Part shown: positions 1 through 37,529 of the stretch, piece by piece
Numbering within the stretch: the first letter of the stretch is position 1
Layout of the letters: the number at the start of each line of letters is the position of its first letter
IMG/VR virus record: IMGVR_UViG_3300042691_011070
Span: 1 to 37,529 of that record
Source of the DNA: a virus
Length of the DNA: 37,529 bases
Strand: one strand, 5' to 3'
Position numbers and translations under genes: made by a program
Notes under the pieces: model-generated
Seen by the model: the letters and a program-made list of their open reading frames with translations, nothing else
Told to the model about the DNA's origin: nothing
Databases searched by the model: none

Positions 1-2
1 TT

Positions 3-35
3 CCCCGGGCATCAAACACCCGGGGATTTTTTTTT
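3..35 (+). terminator. Rho-independent terminator at left edge
   Basis: A perfect 7-bp GC stem (CCCCGGG at 3-9, CCCGGGG at 19-25) with a 9-nt loop is followed by nine T residues (27-35). It would stop rightward transcription entering from the left of the window. The T-run overlaps the stop codon of the leftward gene that ends at 34, so the site marks a convergent gene boundary. As a long A-tract lies on the other side it may also help end the leftward operon, but the sequence beyond is not visible. Confidence 0.85.
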
Positions 36-333
36 ATACCTCGCGCTTCTTCTTGGCTTTGACTTTAGCCCAGCGACGCACAGCTGCAAGGCGCATCTTC
101 TCTCTGGTCTCAGATGATACAGTCTTGCCGAGGTTGCCGTGTTTCTTACGCGCTGACTTCTCAGGCTGAACCATTGGGAGAGCCTTAGCCTTACGACGCT
201 TGCGTGTGATCTTGCCTGTAACGTTGTGCGTCTTCTCGTACAGCTCAGTCATTGCCATCAGCTGATGAGCGAACGTCCGATGTTCCTTGATTGCAAGACG
301 CTGGATACGTTTGATGATTGGTTCTGCTTTCAT
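34..333 (-). CDS. Small basic protein, NUMOD3-like motif
   Basis: The product is 99 residues, very rich in Lys and Arg, with no recognised enzyme domain. Around residues 66-85 the stretch GNLGKTVSSETREKMRLAA resembles the NUMOD3 / AP2-like DNA-binding helix motif of phage homing endonucleases (G..HS.ETR.KM). A nucleic-acid-binding role is therefore plausible but unproven. I placed the start at the second ATG because AAGGAG lies at the right distance before it; the upstream ATG at 351 overlaps that ribosome binding site. It is the last leftward gene visible and ends in the terminator T-tract. Confidence 0.6.
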   Translation of the reverse strand: MKAEPIIKRIQRLAIKEHRTFAHQLMAMTELYEKTHNVTGKITRKRRKAKALPMVQPEKSARKKHGNLGKTVSSETREKMRLAAVRRWAKVKAKKKREV

Positions 334-343
334 TGCATTCTCC

Positions 344-676
344 TTATGCATAGTGTGTAGTGTTGCTGCCTAGTTCACGGGCCTTGTCAAACCATTTCTT
401 AAGTAGGCCCCGGTCCTTAAGATGGTGATACGTAAAGAAGGATCTGTGCGTGCTGGTGTCGTATGTGTTCTGAGTCGCATGCTGTATGCGATTTCTGTAG
501 TCTGACAGCGTTATCTCGACTGCTTCTCCATAGCTGCCGCTGTAACTGACGCGGACTTTCACCATGCCCCTTTCCTCGTCAAGCTTAAGGCTTACGAGTC
601 TCCTGAAGTATGCGAATGCCGAGTCCGCTTCTTGCGCCTCATTGAGTAAGACGTTTGTTTTTCCTCTGAACATCAT
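344..676 (-). CDS. Hypothetical early protein, 110 aa
   Basis: I do not recognise this protein. It starts at the first of two adjacent ATG codons, 7 nt after a perfect AAGGAGG, and overlaps the upstream amidotransferase stop codon by 4 nt (ATGA), so translation is probably coupled. The sequence is mixed alpha/beta in appearance, without signal peptide or membrane segment. The N-terminal half (EAQEADSAFAYFRRLVSL) looks helical and the middle (VKVRVSYSGSYGEAVEITL) looks like paired beta strands. It ends only 10 nt before the start of the basic 99-residue protein. Confidence 0.6.
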   Translation of the reverse strand: MMFRGKTNVLLNEAQEADSAFAYFRRLVSLKLDEERGMVKVRVSYSGSYGEAVEITLSDYRNRIQHATQNTYDTSTHRSFFTYHHLKDRGLLKKWFDKARELGSNTTHYA

Positions 677-1725
677 GCTGTAGCCTCCTTAGTTTTAGGT
701 TGAGTGATACCACCAAGATCCATCAGTACATCCTCCATGTCTACCCACAGGTCAATGATCGTCTCAGCTGCCCAGTCAGGATCATTGGCAACCTTGTCGC
801 AGATAGCCTCGGATGTGTAGTGCTTGTTCTTCTCATCTCCAAGCAACTCATAGATGAAGTGAGATGCTTTCATTGGGTGCTGCTGTGACCAGCGAAGTAC
901 GCCGTCGTAGTCCTCGAGCATCAGGCTGTTATAGCTTGAGCGAATCAAACGCTTCAGCTGAGCCGATGTCAGCCTGCCCATCTCGGCAGCAACCTTTGCC
1001 TTCTTCTTTGGCTTAGCCTTTACCTTGGGCTTGATGTTCCCCTTGTAGTCCAGTGACAGCTGCTGCTGCTCCCGCTCGATGGCATCCCACTGGCGCCATG
1101 TCGGGCTGGTTGCGAACTTGCTGTGGTCGTACTTGGGGTAGGACACAGGAGCTGGCGGCGTACCGTAACCAAACTTCCAAGGTGTCCAAGCGTATGTGTT
1201 TGAGTACCACATCCCTTCGTGATCAATGCCGCTATCACGATTGATGATGAAGCATTCGCCCTGCTGATTCATCAGAGCGAACTTGTTGCTGCGTCCGATG
1301 TGATTGCCGATCAGCTTGAGGAACGCTTCTTGGTAAAGCAACTCAGGGTGAGCGGTCAGCAATGGCTTCAGGTAGTCATTGATGTAATGCCATGTGTCGG
1401 ACATCTTGGTATCAGCTGCATTGCCGGTGGACAGGATGCCGTTGTGTGCCATCCAGATACCCGGCGTCACCTCATATGGGTGGCAGTTCTCCAAGTCGAT
1501 GTCGCCGTGCGTCTGCATGCGGAAGTGGATCACAGCCTCGTGGCATGCGACCTCTTTGTAGTACAGGTCCTCGATCTGCTGCAATGTACCTACCATCTTT
1601 ACTATCTTTACTTCGTTACCACGATTCACGATTGCGCCGAAACCGTCTCGGTTCTTGCTGTAGAAGTCTTGCAGTTGTTCCGAGCTGAAGAAACCATCCT
1701 TTGGCTGATGAATGAGAATACACAT
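673..1725 (-). CDS. Class II glutamine amidotransferase
   Basis: This is an Ntn-hydrolase-type amidotransferase, which releases ammonia from glutamine and passes it to a partner enzyme. The nucleophile would be Cys2, exposed after Met removal (MCILI). The family motifs follow in order: HFRMQTHG at 67-74 (substrate Arg), NCHPYE at 80-85 and HNG at 94-96 (oxyanion hole Asn-Gly), then a conserved-type SDT near 109-111. The catalytic domain covers about residues 2-180. After it comes a Lys/Pro-rich linker (PKVKAKPKKKAK, about 226-244) and an unrecognised C-terminal region of about 100 residues. It sits directly downstream of an amidoligase gene on the same strand, suggesting the two act together. 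The start is preceded by AAAGGAAG. Domain assignment is secure; the acceptor substrate is unknown. Confidence 0.88.
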   Translation of the reverse strand: MCILIHQPKDGFFSSEQLQDFYSKNRDGFGAIVNRGNEVKIVKMVGTLQQIEDLYYKEVACHEAVIHFRMQTHGDIDLENCHPYEVTPGIWMAHNGILSTGNAADTKMSDTWHYINDYLKPLLTAHPELLYQEAFLKLIGNHIGRSNKFALMNQQGECFIINRDSGIDHEGMWYSNTYAWTPWKFGYGTPPAPVSYPKYDHSKFATSPTWRQWDAIEREQQQLSLDYKGNIKPKVKAKPKKKAKVAAEMGRLTSAQLKRLIRSSYNSLMLEDYDGVLRWSQQHPMKASHFIYELLGDEKNKHYTSEAICDKVANDPDWAAETIIDLWVDMEDVLMDLGGITQPKTKEATA

Positions 1726-1766
1726 TTGAGATCTTCCTTTCGTTAGTAGATTGAGATTGGTATTGC

Positions 1767-3251
1767 TTATGCTGCTTGGCGTTCGTTGTCATGATCGGCA
1801 TCCAATGCAAGGTAGCTGCGCAGGAACTTGGTATCGCTGCGGTTCTCGCGCTGCATGACGAACTTCTTAAACCCTATGGATGTGAAGTCTTGGATCGCAG
1901 TCACGCCCGGGGTACAGAAGGCGAGCACTGCATTGCAGAACTCCAACGCTGCCATGATTGACTCATAGCGTAGGGACCCACGGAAGATACGGAACTCAAT
2001 GGTCTTAGGGTTCTGTACATTGAGCGCTTCGTATCGCTCGCCCGTGTTCTTGTTGTGCGGTGTGAACTTAGCCATCTCATGCTTGATCCGGCAGTAGCCA
2101 CCGCTATACCGACGAGCAATCGAACGGATGAGCGCCTCGTTACGGACGTCATTCAAGAACGACTGAACCCGGTAGATCTGAGACTGGGTTACGTACTCCC
2201 TACCCACGTGGACATGGAAGCCGCAGCGTCCACCCTCATGTGAGCGCATACCCTTCTTGACCTCGTTGTTGGTCAGGAACAGAGCGAACTTCTCGCGGTG
2301 TACGTCAAGGCCAGCAGGCTGAGTGATTAGCTCGAAGCCCTCACCAATAGACCCGTCACGCTCGAAGTAGCAATACTCACCTACTTGTCCGCCCGGGTTG
2401 AGCAGCTCATGCACCCGCCCAGCTGCGACAGTTGGTTGCCCAGTCCGAACCTCGACCTCCAGCTCGCAACCGAAAGCGCGGCGGTTAGACTTGAACCAAG
2501 GCGACTCAATAACATTGAAGCCTTTGTTGCGTGAGCTGTGATAGTTGTCGATCAGTCCCTGATAAGGACTCCAGCTGGTATCGTGGTAGATCTGACGCCG
2601 CGCATCATAGACAACGTTGGATCTGCGGCGGTCATGTATCTGAGTCGTTTGCCCATGCACAAAGACAGGAACTGCGAACTCAGTGAGGACCAAATATCCA
2701 TGTGCATCTTCGACTCGAGCGCCATCGTTCATTAACGTTTGTGCGCAGGCACTGCAGCATGTCTCTTGGCGAGCGTACTCGGTGGCATTGCCCTGCAGAA
2801 CTCTTCTGCGTTCGCCTCTTTCGAGGTGACCACATTCCTCTCGTTGAATGCTGTGCTTCTGTGCTACGCCGAGCATCCATTCCTCTTGGCCTTGCTCTGC
2901 AAACTTAGGCAGGTACTCTTCAATCAGTGGAACTACATTGACTCCGCTATCTGTGAGGCGGTCACGCTTGATGTAATCCATCAAGAAAGTGATACGCAAG
3001 CAGGACTGCGGATGGGTACGCTTATACTTCTGAAGCCTGTCTCTGATATCGTCAGGCACGGAGCCGAAAGCAATGACGTCTGATACAACGATGGCGTCGA
3101 TCAGTACAGCCCACTTGTTATCGCCTACTCTGTGGCCGCTTGCCCGAGAGATAGACTTGAGCATTCGCTTGAGCAACATATCAAGGAATGTTTCGCGCTG
3201 GAATCCCGTCGCCAACAACCGCTGACGGGCATAGGTGTATAGCTGGATCAT
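1767..3251 (-). CDS. Amidoligase with glutamine-synthetase-like fold
   Basis: The C-terminal half carries the motif series of Amidoligase_2-type enzymes (glutamine synthetase fold), which form amide bonds using ATP: FGCELEVE (about 260-267), RDGSIG (298-303), CGFHVHVG (343-350), RYEALN (406-411) and TIEFRIFRGS (417-426). The acidic and His residues of these motifs would bind metal and nucleotide. The N-terminal 250 residues are unrecognised but hold a Cys/His cluster (C140, H142, C165, C166, C169) that could bind zinc. I chose the internal ATG because AAGGAG lies 6 nt before it; an upstream in-frame ATG at 3287 has no such site. Length is 494 residues. It is followed by the class II glutamine amidotransferase, a known partner type for these ligases. 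The substrate is not readable from sequence. Confidence 0.85.
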   Translation of the reverse strand: MIQLYTYARQRLLATGFQRETFLDMLLKRMLKSISRASGHRVGDNKWAVLIDAIVVSDVIAFGSVPDDIRDRLQKYKRTHPQSCLRITFLMDYIKRDRLTDSGVNVVPLIEEYLPKFAEQGQEEWMLGVAQKHSIQREECGHLERGERRRVLQGNATEYARQETCCSACAQTLMNDGARVEDAHGYLVLTEFAVPVFVHGQTTQIHDRRRSNVVYDARRQIYHDTSWSPYQGLIDNYHSSRNKGFNVIESPWFKSNRRAFGCELEVEVRTGQPTVAAGRVHELLNPGGQVGEYCYFERDGSIGEGFELITQPAGLDVHREKFALFLTNNEVKKGMRSHEGGRCGFHVHVGREYVTQSQIYRVQSFLNDVRNEALIRSIARRYSGGYCRIKHEMAKFTPHNKNTGERYEALNVQNPKTIEFRIFRGSLRYESIMAALEFCNAVLAFCTPGVTAIQDFTSIGFKKFVMQRENRSDTKFLRSYLALDADHDNERQAA

Positions 3252-3279
3252 GTGAATCTCCTTAAGGTTGAAATATAGA

Positions 3280-3330
3280 AGAGGCAACCGTCCCCTTCAC
3301 TGAAAGTGAGGGGCGGGTGCCGGTGGTTGT
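3280..3330 (-). promoter_or_regulatory. Leader hairpin element L1
   Basis: In the 5' leader of the amidoligase gene a stem of CCCC plus TCAC pairs with GTGA plus GGGG (3292-3313), with a single bulged T and a 5-nt loop. CAACC and GGTTG on either side can pair as an outer stem. A close copy stands before the gene starting at 4803 and a looser one before the gene starting at 7309. There is no T-run, so it is not a simple terminator. The hairpin overlaps the stop codon of the upstream 112-residue gene. An RNA processing or stabilising hairpin (RNase III-like) is the most natural guess. Confidence 0.5.
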
Positions 3331-3635
3331 GAGCGTTTGTCTTTTGGAAAGGGAAGGATGGTGTGCGTCCCAACAGAGAGCTTTGAAAACATCCCGTTAA
3401 GCTTGCGGATATGTTCGTCAGACAATCCAATTCTTGCGCGCATCTCTCGTATCTGAGCTAATGCATCGGATACACCTACCTCTTGCCATCTCCAGTGAGA
3501 GCCGTCGCTTGTCATGATGCTGCTGAGTCTGCCGTTCCAAGTGACTACCTCCCATCCGAACTCAAGAGTCATGAATCGGGCAACCTCTGCCGTCACTTCT
3601 CCCTGACCTGTGAGTAATGCATCCTTCCAGTTCAT
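3297..3635 (-). CDS. Hypothetical early protein, 112 aa
   Basis: I do not recognise this protein. It starts 4 nt after AAAGGAGG and its ATG overlaps the stop of the upstream gene (ATGA). The first 60 residues contain several Trp (NWKDALL, FGWEVVTWNG, SHWRWQEVG), followed by a probable helix (SDALAQIREMRARIGLSDEH) and a Pro-rich, probably disordered tail (QPPAPAPHF). No signal peptide or membrane segment is visible. Its stop codon lies inside leader hairpin L1 of the amidoligase gene. Confidence 0.6.
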   Translation of the reverse strand: MNWKDALLTGQGEVTAEVARFMTLEFGWEVVTWNGRLSSIMTSDGSHWRWQEVGVSDALAQIREMRARIGLSDEHIRKLNGMFSKLSVGTHTILPFPKDKRSQPPAPAPHFQ

Positions 3636-3973
3636 CTTTCCTCCTTTGCAATACGTTCGTAAGCGTTATCAATGTGAGCGCACAACTTCTCAGCCCAGTC
3701 CATCATCTCTTTCTCTTTCTCATCGGAGAACCCGTAGCCTTCGATGATGCAGTCGGCAGCGAATGACATCGTGCCGAGCAGCTGGTCACGCATGCTCTCT
3801 GCTTGGGATGGATGCAGGTACTGCGCATAGGTCGCAGTCATCCGAGTCAGATGCATGCCCATTAGGAGAACCGTCACCGTCTTGGCGTAGCTGTCTCCGT
3901 TGATATTGCGGATCGACTGAATGCTCTCGTCAATCTTTGATCGTGCCTCCTTGAGTAGTCTGTGCTCATGCAT
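3632..3973 (-). CDS. Hypothetical helical early protein, 113 aa
   Basis: I do not recognise this protein. It is almost entirely helical in character, with amphipathic stretches such as RLLKEARSKIDESIQSI at the start and DEKEKEMMDWAEKLCAHI near the end. It lacks signal and membrane segments. The start has GGGAG about 7 nt upstream. It overlaps the previous gene by 8 nt and the next by 4 nt, so it belongs to one translationally coupled chain. A small alpha-helical bundle is the most that can be said. Confidence 0.6.
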   Translation of the reverse strand: MHEHRLLKEARSKIDESIQSIRNINGDSYAKTVTVLLMGMHLTRMTATYAQYLHPSQAESMRDQLLGTMSFAADCIIEGYGFSDEKEKEMMDWAEKLCAHIDNAYERIAKEER

Positions 3974-4136
3974 ATGGATCTCCCATCTGTTCGTAGTCTT
4001 GTGCCATCAGTCGATAGCATTCTTGTAACTCCTCATCGGTCAGATCAGTTGATGACCAGCCGACGGGAACCCTTGGCGCCACACAATCACGAGTCTCGTT
4101 CAGTTCCTGAGGAGACCAGATCATTTGATTGTTCAT
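3966..4136 (-). CDS. Hypothetical small protein, 56 aa
   Basis: This is a small acidic protein with a clear coding appearance (VPVGWSSTDLTDEELQECY near the middle). I chose the internal ATG because AAAGGAAG precedes it by 5 nt; upstream in-frame ATGs at 4178 and 4169 have no ribosome binding site and would overlap the neighbour even more. With this start it overlaps the preceding gene by 50 nt in a different frame. Function unknown. Confidence 0.5.
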   Translation of the reverse strand: MNNQMIWSPQELNETRDCVAPRVPVGWSSTDLTDEELQECYRLMAQDYEQMGDPYA

Positions 4137-4260
4137 TACGTCTTCCTTTCTTGGTTGGTTTGAACCCATGCTTAGCAAAGGTTTTACGGATGTCGGTATC
4201 TCTTGCGTTGGTGTACTTCCAGCGCCTGTCCCATACCGAAGGGAGTACTGGCTTTGTCAT
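4087..4260 (-). CDS. Hypothetical small basic protein, 57 aa
   Basis: This small basic protein (WDRRWKYTNARDTDIRKTFA, then KPTKKGRRN) starts 5 nt after GGAGG and overlaps the stop of the CxxC protein gene by ATGA. The basic, aromatic composition suggests contact with nucleic acid, but there is no recognised domain. Its last 16 codons overlap the next gene in another frame; the ribosome binding site and start overlap support it as real. Confidence 0.5.
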   Translation of the reverse strand: MTKPVLPSVWDRRWKYTNARDTDIRKTFAKHGFKPTKKGRRNEQSNDLVSSGTERDS

Positions 4261-4439
4261 CTGAACCTCCATTCCTCGAACTTGATTGGCTTGGGTGCGA
4301 AGTCAGCAATGACCGGCGGTTTCCTAGCGGCAATCTTGGTTGTGCAATCTCGGCATACCCAACGGTTGCCTGATTTGAAACGTCCTCCTACAGGATTGCG
4401 ATGGCTGTAGCAGGTACCGCAGAAGCGTTCCTTATCCAT
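4257..4439 (-). CDS. Small zinc-finger-like CxxC protein
   Basis: The 60-residue product has two CxxC pairs, FCGTCYSH (residues 6-13) and VCRDC (about 28-32), separated by a basic loop with Gly (NPVGGRFKSGNRW). This is the layout of a treble-clef or zinc-ribbon finger. The rest is a Pro/Lys-rich tail. I took the ATG that follows AGGAG by 7 nt; an in-frame ATG 17 codons upstream lies inside the neighbouring gene and has no ribosome binding site. It probably binds zinc and may bind nucleic acid or a host protein; the target is unknown. Confidence 0.6.
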   Translation of the reverse strand: MDKERFCGTCYSHRNPVGGRFKSGNRWVCRDCTTKIAARKPPVIADFAPKPIKFEEWRFR

Positions 4440-4449
4440 TATCAAACTC

Positions 4450-4803
4450 CTAATATTCGGAGGGAACCATAAGCACCCAGCGCTCTCCATTCCACTGACA
4501 GAACAGAGTGATATCGGGATCGGGGAAGTCGGTGTAGTCGATCGACTTCATGAGGAACGCGTTGCCGTTGCCATCGTCCAGCGTGAATGTGCCTTGGCTA
4601 TTATTGTTGACAGCGAGTCTGGCTACTGCGAAGTAATCTTTGAGGTGGTACTTACGCTCCCTCAGCTGCGCCGCAATGAGATCAAGCAGCCAGAACGCAC
4701 CGCCCTCTTTGGCTACGTAGATAGCGCCATCGGTTGCGACGTCAGGGAACAGGCCGAAGCGGTGATATGCCTCGGTACCAGTGAAGTGTGAGGTATCAAT
4801 CAT
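4450..4803 (-). CDS. DUF6876-like protein
   Basis: The N-terminal half (FTGTEAYHRFGLFPDVATDG, then AIYVAKEGGAFWLLDLIAAQ) matches my memory of the DUF6876 pattern (FTGTE.Y.R....TDGV.YLAE..GAYWL.D.IA), found in phages and mobile elements of Gram-negative bacteria. Its role is unknown. The C-terminal half forms likely beta strands ending FCQWNGERWVLMVPSEY. AAAGGAG precedes the ATG, and leader hairpin L2 lies just upstream, as for the amidoligase gene, which suggests shared handling of these two transcripts. Confidence 0.65.
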   Translation of the reverse strand: MIDTSHFTGTEAYHRFGLFPDVATDGAIYVAKEGGAFWLLDLIAAQLRERKYHLKDYFAVARLAVNNNSQGTFTLDDGNGNAFLMKSIDYTDFPDPDITLFCQWNGERWVLMVPSEY

Positions 4804-4824
4804 GTGAGTCTCCTTTGCAGAATG

Positions 4825-4885
4825 AAGAAGAGGGCCATCCCCTTCACCGAAGGTGAGGGGTGGAACTCTGGTGGTTGAGGAAGAG
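4825..4885 (-). promoter_or_regulatory. Leader hairpin element L2
   Basis: A hairpin at 4839-4860 (CCCC, bulged T, TCACC / GGTGA, GGGG) repeats leader element L1 nearly base for base, including the flanking CTCTTC on the start-codon side and CAACCACC on the far side. Within the stem, the loop-closing pair differs (T-A or mismatch in L1, C-G here) while the helix is preserved. No T-run follows. It stands in the 5' leader of the DUF6876-like gene. Confidence 0.5.
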
Positions 4886-4890
4886 TGAGG

Positions 4891-5097
4891 CTAGGGACGG
4901 GGGAGGATGCCGAGCAAGTCGATCCTCTGCTGCTGGGTATCAGGTGCCTGATCTTTGGAGGGCGGCGTAGCAAGATCGATGAGCTGGTTGGTCAGCCGCT
5001 GGTATTCCAAGCAGATGTCTAAAGCTTCGGCGTACAGTTGGTACTGTGTATCCGAGCTGAGGTACATGAACTGCTCACGAGTCATTGGTTTCTTCAT
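4891..5097 (-). CDS. Hypothetical early protein, 68 aa
   Basis: I do not recognise this helical protein (MTREQFMYLSSDTQYQLYAE in the N-terminal part). I placed the start 5 nt after AAGGAG. The same frame is open back to an ATG at 5202 that overlaps the upstream stop (TAATG) and has AAGGAAG in front, so a 103-residue form is possible; its extra 35 residues look unlike a folded domain. If the short form is right, 5098-5201 is a non-coding leader with no feature I can name. Confidence 0.55.
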   Translation of the reverse strand: MKKPMTREQFMYLSSDTQYQLYAEALDICLEYQRLTNQLIDLATPPSKDQAPDTQQQRIDLLGILPRP

Positions 5098-5201
5098 AGG
5101 ATCTCCTTTCAGTTGTCGTTTTCGCCACAGCACGGAACGATCAGATGACTGACTGCCTGCTGGGCATGAGTCTGTGGTATCTCGAGGGAAAGGCAACAGC
5201 A

Positions 5202-5378
5202 TTACTCTTCCTTGCGATCAGCGATGGCACGGATCTTCATCCATGTATCGAAGATCACCTCTGAATCTCCTGTTGCTATTGCATCACCGATACGGTGCAG
5301 TGCTAACTTGTGCTGCTCTATCACCCAGTCTTTGACACGCAGTCGGTTCTCTAGAACCATACGATCGTTGTCGTTCAT
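5202..5378 (-). CDS. Hypothetical small early protein, 58 aa
   Basis: This short gene starts 5 nt after AAGGAG and overlaps the upstream stop by ATGA. The 58 residues begin MNDNDRMVLENRLRVKDW and end IRAIADRKEE. The composition is that of a small soluble helical protein. No family recognised. The ribosome binding site, the start/stop overlap on one side and adjacency on the other support it as a real gene. Confidence 0.6.
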   Translation of the reverse strand: MNDNDRMVLENRLRVKDWVIEQHKLALHRIGDAIATGDSEVIFDTWMKIRAIADRKEE

Positions 5379-5590
5379 GTTGTCTCCTTGTTACGTTTCT
5401 TCAGCCCTTTGAATGAAAGAACATCTATTGCGAAGCCAAAGATCTTCTGTTCCGCTTCAGTTGCGTTGTTCCACATCTCTTCATGCATGCGTTTGTACTC
5501 CTTGAGCTTGGCTGTGTTGCTCAGCGCTAAGAACTTGCGCTCACTCATGCGGTGTGGTCGAGGCGGCAGGTTCAGTTTTGGTACGTTCAT
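5375..5590 (-). CDS. Hypothetical early protein, 71 aa
   Basis: The product has a Pro-rich start (KLNLPPRPHRMSERKFLAL) and then a charged helix (KLKEYKRMHEEMWNNATEAE), and ends in a basic stretch (GLKKRNKET). AAGGAG lies 5 nt before the ATG. Both ends overlap neighbouring genes by 4 nt. No domain, signal or membrane segment recognised; function unknown. Confidence 0.6.
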   Translation of the reverse strand: MNVPKLNLPPRPHRMSERKFLALSNTAKLKEYKRMHEEMWNNATEAEQKIFGFAIDVLSFKGLKKRNKETT

Positions 5591-5880
5591 GTTGTCTCCT
5601 TATTAACATACAAAAAGCGGGAAACCTCTGGCTCCCACATCCCAAGAATCATTGGCGCCAAAGACCATAAGAGAGCCAGTAAGAATCCATAAGGTTCTTC
5701 GACCCTGAGTGCGGTAGAGAGGAAGAAGATGACGGTGAAGGTAAGGATGGAACAGGTGAGTGAGAGCATCCCAACCAACAAGAGAACCAGATTGGATCTG
5801 CGGTACATGACGATGCCTGTATCAACCCGATCGTCGTAGCAGGCACAGCCTCGTTCGTAGCAGGATTGTTCGATGATCAT
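5587..5880 (-). CDS. Two-TM membrane protein with Cys-rich N-terminus
   Basis: Residues about 30-57 (NLVLLLVGMLSLTCSILTFT onward) and 64-82 form two strong hydrophobic segments joined by a short polar turn. The N-terminal 28 residues hold three Cys (7, 12, 14) in SCYERGCACYDD. An inner membrane location is likely. I took the ATG following GGGAGGG; it overlaps the upstream stop (ATGA). It could be a superinfection-exclusion, anti-host or holin-like protein, but nothing in the sequence decides this. Confidence 0.6.
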   Translation of the reverse strand: MIIEQSCYERGCACYDDRVDTGIVMYRRSNLVLLLVGMLSLTCSILTFTVIFFLSTALRVEEPYGFLLALLWSLAPMILGMWEPEVSRFLYVNKETT

Positions 5881-6182
5881 TTGCCCTCCCTTAGTTCGCA
5901 CTTGCCCGGAGAGAGGTCACATTCAGGCCAAGCTGTACACCCGAGGTGTGGATCTTGGAGCCGATAGCTTAGATTGTTGATCACCATGTCTGGATCGCAA
6001 GCGCCGTCAACTTTCCAGTCGCCTGCCTTGATGGCTGCCAGCATCATCTCTAACGCCTCATGCATTAGCTGTTCGTCAGCTTTGATCCTGTCCTTGAGCG
6101 CCTCGATCTCTTCCTTCTTAGCGCAGTAGTCCAGCCATAGATGACGGAGAGTCCCGTCGAAGTACTTTGTTGGGTCGTTCAT
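5877..6182 (-). CDS. Hypothetical early protein, helical with Cys-rich tail
   Basis: The first 60 residues are a probable coiled helix (CAKKEEIEALKDRIKADEQL). The C-terminal third holds four Cys (about 62, 82, 88, 94) in DGACDPDMV, GCTAWPECDL and SPGKCELREG, which may bind a metal. The ribosome binding site is weak (GGGGTGA), but the ATG overlaps the stop of the preceding tiny membrane gene, which suggests coupled translation. Function unknown. Confidence 0.6.
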   Translation of the reverse strand: MNDPTKYFDGTLRHLWLDYCAKKEEIEALKDRIKADEQLMHEALEMMLAAIKAGDWKVDGACDPDMVINNLSYRLQDPHLGCTAWPECDLSPGKCELREGK

Positions 6183-6319
6183 CTGATCACCCCGCAGCTA
6201 GGCAGAGAATGCTTATGGATTGGGCAGGGATACTTGATCTCTGGCAGCGGTGCCGCCCATAGCAGTAACAGGTAGATGGATGTGATTAAGACAGCAGTAA
6301 GAGCTATTGCTTTGTACAT
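6179..6319 (-). CDS. Tiny single-TM protein, 46 aa
   Basis: This gene follows TAGGAG by 5 nt and overlaps the next start by ATGA. It encodes 46 residues: MYKAIALTAVLITSIYLLLL gives a hydrophobic segment at about 4-23, followed by a short tail with two Cys (32, 42). It could be a membrane protein or have an uncleaved signal anchor. It is the first gene downstream of the UUCG-loop terminator, so it may have its own promoter or depend on read-through. Confidence 0.55.
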   Translation of the reverse strand: MYKAIALTAVLITSIYLLLLWAAPLPEIKYPCPIHKHSLPSCGVIR

Positions 6320-6389
6320 GTTGGTCTCCTAATCCGGAATGTGAGTACGGGAATATCGGAAGCTGGCAATCCTGCCGCTCCGAAGTTTT

Positions 6390-6416
6390 AAAAAAACTGG
6401 GAGTCCGAAGACCCCC
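6390..6416 (-). terminator. Rho-independent terminator with UUCG loop
   Basis: On the minus strand GGGGGTC and GACTCCC (one G.U pair) close a TTCG tetraloop and are followed by AG and seven T. This is a textbook intrinsic terminator. It stands directly after the stop of the 26-residue gene and before the 46-residue gene, so it divides the leftward operon and would lower or separate expression of everything downstream, including the amidoligase pair. Confidence 0.85.
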
Positions 6417-6422
6417 GATTGA

Positions 6423-6503
6423 TCAGCCGAACCATCCGCATACGATGCCGATGAGCATGAGGATGAAGCCAGCGATGATGATGTTGTCAGCTAAGTCTTT
6501 CAT
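6423..6503 (-). CDS. Micro membrane protein, 26 aa
   Basis: The frame reads MKDLADNIIIAGFILMLIGI and then VCGWFG: a short charged start and one hydrophobic span. GGAG lies 7 nt upstream, the ATG overlaps the stop of the preceding micro gene (ATGA), and a strong terminator follows 6 nt after the stop. It is too short for confident gene calling on its own; the arrangement makes it likely. Function unknown. Confidence 0.5.
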   Translation of the reverse strand: MKDLADNIIIAGFILMLIGIVCGWFG

Positions 6504-6589
6504 GGGATAACTCCAAAGAGGTTGAGGATGCCGGTGATCATGCCGATCACCATGCAGATATACATCAGTATCCAGATATTCATAGCCAT
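6500..6589 (-). CDS. Micro membrane protein, 29 aa
   Basis: The frame reads MAMNIWILMYICMVIGMITG and then ILNLFGVIP, almost wholly hydrophobic. Its ATG overlaps the upstream stop (TAATG) and its stop overlaps the next start (ATGA), so it is translated as the middle of a coupled trio of membrane proteins (72, 29 and 26 residues). A second ATG two codons in is an alternative start. Function unknown. Confidence 0.5.
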   Translation of the reverse strand: MAMNIWILMYICMVIGMITGILNLFGVIP

Positions 6590-6807
6590 TATTGAAGCGA
6601 TGCTTCTCTTTTCAGGATGTAGCGGACGTTCAGCGCTGCGATTAAAGCGAAGAAAGTTGCAGCAATCGCGGTTATCCCTGCAAGAAAATCAGCGCCGATG
6701 TAGTTGAAGTAGGCAAAGCAAAGCAACTCGAGGATCGCCCCAGCGATGAACACAACAGCCAAGGATGCTTCAGAGTAGATGTAGAAGATGCGGTTTAGGT
6801 TTTGCAT
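6589..6807 (-). CDS. Small two-TM protein, 72 aa
   Basis: Two hydrophobic segments are visible at about residues 14-36 (ASLAVVFIAGAILELLCFAY) and 41-61 (FLAGITAIAATFFALIAALN), with a basic C-terminal end (RYILKREASLQ). AGGAG precedes the ATG by 6 nt. It opens a coupled set of three small membrane proteins and has a leader containing two tandem structured hairpins. The layout resembles small phage inner-membrane effectors, but no family is recognised. Confidence 0.6.
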   Translation of the reverse strand: MQNLNRIFYIYSEASLAVVFIAGAILELLCFAYFNYIGADFLAGITAIAATFFALIAALNVRYILKREASLQ

Positions 6808-6828
6808 GTTGTTCTCCTGATAAGTAGC

Positions 6829-6909
6829 AGCAAGGAGGATTTACCCAGCTTGAGCTGGCGACCTCCTGCTGACCTAAGGATTTACCTAGCTTCTGCTAGC
6901 GACCTTAGG
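6829..6909 (-). ncRNA. Tandem structured hairpins with shared internal loop
   Basis: Two consecutive hairpins lie in the leader of the 72-residue membrane protein gene. Hairpin A (6829-6870): outer stem AGGAGG/CCTCCT, inner stem CCAGC/GCTGG. Hairpin B (6873-6909): outer stem CTAAGG/CCTTAG, inner stem CTAGC/GCTAG. Both have the same asymmetric internal loop, ATTTAC opposite CGA (TCG opposite GTAAAT on the minus strand), and four-base end loops that differ. The stems differ by paired changes while the internal loop is invariant, which is what selection on RNA structure produces. The minus strand is the transcribed one here. Function unknown. Confidence 0.6.
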
Positions 6910-6925
6910 ATTTTGATAACGGGTT

Positions 6926-6959
6926 AAAAGCGGGAAAGCCCTTGAACAAACCCTCCCGC
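6926..6959 (-). terminator. Possible terminator after first leftward gene
   Basis: On the minus strand a 6-bp stem (GCGGGA/TCCCGC) with an 18-nt loop is followed by TTTT. It lies just after the stop of the 108-residue gene and before the tandem hairpins. The long loop and short T-run make it a weak or conditional terminator. Confidence 0.4.
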
Positions 6960-6982
6960 GTATGCCTAAGACAGTAGATAGA

Positions 6983-7309
6983 TTACTGAGCCTTAGAACA
7001 GAACATAGAACGGAGAATCATGGCGCCATCCAGTACCTTTGCATTCTTAACGCCTGCACCATCGATGAGTGCCAAAGCATCCAGAACCTTCTGAGTCATC
7101 TCCACCTCGGATGAAGTCATACGTGCCAAGACTCGACCACCCTTCGCCTTCAGCTGCTCCTTATCACGCTTGGATGCTGCTGCGTTGCGAATTACACAAG
7201 AAGCTTCCCAAGACGTAGTTGGCATTGAACCCGTAACGATTCCACGGTCCATGAGTGCCTGAATGCGACCTTGCTGAGCAGGAGAGATTGGTTTGATTTG
7301 CTGTGTCAT
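6983..7309 (-). CDS. First leftward early protein, 108 aa, unknown
   Basis: This is the first gene of the leftward arm, next to the control region. AAGGAG lies 7 nt before the ATG and leader hairpin L3 stands upstream. The sequence is helical and mildly basic (SPAQQGRIQALMDRGIVTGS; VIRNAAASKRDKEQLKAKGG) with no membrane or signal segment. Position and the well-formed leader suggest a highly expressed immediate-early protein, a class that often targets host functions. No family recognised. Confidence 0.6.
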   Translation of the reverse strand: MTQQIKPISPAQQGRIQALMDRGIVTGSMPTTSWEASCVIRNAAASKRDKEQLKAKGGRVLARMTSSEVEMTQKVLDALALIDGAGVKNAKVLDGAMILRSMFCSKAQ

Positions 7310-7357
7310 TTGAAGCTCCTTAGGAAAAAAACAACGATTGAGATGTGAAAAGGGAAA

Positions 7358-7386
7358 CGCCCCCTTTCGTAAGAAAGGAAGGGGCG
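7358..7386 (-). promoter_or_regulatory. Leader hairpin element L3
   Basis: A strong hairpin (CGCCCC with GGGGCG, inner CTTTC with GAAAG, GTAA loop, 3-nt bulge GAA) stands in the leader of the first leftward gene. It is related in position and C/G-rich stem to elements L1 and L2, but its sequence is more divergent. A T-rich stretch follows only about 30 nt later on the minus strand, so it is not a canonical terminator. Confidence 0.4.
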
Positions 7387-7720
7387 GAGCCCGCTGTGTC
7401 CGTTCCTGAGGAGTGAATCGAAGGGGAGGAGTCAGTTAGGAAAAAACGTTATGGAACTACGGGGGAATGCGCACGGGAGTCGCAGTTCTCCAGAAGAATC
7501 AGACATAAAAGTAATAAAGGGGGTACTCACGCCTCAGATTGCCCTGATTTAAAGTCACAAATTCTGCACATTAAGGCTGAAAACCGTTGATAACGCTCAA
7601 GGTTCTACGCATTACGGATCGGGAGCGTGTATAGACATGTATGCACAACGCATATGCATAGGTACTCCTAGGGGCATGGGACCAACGAAGTGCACCACCG
7701 GGGGTTGAGGCTCCAGCTGT
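7387..7720. other. Non-coding part of control region
   Basis: Between the first leftward gene's leader and the direct repeats I find no convincing gene, RNA or clear sigma-70 promoter on either strand. A minus-strand open frame (7571-7810) lacks a ribosome binding site and coding character. Early leftward promoters should be here or just to the right, but I cannot point to one. Confidence 0.5.
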
Positions 7721-7767
7721 ATCCCATATCCACACGGAAGGTTCGCATCTCATCCCATATCCACACG
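7721..7767 (+). repeat. 16-bp direct repeat, two copies
   Basis: ATCCCATATCCACACG occurs at 7721-7736 and again at 7752-7767, both on the plus strand, 31 bp apart start to start. Each copy contains ATATCCACA, one base away from the DnaA box TTATCCACA. Confidence 0.75.
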
Positions 7768-7799
7768 CACTATTCACCTCTCGTCGGTACTTATCCACA
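7726..7799 (+). other. Cluster of DnaA-box-like sites, possible origin
   Basis: Three sites in the same orientation: ATATCCACA at 7726-7734 and 7757-7765, and a perfect TTATCCACA at 7791-7799. The start-to-start distances are 31 and 34 bp, close to three helical turns. To the right lies an AT-rich stretch (about 7808-7880). This is the arrangement of a small DnaA-dependent origin, or of a DnaA-controlled regulatory region. A single perfect box could occur by chance; the co-oriented spaced set is less likely to. Confidence 0.4.
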
Positions 7800-7852
7800 A
7801 CTACCGACAATTTCGTATGTCAAAAAAACACATCGAGTTTCTGACAAATAGT

Positions 7853-7867
7853 TGAGAACCGTTCTCA
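7853..7867. promoter_or_regulatory. 7-1-7 palindrome, operator candidate (Fur-box-like)
   Basis: TGAGAAC-C-GTTCTCA is a perfect inverted repeat with a one-base centre. It differs from the Fur-type 7-1-7 box TGAGAAT-N-ATTCTCA at one position in each half. It lies in the AT-rich part of the divergent control region, where a repressor could act on either arm. It may equally be the operator of a phage regulator not present in this window. Confidence 0.4.
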
Positions 7868-7921
7868 TTGAAAATTCATGCAGCATCACGAGGGTGGCCC
7901 GGGGTGGACCAAATAGACACG

Positions 7922-7958
7922 CACCCCGGGGGCTTCAATCGGGGTGGTTTTGTTTTTT
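7922..7958 (+). terminator. Rho-independent terminator upstream of tRNA
   Basis: CACCCCG (7922-7928) pairs with CGGGGTG (7940-7946) around an 11-nt loop, followed by GTTTTGTTTTTT. It would end rightward transcription starting in the control region before it reaches the tRNA and head genes. No rightward gene is visible upstream of it, so it may end a short untranslated RNA or insulate the late operon. Confidence 0.75.
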
Positions 7959-7961
7959 ACA

Positions 7962-7989
7962 TTGTGCTAATGGCAAACAAGCTATGCTA
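7962..7989 (+). promoter_or_regulatory. Weak sigma-70-like promoter candidate for tRNA / late arm
   Basis: TTGTGC (7962-7967) and TATGCT (7984-7989) are separated by 16 bp and lie just after the terminator and before the tRNA. The -35 match is poor and the -10 match partial. GCTAAT at 7966-7971 and 7986-7991 and the palindrome CTAATATATTAG at 7987-7998 overlap it, so it may be operator-controlled. Confidence 0.25.
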
Positions 7990-8007
7990 ATATATTAGTA
8001 AATTAGC
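7987..8007. repeat. AT-rich palindrome and inverted GCTAAT repeats
   Basis: CTAATATATTAG (7987-7998) is a perfect 12-bp palindrome. GCTAAT at 7986-7991 is also answered by ATTAGC at 8002-8007, and another GCTAAT lies 20 bp upstream at 7966. This is a plausible binding site cluster in front of the tRNA. Confidence 0.5.
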
Positions 8008-8030
8008 GATAGTGTGCATATCTAGAATGG

Positions 8031-8105
8031 CGCGGAGTAGCGCAGCGGTAGAGCGGCGGACTCATAATCCGCAGGTCGGTGGTTCGATTCCATCCTCCGC
8101 AACCA
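8031..8105 (+). tRNA. tRNA with CAU anticodon, initiator-like (fMet-type)
   Basis: A complete 75-nt cloverleaf with encoded CCA. The acceptor stem has six pairs (GCGGAG/CTCCGC) below a C1.A72 mismatch. The anticodon arm is GCGGA-CTCATAA-TCCGC, giving CAU, and the T arm is GGTGG-TTCGATT-CCATC. A73 is the discriminator base. The C1.A72 mismatch is the formylation signal of bacterial initiator tRNA. However, of the three G:C pairs expected at 29-31/39-41 only two are present (A31:U39), the D stem has elongator-like C11:G24, and G12.A23 is mismatched. It is therefore an initiator-like hybrid rather than a clear copy of a host tRNA. It lies just upstream of the late genes. Confidence 0.9.
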
Positions 8106-8145
8106 TCAAGACCGTAGAGCGACTCCTTCATTGACCGAGGGTTGT

Positions 8146-8173
8146 AATGCTGGCGGCACGAGGGCCGAGCATT
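8146..8173 (+). other. Hairpin downstream of tRNA
   Basis: AATGCTGGC (8146-8154) can pair with GCC-G-AGCATT (8164-8173) with one bulged G and a 9-nt loop. No T-run follows, so it is not a standard terminator. It could help process the tRNA 3' end or protect the late mRNA. The rest of 8106-8236 holds nothing else I can name. Confidence 0.35.
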
Positions 8174-8236
8174 CACTTGCTCATCTGGTATCCGAGCCAG
8201 AGGGGGTCCTCACCTATTCCAAACTGAGAAATTTTT

Positions 8237-8500
8237 ATGCTGACCATAGAAGAGCTACAGAGGTTCTTGAACCAGAGCAGTGCATTGGCCGGTATTGAGG
8301 TTGCTTATGAGAGCGACTTAAAGCGAGCTATCGCGCCTCAGGTGGTTTTGTTGACTGGGATGGTCAACATTGGCGGAAACCCCCACCTATTCGAAACCGA
8401 GATCAATCTCACAGAGTTCAACAGCAGGGAGGATCTACTCCTCCTTGGCTCCGCAATCCTGAAAGCGTTTGATCGCGCCGGGGTACAAACATTGGGATAA
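8237..8500 (+). CDS. Hypothetical protein, first gene of rightward arm
   Basis: I do not recognise this 87-residue protein. It opens with MLTIEELQRFLNQSSALAGI, has a probable beta segment (APQVVLLTGMVNIGG) and ends with a helix (LLLLGSAILKAFDRAG). There is no clear ribosome binding site, only GAGAA before an A/T-rich spacer. It lies just before the terminase genes, so a role in packaging or head assembly is possible by position only. Confidence 0.55.
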   Translation: MLTIEELQRFLNQSSALAGIEVAYESDLKRAIAPQVVLLTGMVNIGGNPHLFETEINLTEFNSREDLLLLGSAILKAFDRAGVQTLG

Positions 8501-8503
8501 GAC

Positions 8504-8761
8504 ATGGCAGCAAGAATTAAGAAGATCCGACACGACGAGAACACAAGGCTGAAGATCCAAGCGGCTCAGCTAATCAACCGTCTGACCGACCACTCCAACG
8601 GGAAGGTTGAGCTTTCCGCTACTCAGGTCAGGTCTATTGAGATCTTGCTCCGGAAAATCCTGCCCGACTTGTCCGACGTCAAGATGGAAGTCGATGCTCA
8701 GCCGATTACGTTCCAGCTTGATCTGTCTGGAAAGCGGCGAAAAGAAGAGGACGATGAATAA
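8504..8761 (+). CDS. terS: Probable terminase small subunit
   Basis: The 85-residue protein has a basic helical start (ARIKKIRHDENTRLKIQ) and the stretch SATQVRSIEILLRKILPDLS. Small proteins with this SATQ..A.EILLRK.LPDLS pattern stand before the large terminase in many podovirus-like phages and are annotated as small terminase. Such proteins recognise the DNA packaging site and load the large subunit. The acidic tail (GKRRKEEDDE) would suit a partner contact. One gene separates it from the large subunit, which is unusual. The assignment rests on remembered motif likeness and gene order. Confidence 0.6.
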   Translation: MAARIKKIRHDENTRLKIQAAQLINRLTDHSNGKVELSATQVRSIEILLRKILPDLSDVKMEVDAQPITFQLDLSGKRRKEEDDE

Positions 8762-9249
8762 TGGGCCACGCACCAGACTGGATGCGCAAACACTACGGCA
8801 AGGTCAGGAAGATGGCTGATGGTGGCGCTCTGCCTGACATTGAGTCAGACGATCGTAGTGAGACTAGCGTCAACCCATACTCCTTTAAGGACATGCGTGG
8901 CGTAGACAACATTGGCGCAAACGTAACGCAGAATCTGGGCGACGGGAACAAGGTCATGGTGGATGCCAGTGTGGGCGGCTATCGCGGGACAGATCAATTT
9001 GGCAACAAGTTTAGCGAGACAAACCGTTGGCACCGCTTGGGCTACTCCAAAGAGCTGGAGGGCGACCGTGAAGTTGGCGTTGGCATTTCTGGCTACGGCT
9101 ATCGAGGTGAGCGTGGCGGGGAGAAGTTCTCTGGCAGTAATGATGTATCAACCGGTGATATTCGTTACAGGGACGGCGATGCGGAATATGGCATCAACTA
9201 CACCCCAGAGGGGAAACAAGTCCGAGTGACTTTTAGAAAGCGGTTCTAG
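8761..9249 (+). CDS. Beta-rich phage protein with N-terminal MADGG motif
   Basis: The 162-residue protein starts MGHAPDWMRKHYGKVRKMAD and contains MADGG at 18-22, a motif shared with other structural-region proteins here. From residue 45 on it alternates polar and hydrophobic residues in short strands with Gly-rich turns (ASVGGYRGTDQFGNKFSE; GVGISGYGYRGERGGEKFSG) and ends VRVTFRKRF with a terminal Phe. That is the look of outer-membrane beta-barrel strands, but there is no signal peptide. It is packed between the terminase subunits with TAATG and TAGTG overlaps. It may be a virion protein; function unknown. Confidence 0.6.
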   Translation: MGHAPDWMRKHYGKVRKMADGGALPDIESDDRSETSVNPYSFKDMRGVDNIGANVTQNLGDGNKVMVDASVGGYRGTDQFGNKFSETNRWHRLGYSKELEGDREVGVGISGYGYRGERGGEKFSGSNDVSTGDIRYRDGDAEYGINYTPEGKQVRVTFRKRF

Positions 9250-10679
9250 TGGAAGTAATCAAGTACTCGCCCCCGGGAAAGAATGCAGCCAAGTTCCATG
9301 AATCAGATTCGTTTGTACGTGGCCTCATGGGACCGGTGGGTTCTGGGAAGTCCTCGAGCTGCTGCGTTGAAATCGTGGCTAGAGCCCTTCGCCAGAGACC
9401 ATCTCGTGATGGGATTCGTCGTTCTCGCTGGCTGATCATCCGAAACACATACCCAGAGCTGAAGTCCACAACGATTAAGACTTGGGAGACTTGGTTCCCC
9501 GCGAACGTGGCGCCCATCAAGTGGGACACCCCGATCACATCGACGATGAAGATCAACAACATCGGGGATGGCACCGGCCTTGAACTCGAGGTGATGTTCA
9601 TGGCGCTGGACAAACCCACAGAGACCGGCAAGCTCCGATCGCTGGAACTCACAGGCGCATGGATCAACGAGGCGTCCGAGGTTCCCAAAGAGATCTTCGA
9701 TATGGTCACCCAGCGGGTGGGACGATTCCCATCGAAGCTCCAAGGCGGTCCGAGCTGGTGCGGGATCATCCTAGACACCAACCCGTGCGACGACGATCAC
9801 TGGTATTACAAGCTGGCCGAAGAAGAGCGTCCGCTGGAGTGGGAGTTCTTCCGTCAGCCGGGCGGCCTGATCCGGGATGCTGAGGGCGCCTATATTCCGA
9901 ACCAAGATGCGGAGAACGTATTCAACCTGCCGGGTGGATACGGTTACTACCTGCAGCAGGTTCCAAGCAAGTCGGAGGATTGGATCAATGTTTTCCTTTT
10001 GGGCAACTACGGATCCACAAAAGACGGCAAGCCGGTTTACCCCGAGTACAACGACAAGGTTCACTGCCTCCACAAGAACGTCGAGGGAGAGCGCGGCTTA
10101 CCAATCGTATTGGGGTGGGACTTTGGACTCACACCCGCTTGCGTCATCCTGCAAGTAACAGGACGCGGGAAAATTATCATTTTGGATGAACTGGTATCAG
10201 AGGATATGGGTATCCGCCAGTTCACTAACGACATCGTGAAGCCGGTGCTGATGAACAAGTACAGCGGCTTCCAGATTCATTCAGCGGGTGACCCCGCAGG
10301 AAACATCCGAGCCCAGACCGACGAGCGCACCTGTCTTCAGGAACTCCTAGAGGCTGGGATCTACACGGAGCCTGCGAGCACGAACGACTTCATCCCTAGG
10401 CGCGAATCCGTTGCCTTCTTTATGACGCGGATGATGGACGGTGAGCCAGCGTTCATGCTGAACCCACGATGCACGAACCTGAGGAAGGGATTCCTTGGGC
10501 GCTACAAGTTTGAGCGACTGAAGACTTCAGGCAACGCTCGCTACAAAGATAGACCTGTCAAAGACATCTACTCGCACATCCAAGACGCGCTGCAGTACGC
10601 ATGCTTGAAGGTAAGGGGCGGCTTAACGCCTGCAAGGGCTAGAGCAGTTACAAAGAGATCATCTAAAGGCTGGACATGA
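9249..10679 (+). CDS. terL: Terminase large subunit
   Basis: This is the ATP-driven DNA packaging motor with nuclease. Walker A is GPVGSGKS at 28-35, and the Walker B / catalytic region is LTGAWINEASEV at 134-145 with E141 likely catalytic. The C-terminal RNase H-like nuclease shows WDFG at 290-293 (D291), SAGDPAG with D348 and QDALQY with D446 as candidate metal ligands. Length (476) is normal. The start is GTG overlapping the upstream stop (TAGTG); no ATG near it fits better. Its stop overlaps the portal start (ATGA). Confidence 0.95.
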   Translation: MEVIKYSPPGKNAAKFHESDSFVRGLMGPVGSGKSSSCCVEIVARALRQRPSRDGIRRSRWLIIRNTYPELKSTTIKTWETWFPANVAPIKWDTPITSTMKINNIGDGTGLELEVMFMALDKPTETGKLRSLELTGAWINEASEVPKEIFDMVTQRVGRFPSKLQGGPSWCGIILDTNPCDDDHWYYKLAEEERPLEWEFFRQPGGLIRDAEGAYIPNQDAENVFNLPGGYGYYLQQVPSKSEDWINVFLLGNYGSTKDGKPVYPEYNDKVHCLHKNVEGERGLPIVLGWDFGLTPACVILQVTGRGKIIILDELVSEDMGIRQFTNDIVKPVLMNKYSGFQIHSAGDPAGNIRAQTDERTCLQELLEAGIYTEPASTNDFIPRRESVAFFMTRMMDGEPAFMLNPRCTNLRKGFLGRYKFERLKTSGNARYKDRPVKDIYSHIQDALQYACLKVRGGLTPARARAVTKRSSKGWT

Positions 10680-12805
10680 GCTATGTGAACGAACAACCCC
10701 CGGTTGAGATTGACATCAAGGAAGACGGGAACGAAGTCAGCAATCCCGGTTTCGAGAGTAATCTCGCAGCGTATGTGCGCCAGTGTTGGGGTGAGGCGAA
10801 GACCGCCAAGACCCAGATCACTGAAAGACTGCTCAGGTGTGAGCGTCAGCGCCGGGGTGTCTACGATCCAGATCATGAAGCCGACATCAAGAAGACCGGT
10901 GGCTCTGACATATTTATGATGCTTACAGACGTCAAATGTCGCGCTGCTGAGTCATGGATCAAAGATGTGATGCTAAATCAGCAAGAGCGTGTCTTTGATC
11001 TAACCCCTGCCAAGAACCCCCAGATGCCGCCTGAGATGAAGAAGGCGATCGTGGATCTGGTTCGCACTGAAGCTGAGGACTACATCGCTGAAGGCGGTGA
11101 GCTGCACCCGGAGACTTTCCGTGCTCGCATGGAGGAAGTCCACGACTCAATCATGCAGAAGCTTCGCACTGAGGCTGAGGACTCCGCCCGTCGAATGGGC
11201 GACAAGATTGAGGACCAGCTCAACCAAGGCAAGTTCAGGGAAGAGCTGCGCAACTTCATTACCGATTTCGTAACGTTCCCAACGGCGGTCATGAAAGGTC
11301 CGAACGTCAAGCGGCGCAAAGCCCTTGCGTGGGGTCCTGACTTCCAAGCGGTTGTGACTACAGAATTCGTCCGTGAGATGGAGCGGGTTAGCCCGTATGA
11401 CATTTTCCCGGCACCGGCCTCAACTGGCGTGAATGACGCCTACCTGATCCAGCGTCACCGCTTGAACCTTGTTGGTCTGGAGTCGATGAGCGGTACCCCG
11501 GGGGTCAACGAAGATGCGCTGGCTACCGTGATCGACCGCTATGGTCGCAAGGGGTATCGCAGTTGGTTGCAGGGCGACAGTGAGCGCCGTGACCTCGAGG
11601 GCAAGCCGTTCCGTTTCCCCATCAATACCAGCGAGATCGAGACGGTGGAGTTCTGGGGCGCGGTCAACGGGCAGTGGCTGCTGGAGTGGGGCATCAAGGA
11701 CGACACCATCGTCTCCGACAAGACCTACGAGGTCAACGTCTGGTGGACTGGCGGCATCGTCTGGAAGTGCATCCTGAATCCGGATCCTTTGGGCGAGCGT
11801 CCGTATGAGACATCCTCATGGGAGGAAGTGCCGCACAGCTTCTGGGGCGTTGCTCTACCTGAGGTGATGCGCGATACCCAGATCATGTGTAACGCCGCAG
11901 CTCGTAGCTTGGCGAACAACATGGGTATTGCTTCCGGTCCTCAGGCCGAGGTTGCCGTCGATCGCTTGCCTGATGGCGAAGACCTGACCGACATCTACCC
12001 TTGGAAGATCTGGCAGACAACTTCCGACCGTACTGGCGGTGGTCAGCCTGCTGTCCGCTTCTTCCAGCCGAACATGAACGCCGATGTGCTGCTTAGCGTG
12101 TACACCACGTTTGCCAAGCAGGCAGATGAGGTCACCGGCATTCCGAACTACGTCTATGGTTCAAGCGCTGTGAGTGGCGCAGGCCGCACAGCTAGTGGTC
12201 TGTCGATGCTTATGGACAATGCATCGAAAGGTATCAAGCAAGCTGTTGCAAACATAGATAAAATAGTAAGTGGTATTGTGCAGAGACTATATCTGCACAA
12301 CATGATGTTCGACCCTGATCCTTACATCAAGGGCGACTTCAAAGTAGTAGCCAAGGGCGCGATCGGTCTCCTGCACAAAGAGACTCTCCAGATGCGCCGC
12401 AATGAGTTCCTCATGGCTACGGCTAATCCGATTGACTCTCAGATCACCGGCATCGAGGGCAGGGCTTACCTGCTCCGTGAGGCTGCGCGTGGTTTGCAGA
12501 TGGATACAACCAAGATCGTTCCTGACCAGAACACCTTTGAAGAGCAGAAGATCCAAGCTGCCGCGCAGGTGATGGCTCAGCAGATGATTCAGCAAATGAT
12601 GCAGCAGATGCAACAACAGCAAGGGATGCCGCCCCCGGGTGGTCCTGCGCTGCCTGCCCCACAAGAGCAGATGGTAGATGGTTCCCCGGCTGGTGGGCAA
12701 ATGGCAAACACAGTGATGCCGCAGCAGATGGCTGATGGCGGTTCAGTCCCGGAGCCAATGGCTGATCAGGTTCTTCGCGCTCTCGTAATGAATGGCTCTA
12801 TCTAA
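10676..12805 (+). CDS. Portal protein, P22-type
   Basis: The portal is the dodecameric ring at the head vertex through which DNA enters and leaves. Length (709), position right after the large terminase and motifs such as RNFITDFVTFPTAVMKGPNV and RVSPYDIFPAPASTGVNDAY fit the P22-like portal family. The C-terminal 70 residues are an unusual Gln/Met-rich tract (about 625-650) followed by a Pro-rich stretch and MADGG at 685-689, the motif also found in neighbouring virion-type proteins. This tail could form the portal barrel extension or bind a partner. Confidence 0.88.
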   Translation: MSYVNEQPPVEIDIKEDGNEVSNPGFESNLAAYVRQCWGEAKTAKTQITERLLRCERQRRGVYDPDHEADIKKTGGSDIFMMLTDVKCRAAESWIKDVMLNQQERVFDLTPAKNPQMPPEMKKAIVDLVRTEAEDYIAEGGELHPETFRARMEEVHDSIMQKLRTEAEDSARRMGDKIEDQLNQGKFREELRNFITDFVTFPTAVMKGPNVKRRKALAWGPDFQAVVTTEFVREMERVSPYDIFPAPASTGVNDAYLIQRHRLNLVGLESMSGTPGVNEDALATVIDRYGRKGYRSWLQGDSERRDLEGKPFRFPINTSEIETVEFWGAVNGQWLLEWGIKDDTIVSDKTYEVNVWWTGGIVWKCILNPDPLGERPYETSSWEEVPHSFWGVALPEVMRDTQIMCNAAARSLANNMGIASGPQAEVAVDRLPDGEDLTDIYPWKIWQTTSDRTGGGQPAVRFFQPNMNADVLLSVYTTFAKQADEVTGIPNYVYGSSAVSGAGRTASGLSMLMDNASKGIKQAVANIDKIVSGIVQRLYLHNMMFDPDPYIKGDFKVVAKGAIGLLHKETLQMRRNEFLMATANPIDSQITGIEGRAYLLREAARGLQMDTTKIVPDQNTFEEQKIQAAAQVMAQQMIQQMMQQMQQQQGMPPPGGPALPAPQEQMVDGSPAGGQMANTVMPQQMADGGSVPEPMADQVLRALVMNGSI

Positions 12806-12818
12806 GAGGATTATCTAA

Positions 12819-13199
12819 ATGGCAAAAATGTTCGGCGGTAAAGAGACTCCGGCTGAGGAGATGGCGGAAGCCAAAGCGCTGAAGAGCGGCAAGATCAGCA
12901 AGGGAGATTATGTCAAGGGCGAGAAGATGGAAGGTCACGGCAAGGGCGCCAAGTCCAAGGCCGACGCCATTAAGTCCGGCAAGATGAGCCCCAAGCAGTA
13001 TGCAGAGATGCACAAGAAAGAAGGAATGAAGAAGATGGCAGACGGCGGCTACGCTGAGCGCAATGTACGTTCGAAGACGGACGGCTGGGCTGCTCACGGT
13101 TCGCGTCAGTTTAAGAAGATGGCAGACGGTGGTATGGCTGGCTGCGCATCCGGTATGTCGGGCACCGGTCGTCGCTCGATGCAAGACTATGGGAAATAA
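12819..13199 (+). CDS. Lys/Gly-rich repeat protein with two MADGG motifs
   Basis: The 126-residue protein has two related segments, ALKSGKISKGDYVKGEKMEG (about 20-39) and AIKSGKMSPKQYAEMHKKEG (about 50-69). These are followed by two KKMADGG copies (MADGG at 73-77 and 101-105). It is strongly basic and probably flexible. GAGGA precedes the ATG. It lies between portal and scaffold, so it is probably a minor virion or head-assembly protein that binds DNA or a shared partner through MADGG. No family recognised. Confidence 0.6.
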   Translation: MAKMFGGKETPAEEMAEAKALKSGKISKGDYVKGEKMEGHGKGAKSKADAIKSGKMSPKQYAEMHKKEGMKKMADGGYAERNVRSKTDGWAAHGSRQFKKMADGGMAGCASGMSGTGRRSMQDYGK

Positions 13200-13201
13200 T
13201 C

Positions 13202-14170
13202 ATGGGCTACTCACCTGACTGGCAGAAGCAGAACTACGCCAAGGGCGCCTCCACGCAGAAGGTTACCCAGAAAGGCACGATCGTTCGCAACGAGCTGTTC
13301 CACAATGCGCCTTCGCGTCTTAATCTTGCTGACGGTGGCTCAGTGAGAACAAGTGTTGATGATCCTTCTTCGCCTCTTTATATAGACCCTGAAACGCGCA
13401 AACTGAAGCAGGAAGGATTGGCTGCTTCTCGCCGCGATGAAGCGGAGCGCACCAAGGATATGGGCGCTTTCGACAAGTTTGTTGACGGATGGAAGCAGTT
13501 AGGTCGCCGCTTTACAGAAGGCAATATCGATAGCGACAAGTCTGAGGCGTACTACAAGTATGGCGCAGGTCGCGGTCAGATGGAGCGTGACAAGGTTCGC
13601 GATGCTAAAGCTGTTGAGGATGGTAAGGCGAATGCTGGTCCTCGAGAGGGTGATCCAGATCAGTGGGCATCAGGCCGCAGCTGGGCGACATCAAGAGCGG
13701 CTGATGAGGTTAAGCCCGAACCAGTAGTGGAACAGAAGGCGCCAGAGGTAGTCGCTCAACCTGATCCCAATAGCAGAGATGAGGCTCGCTCAGAAGTGTC
13801 TAGGCCAAACAATCCGAACAATGCGCCGCAGGTTTCAAAGAGTAGGCCGGTAGATAACGGAAGCAGTTACACCAACCCCAATAACTCTAACGCATCTATC
13901 AGCTCCGATTATTCTAGTTCTGGCAATTCTAGTTCTAACAAATCCGGCGCCAATAAAAACAACAAACGCAGACGGAACAACAACAACAACGCCGCTGTTA
14001 AAAACGCTTCTGCAGCAGGAACTAAGTACGCAGAGGCATTTAAAGAGGCGAGCAACATGCCAGCAAACGCAACTGCCGAGGATCGGCAAAGAGCTGCTGC
14101 GCGTGTGAACGCTGCGCTTGAGAACTACAAGGCGCAGTCAAGGAAGATAAAACCCAATAAGAATAAGTGA
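13202..14170 (+). CDS. Low-complexity structural-region protein with MADGG-like motif
   Basis: The N-terminus MGYSPDWQKQNYAKG mirrors that of the 162-residue protein at 8761 (MGHAPDWMRKHYGKV), and LADGGSV follows at 42-48. The middle is charged and helical. Residues about 200-275 are a Ser/Asn-rich low-complexity tract ending in a basic KRRRNNNNN run. The C-terminus is helical (ATAEDRQRAAARVNAALENY). The composition suggests a flexible head-interior or tail-associated protein, but I do not recognise a family. Its stop overlaps the next gene's GTG start. Confidence 0.6.
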   Translation: MGYSPDWQKQNYAKGASTQKVTQKGTIVRNELFHNAPSRLNLADGGSVRTSVDDPSSPLYIDPETRKLKQEGLAASRRDEAERTKDMGAFDKFVDGWKQLGRRFTEGNIDSDKSEAYYKYGAGRGQMERDKVRDAKAVEDGKANAGPREGDPDQWASGRSWATSRAADEVKPEPVVEQKAPEVVAQPDPNSRDEARSEVSRPNNPNNAPQVSKSRPVDNGSSYTNPNNSNASISSDYSSSGNSSSNKSGANKNNKRRRNNNNNAAVKNASAAGTKYAEAFKEASNMPANATAEDRQRAAARVNAALENYKAQSRKIKPNKNK

Positions 14171-14397
14171 TCACTCAACCAAACAAACAAACCATCCAAG
14201 CCCTAGCGACTCTGGATGGCGATATGCATTTTGAAGTTGTCAAGCAATGGCTGAGGACGACTCTCAACGAGCTGAATGAACAGGCTCCTTATTCCAAGGA
14301 CGAGGTGCAAACCCGCTGGAACCAAGGCGCCCAACAGCTGTTGTATGAGTTCTTACAGAGAGCTGACAACGCGCAGGAAACGATTCGCAAGTTCTAG
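14167..14397 (+). CDS. Hypothetical small structural-region protein, 76 aa
   Basis: This helical protein (IQALATLDGDMHFEVVKQWL; GAQQLLYEFLQRADNAQETI) begins with GTG overlapping the previous stop (GTGA). Small proteins of this look, between portal and scaffold, are common in podovirus-like phages, but I know no assigned role. No signal or membrane segment. Confidence 0.55.
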   Translation: MITQPNKQTIQALATLDGDMHFEVVKQWLRTTLNELNEQAPYSKDEVQTRWNQGAQQLLYEFLQRADNAQETIRKF

Positions 14398-14414
14398 CCC
14401 GTAGGGCAACCCGC

Positions 14415-14435
14415 GCTGACCGGTTTCTAGTCAGC
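14415..14435 (+). other. Hairpin in gap before scaffold gene
   Basis: GCTGAC (14415-14420) pairs with GTCAGC (14430-14435) around a 9-nt loop. Further along the same 119-bp gap TTCCGAGG occurs twice. No T-run follows the hairpin. It may be an mRNA processing or stabilising site ahead of the highly expressed scaffold and capsid genes. Confidence 0.35.
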
Positions 14436-14516
14436 AAATAATGAACACTGATCTCGTATCGGCGGACTACCTTCCGAGGGCTCTGCACGTTCCGAGGTTC
14501 GGCTCATGGAGAATTT

Positions 14517-15452
14517 ATGGCAATCCCACGTGCAGTTCGAGAGGCGGCTGAAAAGGCCGAAGCAATCCACAAGCAGATGTATGAAAAGCCTGAGGATCCT
14601 CAACCCCAACCAGTACCTGAACCACAACCTGATCCTGCTCCCATTGCAGATCCCGAGCCAAGTCCAGCAACACCGGACGCTGCGATTGCTCCACCGGTAG
14701 GTGAGCTGCCAGACTCGCAGCAAAAGGATGACACATGGGAACACAAGTACAAGGTCATTGAGGGAAAGTACCGAGCTGAGGTCCCGCGTTTAGCGGCGGA
14801 CAACCGTGAGCTTCGCACTCAAATCGAAGCGCTTCAGCACCAGATGGAAAGTTTGAAGAGTCAGGCGGACAAACCGCAGCAGTCACTCATCAGCCAAGAA
14901 GACCGAGAGAAGTACGGGGACGACCTGCTCGACGTTATGAAGCGAGCAGCCCAAGAGCAAGTATCAGCCAAGGATGCAGAGATAGAAGATCTCAAGCGCC
15001 GCTTGGATATGGTGAACCACACCACAGCCAAGTCCGCAGAGGTCAACTTCTACGACACCCTAGGCCGACTCGCTCCTGACTGGGTAACGATCAACTCCGA
15101 TGAAAGCTTCTTGAAGTGGCTTGATGAATACGACGAGCTGACAGGCAAGACCCGTCAAGACCTCCTTTCCGATGCAGAAGCGTCCAAGGATGCAGAGCGC
15201 GTTGCACGGTTCTTTACCAAGTGGAAAGCCACGCAGCAACAACGCACCGCCCCCAATTCCGCAGCACTTGCTTCGCAGGTAGTTCCCGATTCAAACCGAG
15301 TCGTGCAACCGCCTACCGGCAAGAGATTCTTTACCCGACCCGAGATCGCAGCCTTCTACGCTGCAGCTCGAAGAGGCGAGATCAGCGCGAAGGAAATGGT
15401 GGCGATGGAATCCGAAATCCACGCCGCAACGATCGAAGGGCGCATTCGTTAG
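14517..15452 (+). CDS. Scaffolding protein
   Basis: Scaffolds direct capsid assembly and leave before DNA packaging. This 311-residue protein stands immediately before the capsid gene. It has a Pro/Gln-rich disordered region (about 25-65) and a long coiled coil (KVIEGKYRAEVPRLAADNRE onward, about 76-165). Its C-terminal helical part contains RFFTRPEIAAFYAAARRGEI, probably the capsid-binding region. This layout is typical of podovirus scaffolds. GGAGA precedes the ATG. Assignment is by position and architecture rather than a specific motif. Confidence 0.75.
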   Translation: MAIPRAVREAAEKAEAIHKQMYEKPEDPQPQPVPEPQPDPAPIADPEPSPATPDAAIAPPVGELPDSQQKDDTWEHKYKVIEGKYRAEVPRLAADNRELRTQIEALQHQMESLKSQADKPQQSLISQEDREKYGDDLLDVMKRAAQEQVSAKDAEIEDLKRRLDMVNHTTAKSAEVNFYDTLGRLAPDWVTINSDESFLKWLDEYDELTGKTRQDLLSDAEASKDAERVARFFTKWKATQQQRTAPNSAALASQVVPDSNRVVQPPTGKRFFTRPEIAAFYAAARRGEISAKEMVAMESEIHAATIEGRIR

Positions 15453-15495
15453 CCCTTAGGTATTAGCGGGACTGTTATATGTTAGGAGAATAGAA

Positions 15496-16437
15496 ATGGC
15501 AGTTCCAGTATCCGCTGGTTATCCCCAGTACTCTTACAACGCCAACCCTTCCGGTTCAGCGTTTATTCCTGAGATTTGGAGCGGCAAGCTTCAGGTCAAG
15601 TTTTACAAGAGCACCGTTCTCGCTGAGATCACCAACAACGATTGGGAAGGCGAGATCAAGAATCAGGGCGACACGATCCACATCCGCTCGATTCCAACCA
15701 TCACCATCAGTAACTACACCAAGGGTATGAACCTGTCGAATCAGGTTCCGACTTCGACCCCGATCGAACTGACGATCGACAAGGGCAAGTACTTCTCGGT
15801 GATCGTTGATGATGTGGATGATGTGCAGGCTGACGTTCGTTTGATGGACATCTTCACCAACGATGCTTCCGAGCAGATGAAGATCGCTATTGACGGCGAC
15901 GTCCTGAACAACGTTGCTCCTGACGTTGCTACTGCCAACCAAGGTACTACTGCTGGCGCTATCTCTGGCGACATCAACCTTGGCACCACTGGCGCTCCTG
16001 TTCAGATCGACTCCACCAATGTTCTGGAAAACATCCTGAACTGCGGTCAGGTTCTGGACGAGCAGAACGTTCCTGAAGATGGTCGCTGGATGGTCATCAC
16101 TCCTTGGTTCGCTTCGTTGCTGAAGTCCTCGGATCTGCGTCAAGCCTACTTGACCGGTGACGATGTGTCTCCGCTGCGTAACGGCAAGCTGGGTATGATC
16201 GACCGCTTCACCTTGTTCGTGTCGAACAACATTACCAAGGTGACCGCTGGTGGCGACAACGCATACCACTTCCTCGCTGGTACTCGTGATGCGATCTCTT
16301 TCGCTTCGCAGATCACCAACGTGGAAAGCCTGCGTTCGACTGCAACCTTTGGCAACATCGTTCGTGGTCTGAACGTGTACGGCTACAAGGTTGTCAAGCC
16401 TGAAGCTCTGGTGGATCTGTACGCCGCCAAGGCTTAA
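15496..16437 (+). CDS. Major capsid protein
   Basis: The 313-residue protein follows the scaffold and is isolated by a strong AGGAG ribosome binding site upstream and a terminator downstream, as expected for the most abundant virion protein. FIPEIWSGKLQVKFYKSTVL near the N-terminus, then GDTIHIRSIPTITISNYTKG, and later LRSTATFGNIVRGLNVYGYK, are typical of HK97-fold coat proteins of P22-like phages. The fold is inferred. Confidence 0.9.
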   Translation: MAVPVSAGYPQYSYNANPSGSAFIPEIWSGKLQVKFYKSTVLAEITNNDWEGEIKNQGDTIHIRSIPTITISNYTKGMNLSNQVPTSTPIELTIDKGKYFSVIVDDVDDVQADVRLMDIFTNDASEQMKIAIDGDVLNNVAPDVATANQGTTAGAISGDINLGTTGAPVQIDSTNVLENILNCGQVLDEQNVPEDGRWMVITPWFASLLKSSDLRQAYLTGDDVSPLRNGKLGMIDRFTLFVSNNITKVTAGGDNAYHFLAGTRDAISFASQITNVESLRSTATFGNIVRGLNVYGYKVVKPEALVDLYAAKA

Positions 16438-16444
16438 GCCTAAT

Positions 16445-16478
16445 GGGGGAGGGGAGAAATCTCTTCCCCCTTTTATTT
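16445..16478 (+). terminator. Rho-independent terminator after capsid gene
   Basis: GGGGGA plus GAGA pair with TCTC plus TCCCCC, with a small G bulge and an AA turn, followed by TTTTATTT. It lies 8 nt after the capsid stop. It probably sets the capsid gene's expression apart from the connector and tail genes, with partial read-through. Confidence 0.8.
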
Positions 16479-16490
16479 CAATGAGGATGT

Positions 16491-16733
16491 ATGCAGAAAC
16501 TACTTAAGCACAAACCAACTGGTCGCGTGTTCCCGTGGACTGAGACCTTGGCTAGTCGCAACGATATGGTTGATTACGAAGTGCCCGCAAAGGCGAAGGC
16601 GATTGCGCCAGTTGCTGAAGCAGCCGAGCCACAAGATGACATCAAGACGATGGCTAAGGCAGTCCTGACAAAGAAGGGAAAAGCAAATGGCGAAGCCAGT
16701 GTGGGAGAAACCAAATCCCAAGAAGCAGAGTAA
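16491..16733 (+). CDS. Hypothetical head-region protein, 80 aa
   Basis: The N-terminus HKPTGRVFPWTETLASRNDM is of a type seen in small proteins next to phage capsid genes; the remainder is Ala/Lys-rich and probably disordered. GAGGA precedes the ATG. The last 16 codons overlap the start of a 50-residue gene in another frame. A head-decoration or completion role is possible from position only. Confidence 0.55.
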   Translation: MQKLLKHKPTGRVFPWTETLASRNDMVDYEVPAKAKAIAPVAEAAEPQDDIKTMAKAVLTKKGKANGEASVGETKSQEAE

Positions 16734-16839
16734 GCCTCTAACGCCGAAGCAGAAGCAGGAAGCTAAGGCTCGAGCGAAGAAGGCTGGGCGTCCTTATCCC
16801 AACCTAGTTGACAACATGGCAGCAGGAAAGGGTAAGTGA
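16687..16839 (+). CDS. Small basic protein overlapping two genes, 50 aa
   Basis: The frame reads MAKPVWEKPNPKKQSKPLTP, continues with a Lys/Ala-rich helix, and ends with GRPYPNLVDNMAAGKGK. The GRPYPNLVDN ending looks conserved in small phage and bacterial proteins I have seen, without known function. AAGGGA lies upstream. It overlaps the preceding gene by 47 nt in a different frame, and its stop overlaps the next ATG (TGATG). Confidence 0.55.
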   Translation: MAKPVWEKPNPKKQSKPLTPKQKQEAKARAKKAGRPYPNLVDNMAAGKGK

Positions 16840-17156
16840 TGAAGCGTCTAATCACCGCACTATTTGCAGTGCTTGCTGTTGGAATCGCCGCAGCAGACGA
16901 ACCACAAGCCGCAGGGTTTCAAAACAATGCTGGTGGTTGGACGATCATCACAAACCGAGATCACTACTGCTCGAAGCTCCAGATGCGAGATGGCTACGCA
17001 TATGGAAAGGACGGGCAGCAATACACGAGGTTCTGTTGGGTGCAGCGCGGTAACGCCGTGTTCGCTCTATTGGAAACCAATGAACTTAGGACTTGGCCTG
17101 CTGCGTCTTTTGAGATGCTGAGCGCAGAGCCCGAAGTCAACAACAACAAGCTGTGA
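16839..17156 (+). CDS. Exported protein with signal peptide
   Basis: The 105-residue product begins MKRLITALFAVLAVGIAAAD, a classical Sec signal peptide (n-region KR, hydrophobic core, AAA-D cleavage). The mature part of about 84 residues has two Cys (44 and 66) that could form a disulfide in the periplasm. Export of a protein encoded among virion connector genes is odd; virion parts are usually assembled in the cytoplasm. It may act on the host envelope, for instance in superinfection exclusion or lysis timing. Start chosen at the ATG overlapping the upstream stop, since the GTG just before adds nothing. Family not recognised. Confidence 0.6.
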   Translation: MKRLITALFAVLAVGIAAADEPQAAGFQNNAGGWTIITNRDHYCSKLQMRDGYAYGKDGQQYTRFCWVQRGNAVFALLETNELRTWPAASFEMLSAEPEVNNNKL

Positions 17157-17160
17157 ACAA

Positions 17161-17472
17161 ATGAAAGCTTCCAACGTAAAGAAAGAGGGCGGCAAGCTGC
17201 AATACCGTGGGCATTCATTCCCCGGATTCAATAAGCCAGTTCCTGCGCCCAAGGGTGGAAAGCACAAGAAGATGGTGCTCGCCAAGAAGGGTGATGAAGT
17301 GAAGCTGGTGAAGTTTGGTCACAGAGACTACGAAGACTTCACACAGCACAAAGACCCGGAGCGCCGGGAGAATTACCTAAAGCGTTCAGCGGGGATCAAG
17401 AATAAAAGCGGTCAGCTGACTAAGGATGATGTGTTCAGTGCAAATCACTGGGCGCGGAAGGACTTATGGTAA
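17161..17472 (+). CDS. DUF5754-like protein
   Basis: The core KKMVLAKKGDEVKLVKFGHR, followed by YEDFTQHKDPERRENYLKR and a C-terminal SANHWARKDLW, fits a widespread small viral protein type (as I recall, DUF5754) found in phages and large eukaryotic viruses, of unknown role. The basic N-terminal half suggests DNA or capsid contact. Its stop is directly followed by the next gene's ATG. Confidence 0.6.
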   Translation: MKASNVKKEGGKLQYRGHSFPGFNKPVPAPKGGKHKKMVLAKKGDEVKLVKFGHRDYEDFTQHKDPERRENYLKRSAGIKNKSGQLTKDDVFSANHWARKDLW

Positions 17473-17796
17473 ATGACATTCCAAGACGTTATCAATGATG
17501 TTCGTGTGGTACTCAATGATTATGCGGGGGTTAGGTATACAACCGCCCAGCTTTTGTCGTATGCCAACGATGGCGTTCAGGAAGGCTTTCGTCTACGTCC
17601 TGATTTCCGTTTTGGTAATTACACGGCGTCTGCCCAGACCTACGTCGCTGGAGATACGATTCCTTTCCCAGATGCGTACCAGATGCTCCTGACGCACTAC
17701 GTCTGTTTCCGCGCCGAGTTGCGCGACGACGAGTATTCGCAGGATGGGCGAGCTGCCGCCCTGCTTAGCCGCTTTCAGGCGGAGATGACTAAATGA
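17473..17796 (+). CDS. Head-tail adaptor-like protein
   Basis: The 107-residue helical protein (VINDVRVVLNDYAGVRYTTA, QLLSYANDGVQEGFRLRPDF) fits the DUF6682 / gp4-like adaptor pattern. Such proteins form the first ring below the portal in short-tailed phages. It is followed with an ATGA overlap by a larger neck-type protein. Assignment by motif likeness and gene order. Confidence 0.65.
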   Translation: MTFQDVINDVRVVLNDYAGVRYTTAQLLSYANDGVQEGFRLRPDFRFGNYTASAQTYVAGDTIPFPDAYQMLLTHYVCFRAELRDDEYSQDGRAAALLSRFQAEMTK

Positions 17797-18440
17797 CAGC
17801 ACATACCGCATTCCTCGACTACGTTCTTCCTCAGGTGCCGGGCGCTACTAATGAAATGGCGCTGCATGAGATCAAGAACACCATCATCGACTTCTGTGAG
17901 AAGTCCCTCCTCCTTCAGGTAGATCACGATCCAGTGACTGCCATCAACAACATAATGGATTACGACTTCGAGCCGCCCAGTGGCAGGCTGGTCGTGAAGA
18001 TAATCAAGGGTTGGTACAAGGGCGTCCAGCTGGATCCTGTTGGCCCCGATGAGATCAATACTCCATCCATTTACAACCAATTATCTGGCGCGGTCATTCG
18101 CCGTGAGGATCCTCGACTGATCACGCAGAAGGACGCTCGATCGTTCTCTGTGTATCCGATCCCCAACGAAACCGTTGCCAATGCGATCACCTTGCGGGTG
18201 GCGCTTAAGCCGACTCGGACATCTTCCACAATCGACGACGTCATCTTTGAAGACTACGCCGAGATCATCGGACACGGCGCCATTTCCCGCTTGGCCTTAT
18301 CCCCTGACAAGCCTTACACCAACCCGCAGCTCGCGCTGGCTCGTAACGCTCTCTACATGGCTGGCTTGAACGTCGCCCGGGATCGAGCGCTCAAGGGCTA
18401 CGTGCGTGTCAGTAAGCAAGTGAAGATGCGGAGAATCTAA
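17793..18440 (+). CDS. Probable neck / tail-connector protein, 215 aa
   Basis: The start (FLDYVLPQVPGATNEMALHE, then IKNTIIDFCEKSLL) and end (DYAEIIGHGAISRLALSPDK, then ARDRALKG) match a conserved phage protein type encoded just after the adaptor in podovirus-like genomes. Helical ends flank a beta-rich middle. It probably forms part of the short tail tube or neck. It is coupled to both neighbours by 4-nt or 1-nt overlaps. Confidence 0.55.
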   Translation: MTAHTAFLDYVLPQVPGATNEMALHEIKNTIIDFCEKSLLLQVDHDPVTAINNIMDYDFEPPSGRLVVKIIKGWYKGVQLDPVGPDEINTPSIYNQLSGAVIRREDPRLITQKDARSFSVYPIPNETVANAITLRVALKPTRTSSTIDDVIFEDYAEIIGHGAISRLALSPDKPYTNPQLALARNALYMAGLNVARDRALKGYVRVSKQVKMRRI

Positions 18441-18772
18441 TGGCAGACAAAATCAGACTTGTCCAAGGGGACACAAGGCCAGCGCTCGTATGCACCTTGA
18501 CAGACGAGAACACTGGCAACCCGATCACGCTCAACGGCGCAACGGTGTACCTGAAGTTTCGTCAAGTGGGTGCGACTGTATTGACTGGCACATTAACTGG
18601 GACTATCAGCAACGCGGCTGGCGGCGAAGTGGTGTTCTATTGGGCGCAAGACCCGACGATTTTGGACGGTCCAGCTGGTGATTACGAAGGCGAGATTGAG
18701 ATCGTCTTTAGCGACAGTACTAGACAAACAGTTTACGACCCGCTCAAGTTTAAGATCCGCGAGGACTTCTAA
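18440..18772 (+). CDS. BppU-N-like Ig-fold tail protein
   Basis: The pattern IRLVQGDTRPALVCTLTDEN, then GNPITLNGATVYLKFRQ, matches the N-terminal domain of phage baseplate upper proteins (BppU_N), a beta-sandwich that anchors receptor-binding proteins. Here the domain stands alone (110 residues). It comes right before two fibre-like genes, so it may join fibres to the tail. TAATG overlaps at both ends suggest coupled translation. Confidence 0.65.
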   Translation: MADKIRLVQGDTRPALVCTLTDENTGNPITLNGATVYLKFRQVGATVLTGTLTGTISNAAGGEVVFYWAQDPTILDGPAGDYEGEIEIVFSDSTRQTVYDPLKFKIREDF

Positions 18773-19506
18773 TGAGTGCGACGGTCAGTTCCGTCCGCTC
18801 AGAAGCACAAGTATCAGTAGTCAAGCCGGTTGCTAGTGTCTCTGTTGTGCTGGCTGGGGCCGACGTTGTTTATCAGCTTCCGGCCTCGGTCATTGAGTAC
18901 ATTCTTCTGACCGTATCGGCAACGCTGGATGAGTCCGGTCGATACCCGTATGTGATGGACACCGCTGTAGCGCTTGACGCCACGGCACTTGCGTTCGCCA
19001 AAGCGGCTATTGATTCGGTAGTCACATCTGATACAAGCAACCGATCAATAAACAAAGGACTGTCGGACTCAGTGTCATTCAGTGACGCGATCACTATCCT
19101 GATTACGATCGTCCGATCCTTTGCGGATAGCGCCAACGCAACAGACAGCAGCAACGTATCGCTTGCCAAAGCGTTGATAGATGTAGCGAACGTAGGCGAT
19201 GCGAAAGGGATAGCGCTACATAAGCCCTTGTCTGATACGGAAGTGGTGACAGACGCGAGGTCTATTGTTGTTAGTTGGAGCCGAAGCTTTAGCGACACAG
19301 CAGCAACTACGGATGCCAACACGGTTGCAATCGGCAAGTTGCTTGGCGAAACAATTAACCAGACAGACGCTGCAGCAAAAAGCCTTCAAAGGCAGTTGGG
19401 CGATTCTATTGCGGCAAGCGACAACCTGACCTACGAAATTGATGAGGCGGATCCGCAGCTACTGAACACCTACGTTCTGAACTTCTTCGTGCTGAACGGA
19501 CCGTGA
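18772..19506 (+). CDS. Tandem-repeat fibre-like protein
   Basis: After an N-terminal region of about 60 residues, units of about 24-27 residues repeat roughly seven times, with the pattern (S/A)D(S/T)xxxTDAxxxxxxKxLxD. Examples are FADSANATDSSNVSLAKAL and SFSDTAATTDANTVAIGKLL. Such regular D/S/T-rich repeats suggest an elongated rod or fibre shaft. The C-terminus (NTYVLNFFVLNGP) is a short non-repeat cap. Function in host contact is inferred from neighbours. Confidence 0.6.
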   Translation: MSATVSSVRSEAQVSVVKPVASVSVVLAGADVVYQLPASVIEYILLTVSATLDESGRYPYVMDTAVALDATALAFAKAAIDSVVTSDTSNRSINKGLSDSVSFSDAITILITIVRSFADSANATDSSNVSLAKALIDVANVGDAKGIALHKPLSDTEVVTDARSIVVSWSRSFSDTAATTDANTVAIGKLLGETINQTDAAAKSLQRQLGDSIAASDNLTYEIDEADPQLLNTYVLNFFVLNGP

Positions 19507-19528
19507 GATTAAAACCTAGGAGAAAGTA

Positions 19529-19972
19529 ATGCTCACCAAAGAACTATTGAAAGCCACTGGGTGCTTGAAGATTGATGTATTCAACCCAGACGGCTCTCTG
19601 AAAGAAACTCGCGAGATCGACAATCTTGTCGTGACCGTTGGCAAAGACTTTATCGCGAGTCGGATGGTTGGCGTCGCAGCTAACGTCATGAGCCACATGG
19701 CAGTGGGTACGGGAAGCACCGCCCCTGTTGTTGGAAACACCACGCTAGGAACTGAGACTGCCCGTGTTGCCCTGACTTCTGGCACGGCCTCTGGCTCTGT
19801 GGCTACCTACGTCGCCACGTTCGGAGCGGGCACCGGCACTGCTGCACTCACTGAGGCAGGTATCTTCAACGCAGCTTCAGTTGGAACAATGCTCTGTCGC
19901 ACGACTTTCGCAGTGGTCAACAAGGGCGCATCCGATGCGATGACGATCACTTGGACTGTGACCATCTCTTAA
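19529..19972 (+). CDS. Minor tail / fibre-associated protein, 147 aa
   Basis: The N-terminal part LKIDVFNPDGSLKETREIDN, then SHMAVGTGSTAPVVGNTTLG, and the final DAMTITWTVTIS match a small beta-rich protein type often encoded next to phage tail fibres. The Gly/Thr-rich middle points to a beta structure. AGGAGAAA precedes the ATG. It is probably a virion tail component. Confidence 0.6.
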   Translation: MLTKELLKATGCLKIDVFNPDGSLKETREIDNLVVTVGKDFIASRMVGVAANVMSHMAVGTGSTAPVVGNTTLGTETARVALTSGTASGSVATYVATFGAGTGTAALTEAGIFNAASVGTMLCRTTFAVVNKGASDAMTITWTVTIS

Positions 19973-19984
19973 TAGGGATCAAGA

Positions 19985-20929
19985 ATGGCAATTAAGTTTA
20001 CCAACAACGCCACCACGACCCTAGCGTCGTCTATAACAGCTTCAGCTACGTCTATACCTCTGTCTGTCGGCACTGGCGCACTATTTCCGGCTGTTACTAC
20101 CGCAAGCGGGGACTACTTCTACGCCACCCTTGTTGACTCGAGCAACAACATCGAAATCGTCAAGGTAACCAATAGGGCGACAGACACGTTGACTGTGGTG
20201 CGAGGTCAGGACGGCACTACAGCTAAAGCTTACATTGGCGGCGACAGATTTGAGTTGAGGCCGACCGCTGCTGCGCTGATAGATCTTGGTGAGGGAATCA
20301 ACATCAGTGACCTTCCCGCTGGTACCACTTTAGGTGGAAGCGCCATCGTAACGCCAGCGGCAACTCAGACGCTCACCAACAAGACCCTGACGTCGCCAAC
20401 TATCACAACCCCTTCCATTAGTAGCCCGAGTCTGACAGGCACTCCGACCGCGCCTACTGCGGCGTCTGGTACGAATACCACGCAGATTGCGAGCACCGCA
20501 TTTGTGGAAGCCGCGCTAGACACGTTGATACCAATCGGCACGAAGATGCTGTTTCAACAGACGGCGGCGCCAACCGGCTGGACGAAAGACACTACGCACA
20601 ACAACAAAGCGCTGCGGGTGGTGTCTGGCGCAGCAAGCTCTGGCGGTACGTTGGCGTTTACATCGGCATTTACATCGCAGGCAGTAGGAGGAACAGTAGG
20701 GGCCACGACACTCACAACGACACAGATTCCAAGCCACACACACACTGCGGGTGCTGCATTTGCAACCAGCGTGGCCGCAAAAGGCGGTACGAATGTTAGG
20801 ACTACTGCCACAACGGGCACCGCTACCGGAGGAACTGGCGGTGGCGGCTCTCACGATCACACTTTTACCGGAGCAGCTATCGATCTCTCCGTTCAGTACG
20901 TTGACGTAATCATCGCCACTAGAAACTAA
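19985..20929 (+). CDS. Tail fibre with His-rich tip
   Basis: The 314-residue protein has an N-terminal domain with DYFYATLVDSSNNIEIVKVT and TLTVVRGQDGTTAKAY, a middle of TLTNKTL..PTI-type triplet repeats (about 120-165), a conserved TAFVEAALD segment and a C-terminal domain with PTGWTKDTTHNNKALRVVSG. The tip contains HTHT and SHDHTF, like metal-binding His clusters in trimeric fibre tips, and ends with the frequent fibre ending SVQYVDVIIATRN. It probably recognises the host surface. Confidence 0.8.
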   Translation: MAIKFTNNATTTLASSITASATSIPLSVGTGALFPAVTTASGDYFYATLVDSSNNIEIVKVTNRATDTLTVVRGQDGTTAKAYIGGDRFELRPTAAALIDLGEGINISDLPAGTTLGGSAIVTPAATQTLTNKTLTSPTITTPSISSPSLTGTPTAPTAASGTNTTQIASTAFVEAALDTLIPIGTKMLFQQTAAPTGWTKDTTHNNKALRVVSGAASSGGTLAFTSAFTSQAVGGTVGATTLTTTQIPSHTHTAGAAFATSVAAKGGTNVRTTATTGTATGGTGGGGSHDHTFTGAAIDLSVQYVDVIIATRN

Positions 20930-20932
20930 TTT

Positions 20933-21223
20933 ATGGAACTAAAGAACGGAAACTACTGCCCTTTAATTAAAAAGGACTGCATCGGCTTGCAGTGCTCGTG
21001 GTTCACCTTGGTGCGAGGGACAAACCCAAACACCGGCAAAGAGGTGGATGAGTATGCATGCGCGATTGCATGGCTTCCAATCCTGCTAATCGAAAACAGT
21101 CAGCAGCAGAGGTCTACGGGCGCCGCTGTGGAGTCCTTTAGAAACGAAATGGTTAAGGCAAACGAAAACTCACAGCAGACACTAATCGCCTTAACAAAGA
21201 ACACAGTATTGGAGATCAAGTAA
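20933..21223 (+). CDS. Conserved phage protein with four Cys
   Basis: The pattern NYCPLIKKDCIGLQCSW (Cys 9, 16 and 21), then EYACAIAWLPILLIEN (Cys 43), is a repeatedly seen phage protein type of unknown role. The four Cys could bind zinc or an iron-sulfur cluster. The C-terminal half is helical (STGAAVESFRNEMVKANENS). It starts 3 nt after the fibre stop. Confidence 0.55.
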   Translation: MELKNGNYCPLIKKDCIGLQCSWFTLVRGTNPNTGKEVDEYACAIAWLPILLIENSQQQRSTGAAVESFRNEMVKANENSQQTLIALTKNTVLEIK

Positions 21224-21522
21224 TGACAGCGCCAATGAGAGCAACGATTATCCCTGCCGACACCTTCTGCTCTGTCGATGGGGTTGGATACGTCGGAGTG
21301 GATATGACGACAGTAAATCCGACTGTGCATGCTGTGCAGTGGTATGGCACCCACGGGGAAGTGGAGAGTCAAGACCCGTTGACCGGCAAGATGGCGAGTA
21401 ACGATGCGATTTCCAGTTTAGATTCTTTTGAGCTTGTTCTGGAATCGTACTGGCAGATCAGAGCTGCAGCTGATGCTGAGCAACAAGCGATGATTGATGA
21501 ACAAACGATCATAGAGGTTTGA
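21223..21522 (+). CDS. Hypothetical tail-region protein, 99 aa
   Basis: I do not recognise a named family. The first 55 residues look beta-rich (VGYVGVDMTTVNPTVHAVQW) and the rest helical (LESYWQIRAAADAEQQAMID). Small proteins like this lie near phage fibres and sometimes act as assembly chaperones. The ATG overlaps the previous stop (TAATG). Confidence 0.5.
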   Translation: MTAPMRATIIPADTFCSVDGVGYVGVDMTTVNPTVHAVQWYGTHGEVESQDPLTGKMASNDAISSLDSFELVLESYWQIRAAADAEQQAMIDEQTIIEV

Positions 21523-21523
21523 T

Positions 21524-22063
21524 ATGGAAGCTAAGGCATACCCAGCGTTTGGCTACGTGCTAGTTCGCTGCAAGATCAATGCAGGGGAAATCATCAACGA
21601 CATATCCGTAGATAACGGCGTGATGACGATCGACGCTGTAAACGAGGATGGAGTTGCGACGATAAAGAACAGCGGGTACGTGTGGCTGCAGATCCTTGGA
21701 CAGCAGACGTATACCGAACAGGCGACAGGCAACGCCACTATTCACTTGCCGGGTTGGTGCAACCTTGTGGATGATATTGCGGCAGGAATGCACAACATTC
21801 ACGTCGATGCGTACAGCGAGCACATCTGCTTAGCAACGCACCTGAACGAACTTCGTAATCCAAAGATGCCGTCGCTGTCGCTTTTCAAGATGGTCGCCGG
21901 AGAGCAGAGGGCTCTGCCGCAAGACACAAAGTTGTATTTGGTCGAAGGCGTTCTTGATATTGCCGGAAGGAAATTCCCCGGCATGAGACAGATCCATTTC
22001 CAATCTGGAGCGAAGACGGTTGTCGCGGACGCCGACTGCATGGGCTTCGTTTTTAACATGTAA
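21524..22063 (+). CDS. Hypothetical beta-rich protein, 179 aa
   Basis: The protein is probably a beta sandwich: YVLVRCKINAGEIINDISVD, then IHLPGWCNLVDDIAAGMHNI and LYLVEGVLDIAGRKF. The last part (KMVAGEQRALPQDTKLYLVE) reads like a cupin-type barrel without its metal His residues. It lies between fibre genes and the oxygenase-desaturase cluster and could belong to either. Function unknown. Confidence 0.5.
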   Translation: MEAKAYPAFGYVLVRCKINAGEIINDISVDNGVMTIDAVNEDGVATIKNSGYVWLQILGQQTYTEQATGNATIHLPGWCNLVDDIAAGMHNIHVDAYSEHICLATHLNELRNPKMPSLSLFKMVAGEQRALPQDTKLYLVEGVLDIAGRKFPGMRQIHFQSGAKTVVADADCMGFVFNM

Positions 22064-22071
22064 GGAGTGCC

Positions 22072-22608
22072 ATGTTCGCGCCGTTCCCTCTTAATATCGA
22101 CACTAAGGATGTTTTCTTGGCTGTTGAGCAACTGTTTTGCAACGGTGAGTACATGAAACAGCAGAAGTACGGCGTTGCGCTTCTGAGACAGAAGTCGTTC
22201 ACATCTGTTCCAAACCGCGTGTACGACACCAAAGAGGAAGATGAGAAACGAGTCATTGCGCAGCTCCCGGATAAACTACTAGAGATCGAGGTCCCTCGGC
22301 TTTGGGTGCTGAACATTCAGGCCACCCATGACGAAAAGGTAATGCTTGCTCCGCATACTGATATTGGGCGAGTCACCACTGTCAACTTCTACAGCAACAC
22401 GAACGGAGAACGCACCTGCTTCTACGAGTATGGTGCGGGCGGTTCAATCAAAGAGATAGGTAGCTTTGTTGCCAAGGATGGAGAAGCATGGGTTCTTGAT
22501 GTGAGTAAGCCTCATGGGGTAGAGCTAATACCCGGGAAAACGCGTCGAGTTCTGTCTCTTTCATTTCTCACAACTCCTTACGAGCGCGTGATGGAAGCGC
22601 TTTCATGA
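22072..22608 (+). CDS. 2OG-Fe(II) oxygenase-like protein (first of two)
   Basis: The double-stranded beta-helix core shows a plausible Fe(II) and 2-oxoglutarate triad: HTD (H95, D97) in LAPHTDIGRVTTVNFYSN, distal H148 in VSKPHGVELI, and an Arg at 158-159 before LSLSF for the 2OG carboxylate. Such enzymes hydroxylate or demethylate proteins, nucleic acids or small molecules. AAGGAG precedes the ATG. It is directly coupled (TCATGATG) to the desaturase gene, which suggests related substrates or joint regulation. Length 178 is small but normal for phage members. The substrate is unknown. Confidence 0.75.
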   Translation: MFAPFPLNIDTKDVFLAVEQLFCNGEYMKQQKYGVALLRQKSFTSVPNRVYDTKEEDEKRVIAQLPDKLLEIEVPRLWVLNIQATHDEKVMLAPHTDIGRVTTVNFYSNTNGERTCFYEYGAGGSIKEIGSFVAKDGEAWVLDVSKPHGVELIPGKTRRVLSLSFLTTPYERVMEALS

Positions 22609-23372
22609 TGCGATTGTCGGAGTTTACGAAGCTGCGCCTCACTATGTTGATGGTGCATATCGCCGCAGTCTTCGGGGTGGTTCTGCTTTGGGATCCAAAG
22701 TGGCTGTTGTTAAGTGCCGCGTGCAGCGTTCTTTTTCTTTGGGTCGGGCAGGAGATGTACTGCCACCGTTATCTGTGCCACAGGTCGTTCAAGATGCCAT
22801 TGTGGGCGCAAAGACTGTGCGCTGTTCTATCGATATACAACTTGTACGGAAACCCGATCGGGATTGCGGCAACGCACACTACACACCACAAGTACTCTGA
22901 CACGGACCGCGACCCGCATCCTTCTTCCACCCCTTGGCAATCGTGGTTCTGGGTATCGAAGAACTTTGGAAAGTCGATTGACCAAGGGACGGCAAAGCGC
23001 CTAATGCAGGATCCTTGGTTGAACTTCATGGCGCGGCACTACCTTAAAATCTACCTGAGCACTCTGTTCGTGATAGGTCTGGTTAGCCTGAAAGCGCTAG
23101 TGTACGGGCTGCTCGTTACGCATGTGTACGCCTTTTTTGCAAACGGGCTGGTGACTGTTTTTTGCCACGGCAAAGGCTACAGAACGCATGACACGCGAGA
23201 CACCTCAACCAACAACCATTGGGTGAACTTGATGCTGGGGTGGAATGGGGTCGCGTTCCACAACAACCATCACGCAAAGCCTACGCGGTTCACAACCTCA
23301 GAGAGTCGGAGTGAGGTCGATTTGATCGGTGTAATTATTCGGGTTCTGTTTGCCAAAGAAAAGGCGTTATGA
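22605..23372 (+). CDS. Fatty acid desaturase
   Basis: This is an integral-membrane di-iron desaturase of the acyl-CoA / acyl-lipid delta-9 type, which introduces a double bond into an acyl chain using O2 and electrons. The three His boxes are present: HRYLCH (54-59), HTTHH (91-95, within HTTHHKYSDTDRDPH) and HNNHH (219-223). NNH at 203-205 lies before box 3, as in stearoyl-CoA desaturases. Hydrophobic segments lie at about 11-29, 32-48 and 150-185. At 255 residues it is short but has the complete catalytic set. Start and stop overlap the flanking oxygenase genes. A desaturase in a podovirus tail/lysis region is unusual. No ferredoxin or cytochrome b5 domain is present, so host electron donors would be needed. 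Confidence 0.9.
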   Translation: MMRLSEFTKLRLTMLMVHIAAVFGVVLLWDPKWLLLSAACSVLFLWVGQEMYCHRYLCHRSFKMPLWAQRLCAVLSIYNLYGNPIGIAATHTTHHKYSDTDRDPHPSSTPWQSWFWVSKNFGKSIDQGTAKRLMQDPWLNFMARHYLKIYLSTLFVIGLVSLKALVYGLLVTHVYAFFANGLVTVFCHGKGYRTHDTRDTSTNNHWVNLMLGWNGVAFHNNHHAKPTRFTTSESRSEVDLIGVIIRVLFAKEKAL

Positions 23373-24061
23373 AGTGCTCATTAAACTACATGTTTCCGAC
23401 TGCAGTAGGCAGTTTTGAAAGCGACAACCACAAAGAGTACAAGCGAATTTTTATGGATCGCCTCCCTGAGCATTGCATTCATCATGAGGGTGGCGGGCTA
23501 ATTGCCGGGGAAAGTAGCGGTAAGGTTTATGTGCACACTGACTCAGAGTTAGAAGGACTCTTCCGTTTTATTTCTGCTGGTGTCGCGGCGTACCTTGATC
23601 AGCTTGCGTTCGACCGCTCAAGAGTTGATATCAACATCGTCAAGACTTGGGTCAGCGCAACAAACAACAACACCGTTACTCCAGTGCATGCACACGCCAC
23701 AAGTCACTTGTCGTTTGTGTACTACATGAACATGCCCAAAGAGGCAGACGCCATAGCGTTCCAGATTCCAGCGTCGCCAAATGAGCCATTCTATGGAGCG
23801 TTTGGAGCATCAACACCGAGGCAGCGCTCATTGGTGCTGGATAGGAATGCGCTAAACGCGAACCAGTCTGTGCTAACGGTAGAAGAGGGGCAGCTGCTTG
23901 TGTTCCCAAGTCACTTGATGCACGGCACAGTGAAATTGGGCGACATGGGTGATGAGACAAGAATCTCGCTGGCAGGGGATGTTTTGTTAGTGTTCAACGA
24001 GGAGGCCCCGAACTATGCGACCGGTGTGTTCGACCCGCGAACATGGAGAGTGTTTAACTAG
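23369..24061 (+). CDS. 2OG-Fe(II) oxygenase (second of two)
   Basis: The pattern TPVHAHATSHLSFVYYMNMP (H107, H109, H113) and later GQLLVFPSHLMHGT (H182, H185), then DETRISLAGDV (R198), fits the 2OG-Fe(II) oxygenase family common in marine and freshwater phages. In that family HxH.....LS.VYY begins the core and an H / R.S pair ends it. The exact iron ligands need alignment. Its ATG overlaps the desaturase stop (ATGA). Substrate unknown; an acyl-chain, lipid or fibre-protein target would suit the context, but this is inference. Confidence 0.8.
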   Translation: MKCSLNYMFPTAVGSFESDNHKEYKRIFMDRLPEHCIHHEGGGLIAGESSGKVYVHTDSELEGLFRFISAGVAAYLDQLAFDRSRVDINIVKTWVSATNNNTVTPVHAHATSHLSFVYYMNMPKEADAIAFQIPASPNEPFYGAFGASTPRQRSLVLDRNALNANQSVLTVEEGQLLVFPSHLMHGTVKLGDMGDETRISLAGDVLLVFNEEAPNYATGVFDPRTWRVFN

Positions 24062-24080
24062 AGAAACGGGGGTTGTATGA

Positions 24081-24638
24081 ATGGAGCCAATATCAACAAT
24101 CGCCGCTGTATTCGCTGGGGCACAGGCTGCGGTTGAAGGCGTAAAGAAAGCTGTAGCCCTAGGCAAAGAGATCCGCGACGTCTATCAAGAGATTAGCGTC
24201 TTCTTCCAAGCTCAAGGGAAGATCGAAGCAGAGGCAAAGAAGCAAGAGTTCGAAAAGGCAGTTGCTCCCATCGAGAGAAAGCGGTCGGCCACGCAACGTG
24301 CGCTAGACATTGTTTTCATGCGACGTGAAATGCAGCGCATGGAGACAGAGCTTCGAGAGATGCTCATCTATCAGTTTAGTGAGGCAGGTCTTTACGCAGA
24401 GATGTGCCAAGAGAGGGACCGCATCATCGCTGAGGAGCGAGCTGAACAGGAAGAAGAGCAACGTAAAATCAACGAAGCAATCCTCGAAGAGAAGCGACGT
24501 CTGAGAACGATACAAAAAGAGAAGCAAGAAAGGATGGACGCCATCATCAATTCGGCGGCTGTTTTCGTGGGCGCGAGTATTAGCATAGCTATTATCTGCG
24601 GGATCATTTGGATGTTTCAACAGGGGGGCAGGTTATGA
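24081..24638 (+). CDS. Coiled-coil protein with C-terminal TM
   Basis: The N-terminus (PISTIAAVFAGAQAAVEGVK) is an amphipathic helix, residues about 45-150 are a long charged coiled coil (MRREMQRMETELREMLIYQF; RAEQEEEQRKINEAILEEKR), and residues about 156-178 form a membrane anchor (AAVFVGASISIAIICGIIWM). The ATG follows GGGGG by 7-8 nt. It precedes the holin with an overlapping stop, so it may take part in lysis control or in a membrane-linked virion assembly step. Family not recognised with certainty. Confidence 0.55.
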   Translation: MEPISTIAAVFAGAQAAVEGVKKAVALGKEIRDVYQEISVFFQAQGKIEAEAKKQEFEKAVAPIERKRSATQRALDIVFMRREMQRMETELREMLIYQFSEAGLYAEMCQERDRIIAEERAEQEEEQRKINEAILEEKRRLRTIQKEKQERMDAIINSAAVFVGASISIAIICGIIWMFQQGGRL

Positions 24639-24940
24639 GGCTGCGCACTAAGCAAGACTGGATGCAACAGAAATGGCGCCCGATGATGGCGATCACATAC
24701 ATGGTCATTAACATCTGCGACTTCATCCTATTCCCTGTGTTGTGGACTCTGGTGCAATTCGGTGAGATTGAGTCAGCTAACGATGCGTTCCGCCAATGGG
24801 CTCCCATGACGTTGCAGGGCGGTGGCTTTATACACATTGCATTCATGGCAATCCTCGGAATCTCTGCTTGGACTCGTGGGCAAGAAAAAATCGAGGCAAT
24901 CAAGCAGGGAAAGACTGATGCTGAATCTTCAGACGATTAA
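24635..24940 (+). CDS. Holin-like protein (3-TM type)
   Basis: The 101-residue protein has hydrophobic segments at about 18-40 (MMAITYMVINICDFILFPVL, then WTLVQF) and 60-80 (GGGFIHIAFMAILGISAW), with charged ends (EKIEAIKQGKTDAES). The KWRPMM.ITYMVIN and LTLQGGGF-like patterns match phage holins of the 3-TM / GTA type, which permeabilise the inner membrane at lysis. It overlaps the Rz gene and precedes the endolysin. I used the ATG after GGGGGGC rather than an upstream TTG. Confidence 0.75.
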   Translation: MRLRTKQDWMQQKWRPMMAITYMVINICDFILFPVLWTLVQFGEIESANDAFRQWAPMTLQGGGFIHIAFMAILGISAWTRGQEKIEAIKQGKTDAESSDD

Positions 24941-25409
24941 ATGGATATTGATAGGGCTGGTTGTGGCTGCGGCATTTGGCGCGGGGTGGAGCTGGAACGG
25001 CGCCCGTCTTCAGGCTGCATGGGATGCGGAGAAGGCAGAGCTAAATGCAAAGGCTGTGGAGTCTGTTCAGGTTGCAATGAATCAGGCGCTCGAGGCGGAG
25101 CGAGATGCAGCAAAACAGATTGCAGCGACGTCAGCCAAGTATCAAAAAGCTCTCAAGGAGAAACAGAATGAAGAAGCTGCTGCTATTGAGCGTTCTCGCA
25201 ATGGCGGGTTGTACATCAACGCCAAGTGTCCGAGTGGTGGAAACGGTGTGTCCGAAACCTCCACCTCCTCCAGCGGACGTGATGGTGAAACGCGAGTCGA
25301 ACTTCCTCGAGCGGATGGAGAGTTTCTTATCAGGCTCGCCGCAGAAGCCGATCGCGTCACCGAGCAACTGAATTCTTGTCAACAACTCCTCGAACAGCAA
25401 TCTAAATGA
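24918..25409 (+). CDS. Rz: i-spanin (Rz-like)
   Basis: The inner-membrane spanin has an N-terminal anchor (IKWILIGLVVAAAFGAGWSW, about 6-25) and a periplasmic coiled coil (about 30-100: AAWDAEKAELNAKAVESVQV onward). Its C-terminus is helical and ends NSCQQLLEQQSK. With the o-spanin it fuses inner and outer membranes at lysis. The start is the ATG within the holin gene's end; an upstream in-frame start at 24822 lies deep inside the holin gene. The o-spanin gene is nested inside in another frame, as in lambda. Length 163. Confidence 0.85.
   Translation: MLNLQTIKWILIGLVVAAAFGAGWSWNGARLQAAWDAEKAELNAKAVESVQVAMNQALEAERDAAKQIAATSAKYQKALKEKQNEEAAAIERSRNGGLYINAKCPSGGNGVSETSTSSSGRDGETRVELPRADGEFLIRLAAEADRVTEQLNSCQQLLEQQSK
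25168..25371 (+). CDS. Rz1: o-spanin lipoprotein (Rz1-like), nested in Rz
   Basis: The frame embedded in Rz begins MKKLLLLSVLAMAGC, a lipoprotein signal with lipobox AMAGC (Cys15 is the lipidation site). A Pro-rich segment PKPPPPPADV follows, as in other Rz1 proteins. AAGGAG precedes the ATG. The mature part is 53 residues. It anchors in the outer membrane and pairs with Rz. Nesting, lipobox and Pro tract together make the call firm. Confidence 0.88.
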   Translation: MKKLLLLSVLAMAGCTSTPSVRVVETVCPKPPPPPADVMVKRESNFLERMESFLSGSPQKPIASPSN

Positions 25410-25825
25410 TCAACTCCAGAGACATTAAAGAACTCCTTCCGGTTGTGCGTGAGAAGGTTGAAAAGTTCCAGCAGTTGTGCAAAGAGAACAACATCGATCT
25501 ATTGATCACTTCAACCTTCCGGGACGCTGAGAGCCAGAACGCGCTCTACGCTCAAGGCCGTACAGCCCCGGGGAAAATTGTCACAAACGCCAAAGCTGGG
25601 CAGTCATGGCACAACCATCGGTGCGCTATTGATGTAGTCCCACTCGTCAACGGTAAGGCCAACTGGAACACCAAAGACCCGGTGTGGAAAAAGCTAGGTG
25701 AGTTGGGCAAACAAGCTGGGCTGGAGTGGGCGGGTGAATGGAAGAAGTTCAAGGAGATGGCGCACTTCCAGTACACAGGTGGGCTGACATTGGCACAGCT
25801 TCAGGCTGGCGGAAAGGTTGCGTGA
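25406..25825 (+). CDS. Endolysin, M15-family peptidase
   Basis: The 139-residue protein belongs to the VanY/M15 peptidases, which cut peptide cross-links of peptidoglycan (L-Ala-D-Glu or D-Ala-type bonds). Motifs: STFRDAESQNALYAQGRT, SWHNHRCAIDVVP with Zn ligands H69 and D76, and EMAHFQY with E117 (catalytic) and H120 (Zn). No signal peptide, so release depends on the holin. Both ends overlap neighbours (ATGA and TGATG). Confidence 0.9.
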   Translation: MINSRDIKELLPVVREKVEKFQQLCKENNIDLLITSTFRDAESQNALYAQGRTAPGKIVTNAKAGQSWHNHRCAIDVVPLVNGKANWNTKDPVWKKLGELGKQAGLEWAGEWKKFKEMAHFQYTGGLTLAQLQAGGKVA

Positions 25826-26067
25826 TGAGCGAGGAAATTCACCGCGACCTTGGTAAGCATGACGCCCAGATCGAGGCGCTCAAAGAGCAGGTCAATCACC
25901 TACACGAAGACATGAAGCTGGTGATGGAGCAGTTGTCCAGCATTCAGCAAACACTATCAGAAGCTAAAGGCGGATGGAGGGCTCTCCTGTGGATAAGCGG
26001 ACTATCAGCAACAATCGGCGGAGTGGTAGTAAAGATCGCGATGTGGATACAAGCAGTGCCTCGATAG
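25825..26067 (+). CDS. Small coiled-coil protein with C-terminal TM, lysis-associated
   Basis: The 80-residue product has a coiled coil (HDAQIEALKEQVNHLHEDMK) and a C-terminal hydrophobic segment (ALLWISGLSATIGGVVVKIA, about 54-73). The ATG overlaps the endolysin stop (TGATG). By size, topology and place it could be an antiholin or second holin. The open frame extends upstream, but those extra codons lie in the endolysin gene. Confidence 0.55.
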   Translation: MSEEIHRDLGKHDAQIEALKEQVNHLHEDMKLVMEQLSSIQQTLSEAKGGWRALLWISGLSATIGGVVVKIAMWIQAVPR

Positions 26068-26333
26068 ACACTTCAGCGATCGTGCTAGTGGAATGGCTTG
26101 ATGCTGAGCACGAGTTTGGTTGGCAGGATGGCAACGACTTGAGTGAGGAAGAGCCTGTATTGAATTGCTTCACTGTTGGGTGGCTGATGAAAAAGACCAA
26201 GACTCACGTGAAGGTATGCCAGACGGTATCGCCAGAGAATCATGCGCAGACTCTGGTAATCCCCAAAGGGATGATCGTCTCAATCACTGTTTTGCAACAA
26301 CCACAAAAACGTTATGTCACAACACATAAGTGA
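25974..26333 (+). CDS. Hypothetical phage protein, VEWLDAE type
   Basis: The conserved-looking core runs VLVEWLDAEHEFGWQDGNDL, then CFTVGWLMKKTKTHVKVCQT and IPKGMIVSITVL. Small phage proteins with this W.D / TVG / IPKG pattern are common next to structural or lysis genes, without known function. The exact start is uncertain: the ATG at 25974 or the GTG at 25989 (after GGAGGG) both lie in the previous gene's end, and the first 30 residues look unlike the folded core. Confidence 0.55.
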   Translation: MEGSPVDKRTISNNRRSGSKDRDVDTSSASIDTSAIVLVEWLDAEHEFGWQDGNDLSEEEPVLNCFTVGWLMKKTKTHVKVCQTVSPENHAQTLVIPKGMIVSITVLQQPQKRYVTTHK

Positions 26334-27252
26334 AGATGAGTTCATGCAGGTATGGACAAAGTTGAAGTCGGCGAAGAAAGTTGCCGATCACTTTGGCCTG
26401 AATGTGCGGACAGTACATAGACGAAGAAAGAGTATGGAGTCTAAGCATCAAACTGTACTTCGTTCTAATGATGTGAGATCGCCAACGTTTCTGATTCGAG
26501 AACACTCCCCCCGCGTTGATTGTGAGATGCAAAACGGAGTGATTGTTGTCGGATCCGACGCGCATTATTGGCCCGGGGTTATTAGTACAGCGCATAAGGC
26601 ATTTGTGCAGGTAATTAAAGAGCTGAAACCAAACCTCGTCGTCATGAACGGGGACCTGTTTGATGGCGCCAGTGTGAGTAGGTGGCCGAAATCTTCTTGG
26701 GGCGCGGTGCCAACAGTCAAGCAAGAGCTGGAGGCTGTGTCCGATCGACTACATGAGATACGGCAAGTAGCTGGTAACGCAAAGATGTGGTGGTGCTTAG
26801 GCAACCACGATATGCGGTTCGAAGCGAAGCTTGCTAATTCGGTACCAGAGTTCGAAGGAGTGCATGGGTTCTGTCTCAAGGACCACTTCCCGGGATGGAA
26901 TATAAGCATCAGCTTGTTCGTAAACCAGAGCTTGATGATCAAGCACCGTTTTAGGAATGGTACCCACGCCACTTGGAATAACACTCTGCATAGCGGTGTG
27001 TCCATCTGTACAGGGCACCTACATCGGCTGCAGGCGACCATTCTTTCTGACTATAGCGGCACCCGATGGGGGATCGACTGCGGGACGCTAGGGGAAACTG
27101 ACGGCGCCCACATGAGCTACGGTGAAGACAACCCAACAAATCACTGCTCCGGTTTTACTGTTCTGACAATAGTAGATGGCGAACTCATACATCCGGAATT
27201 CTGTTCAGTACACGGAGAGAAAGCGTTCTTCCGTGGGAAACAAATTGTCTAA
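26314..27252 (+). CDS. HTH-calcineurin-like phosphoesterase
   Basis: Residues about 14-40 (LKSAKKVADHFGLNVRTVHR) form a helix-turn-helix like that of resolvase/terminase-type regulators. From about 75 on it is a calcineurin-like metallophosphoesterase: DAH (D82, H84), GD with D114, GNHD (163-166), H218 and GHLH (H235, H237). The two-metal site is complete. Phage members of this fusion occur near ejection genes; a DNA-linked phosphodiesterase or nuclease role is suggested. It overlaps the preceding gene by 20 nt. No clear ribosome binding site at this ATG. Confidence 0.8.
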   Translation: MSQHISEDEFMQVWTKLKSAKKVADHFGLNVRTVHRRRKSMESKHQTVLRSNDVRSPTFLIREHSPRVDCEMQNGVIVVGSDAHYWPGVISTAHKAFVQVIKELKPNLVVMNGDLFDGASVSRWPKSSWGAVPTVKQELEAVSDRLHEIRQVAGNAKMWWCLGNHDMRFEAKLANSVPEFEGVHGFCLKDHFPGWNISISLFVNQSLMIKHRFRNGTHATWNNTLHSGVSICTGHLHRLQATILSDYSGTRWGIDCGTLGETDGAHMSYGEDNPTNHCSGFTVLTIVDGELIHPEFCSVHGEKAFFRGKQIV

Positions 27253-27262
27253 GAGGAAATAG

Positions 27263-29986
27263 ATGGCTGGCTTGAAAATCATGACGCAGGGTGGGTATGT
27301 GCCCCGCGTAGCAGCTCACCTGCTGGCAGACAACGAGGCGCAGCTCGCGCTCAATACCAAGTTGTATTCAGGTGACTTGCGTTCTTGGAAAAAGCTCGGA
27401 CTTCTATCCCCATCAATCACAGTTCAACCAGACACAAAGACCATCTTCAAGGGGAAAAGGAGTAACGGGAACGCTCTGTGGCTTTCGTGGCTTGACGCTG
27501 TGGACGTGGTGAGCAATCCGCTTACCGACGAAGACAACCCCATGTCGATCTATTACACCGGAGACGGCGCGCCAAAAAAGACAAACTCCGCGCTTGCCGG
27601 GATAATACAAGGTGTCTCGCCTCAAGACTGGTTGTACATGGGCGTACCAGCGCCGACTGATGCAATCAGTACAGCAAAAGGAGCGGCTAGCTTAGGCGAG
27701 ATCGAAGTGACGAACGGCGGATCTGGGTACAGCTTTGTGCCCACCGTGTCTATTGCGGGTGGCGGTGGTTCAGGAGCTGCTGGTGTGGCGGTGGTCTCTC
27801 AAGGCGTTGTAACGGACATTACGATGACCAACGTGGGCGCTGGCTATACCTCAAACCCGACCATTACGATTTCTGGTGCGGGCGGCTCCGCTGCAACAGC
27901 GACTCCGCGTAGGGGGAAGGTCACAGCCATATCCGTCACAGACGGTGGTACTGGTGGAAAGGTGGCCTCGATTAGCATTACAGCCACGGGGAAAGACTAT
28001 ACCTCAGCGCCTACGGTTGTGTTCTCTGGTAGCGGCACTGGCGCGGCGGCAACCGCAACTGTTTCTGGCGGCAAAGTCACCGGAATCACTCTCACAAACC
28101 CGGGCAAAAACTATCTAACGCCTCCGGAAATTTCTTTCACGGGTGGTGGAGGCTCTGGGGCTGAGGCGACAGCAACCCTCGGCACAGGTTTTTCTACAGC
28201 TCCGACTGTAACGTTCTCCGGTCCCGGCGCTGGCGCAGAGGCAACCGCATTCATTTCAAATGGTGTTCTAGTTGCTATCGTAGTAACCAACGGGGGCAGT
28301 GGCTACACATCAACTCCAACCGTTACCATTACTGGCACTGGAGCTACTGGCGCCACGGCGACTGCTACCGCCAACACTGGTGTGATTGCTGGGGTAAACA
28401 TAACTAACGGCGGTTCTGGTTATGGTCCAGTAGTTTCACTCACTGGTGGAGGCGGCACCGGCGCAACAGCTGAGCCTGTTGTGGACAATGGCGTCATTAC
28501 TTCAATCAGGCTCACCGACGCTGGGAGTGGCTACACCTCTGAGCCAACGGTCAGTATAACTGGTGGGGGTGGGAGCAGCGCCACTGCACAAGCTAAGTTC
28601 CGGACTGCTGAAACGCGCGTTTACACCTACACGTTTGTATCAGAGTTCGGCTCTATTCTAGAAGAGTCCGCCCCAGCGCCAATCTCGAGCGAGGTGAACA
28701 CCTCCAGTGGGCAGGAGGTAATCCTCAGTAACTTTTCTGCGCCCCCTCAGGTCAACTACAACATCACCAAAATCCGTATCTATCGGTCTGTGACTGGTAG
28801 CAATGCCACTTCCTTTCTGCTCGTTGATGAGATTAGTGCCCCGAGTACTCAATACACCGACAACAAGACATCAGCTGAGTTGGGTGAAGTGCTTCCTACG
28901 CTTGGGTGGAATGAGCCGCCCGCAGACCTGAGTGGCTTGTGCCTGTTGCCTAACCAATTTATGGCTGGCTTCAAGGGCAACCGCGTTTACTTCACACCAG
29001 TCAATGCCTTTCATACTTTCCCGGAAGAGTGGTCGATATCAGTGGGCGCCGACATCGTTGGAATCGATGTGTTCGGTCAATCGTTGGCTGTTATGACCAA
29101 GAACTACCCGTTTATTATTACAGGCAGCACGCCTGAGTCGATGTCCGCTGAGCGCGTTCCGATTCTCGAGCCGTGCGTATCAAAGAGTTCGATTGCTTCC
29201 GATGGTAGTGGTGTGATGTACGCAAGCCCGAATGGCATGTGCGTTATCAGCCTTGGAGTGCAGGGTCTCGCCACAGGGAACCTGATGCTCAGGGACAACT
29301 TCCAGAAGTTCAACCCAGCGACGATCGTTGGGGCGATGTTCGACGGCAAGTACTTTGGGTTCTTTAATGATGGCGCTGAGGTAATCAAGCAAGGCTCGTT
29401 CATATTGGATCGTGTCGTTCAGGCAACCCCCCTTACGCTAAGCAGTATTACAGCTTCTGCAGTGTTTGTTGATGATGATTCAGCAACGCTTCTGCTTGTT
29501 TCGAACAACATCATTCAGCGGTGGGAGGGCGATGAAATCAATACGCTCCCGTATGAATGGAAGAGCAAGCGGTTCGTCTTTGCTTCCCCCGCGAACTTGG
29601 GCGCCATTGAGGTTGATGGATCCTTTGACAGCATAGCCAACGCCGAGAATCTCCAGCAAAGGATTGCTCAGATTATCGCGGAGAACCAAGCACTGTTCGC
29701 TACCGGGGCGTCGCTCGGAGGAACTCTCAACGACATGTCCATGAACAGCCGAGATCTGAACGGCTCCATCCTTCAGAACATTCCGCAGATAGTGGATGAT
29801 GTCTATCTGCTTGTAGAGCTCTACTCTAATGGGGAGCTGGTACACACAGGTCAATACACAAGTAACGGTGTGTACCGGTTGCCGTCCGGCTTCAAGGGTC
29901 AAGTCTTTGAGGTCAAGCTTTCCGGCAACATCGAGTGCCGATACGTGAAGCTTGCTGAGACCATGAAGGAACTGAAGACGTTATGA
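27263..29986 (+). CDS. Tail nozzle-like protein with GSGYT repeat insert
   Basis: The flanks match short-tailed-phage tail nozzle/tube proteins: WLDAVDVVSNPLTDEDNPMS, YYTGDGAPK and GVPAPT before residue 131, then TRVYTYTFVSEFGSILEESA, PFIITGSTPESMSAERV and VMYASPNGMCVISLG after residue 445. Between them, residues about 146-445 are an insertion of about eight units with the pattern (V/I)TNGGSGYTSxPTVxIxGxGxxGAxATAxVxxGxV. The usual protein lacks this block, so the length (907) exceeds the family norm by about 300 residues. The repeats probably form a beta-rich projection from the tail. AGAGGAAA precedes the ATG. Confidence 0.75.
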   Translation: MAGLKIMTQGGYVPRVAAHLLADNEAQLALNTKLYSGDLRSWKKLGLLSPSITVQPDTKTIFKGKRSNGNALWLSWLDAVDVVSNPLTDEDNPMSIYYTGDGAPKKTNSALAGIIQGVSPQDWLYMGVPAPTDAISTAKGAASLGEIEVTNGGSGYSFVPTVSIAGGGGSGAAGVAVVSQGVVTDITMTNVGAGYTSNPTITISGAGGSAATATPRRGKVTAISVTDGGTGGKVASISITATGKDYTSAPTVVFSGSGTGAAATATVSGGKVTGITLTNPGKNYLTPPEISFTGGGGSGAEATATLGTGFSTAPTVTFSGPGAGAEATAFISNGVLVAIVVTNGGSGYTSTPTVTITGTGATGATATATANTGVIAGVNITNGGSGYGPVVSLTGGGGTGATAEPVVDNGVITSIRLTDAGSGYTSEPTVSITGGGGSSATAQAKFRTAETRVYTYTFVSEFGSILEESAPAPISSEVNTSSGQEVILSNFSAPPQVNYNITKIRIYRSVTGSNATSFLLVDEISAPSTQYTDNKTSAELGEVLPTLGWNEPPADLSGLCLLPNQFMAGFKGNRVYFTPVNAFHTFPEEWSISVGADIVGIDVFGQSLAVMTKNYPFIITGSTPESMSAERVPILEPCVSKSSIASDGSGVMYASPNGMCVISLGVQGLATGNLMLRDNFQKFNPATIVGAMFDGKYFGFFNDGAEVIKQGSFILDRVVQATPLTLSSITASAVFVDDDSATLLLVSNNIIQRWEGDEINTLPYEWKSKRFVFASPANLGAIEVDGSFDSIANAENLQQRIAQIIAENQALFATGASLGGTLNDMSMNSRDLNGSILQNIPQIVDDVYLLVELYSNGELVHTGQYTSNGVYRLPSGFKGQVFEVKLSGNIECRYVKLAETMKELKTL
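27698..28600 (+). repeat. Coding tandem repeats (GSGYT units)
   Basis: About eight imperfect units of roughly 90-110 bp encode GYTSxPTVTI followed by Gly/Ala/Thr-rich turns and a short strand pair. Some units are shortened or fused (around 27940-28000 and 28170-28230), a sign of past unequal recombination. The block is clean at both ends relative to conserved tail protein motifs. Confidence 0.7.
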
Positions 29987-30174
29987 AAAAGCCAAGTATC
30001 CCAGCCGTGAATGTCGCGGACTACAAAGTGGCCTCACTGCTTCGCCCAATCAAGGAGAACATTGAGACCATGACTGGGGTCCGTGGAGGGCCGTTGGCGC
30101 AGCTACCAAACAATGCCGATTTGGGCCAAGTTATTAGTACAATCAATGCCATAATAGCGCGACTGAATGCATAG
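29983..30174 (+). CDS. Conserved small tail-region protein, 63 aa
   Basis: The pattern LRPIKENIETMTGVRGGPLA, then LPNNADLGQVISTINAIIAR, is often seen as a short protein encoded right after the tail nozzle gene in podovirus-like phages; function unknown. The ATG overlaps the previous stop (ATGA). Two helices separated by a Gly/Pro loop are likely. Confidence 0.6.
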   Translation: MKKPSIPAVNVADYKVASLLRPIKENIETMTGVRGGPLAQLPNNADLGQVISTINAIIARLNA

Positions 30175-30175
30175 T

Positions 30176-30586
30176 ATGGCTGATCTGATATTTGACGTAG
30201 ATAGAATCTTCGAGTTCGTAACCGGCCAAGGTGTCCCAATGGTGTATTCGGCGGGCATGCAGGGTATAGGGGTCGAGCGTCAAGGCAACTTAGTGGGCGC
30301 GGTTCTGTACGACAGCTACAGCACCAACAACATCTTCATGCACGTGGCCGGAATTGAAGGTGGGCACTGGGCAACAAAGACTTTTGTTAAGGCCGTTTTC
30401 GGATACCCGTTTAACCAGCTTAAATGCAAGCGAGTGAGTGGATGGGTGGAAGCATCAAACATCAAGGCTCGTCAACTGGACGAACACCTAGGATTTAAAC
30501 CAGAGGCTGTGCTCGAGGGCGCGGCTAGAGACGGCGGCGACGTAATCATCTATCGGATGTGGCGAGAAGAATGCCGCTTTATCTAA
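30176..30586 (+). CDS. GNAT-like acetyltransferase
   Basis: The product (136 residues from this ATG, 139 from an ATG 9 nt upstream) shows a GNAT-like layout: GQGVPMVYSAGMQGIGVERQ, then LVGAVLYDSY, FMHVAGIEGGHWATKTFVKA, and the C-terminal KRVSGWVEASNIKARQLDEH with LGFKPEAVLEG. The last is the typical N..A..L.E.LGF.... acetyl-CoA region. Such proteins sit next to ejection genes in many podoviruses and may modify a virion or host protein. Neither start has a clear ribosome binding site. Confidence 0.7.
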   Translation: MADLIFDVDRIFEFVTGQGVPMVYSAGMQGIGVERQGNLVGAVLYDSYSTNNIFMHVAGIEGGHWATKTFVKAVFGYPFNQLKCKRVSGWVEASNIKARQLDEHLGFKPEAVLEGAARDGGDVIIYRMWREECRFI

Positions 30587-30597
30587 AGGACTAGAGA

Positions 30598-31782
30598 ATG
30601 TTCGAACACAAATACGACGACTTCATGCAGTTTTACGGGGATGTCTGCGAAGACCCGCGTGACCCAATCGAGCGCAAGCTAGCGGTCATGAAGAAACGCA
30701 ACATCGCTTTCGGCGGCAAAGGCAGTGCGCCTGACCCCAACCCCGGGATGCTTGCATCTGCTGAAGCTGCAAAGACTACAGCCGCAGCTCAGGAGCGTAT
30801 CGCCCAAAATACTCTTAACTTCTACAAGCAACAGTACGAAGAGTTCAAGCCATCGATACAACAAATGCTTCAGACGGAACTGAGCATTATGGGCGAGAAC
30901 AAGGATCGAGCTGCTGAGTATGCGGCTTATGAAAAAAGCACGTTCCGTCCAGTGGAACAGGCGCTTGTTGATCAGGCAAAGAATTACAACACCGAGGCAA
31001 AGCGAGAGGAGTTGGCTCGCACAGCGTCTTCTGATGTCGCTCAAGCATTTGGTAATGTTCGCGAGCAACAAAACAGGCAACTCGCGGCGGCGGGGATTAG
31101 GCCGAACTCAGGTAGGTTCGCTGCGCTCAATCAGACGATGCTCACGCAAGAGGCTTTGGCGAGAGCTGGTGCGCAGAACAGTGCTCGGTCTATGGCGGAA
31201 GATAAAGGCACAGCTCTGATGTACGACGCCGCTGGACTAGGAAGAAACCTTGCCACGAACGCATCTACTGCTTATGGCGTATCACTCAATGCCGGTCAGG
31301 GCGGTAGGCAATCTGCAATGGCTGGCGGGCAGATCATGGGCCAAGGGTTCCAAGGTGCGATCAATGCAAACAATGGCGCAATCGGCGGATACGGTGCAGC
31401 AGGCAACATCTACGGCCAAGAGTTCAACGCACGTATGCAGGGCTACAACGCACAGCAAGAAGCGGCTGGCGCTTTCTATGGCGGGTTGGGACAAATTGGT
31501 GGTATGGCGCTTGGTGCCTACTTCAAAGCTGACGGCGGCGAGATCCGTCGTGGCTTGCGGTTAGCTGATGGCGCTCATGTTGGCCCCGGCCCTGTAAGAG
31601 GTCCCGGTGGTCCAGTCGATGACAAGATTCCAGCGATGCTATCAAATGGTGAGTACGTCATTCCCGCAGATACGGCGGCAAAGATAGGCAAGAAGAACCT
31701 AGATAAGCTCGTAGCGGAAACCCACACACCTGCAGCGGTACAACGTCAGCGCAAGCGCAAAGCTCTTAAGGGGAAAAAATAA
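30598..31782 (+). CDS. Internal virion / DNA ejection protein with ADGG-DDKIPAMLSNGEYVIP tail
   Basis: The 394-residue protein is helical in residues about 50-230, then Gly/Ala/Gln-rich (GQGGRQSAMAGGQIMGQGFQ). At the C-terminus KADGGE (ADGG at 311-314) and LADGAHVG (322 on) are followed by GPGGPVDDKIPAMLSNGEYV, a motif typical of podovirus ejection and some tail proteins. The end is strongly basic. Place between tail and other ejection genes supports an internal core protein released into the host envelope with the DNA. AAAGGA precedes the ATG. Confidence 0.7.
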   Translation: MFEHKYDDFMQFYGDVCEDPRDPIERKLAVMKKRNIAFGGKGSAPDPNPGMLASAEAAKTTAAAQERIAQNTLNFYKQQYEEFKPSIQQMLQTELSIMGENKDRAAEYAAYEKSTFRPVEQALVDQAKNYNTEAKREELARTASSDVAQAFGNVREQQNRQLAAAGIRPNSGRFAALNQTMLTQEALARAGAQNSARSMAEDKGTALMYDAAGLGRNLATNASTAYGVSLNAGQGGRQSAMAGGQIMGQGFQGAINANNGAIGGYGAAGNIYGQEFNARMQGYNAQQEAAGAFYGGLGQIGGMALGAYFKADGGEIRRGLRLADGAHVGPGPVRGPGGPVDDKIPAMLSNGEYVIPADTAAKIGKKNLDKLVAETHTPAAVQRQRKRKALKGKK

Positions 31783-33065
31783 TGGCACGTGGATTGGGAG
31801 CATTTTTCTCAGGTGTTGCTGAGGGTTACCAGACCGGCAAGAAGCTAAATGCAATGGCAGCGCAAGAGCAGAGAGATAAAGAGCGCATGCTTATTGAGAA
31901 GGAACGAGCGGCTCTTGAAGGAAAGCGATTCACCCTAGAGGAGGAGAGAGCTAAGCGAGATGCTGATCAGTTCGGTATGACCAAGCAGCTCACGCAACAG
32001 CAAATCGAAGCTGGCGCGATTGATCTTGCACAGAGGAAGCGCGATCAGGCATTCCAAGATGATATGAAGGCAGCTTTTTCGGAGCTGCAGGCATTATCGC
32101 AGGGTGGCATTGAGGGTGATGTGGTAACGCCGCAGGGCGTGGCTTCTGGCCGCAGACGCTTTGCTAGTGTTGAGCAGGCAAATCAAGCGCTCGGCAAAGA
32201 AGGACTGACTTTCGTCCCCGGCTCAGTGAAAGAAGCCAAGCCGATGGACCCTATTGATTTTCAACGACGGGCTGCTGACGTCTGGAAATTGGTCAACGCA
32301 AAACACGGCAAGGTTGATCTCAAGATGCTCACGGAGAGCCGGAAATTTGATAGGGAAATCGAGCAGGAGGGGGCGATCAAGGCAATGCAATACGCGCTCA
32401 CCAACCCGTCCGATCAGAAGGGGATTCGAGAAAGATTCAATAAGCAGGGGAATGTGAAGCTGGGCGACGATGTCCAAATTGGAATCCGGAACGACGCGGT
32501 CATGGGTCCTGTTGTGTTTGGTTATCGGGTAGGTAAGGATGGTAAGCAGGAGTTGGTCTTTGATGGCTTCGAAGACATCATCCTCCCTTCAATGGGTCCT
32601 GAAGCATACGCTGCCGCCAAGTCCCAGTTTAAGCAACTTGCCATCAAAGAGAAGGGTGACAACGATCGCACTGATAAAAACAATGCGACCGCGAAAGAGA
32701 CCACCCAGATGAACAATGACACCAGCAAGGCAAACACCGCCAGCAACAATCAGACGGCCATCACGACTACGTCTATGAACAACAAGGCGGCTATGGACCG
32801 TGAGTTGATTCAAGCTCAAGTTAGAAAGAAGTCAGAGAAAGACCCGGTGTATGGGCAACTCGAAGATTTGATCATGGGTCAAGGCAAGGCGGCAATTAGT
32901 AATCCATCAAATGCCATGAACATTGACACTTACACCCAAGAGAACTTGGATACTTTGAACTATGCATACGCGTTGATCAAAGACGGCAAGGCAAGTTCGG
33001 TGCCGGACGCTGCTGCCAAGGCAACTGCAGCTGTTAGGGCCGCAAGGAACCAACCTAAGAAGTAA
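31782..33065 (+). CDS. Internal virion / ejection protein, coiled coil, 427 aa
   Basis: The N-terminus ARGLGAFFSGVAEGYQTGKK is followed by a long charged helix (about 25-95: QRDKERMLIEKERAALEGKR) and a middle domain (about 100-290). A second low-complexity Asn/Thr region follows (about 297-335: KNNATAKETTQMNNDTSKAN). Such helical, polar proteins next to a huge last gene match the gp15-type ejection proteins of short-tailed phages, which form a channel across the periplasm. The ATG overlaps the previous stop (TAATG). Confidence 0.65.
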   Translation: MARGLGAFFSGVAEGYQTGKKLNAMAAQEQRDKERMLIEKERAALEGKRFTLEEERAKRDADQFGMTKQLTQQQIEAGAIDLAQRKRDQAFQDDMKAAFSELQALSQGGIEGDVVTPQGVASGRRRFASVEQANQALGKEGLTFVPGSVKEAKPMDPIDFQRRAADVWKLVNAKHGKVDLKMLTESRKFDREIEQEGAIKAMQYALTNPSDQKGIRERFNKQGNVKLGDDVQIGIRNDAVMGPVVFGYRVGKDGKQELVFDGFEDIILPSMGPEAYAAAKSQFKQLAIKEKGDNDRTDKNNATAKETTQMNNDTSKANTASNNQTAITTTSMNNKAAMDRELIQAQVRKKSEKDPVYGQLEDLIMGQGKAAISNPSNAMNIDTYTQENLDTLNYAYALIKDGKASSVPDAAAKATAAVRAARNQPKK

Positions 33066-33076
33066 TTGGATAAACA

Positions 33077-36000
33077 ATGGCGATCTTCCAAACATCAGAC
33101 GAAGCAGGGAAACAGGTTCGCCGCAGAGGGCAGGCGATTGCAAGTGGCGAATACAACCCCGGCGACGTATATCGGCAGCAAAGAGGTCGCGAGTATGTGC
33201 CCGGCCAAGAAGCAGCTGAGTATCTGAGTCAGCAGCGCAGAGCCGCAATTGCTCCGCCCCCGCCTGTGCCATCTGCTGCGCCAAACCCCGCGCCAGCTTT
33301 ATCTGATTCAGATCGGGTCCTGCAAGAAATCCAATCGCGTTACAAAGCAGCATCTACAGCAAAAGCAGCGCCCACTCCGGAGACCGATGGAACCTTCTTG
33401 GGAGACGTAGGGCGGTCATTGGGCAGGGGAGCGATAAGCGTTGTTGGCGGTGTGAATGAGGTGGCAAACCTTGTTACGTTGGGCGCTCCTGATGCGGCAG
33501 CAAGAGCTATCTCTGGAACGACTCCCGGCGAGGTGCTGGACAAATGGCGGAAGGGTCTTAACGCCCAAGACTCCACGGAACTGCAGGCACAGCGCGCTGA
33601 GCTGGAGCAGGCCAAAGGTTTTGTCGATTCTTTCTCGACAATCCTTACCAACCCGCGCCTTGCCGGTTCGATGGTTTTTGAGATGGGGCCTCAGCTGGCC
33701 ACAGTTGCATTAGCCGCTCGTGCTGCTGCTGCTAGGGCTTTTAGTTCTGCTACAGCCTCTGGCTTGTCTGCTGGAGCTGCGGCCACTGCTGCGACAACAA
33801 GTGCTACTCGCACCGTTCTTGGCTTAAATGCCGCGATTGAAGGCGGCTCAGCTGGTATGGACGCTCGTCAGAATGTGATGACGATGAGCGAGGATGAGCT
33901 GAGTAAGTCTCCTCAGTATCAGCAGTTGTTATCACAATTTGGTGACACGCCAGAGGGTAGAAAGCAAGCGCGTGAACGCCTGTCTAATGACGCCTCTGCT
34001 GTCGCCGCATCTCTTGCTGGAACAATCTCGTTGCTGTCTGGCGGCTTAACTGGCGCTGGCAAGCTCGAAGCTAAGGTTCTCACTGGTCAAGTTGCATCCG
34101 AGATCGGGGAGCGCACCGCCAGCAAGGTCGTGGCGGAGATTGGCAAAGGCGTTGTCAAAGAAGGAGCACAAGAGGCTGTTGAGGAAGGCGGCTCTCAGTT
34201 TGCAACCAACGTTGGTACACGCTACTCGGGAGCTAAGCCTGATCAGGATCTTCTTGAGGGTGTTCCTCAGGCTGCTGGTGCTGGCGCCGCTCTAGGCGTT
34301 GCGGCTGGTGGCGGCTTTGGTACGCTCAGTGCTATTCGTGGCAGCAAGCCCGCAAGTACCCCACCCCCTCCTGCTGACAAGCCGGGCCAAACGCAACAAA
34401 CGCAACAAACGCAACAAACGCAGCAGACGCAGCAGACGCAACAATCATCAGCTGCCCGCCCTCCATTGACGGATGCTGAGTACGGCGCGGCTGTCAATAG
34501 TCCAGCCTACATGACCGCAGCATGGACTCGCGCTGACGAAGCCGGTCGTACCCGCATACAAACCGCCAACCCTGATCTCAACTTTGCAGAGCTGTCTCAG
34601 GACCAATCTATCCTGCAAGAGGGCAACTCCCGCATCGACAATAATCCTGACTTCTTTGCGGATTTCACCACTCGGTTAGCTGAAAACAACGCTAATCCTG
34701 ACGCTCGTGTGGACGACGCTCCGTTTGATGGCGGCACCATGAGAGATGCCCCGCCTGACCCAGTGCCTGTTCGTGAACGCATGAAGATGGCGCAAAGTCT
34801 GGCAGATGAAGGTCAAGCTATTGCCGAGGGTCAGTTCTCCCGAGAGAAACCTCTATCCACTCCAGCTTCCGACACGCTTAGTGCTGGCCCATCCGTTCAG
34901 CTTCCCGGCCAACCTCCGCTAGACATTCAGATCCGTGGCTACGAACGCCGCGCAGAAAATCTGATGTCCATGCCTGAGGGCGCTCGTCGCGCTGCCGCCA
35001 CTTCCTCGATGCAGGAAATGATCAGCCGGGGATTCACCCCAGAGCAGGCTCAGTCCGTCTTTGGATCTATCGCCAACCCACAACAAGGTGTTGTTGAGAA
35101 TGTTGAAGAGGTAGACGCAGCCCCACCTCCCGCCGATCTGGACTTCACACAAGAAGACATCCGTCCCAAGATCGACCCCAACTTCCAGACGTTTGCTCAA
35201 GTGAGTGAGCGTATGGCCCAGAGAGATCTGGAAAGGGAGCCGACCGCCAAGCCATCAGACTACATCGAGACCCCTATCCCTCCGCAGATCAGGGAGCTTG
35301 CTAAGCGCTTTGGTGTTCAGGTGTACGGTTTCCGGTACGCAGGCAACAACAAGCTGCTTCGCACCCGTCGTGGGTCTTCCCTGTCGGGCAGCGTCATGTT
35401 GATCAACGCTGACGCTCAGGACAACCACATGGCTATCTTTGGTCATGAGCTGTACCACGAGCTGCGCCGTAGAAACCCTGAAGTCGCTGCCCAGTTGGAA
35501 CAGGAGATCCTGTCTTACGTCACCCAGCCGGGCAAAGAGGTGTTAGCTCAAAAGCTACTGAATAGAGGCTACGACATCTCCAAGATTGATGAGGAGATGA
35601 CCGCCGACCTGATGGGCTACATGTTCACCGAGAAAGAGTTCTGGGCTGAGTTGAGTCAGAAGCAACCGACGCTTGTAGACAAAATCATTCAAGTCATCGA
35701 TGACATGCTTTACAAGTTCGGCTTCATGACCGAGCGCAACAGATTGATCGCAGAGTACGTGACCGACATGCAGAAGGTCAGGGAGATGCTGGTCGGATTT
35801 GTCACCGAGTCCCAAGGTGGGACTGACCTCGACTTCACCTCAGATGGCGCGATCGACAACGCCTTTGAGGGAACCAGCGACGAAGACAAGCAGACCTTAG
35901 CGCAAGTCCGCTCCTTGTTGGCAAGTGGTGAGTTTGAGCAAGCCCGTGGCATCTTCCGTAAGGCGGATCTGTACAAGAGGACCGGCGTCAACTTCAACGA

Positions 36001-37529
36001 TGTGGTGAAAGAAAGTCAGCAGGCACCTGCAAATCAGACTGACGCCAAGAAAGTTATTGAGGACAACGAGAAGTATATTGCCCAGCAAAGGAAAGCTCTT
36101 GGTATAGCTGACCCGAACGTGTCCCAGTCTGATCAGACCGACTCTGGAGAGGAAACTCCAGTCCGCTACGATCAAGGCGCCCTTGCTTTGGCTGAGGCTG
36201 AGAAGAATGTCCGCGCCGTCGTGGAGCTGCTGCGTCTTGCAAATAACAAGTCTGCAGAGAAAGGCGTTCGAAACAAGGCGTTGATCGAAGCCAACAAACT
36301 ATTCAAGGCATCAAGCCTGAGTTCGTTTGGCGAGGACTTCAAAGAGTTGGAAGCAGCGGTCCAAGCCGAAGGGTCGAAGAAGATCAGTCAGGCGATCTTT
36401 AGTCAGGAACCTCAGGGCGCTCTGCGATTGAAGCGTGACGTTACCCCCTTTGACACCGAAGTGTCCCGGATTATGTCTGGTGAGACGGACCGCGTTAAAG
36501 AGAAGAAGGCTCAGCGCAAGGACACTGCAATCCAGCGCGGTCAAGAGGGCAAGCGCAAGGCTTTGGATGATCGCATCACTGAAGACTTCAACCCTGAGGA
36601 TATGCCCGACACATCACTGGACAACGATACCGGTGGTGTGATGACTCAGTTGGCTATGGCTGGATCACTGGGAGGCGCCGAGGGTCAGATCAAAGCTGAG
36701 CAGAAGACCCAAACCGCAGAAGAACGCAAGGCCGAGGAAGATCGTTTGGCAGAAGAGAACGCGCAGATCATGAACGCGCGCGTCCGCTCTCTGCTCAGAG
36801 ACGTTGACAGAAAGCTCGGTCAGCTTGCTGGCGTGCGAGATCTGATGGCGAGGGATGGGTTCTCTGAATCTGAGATCAACGCTACTGTTGGTAAAGCCGA
36901 AGCTGAATTGAAGGCGCTGCGTGATGGCGAGCTGGCCGACATCGTTGAAGAACAGCTACGCGATAGCCGCCCTGCAGTTCCTGTGGCAGAAGACACTAAT
37001 GCAGAACCCGAGACCTTCCCGGGTAGCAACGAGATGCAGACTGAGCTGGACTTCAATGACCAGCAACGCACCGAGGCTCGTCTTTTAGTAGAGGCGATTG
37101 GTAATAAGCAGAAGACTCGTGAGCGCATGAAGAAGGAGGGCTTCTCCGAGAAGGACATCAAAGAGGCTGTTGATAAAGCCCAAGAGATGACTTTCGAAGA
37201 GGCAGTCAAGGCTGTCCGCGAGAACGACATAGGGATGATGCATCTGCTCGACGCTATGCGCGAAGCTGGTGTTCAAGTTGGAAAGAAGTACATCGATTTG
37301 TCAGGCAACATCGCCGCCAACTACACCCTCGAAGGCTATATGGACAAGTCGGGGATGAGCCCGTACATGGCCCGTGAAGCGTGGCTCAAAGCCTACGACA
37401 ACGTTCCCGTCAAGAGCTTGGTACCACTTAGTGATACCGAGAAGACTGCCTACGATAACTGGAAGAACAATCGCAGGAAGTACATGCAGCGCCTGTCCGA
37501 CCGCATCAAGGACAACGCTTCATTCTCGA
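33077..37529 (+). CDS. Giant internal virion protein with zinc-metallopeptidase motif (partial)
   Basis: The frame stays open from ATG 33077 to the window end, at least 1484 residues, C-terminus missing. Layout: Pro-rich linker (about 60-75); Ala/Gly-rich helical region with GKGVVKEGAQEAVEEGGSQF (about 355-375); TQQ repeats (439-456); a disordered region; then a domain with GHELYHELRRR, an HExxH zinc site (H790, E791, H794), and EEMTADLMGYMF, where E840 is the likely third ligand (gluzincin style). Further on are charged coiled coils and two copies of a GFSE..I..AV.KA unit. Giant proteins of this kind are injected with DNA and may digest cell-wall or host proteins. Only a weak GGA ribosome binding site is seen. 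Confidence 0.8.
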   Translation, partial: MAIFQTSDEAGKQVRRRGQAIASGEYNPGDVYRQQRGREYVPGQEAAEYLSQQRRAAIAPPPPVPSAAPNPAPALSDSDRVLQEIQSRYKAASTAKAAPTPETDGTFLGDVGRSLGRGAISVVGGVNEVANLVTLGAPDAAARAISGTTPGEVLDKWRKGLNAQDSTELQAQRAELEQAKGFVDSFSTILTNPRLAGSMVFEMGPQLATVALAARAAAARAFSSATASGLSAGAAATAATTSATRTVLGLNAAIEGGSAGMDARQNVMTMSEDELSKSPQYQQLLSQFGDTPEGRKQARERLSNDASAVAASLAGTISLLSGGLTGAGKLEAKVLTGQVASEIGERTASKVVAEIGKGVVKEGAQEAVEEGGSQFATNVGTRYSGAKPDQDLLEGVPQAAGAGAALGVAAGGGFGTLSAIRGSKPASTPPPPADKPGQTQQTQQTQQTQQTQQTQQSSAARPPLTDAEYGAAVNSPAYMTAAWTRADEAGRTRIQTANPDLNFAELSQDQSILQEGNSRIDNNPDFFADFTTRLAENNANPDARVDDAPFDGGTMRDAPPDPVPVRERMKMAQSLADEGQAIAEGQFSREKPLSTPASDTLSAGPSVQLPGQPPLDIQIRGYERRAENLMSMPEGARRAAATSSMQEMISRGFTPEQAQSVFGSIANPQQGVVENVEEVDAAPPPADLDFTQEDIRPKIDPNFQTFAQVSERMAQRDLEREPTAKPSDYIETPIPPQIRELAKRFGVQVYGFRYAGNNKLLRTRRGSSLSGSVMLINADAQDNHMAIFGHELYHELRRRNPEVAAQLEQEILSYVTQPGKEVLAQKLLNRGYDISKIDEEMTADLMGYMFTEKEFWAELSQKQPTLVDKIIQVIDDMLYKFGFMTERNRLIAEYVTDMQKVREMLVGFVTESQGGTDLDFTSDGAIDNAFEGTSDEDKQTLAQVRSLLASGEFEQARGIFRKADLYKRTGVNFNDVVKESQQAPANQTDAKKVIEDNEKYIAQQRKALGIADPNVSQSDQTDSGEETPVRYDQGALALAEAEKNVRAVVELLRLANNKSAEKGVRNKALIEANKLFKASSLSSFGEDFKELEAAVQAEGSKKISQAIFSQEPQGALRLKRDVTPFDTEVSRIMSGETDRVKEKKAQRKDTAIQRGQEGKRKALDDRITEDFNPEDMPDTSLDNDTGGVMTQLAMAGSLGGAEGQIKAEQKTQTAEERKAEEDRLAEENAQIMNARVRSLLRDVDRKLGQLAGVRDLMARDGFSESEINATVGKAEAELKALRDGELADIVEEQLRDSRPAVPVAEDTNAEPETFPGSNEMQTELDFNDQQRTEARLLVEAIGNKQKTRERMKKEGFSEKDIKEAVDKAQEMTFEEAVKAVRENDIGMMHLLDAMREAGVQVGKKYIDLSGNIAANYTLEGYMDKSGMSPYMAREAWLKAYDNVPVKSLVPLSDTEKTAYDNWKNNRRKYMQRLSDRIKDNASFS
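34391..34444 (+). repeat. 9-bp coding tandem repeat (TQQ)6
   Basis: Six in-frame copies of ACGCAACAA, two of them with ACGCAGCAG, encode (Thr-Gln-Gln)6 inside the giant protein. The two synonymous variant copies are adjacent, as expected from duplication after mutation. Copy number could vary by slippage without breaking the frame. Confidence 0.85.

Follow-up and report, generated by a model that had tools for sequence, protein, structure and literature searches.

An amidoligase and a glutamine amidotransferase (GAT) occur together in MEP401, in MEP402 and in more than 30 related viral genomes from metagenomes (PMC10580990), and in the LUZ24-like and RIO-1-like phages this pair lies within a larger set of genes proposed for peptidoglycan modification (PMC5498523, PMC3890496). 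Peptidoglycan modification has been proposed for the phiEco32, RIO-1-like and OM43 phages (PMC5498523, PMC10580990), and the idea of a "peptidoglycan modification cassette" is credited to Iyer 2009 where it is cited in PMC10580990. No modified substrate is demonstrated in these publications (PMC10580990, PMC5498523, PMC3890496), and the role in the wall is a proposal. The pairing of the two enzymes in phages is not new (PMC10580990, PMC5498523, PMC3890496). The original prediction for the locus described here held in its enzyme classes, its conserved pairing and its extra domains, the pairing itself having already been published; the targets it suggested, a host protein, a precursor of peptidoglycan or a small peptide, are candidates.

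Gene organization

The locus was found in a 37,529-base IMG/VR virus record (IMGVR_UViG_3300042691_011070), the whole of which is referred to below as the window. The window encodes an amidoligase (AL) and a class II GAT-like protein (GAT), both transcribed leftward and separated by 41 bases (Table 1). Both open reading frames lie where they had been placed, and the motifs quoted for them are present (Cys2, NCHPYE and HNG in GAT; GCELEVE, CGFHVHVG and TIEFRIFRG in AL). Two genes upstream of AL is a gene for a 113-residue helical protein (window 3632-3973 (-)), which is kept in about 22 related loci and for which a family search returned no match.

A tRNA-Met (CAT) gene (8031-8105 (+)) separates the two arms of the window. 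The late arm contains a fatty acid desaturase gene (22605-23372 (+); PF00487, E 2.6e-15), an unusual cargo for a phage. The desaturase gene is adjoined by that of a 2OG-Fe(II) oxygenase (PF13759; 23369-24061), and its neighbourhood also includes a gene for a protein without assignment (22072-22608).

Table 1. Features of the AL-GAT locus, in window coordinates
Feature	Position	Strand	Basis
GAT, class II (Ntn-type) glutamine amidotransferase-like, 350 aa	673..1725	(-)	ORF, Pfam, family profile, model
GAT C-terminal helical domain, aa 254-338	712..966	(-)	confident in model, found in most relatives; no assigned fold
GAT basic linker, probably disordered, aa 192-253	967..1152	(-)	low pLDDT
GAT glutaminase domain, aa 1-191	1153..1725	(-)	residue counts, predicted model, fold matches
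AL, Amidoligase_2 (PF12224), 494 aa from ATG, coordinates with stop	1767..3251	(-)	ORF, Pfam, model
AL catalytic GS/GCS-fold domain, aa 250-494	1770..2504	(-)	fold matches, invariant residues
AL Cys-rich beta region, aa 135-225	2577..2849	(-)	model, residue counts
AL N-terminal helical domain, aa 1-132	2856..3251	(-)	predicted model
Stem-loop in AL leader, 39 nt	3283..3321	(-)	z -3.1
112-aa protein directly upstream of AL, with shared tail	3297..3635	(-)	tail motif
Tail motif SVGTHTILPFP, aa 87-97 of 112-aa protein	3345..3377	(-)	tail comparison
Second stem-loop copy, core 86% identical, before DUF6876 gene	4835..4863	(-)	sequence comparison

Domains, conserved residues and predicted folds

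The enzyme classes assigned to AL and GAT are supported by profile searches, predicted models and comparative genomics. AL matches Pfam Amidoligase_2 with 34.5 bits, above the cut-off of 22. The single GAT sequence scores 18.7 bits against GATase_4, under the cut-off of 23, while a family profile built from 79 relatives, run against the PDB, hits the GlmS glutaminase domain (E 6e-8). Models of both proteins were built from alignments of 75 relatives, from which rows of annotated phage records were left out, and have a mean pLDDT of 92.3 for AL and 85.8 for GAT.

The predicted model of AL has the GS/GCS fold with the ExE, HxH and ExR residues of Amidoligase_2. Its residues 250-494 align best with YbdK (Z 11.9, 220 residues, rmsd 4.0), a top rank tied with glutamine synthetase (GS), and the catalytic half also resembles many glutamine synthetases at Z 10-12; overall, the YbdK and GS matches of the model run from Z 11.9 to 10, with rmsd 3.3-4.4 over 171-231 residues. 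The side chains of E263, E265, E307, H346, H348, R381, R406, N411, E419 and R421 are invariant in the 75 relatives.

The glutaminase domain of GAT begins with a Cys directly after the start Met and contains HxR (67-69), THG (72-74), NxHP (80-83), HNG (94-96) and SDT (109-111) motifs. Cys2, R69, G96 and D110 are found in 75/75 relatives and N95 in 74/75, and thus the HNG motif, the conserved Arg and the Asp of SDT that characterize class II GATs are all present. The fold of the glutaminase domain is likewise seen in the predicted model, where residues 2-191 match GlmS (Z 13.0, 180-183 residues, rmsd 4.1-4.2) and, within 0.5 Z, EgtC (Z 12.5). Based on the known roles of these motifs in GS and in class II GATs, we take the conserved residues of AL and GAT to be a full catalytic set. 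Loss of the catalytic Cys pocket or of the acidic residues of the ligase had been set beforehand as a possible refutation; both are conserved, and with the full set in AL and GAT this objection fails.

The extra regions that had been noticed in both proteins, a helical N-terminus and a Cys-rich part in AL and a basic linker and helical C-terminus in GAT, are also recovered. The N-terminal helical domain of AL is missing or different in distant relatives. In the Cys-rich region, C140, C166 and C169 occur in 75/75 rows, while Cys137 occurs in 58 rows and His142 in 18. Because three of these positions are invariant and the fourth ligand is either Cys137 or His142, this region is probably a zinc site, with C140, H142, C166 and C169 as the candidate ligands in the window protein. 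A domain search of AL found no Mur-ligase-like substrate domain. The C-terminus of AL is -AA (window 1770-1775 (-)), as it is in 35/75 relatives; this ending resembles an ssrA/ClpXP-type degron, and the enzyme may be short-lived.

Linkage of AL and GAT

Loci were collected by searching with AL and GAT separately, and the 200 that were fetched take in annotated phages, one MAG and duplicate contigs. The two genes are adjacent, on the same strand and with AL upstream in 199/200 loci, confirming the co-occurrence in related phages that had been anticipated. The gap between them ranges from -298 to +126 nt (first-start ORF calls, 199 loci). These locus counts are not independent, since many of them come from recurring contigs and similarity guided the choice of relatives; clustering by AL identity leaves 80 of the 200 loci at 90% and 38 at 50%. 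The fixed gene order nonetheless places the linkage of AL and GAT far beyond chance. Gene fusion had been considered as proof of coupling and was dropped, as none of the 199 pairs is a fused AL-GAT protein.

The two genes are also inherited together. Over 74 loci, the pairwise identities of AL follow those of GAT (r 0.83, against a maximum of 0.12 in 2000 permutations), a result that simple co-inheritance of adjacent genes would also produce. Among relatives found through TerL alone, the pair is present in 15/15 of those with close TerL identity and at least about 6.5 kb upstream of TerL, and is missing in three distant TerL relatives (44-50% identity). Pair-bearing phages span very different hosts, mycobacteria and Methylophilales among them. 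A scan of bacterial genomes returned two MAG contigs, of which one carries the pair and the other AL alone; the former, binned as bacterial in a Mucilaginibacter MAG, may be a prophage or a mis-binned phage. A pair that is nearly inseparable across such diverse phages must do something useful.

Proposed mechanism

With moderate confidence, AL and GAT are proposed to be a two-enzyme, glutamine-dependent amidation system that acts on a carboxylate target. First, GAT would cleave glutamine by means of its N-terminal cysteine, freeing ammonia. AL, a GS-fold ligase, would use ATP to activate the carboxylate as an acyl phosphate, which would then be joined to the GAT-derived ammonia. We infer that the product is a primary amide and that AL and GAT work jointly, probably in a complex with direct ammonia transfer. 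Recognition of the target would take place through AL's own N-terminal region.

Ammonia donation by GAT is presumed, as EgtC, a gamma-glutamyl amide hydrolase, is nearly as close to it in fold as GlmS; this match and the lack of AL-GAT fusions among the 199 pairs count against the amidation reading. The main rival to amidation is a gamma-glutamyl pair similar to EgtA/EgtC, in which AL would link the gamma-carboxyl of glutamate to an amine and GAT would hydrolyze gamma-glutamyl amides, such that the pair adds and removes a protecting group or breaks down a glutamylated compound. The top rank of YbdK, a glutamate-cysteine ligase, among the fold matches of AL (tied with GS) and that of EgtC directly behind GlmS for GAT are consistent with this chemistry, as is the presence of a gamma-glutamyl cyclotransferase alongside the pair in LUZ24 and RIO-1. 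However, the cyclotransferase and the COOH-NH2 ligase were found in 0/38 pair-bearing records, and the nearest profile match of GAT is GlmS, an ammonia producer; we regard gamma-glutamyl ligation and removal as rather unlikely.

For glutamine-dependent amidation, a wall peptide is one candidate substrate, a choice compatible with the mechanism above and in line with the published proposals for the phiEco32, RIO-1-like and OM43 phages. The pair would then be a reduced peptidoglycan modification cassette that amidates a wall-peptide carboxylate (D-Glu or diaminopimelate), blocking superinfecting phages or delaying lysis. A widespread substrate fits the occurrence of the pair in phages of very different hosts, and the window carries an M15/VanY-type peptidase gene (25406-25825). 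In contrast, the other cassette genes are missing from the 38 pair-bearing records and no Mur-ligase-like substrate domain was detected in AL, which leaves the wall peptide a doubtful target.

A shared C-terminal tail on neighbouring small proteins

The 112-residue protein encoded directly upstream of AL ends in ...SVGTHTILPFPKDKRSQPPAPAPHFQ, which includes a motif with a consensus of about xVGxxTK[LI]P[LF]P. Unrelated small proteins whose genes neighbour the pair carry this tail, which is a new, unexplained feature of the window lineage. The gene directly upstream of AL encodes it in 16/17 loci of the lineage, although the body of the protein is unrelated in some of them. Loci with the tail include L013, L014, L036 and L060 in addition to the window; the other carriers are DUF1281-type proteins (L014, L036), members of a "FLPTEW/MPVEW" family (L036, L060) and of an "EWH..NWKN" family (L036, L060), and others. 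No tail-bearing gene is more than about 4 kb away from the pair, and each of eight records examined has one to three clear carriers, all near it. In total, 23 tails were observed against 0.96 expected from shuffles (maximum 4), a number that corresponds to roughly six to ten unrelated bodies, since many of the carriers are relatives of one another.

The tail is not a copied DNA element, because copies within a single genome use different codons for LPLP; a DNA-level repeat was rejected on this basis. The tail is selected at the protein level. One further window protein (4891-5202) was not counted as a carrier, since its LPFPRD lies near the start, even though it ends in ...GILPRP. A search for similar tails across other lineages returned mostly noise from spurious frames.

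Possible roles of the tail are a signal for docking, localization or degradation, or a tag that marks substrates of the pair. In the latter case, AL and GAT would modify the phage's own tail-bearing small proteins, with the tail either recruiting the enzymes or receiving the modification. The tail upstream of AL in nearly every locus of the lineage, the unrelated carriers close to the pair and the excess over shuffled sequences all point in this direction, and three homologues of tagged proteins, from phages in which the pair was not detected, are without the tail. On the other side, the tail is limited to the lineage of the window, a far narrower range than that of the pair, many tails run 4-21 residues beyond the motif and so are not always at the very C-terminus, and the association may be positional only. 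Modification of the tailed proteins is thus a long shot, and we consider it highly improbable that the pair modifies, or docks to, unrelated phage small proteins via the shared tail in a phage-borne, tag-directed system. Were the tailed neighbours the substrates, the system would count as a new form of protein modification directed by a tag.

Leader hairpin

The hairpin that had been predicted before AL exists as a stem-loop some 32 bases ahead of the AL start, overlapping the preceding gene's stop codon. The stem-loops before AL and before the DUF6876 gene are accompanied by a similar ribosome-binding site. Stem-loops of differing sequence occupy the equivalent place in six other loci (L008, L010, L013, L014, L034 and L036), and not in all relatives. 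A short pyrimidine-rich tract lies 3' of the AL-leader stem-loop, and together they may act as a weak terminator or mark a site of processing. The hairpin has no match in Rfam, the sole Rfam hit in the window being a tRNA, and nothing links the stem-loop to the function of AL or GAT.

Comparison with known systems

Mycobacteriophage Marvin (gp105-gp106) and the Methylophilales phages MEP401/MEP402 have the same two genes, adjacent and in the same order and strand as in the window, with 27-29% (AL) and 31-36% (GAT) identity over about half of the protein. The N-terminal part of AL differs from that of the window protein, and no counterpart of the GAT C-terminus was found in Marvin or MEP401. 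The COOH-NH2 ligase, cyclotransferase and RimK-like genes were likewise not detected in these two records. In GenBank, the amidoligase of the Marvin-group phages is labelled "glutamine amidotransferase domain protein", like its true GAT neighbour, which is probably a mislabel.

The LUZ24/phiEco32/RIO-1 cassette shares Amidoligase_2 and a class II GAT with the window (adjacent in LUZ24, gp18-gp19) and adds a COOH-NH2 ligase, a gamma-glutamyl cyclotransferase and a RimK-like ATP-grasp protein. Profiles for the COOH-NH2 ligase (PF14395) and the cyclotransferase (PF06094) and a search for relatives of LUZ24 gp21 (RimK-like ATP-grasp) each found 0/38 in pair-bearing records, which are possibly incomplete though many are 50-67 kb. 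Among the controls (LUZ24, phiEco32 and RIO-1), PF06094 and gp21 relatives were found in 3/3 and PF14395 in 2/3, RIO-1 being missed though the gene is annotated there; PF14395 had no match in 14 further control genomes either. Profile A5 gave no AL match in the LUZ24, phiEco32 and RIO-1 records. From the cassette, the amidoligase and GAT are therefore found together and the accessory genes are not.

GatD is of the class I (triad) type and MurT has a Mur-ligase fold, and these proteins are unrelated to the AL and GAT of the window. Similar to the proposed system, MurT/GatD of Staphylococcus aureus peptidoglycan amidation consists of a co-transcribed ligase and glutaminase subunit that feed amidation (PMC3267633). 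EgtA/EgtC of ergothioneine synthesis combines a GCS/GS-fold ligase with a class II GAT-fold partner, as does the window pair; EgtC, which hydrolyzes a gamma-glutamyl bond, is a close fold match of the predicted GAT model. Because the COOH-NH2 ligase, cyclotransferase and RimK-like genes are absent from the 38 records while the controls mostly match, the window lineage is a two-gene form in its gene content, in common with Marvin and MEP401, and this form is the simplest version for testing.

Follow-up and report, generated by a model that had tools for sequence, protein, structure and literature searches.

RNAs that regulate elongating RNA polymerase without a protein are, to our knowledge, very few, namely put and possibly EAR. 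The put RNA of HK022 suppresses pausing and termination by binding the zinc-binding domain of the RNA polymerase beta' subunit. It has in its stem II an internal loop of three non-canonical pairs and three unpaired bases, and the 3' strand of this loop touches RNA polymerase (PMC9378689). LoaP-dfn antitermination in Bacillus needs a small RNA hairpin in the operon leader (PMC12691694). PeSL cassettes of T4-type phages, each an early promoter combined with a terminator stem-loop and present at high density, are small stem-loop modules that shuffle among phage intergenic regions (PMC4503421). REP and BIME sequences are tandem extragenic hairpins with an internal mismatch and are apparently mobile; REPs are high-copy sequences with a GTAG/CGTC tag, and BIMEs alternate in orientation.

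The element described here is a pair of hairpins found in the window, which is the whole stretch of 37,529 nucleotides analysed and comes from a freshwater phage, and in 13 IMG/VR contigs (contigs are cited by L and G numbers). Its parts and neighbours in the window are the following.

6983-7309, minus strand: first gene of the leftward operon, which encodes a 108-aa protein and is always 5' of the element
6926-6960, minus strand: separate conserved hairpin GCGGG..GTTC..CCCGC just after the 108-aa gene, at the same place in L004-L030
6825-6912, minus strand: whole conserved cassette of 88 bp, AATCC...GCTGCTA on this strand, delimited by the ungapped 12-row alignment A4 and by the ends of the homology between the window and L030
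6873-6909, minus strand: hairpin 1 (fold and covarying pairs), with a 7-bp outer stem CCUAAGG/CCUUAGG, loop UCG/GUAAAU, inner stem CUAGC/GCUAG and tetraloop AGAA
6900-6902, minus strand: UCG side of the hairpin 1 internal loop, invariant
6880-6885, minus strand: GUAAAU side of the hairpin 1 internal loop, invariant
6828-6871, minus strand: hairpin 2 (fold and covarying pairs), with foot CAGC/GCUG, a bulged U, AGGAGG/CCUCCU, loop UCG/GUAAAU, inner stem CCAGC/GCUGG and tetraloop UCAA
6859-6861, minus strand: UCG side of the hairpin 2 internal loop, invariant
6839-6844, minus strand: GUAAAU side of the hairpin 2 internal loop, invariant
6818-6823 (approximate), minus strand: downstream copy of the direct repeat, TTATCA; the upstream copy is just past 6912, at about 6914-6919
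6388-6418, minus strand: strong intrinsic terminator of the same operon, downstream of the element (terminator scan)

Similarity to put and other described elements

The putL site of HK022 was located using the position numbers of Hwang et al. 2022 (PMC9378689), and its placement was checked against the annotated putL and putR of HK75, HK639 and O276. Both RNAs are built by two stem-loops, in about 70 nt in put and in 88 bp in the element. The asymmetric loop of put stem II, GGCGG/GGCAAU, is invariant while its outer stem varies freely, so that two stem-loops, an invariant internal loop and a covarying outer stem are found in put and in the element, and the 3' side of the loop ends with AAU in both (GGCAAU in put, GUAAAU in the element). 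The putR site directly follows cro, the gene that opens its operon, and the element likewise follows the first gene of an early operon in all its contexts; both are patchy among related phages. They differ in that put stem I, which has a triplex, is unlike stem II, whereas the two hairpins of the element share one design, and in that the element is present in one copy per genome, unlike put with putL and putR. A covariance model of eight put sites (R2), which gave 52-101 bits for put itself, had no above-chance match in the window or its relatives, and the model of the element (R1) found no put match above chance. As the models do not cross-match, a similarity of design is claimed and not membership in put; together with the behaviour of terminators described below, this is why the element is not filed as put.

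The likeness to LoaP-dfn is that of a small RNA hairpin structure within an operon, but LoaP-dfn is a single UNCG hairpin that works with a NusG paralogue, while the element consists of a pair of hairpins, each with an internal loop, and the search for a linked factor found none. Unlike PeSLs, the element is single-copy and carries neither a recognised promoter nor a U-tract.

Structure and operon context

The initial annotation had described two hairpins at 6829-6909, and both the coordinates and the description were right, since the minus strand folds there into two hairpins with -36.3 kcal/mol against -22.5 +/- 3.2 for shuffled sequences (z -4.35, no shuffle as stable); the complementary plus strand, as it must, also folds (z -4.5). 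Only the extent was adjusted, because the conserved unit is slightly bigger and covers 6825-6912. The two hairpins follow a common plan of outer stem, UCG, 5-bp inner stem, 4-nt loop, GUAAAU and outer stem, and both window tetraloops end in AA. A single unpaired U separates hairpin 1 from hairpin 2, in which one U bulges out close to the foot. These are the only hairpins with this exact geometry on the minus strand of the window, where shuffles have a mean of 0.71 per strand; the plus strand has two, with loops unrelated to UCG/GUAAAU. In the window, no U-run is present 3' of either hairpin and the element is not among the sites of the terminator scan. Hairpin 2 contains an SD-like AGGAGG, which no start codon follows.

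On the minus strand, the genes between 7309 and 34 make up a single block, which ends at a bidirectional terminator (2-35). The strong terminator of this operon, which had also been noticed in the initial annotation, is the one at 6388-6418, and another terminator-like site of the block is at 5638-5608. The promoter scan of the window gave two promoter-like sites against six in shuffles, which is not above chance. A tRNA-Met (CAT) gene is found at 8031-8105 on the plus strand, between the divergent early and late blocks.

Across about six contexts, the element is near the 5' end of the early operon, after the first gene and in the operon sense. It usually lies 69-81 nt past the stop codon of the 108-aa gene, and in L014 it is 470 nt away, beyond another gene. 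The gene 3' of it varies, being a 72-aa membrane protein gene in the window, other genes in L005 and L008 and an unrelated gene in L014. The earlier description of the pair as the leader of small membrane protein genes thus holds for the window and not for the family, because the L014 element follows a membrane protein gene and that of L013 follows an extra small ORF. This variability of the downstream gene argues against a one-gene switch and for an action on the whole transcript or on the polymerase.

The GCGGG..CCCGC hairpin at 6926-6960 occurs in relatives with and without the element. It was dropped as a terminator candidate because the U-tail is missing in part of the family (L013, L014, L019 and L030), and it may be another RNA element. 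A compound terminator was also observed, in which a shared block CCGTAGG..CCTACGG is combined with GGGCGGCTATCC..GGGTAGTCGCTC and a T-run (L013 1913-1998; L019 6880-6970; L062); it is immediately 3' of the element in L013 and L019, and in L062 it occurs without the element.

Conservation and distribution

Searching with the upstream 108-aa protein (6983-7309) retrieved 15 viral contigs at first and 25 later, with alignment, and a regular-expression search found the tandem pair 3' of the 108-aa gene in most of the first 15. An independent DNA-pattern scan of IMG/VR gave 13 contigs, all of them true members (13/13) and three of them new. In each of the 13 IMG/VR members the 108-aa gene is upstream, and each genome has exactly one pair, in the operon sense and with loops 41 nt apart. 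No lone hairpins were found in the relatives by a single-hairpin model search.

The internal loop UCG/GUAAAU is identical in 28 of 28 hairpins, whose stems have compensatory changes; since the DNA patterns used to find members allow no loop change, the loop was also tested in reverse. Patterns with fixed stems and a free loop retrieved the same members, with the same loop, and one loop-less chance match, so the freely changing loops that the initial annotation had named as evidence against a functional RNA were not found. Among the eight distinct sequences, 95.8% of cells are paired and seven pairs are changed on both sides. The covariation score is 0.208 against 0.119 for shuffled alignments (reached by 0 of 500), and slid partners give at most 0.089. 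For the stack of hairpins 1 and 2 of all members (ten distinct sequences), a score of 0.446 against 0.171 was obtained. In L019 the outer stem of hairpin 1 is replaced (CCUAAGG to ACCUAGG) with complete pairing. Hairpin 2 of L014 (GGUCGCUAGUACACCUAGUGUAAAUCC) is the only partly decayed copy, and its loop letters are intact. On the gene-sense strand there are five G-U cells and one A-C cell, an excess which weakly suggests that the sense-strand RNA is selected. The functional RNA first proposed from the window alone is therefore borne out by further examples in related phage contigs, by stems that covary against shuffled and slid controls and by a constant loop; in our judgement, the existence of the RNA element and its selection are close to certain.

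That the pair matches no known riboswitch was confirmed by an Rfam scan. At gathering thresholds the sole match in the window was the tRNA, and at E 10 nothing fell on the element and one sub-threshold match was at its edge. Relaxed DNA patterns gave 8 and 41 extra loci in viral contigs, all judged by pairing to be chance; the tandem pattern gave 15 matches in GTDB genomes, none of them (0/15) with both stems; covariance models against about 300-400 genomes of one bacterial phylum gave no match or roughly the number expected by chance; and blast searches of INPHARED phages with the region and with the element gave no match. As looser searches of viral contigs, bacterial genomes, phage records and Rfam yield only chance matches, the hairpin pair is a clade-restricted RNA family that is absent from Rfam.

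Exchange of the cassette between phages

Over its 88 bp the window element shares 97.7% identity with that of L030, but the adjoining 30-bp flanks agree at 30% and 20%, and the two upstream genes have 64% DNA identity. Between L030 and L013 the upstream genes share 81% identity and the elements only 84%. These discordant identities indicate that the element and the gene have different histories. On either side of the site, kilobases of G008 and G015 sequence are 94-96% identical, and the element is cleanly present in G008 and absent from G015. The G008 element is flanked by imperfect direct repeats of 8-10 bp, CAAGTTATCA and CAACTTATCA, and the empty site of G015 has one copy; judged from the sequences, the pattern fits a target-duplicating insertion and a deletion between repeats equally. 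Comparison of the flanks found no direct repeat in the L013/L014/L019/L030 group. By these comparisons the element behaves as a discrete cassette of about 88 bp that has moved between phages, which is new here and could not be seen in the window alone. It is also dispensable, because close relatives do without it; in ten element-free relatives the sequence covers the site.

Other structured-looking inserts occupy the same intergenic site in L006 (4088-4247, about 146 nt) and in L062 (5380-5490, hairpin-rich), which suggests that the site may be a hotspot for small modules.

Search for a partner protein

No phage protein of the early operon tracks with the element among the window, G008, G015 and the other relatives compared. 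G008, which has the element, and G015, which lacks it, carry the same homologues of the window early-operon genes where both contigs cover them. The 70-aa early protein p70 (3966-4178, minus strand), which is 63-74% conserved between subclades and better conserved than most of its neighbours, looked linked at first, and was rejected since it is present in L007 without the element and absent from G008 with it. The 108-aa protein was also rejected as a reader of the element, being present in ten element-free relatives and having a model that matches no known fold. It is well conserved (PTTSWEAS..IR..ASKRDK..GGRVLARMT) and confidently predicted to be helical (pLDDT 90.5), with no match in PDB, BFVD (predicted fold), Pfam or PHROGs. 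The absence of a linked phage factor mildly favours a host target.

Some other genes of the window have recognisable products. An amidoligase-like protein (1767-3287, minus strand; PF12224, E 2.6e-8) is encoded in the early operon and is followed by a gene (673-1725, minus strand) with a weak, below-cutoff match to class-II glutamine amidotransferases; homologues of this pair are found in element-bearing and element-free relatives alike. Among the late genes, a fatty acid desaturase (22605-23372, plus strand; PF00487, E 2.5e-15) adjoins a putative 2OG-Fe(II) oxygenase (23369-24061, plus strand; PF13759, E 6.8e-15), and the two are possible auxiliary metabolic genes.

Mode of action

The best mechanism in our analysis is a cis-acting RNA that would dock on elongating RNA polymerase as HK022 put does, to which a probability of about 0.35 is given, and which we rank marginally above a protein-binding site. 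In the emerging transcript, the two hairpins would form a rigid pair that meets the host transcription machinery, most probably RNA polymerase itself, through its invariant loops. The complex of RNA and polymerase would then suppress pausing or termination further along the operon, in a put-like manner and not as a put homologue. Such an action in cis on the whole transcript would explain why the downstream genes vary, why no linked phage protein is needed and how the module can be gained and lost. Docking of this kind is supported by the architecture and by a location behind the first early-operon gene. It predicts that terminators follow the element and are rarer without it, and this association was not seen: a strong terminator is present 3' of the element in the window, L008, L013, L019 and L030, none was detected after it in L005 and L006, and terminators also occur without it in L007, L010, L062 and L054. 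The probability is kept at this level mainly because terminators fail to track the element. The lack of a cross-match between the models, the likeness of the two hairpins, unlike those of put, and the absence of the element from close relatives also count against it.

A serious, if tentative, alternative is that the pair is an mRNA site for a dimeric RNA-binding protein of the host or phage, which would control how stable the early mRNA is or how it is processed, or else the translation of downstream genes. The invariant loop, the covarying stems and the fixed 41-nt spacing suit a dimeric reader as well as RNA polymerase, and in most contexts the element is within the 5' UTRs of small genes; however, no downstream gene is common to all contexts (L014, L013, L005 and L008 differ), and the early operon offers no phage protein that accompanies the element.

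It is unlikely that the pair is a mobile DNA hairpin of the REP/BIME or MITE type, spread by recognition of single-stranded DNA and only incidentally transcribed. The transfer of a discrete cassette between unrelated flanks, as in the window and L030, and the precise presence and absence with imperfect repeats would be expected from such an element, but it occurs as one pair in direct orientation per genome, unlike high-copy REPs, and has no conserved tag. GTAG is beside the foot only where the flank reads CTAC and is missing in L005, L013, L014, L019 and L030, the L013/L014/L019/L030 group has no direct repeat, and the G-U excess is on the sense strand. A little less probable still is a protector of mRNA, in which the tandem hairpins would be a barrier to exonucleases that stabilises either the 108-aa message or a processed downstream message. 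The usual distance of the element from the 108-aa stop codon would suit this role, although plain stems would suffice for it and the invariant loop would be left unexplained, the L014 element lies past another gene, and the 108-aa gene is already trailed by another conserved hairpin. A tandem metabolite aptamer, which the duplicated loop and the leader position in the window might recall, is very improbable, because the loops are short and simple, no expression platform is common to the contexts, the downstream gene is inconsistent and Rfam has no match on the element even at E 10.

In a further-reaching reading, which we consider doubtful, the element would be an independently evolved second class of natural RNA that alone modifies elongating polymerase, in the form of a portable 88-bp cassette exchanged by environmental phages. 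A compact, well-conserved and horizontally moving candidate makes the prevalence of polymerase-acting RNAs directly testable, with the advantages of a clear consensus, natural empty-site controls (G008 and G015) and an obvious loop to mutate. Even if it is read by a protein, the element is still a new family of structured RNA, and it clearly illustrates that phages trade regulatory RNA modules.

Follow-up and report, generated by a model that had tools for sequence, protein, structure and literature searches.

The locus examined here raises the question of why a phage should carry a membrane fatty-acid desaturase locked between two oxygenase-like genes, and whether the three products serve a single function. 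Within the window, i.e., the whole 37,529-base stretch of viral DNA that was analysed, three intact, overlapping genes lie on the plus strand: OXYA (22072–22608, 178 aa), assigned as a small 2OG-Fe(II) oxygenase from its AlphaFold fold and conserved residues; DES (22605–23372, 255 aa), a membrane di-iron fatty-acid desaturase of the short phage form; and OXYB (23369–24061, 230 aa), a PF13759 (2OG-FeII_Oxy_5) protein. Both junctions are 4-nt ATGA start/stop overlaps (22605–22608 and 23369–23372), in agreement with the first-pass annotation; such overlaps are common in phages and, taken alone, suggest only co-translation. The tail/lysis surroundings claimed for the cassette are likewise recovered: a tail-fibre gene (19985–20929; phrog_8469, 6.6e-29) lies upstream, and a holin-like gene with a weak match (24608–24940; phrog_3427, 4.6e-5; PF11351, 0.009, under the cut-off) and an M15 endolysin gene (25406–25825; PF13539, 2.4e-12) lie downstream, all on the same strand.

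The gene content of the window is consistent with a podovirus-like phage, since large terminase, portal/head-tail adaptor, major head protein, tail fibre and internal virion protein are all encoded. The internal virion protein (27263–29986; phrog_511, 6e-136) is interrupted at approximately residues 134–430 by inserted repeats of the GGSGYTSxPTVTITG type. On the minus strand, a gene for an amidoligase-like protein (1767–3287; phrog_2443, 2.9e-9) lies beside another (673–1725) whose product starts MCILIHQPK and resembles a class II glutamine amidotransferase. The sole tRNA found, tRNA-Met (CAT) at 8031–8105, separates the leftward genes from the rightward structural genes.

For DES, the only PF00487 match in the window, the Pfam profile search gives an E-value of 2.6e-15 (57.3 bits, cut-off 29.7). 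All three His boxes attributed to it are present, HRYLCH (54–59), HTTHH (91–95) and HNNHH (219–223), corresponding to HX4H, HX2HH and HX2HH patterns (H54/H59, H91/H94/H95 and H219/H222/H223), with a ninth histidine, H188, between the second and third boxes. The protein aligns with mouse SCD1 (4ymk) over residues 12–241 (2.2e-10) with all nine histidines kept. Furthermore, in a comparison of 120 desaturases (115 phage and five cellular sequences), H54, H59, H91, H94, H95, H188, H222 and H223 are invariant and H219 is found in 115; the degenerate active site that had been named as a refuting case is therefore not observed, the di-iron histidines being intact. Four residues before the ninth histidine, SCD1 has an asparagine and DES has T184, a position that is occupied by N in 74 and by T in 16 of the 120 relatives and is not a defining one for PF00487. 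Two long hydrophobic stretches (7–52 and 146–187), each of hairpin length, were found when a four-TM, two-hairpin arrangement was checked for. In the tree, DES falls inside a phage clade to which many desaturases of tandem arrays belong. A recent acquisition from a host is not supported: the nearest relatives are phage sequences, and the cellular desaturases compared, only five sequences from plasmids and one MAG, lie farther away.

For OXYA, a Pfam search at E 0.1 gave no family, not even Asp_Arg_Hydrox (PF05118), and there is no PHROG match either. Its AlphaFold model, built from 15 sequences, has a pLDDT of 91.2 and shows a double-stranded beta-helix fold. The top structure matches (VIA) are 2OG oxygenases with Z scores of 11.5–9.6, led by 6n1f_B (Z 11.5, rmsd 3.2, 144 residues) and followed by BesD (6nie, 11.0), proline 3-hydroxylase (1e5r, 10.7) and AspH (10.3). 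Residues P94, H95, D97, H148 and R158 are invariant among the 15 relatives; H95, D97 and H148 are predicted as the iron ligands and R158 as the 2OG-binding residue. On the basis of this model, OXYA is assigned to the 2OG-Fe(II) oxygenase superfamily, and at that level only, as the Z scores lie close together and identify the superfamily and not the substrate. The best-matching characterised enzymes have amino acids, peptides or nucleosides as their substrates.

OXYB is recognised directly by profile (PF13759, 6.8e-15, 55.7 bits, cut-off 27; phrog_81, 7.5e-25) and aligns with structure 2rg4 at E 0.0034. H107, H109, H185 and R198 are invariant in seven relatives; the canonical HxD/E motif is absent from OXYB, its place being taken by H107-x-H109. 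Catalytic identity with HxD enzymes is therefore not to be assumed, and OXYB is filed as a PF13759 protein only. The description of the flanking genes as two different 2OG-Fe(II) oxygenase-like genes holds for OXYA, through its fold and triad, and for OXYB at the level of its family. In two larger phages of another kind, a relative of OXYB stands together with a PF13640 oxygenase (L013 5986–7265 and L014 5986–7286).

Close relatives of the cassette were then compared. One contig (L002) carries near-identical DNA, and the three-gene order, which had been proposed as something to look for in other phage genomes, recurs in L003, L004 and L005 with full-length homologues at 70–78%, so that the arrangement is not a chance one. 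Against these homologues, dN is 0.13–0.23 for the three genes (0.13–0.18 for OXYA and DES against L004) and dS is saturated, so that no dN/dS ratio is computable; judged from these values, the cassette genes are under purifying selection. A degenerate pseudogene is ruled out by the intact catalytic residues together with this selection.

More divergent relatives, L010 and L011, bear on which genes travel together. In both, the flanks are conserved (20933 gene 78–80%, 21223 gene 57–61%, OXYB 75%), whereas the block between them is diverged and permuted: the window order w21524, OXYA, DES, then OXYB is replaced by a w21524-like gene (30%), a DES-like gene (23%), an OXYA-like gene (34%), then OXYB, and the DES-like/OXYA-like junction is again a 4-nt overlap. 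The gene w21524 (21524–22063, plus strand, 179 aa) co-varies with the DES/OXYA block, its identity being 67% in L004/L005 and about 30% in L010/L011. Its product has neither a Pfam match over the cut-off nor a PHROG match, and its AlphaFold model is poor overall (pLDDT 54.5), the confident part being a small beta-barrel-like C-terminal third; the structures matched by the 67 C-terminal residues, beta-barrels of many functions, were set aside. The simplest reading of these alignments is that DES and OXYA were exchanged as one unit, w21524 included, and that OXYB stayed with the flank. This suggests that the DES/OXYA pair moves together, and it makes a single function for all three genes less certain.

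Two further features of these contigs were recorded. In L005, a further 2OG oxygenase gene (5509–6060; PF13640, 1.1e-16) stands after the next tail-fibre gene, adjoined by a small unassigned gene at 4985–5512. In L011 (9361–12567), the phage lysis region is followed by bacterial-looking genes, among them copper oxidase and TolC-like ones, an arrangement suggestive of a prophage whose host is Comamonadaceae-like. The copper oxidase at the contig end is 81–83% identical to Comamonadaceae plasmid proteins, a weak lead to the host because such genes are mobile.

The reading preferred here, to which roughly an even chance is given, is that the cassette serves late-region editing of host acyl chains by DES acting with OXYA; more broadly, the three iron- and oxygen-using enzymes probably edit host fatty-acid chains during infection. 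From its family, DES would, as a membrane di-iron enzyme, draw electrons from a host donor and consume O2 in placing a double bond in a host fatty acyl chain. From the linkage, we infer that OXYA, a soluble protein, would most likely use O2 and 2-oxoglutarate to oxidise the acyl compound of DES or its head group. OXYB, co-transcribed but following the tail-fibre flank, might act on a related or a separate substrate, and is the weak step of the scheme. Candidate carriers of the chain are host ACP, CoA and phospholipid, as suggested by relatives of DES that lie beside phage ACP genes. As an outcome, the acyl make-up of an envelope lipid would be expected to change late in infection, and the candidate benefits are late envelope remodelling, a surface change or a dedicated product. 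Membrane-lipid remodelling may also tune holin/spanin action, as had been proposed, gene position being the one observation that bears on this point.

How general the pairing is can be judged from phage desaturases at large, where the comparative evidence comes nearly entirely from uncultured contigs, fragments included. The statement that membrane desaturases are rarely seen in phages applies to cultured phages, since among 50,697 annotated isolate records only Pelagibacter phage Mosig matches DES (tblastn), but not to uncultured ones, as a two-pattern scan of viral contigs found 547 loci encoding DES relatives, the 80 best being retained. A scan of genome contigs gave one distant relative only. 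At least two desaturases occur in 30 of the 39 records tested, and one record has up to nine. Five or more diverged desaturase genes stand in tandem or near-tandem in L045 (4214–9748), L039 (957–9719), L063 (457–9770), L062 (2397–6211) and L047 (3528–7185), the neighbours of the last array being genes of a T4-like phage (UvsW-helicase-like, sigma-factor-like and SbcD-like).

A count of motifs near to and far from desaturases (50/124 vs 42/162, P 0.011) gave a weak excess, and the iterated OXYA profile behind its gene strings may have drifted; a record-wide test using uniterated-alignment and PF05118 matches was therefore used instead. In that test, 13 of 35 oxygenase matches fall within 1.5 kb of a desaturase, vs 3.0 expected under random rotation (21 contigs; P 1e-4, the lowest value that 10,000 rotations can give). 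All records but L011 and L101 had been chosen by desaturase, and near-duplicates had been weeded out manually. Many phage desaturases have no recognised oxygenase neighbour, those of L031 (beside ribonucleotide reductase), L035 and L047 among them, so that the association is frequent and not obligatory. Such homologues had been named as evidence against the proposal, which they partly contradict. The argument that coupling means one function gains independent support for DES and OXYA, from the L010/L011 exchange and the proximity in 21 contigs, and is less certain for OXYB, which follows the flank.

The likeliest alternative, itself considered unlikely, is that the genes are independent cargo sharing a late operon only, DES being a membrane-fluidity auxiliary gene of a sort reported before and OXYA and OXYB acting on proteins of the phage or the host, for instance the neighbouring tail fibre. 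The oxygenase-free relatives agree with it, as do the position of the cassette after a tail-fibre gene, that of the PF13640 oxygenase of L005 after its next fibre gene, and the presence of protein and amino-acid hydroxylases among the nearest characterised folds of OXYA; virion proteins could just as well be the substrates of oxygenases encoded near tail genes. A membrane-fluidity role has moreover been proposed for viral desaturases (PMC7300359). The alternative accounts poorly for the joint exchange of DES and OXYA between related phages and for the clustering of small oxygenases near desaturases in unrelated contigs.

Evidence from acyl-carrier genes concerns the wider family. An acyl carrier protein gene occurs in 12 of 42 records, AcpS in six, all within those 12, and ketosynthase in six. 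Among records of at least 30 kb, a desaturase is found within 1 kb of ACP in 5 of 10 (1.2 expected, P 0.003), and ketosynthase shows such proximity in 4 of 6 (0.76 expected, P 0.0015); the gap between ACP and the PF05118 oxygenase is 55–215 bp in all four records compared. Two of these records, G014 and G015, also have a large-terminase gene (E 1.9e-62 or better). ACP genes beside phage desaturases were located in L045 (2–337, 3089–3517), L044 (242–493, 2095–2469), L061 (1298–1552, 3154–3528), L058 (6513–7065), L086 (3575–3874, 5732–5968), L063 (8801–9043) and L065 (6435–6677); often accompanied by AcpS-like, SDR-like and KSIII-like genes, they form a possible phage acyl biosynthesis cluster. 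These loci are distant relatives, the window DES being about 30% identical to their desaturases, so that function is not confidently carried over to it. In the window itself, the profile search found no ACP (PF00550), AcpS, ketosynthase, AMP-ligase (PF00501) or rubredoxin (PF00301), and no electron donor for DES was identified; the carrier linkage is therefore informative on the wider family and not on the window. The earlier suggestion that the acyl chains are bound to another molecule gains support from the ACP, AcpS and ketosynthase genes that adjoin desaturases in other phages.

Two further readings draw on this linkage. The window may represent a minimal phage-borne acyl pathway, in which desaturases and small 2OG oxygenases act on chains held by phage or host ACP to give a specific oxidised, unsaturated lipid or metabolite and not mere membrane fluidising; this view, unreported in the literature searched, is regarded as unlikely. 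Less probable still is a dedicated small acyl product, i.e., an oxidised, unsaturated fatty acid or tailored lipid made on host ACP by a trimmed form of the phage desaturase-array/ACP/AcpS/ketosynthase cluster. Contigs with 3–9 desaturases plus ACP, some also with AcpS, ketosynthase and a PF05118 oxygenase, are in line with such a product, as are the bacterial polyyne clusters, which use three desaturases and an ACP (PMC8406139). The window, with one desaturase and the other cluster genes missing, is not; of 27 records, a single one has an acyl-AMP ligase match (cut and below the cut-off), and rubredoxin likewise occurs in one record only.

LpxO and OlsC, both PF05118 oxygenases, hydroxylate the acyl chains of lipids. 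A surface change of lipid A or an ornithine lipid by such hydroxylation combined with desaturation, blocking a second phage for example, is very improbable here. In its favour, PF05118 proteins are among those near phage desaturases; against it, OXYA has no match to PF05118 and the cassette has no lipid A-specific gene.

Collectively, late acyl-chain editing by DES and OXYA is supported by their intact catalytic residues, the low dN, the block swap, the proximity of oxygenases, the oxygenase/desaturase pair of phage Mosig, the ACP/ketosynthase linkage and the place of DES in the tandem-array phage clade; the missing acyl-carrier genes and electron donor, the oxygenase-free relatives, an OXYA fold that does not specify the substrate, the distance of the ACP loci and the possible action of tail-region oxygenases on virion proteins weigh against it. 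If it is correct, a function would be gained for the OXYA-type oxygenase family, which is missed by Pfam and PHROGs. So far, viral desaturases have been accounted for by a role in membrane fluidity under cold or salt; the repeated pairing with small 2OG oxygenases and, elsewhere, with ACP, AcpS and ketosynthase points to a more specific phage acyl chemistry. Relatives of the cassette recur in many uncultured phages, in some of them with a fatty-acid carrier protein, a hint of a little-known phage route to reworking lipids.

Comparison with known systems places the cassette as follows. Cyanophage lipid desaturases are reportedly the subject of Roitman et al. 2018. OXYB belongs to the cyanophage phrog_81/PF13759 oxygenases, with about 33% identity to proteins of Prochlorococcus phages P-HM1 and MED4-213; it differs in adjoining a desaturase, none of the DES kind being found in those phage records (tblastn), and in its conserved HxH first motif. 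SCD1 (4ymk, 4zyo) has 339 aa vs 255 for DES, and the alignment does not imply an acyl-CoA substrate for DES. The alkyne/polyyne clusters (PMC8406139) share desaturase arrays and ACP with some other phage loci; the polyyne-cluster reading of the window was rejected, as it has one desaturase instead of three and the ACP, acyl-AMP ligase and rubredoxin are missing. Viruses of Arctic brine and sea ice encode viral fatty acid desaturases (vFAD) that are, like DES, phage-borne PF00487-type proteins with three His boxes; several copies per virus are reported for them (five in each of two cryopeg viruses); no oxygenase or ACP partner is described for them in the accessible part of the source (PMC7300359), whereas DES is overlapped on both sides by 2OG-oxygenase-family genes. 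A Baikal phage desaturase has also been described (PMC7678222). The closest counterpart among isolates is Mosig EXVC030M (MT647606, L017), where a short desaturase gene in the vicinity of tail-fibre genes is directly preceded by a small oxygenase gene annotated Asp_Arg_Hydrox; this desaturase is 28% identical to DES over 79%, and the locus differs from the window in its long metabolic cluster (aminotransferase, FMN reductase, methylase) and in having no annotated PF13759 neighbour. In the literature searched, which mostly excludes subscription journals, no report links phage desaturases to oxygenases or ACP, a weak indication of novelty given that coverage. Viral desaturases as such were known already; what would be new is their overlap and linkage with 2OG oxygenases and, elsewhere, with ACP.
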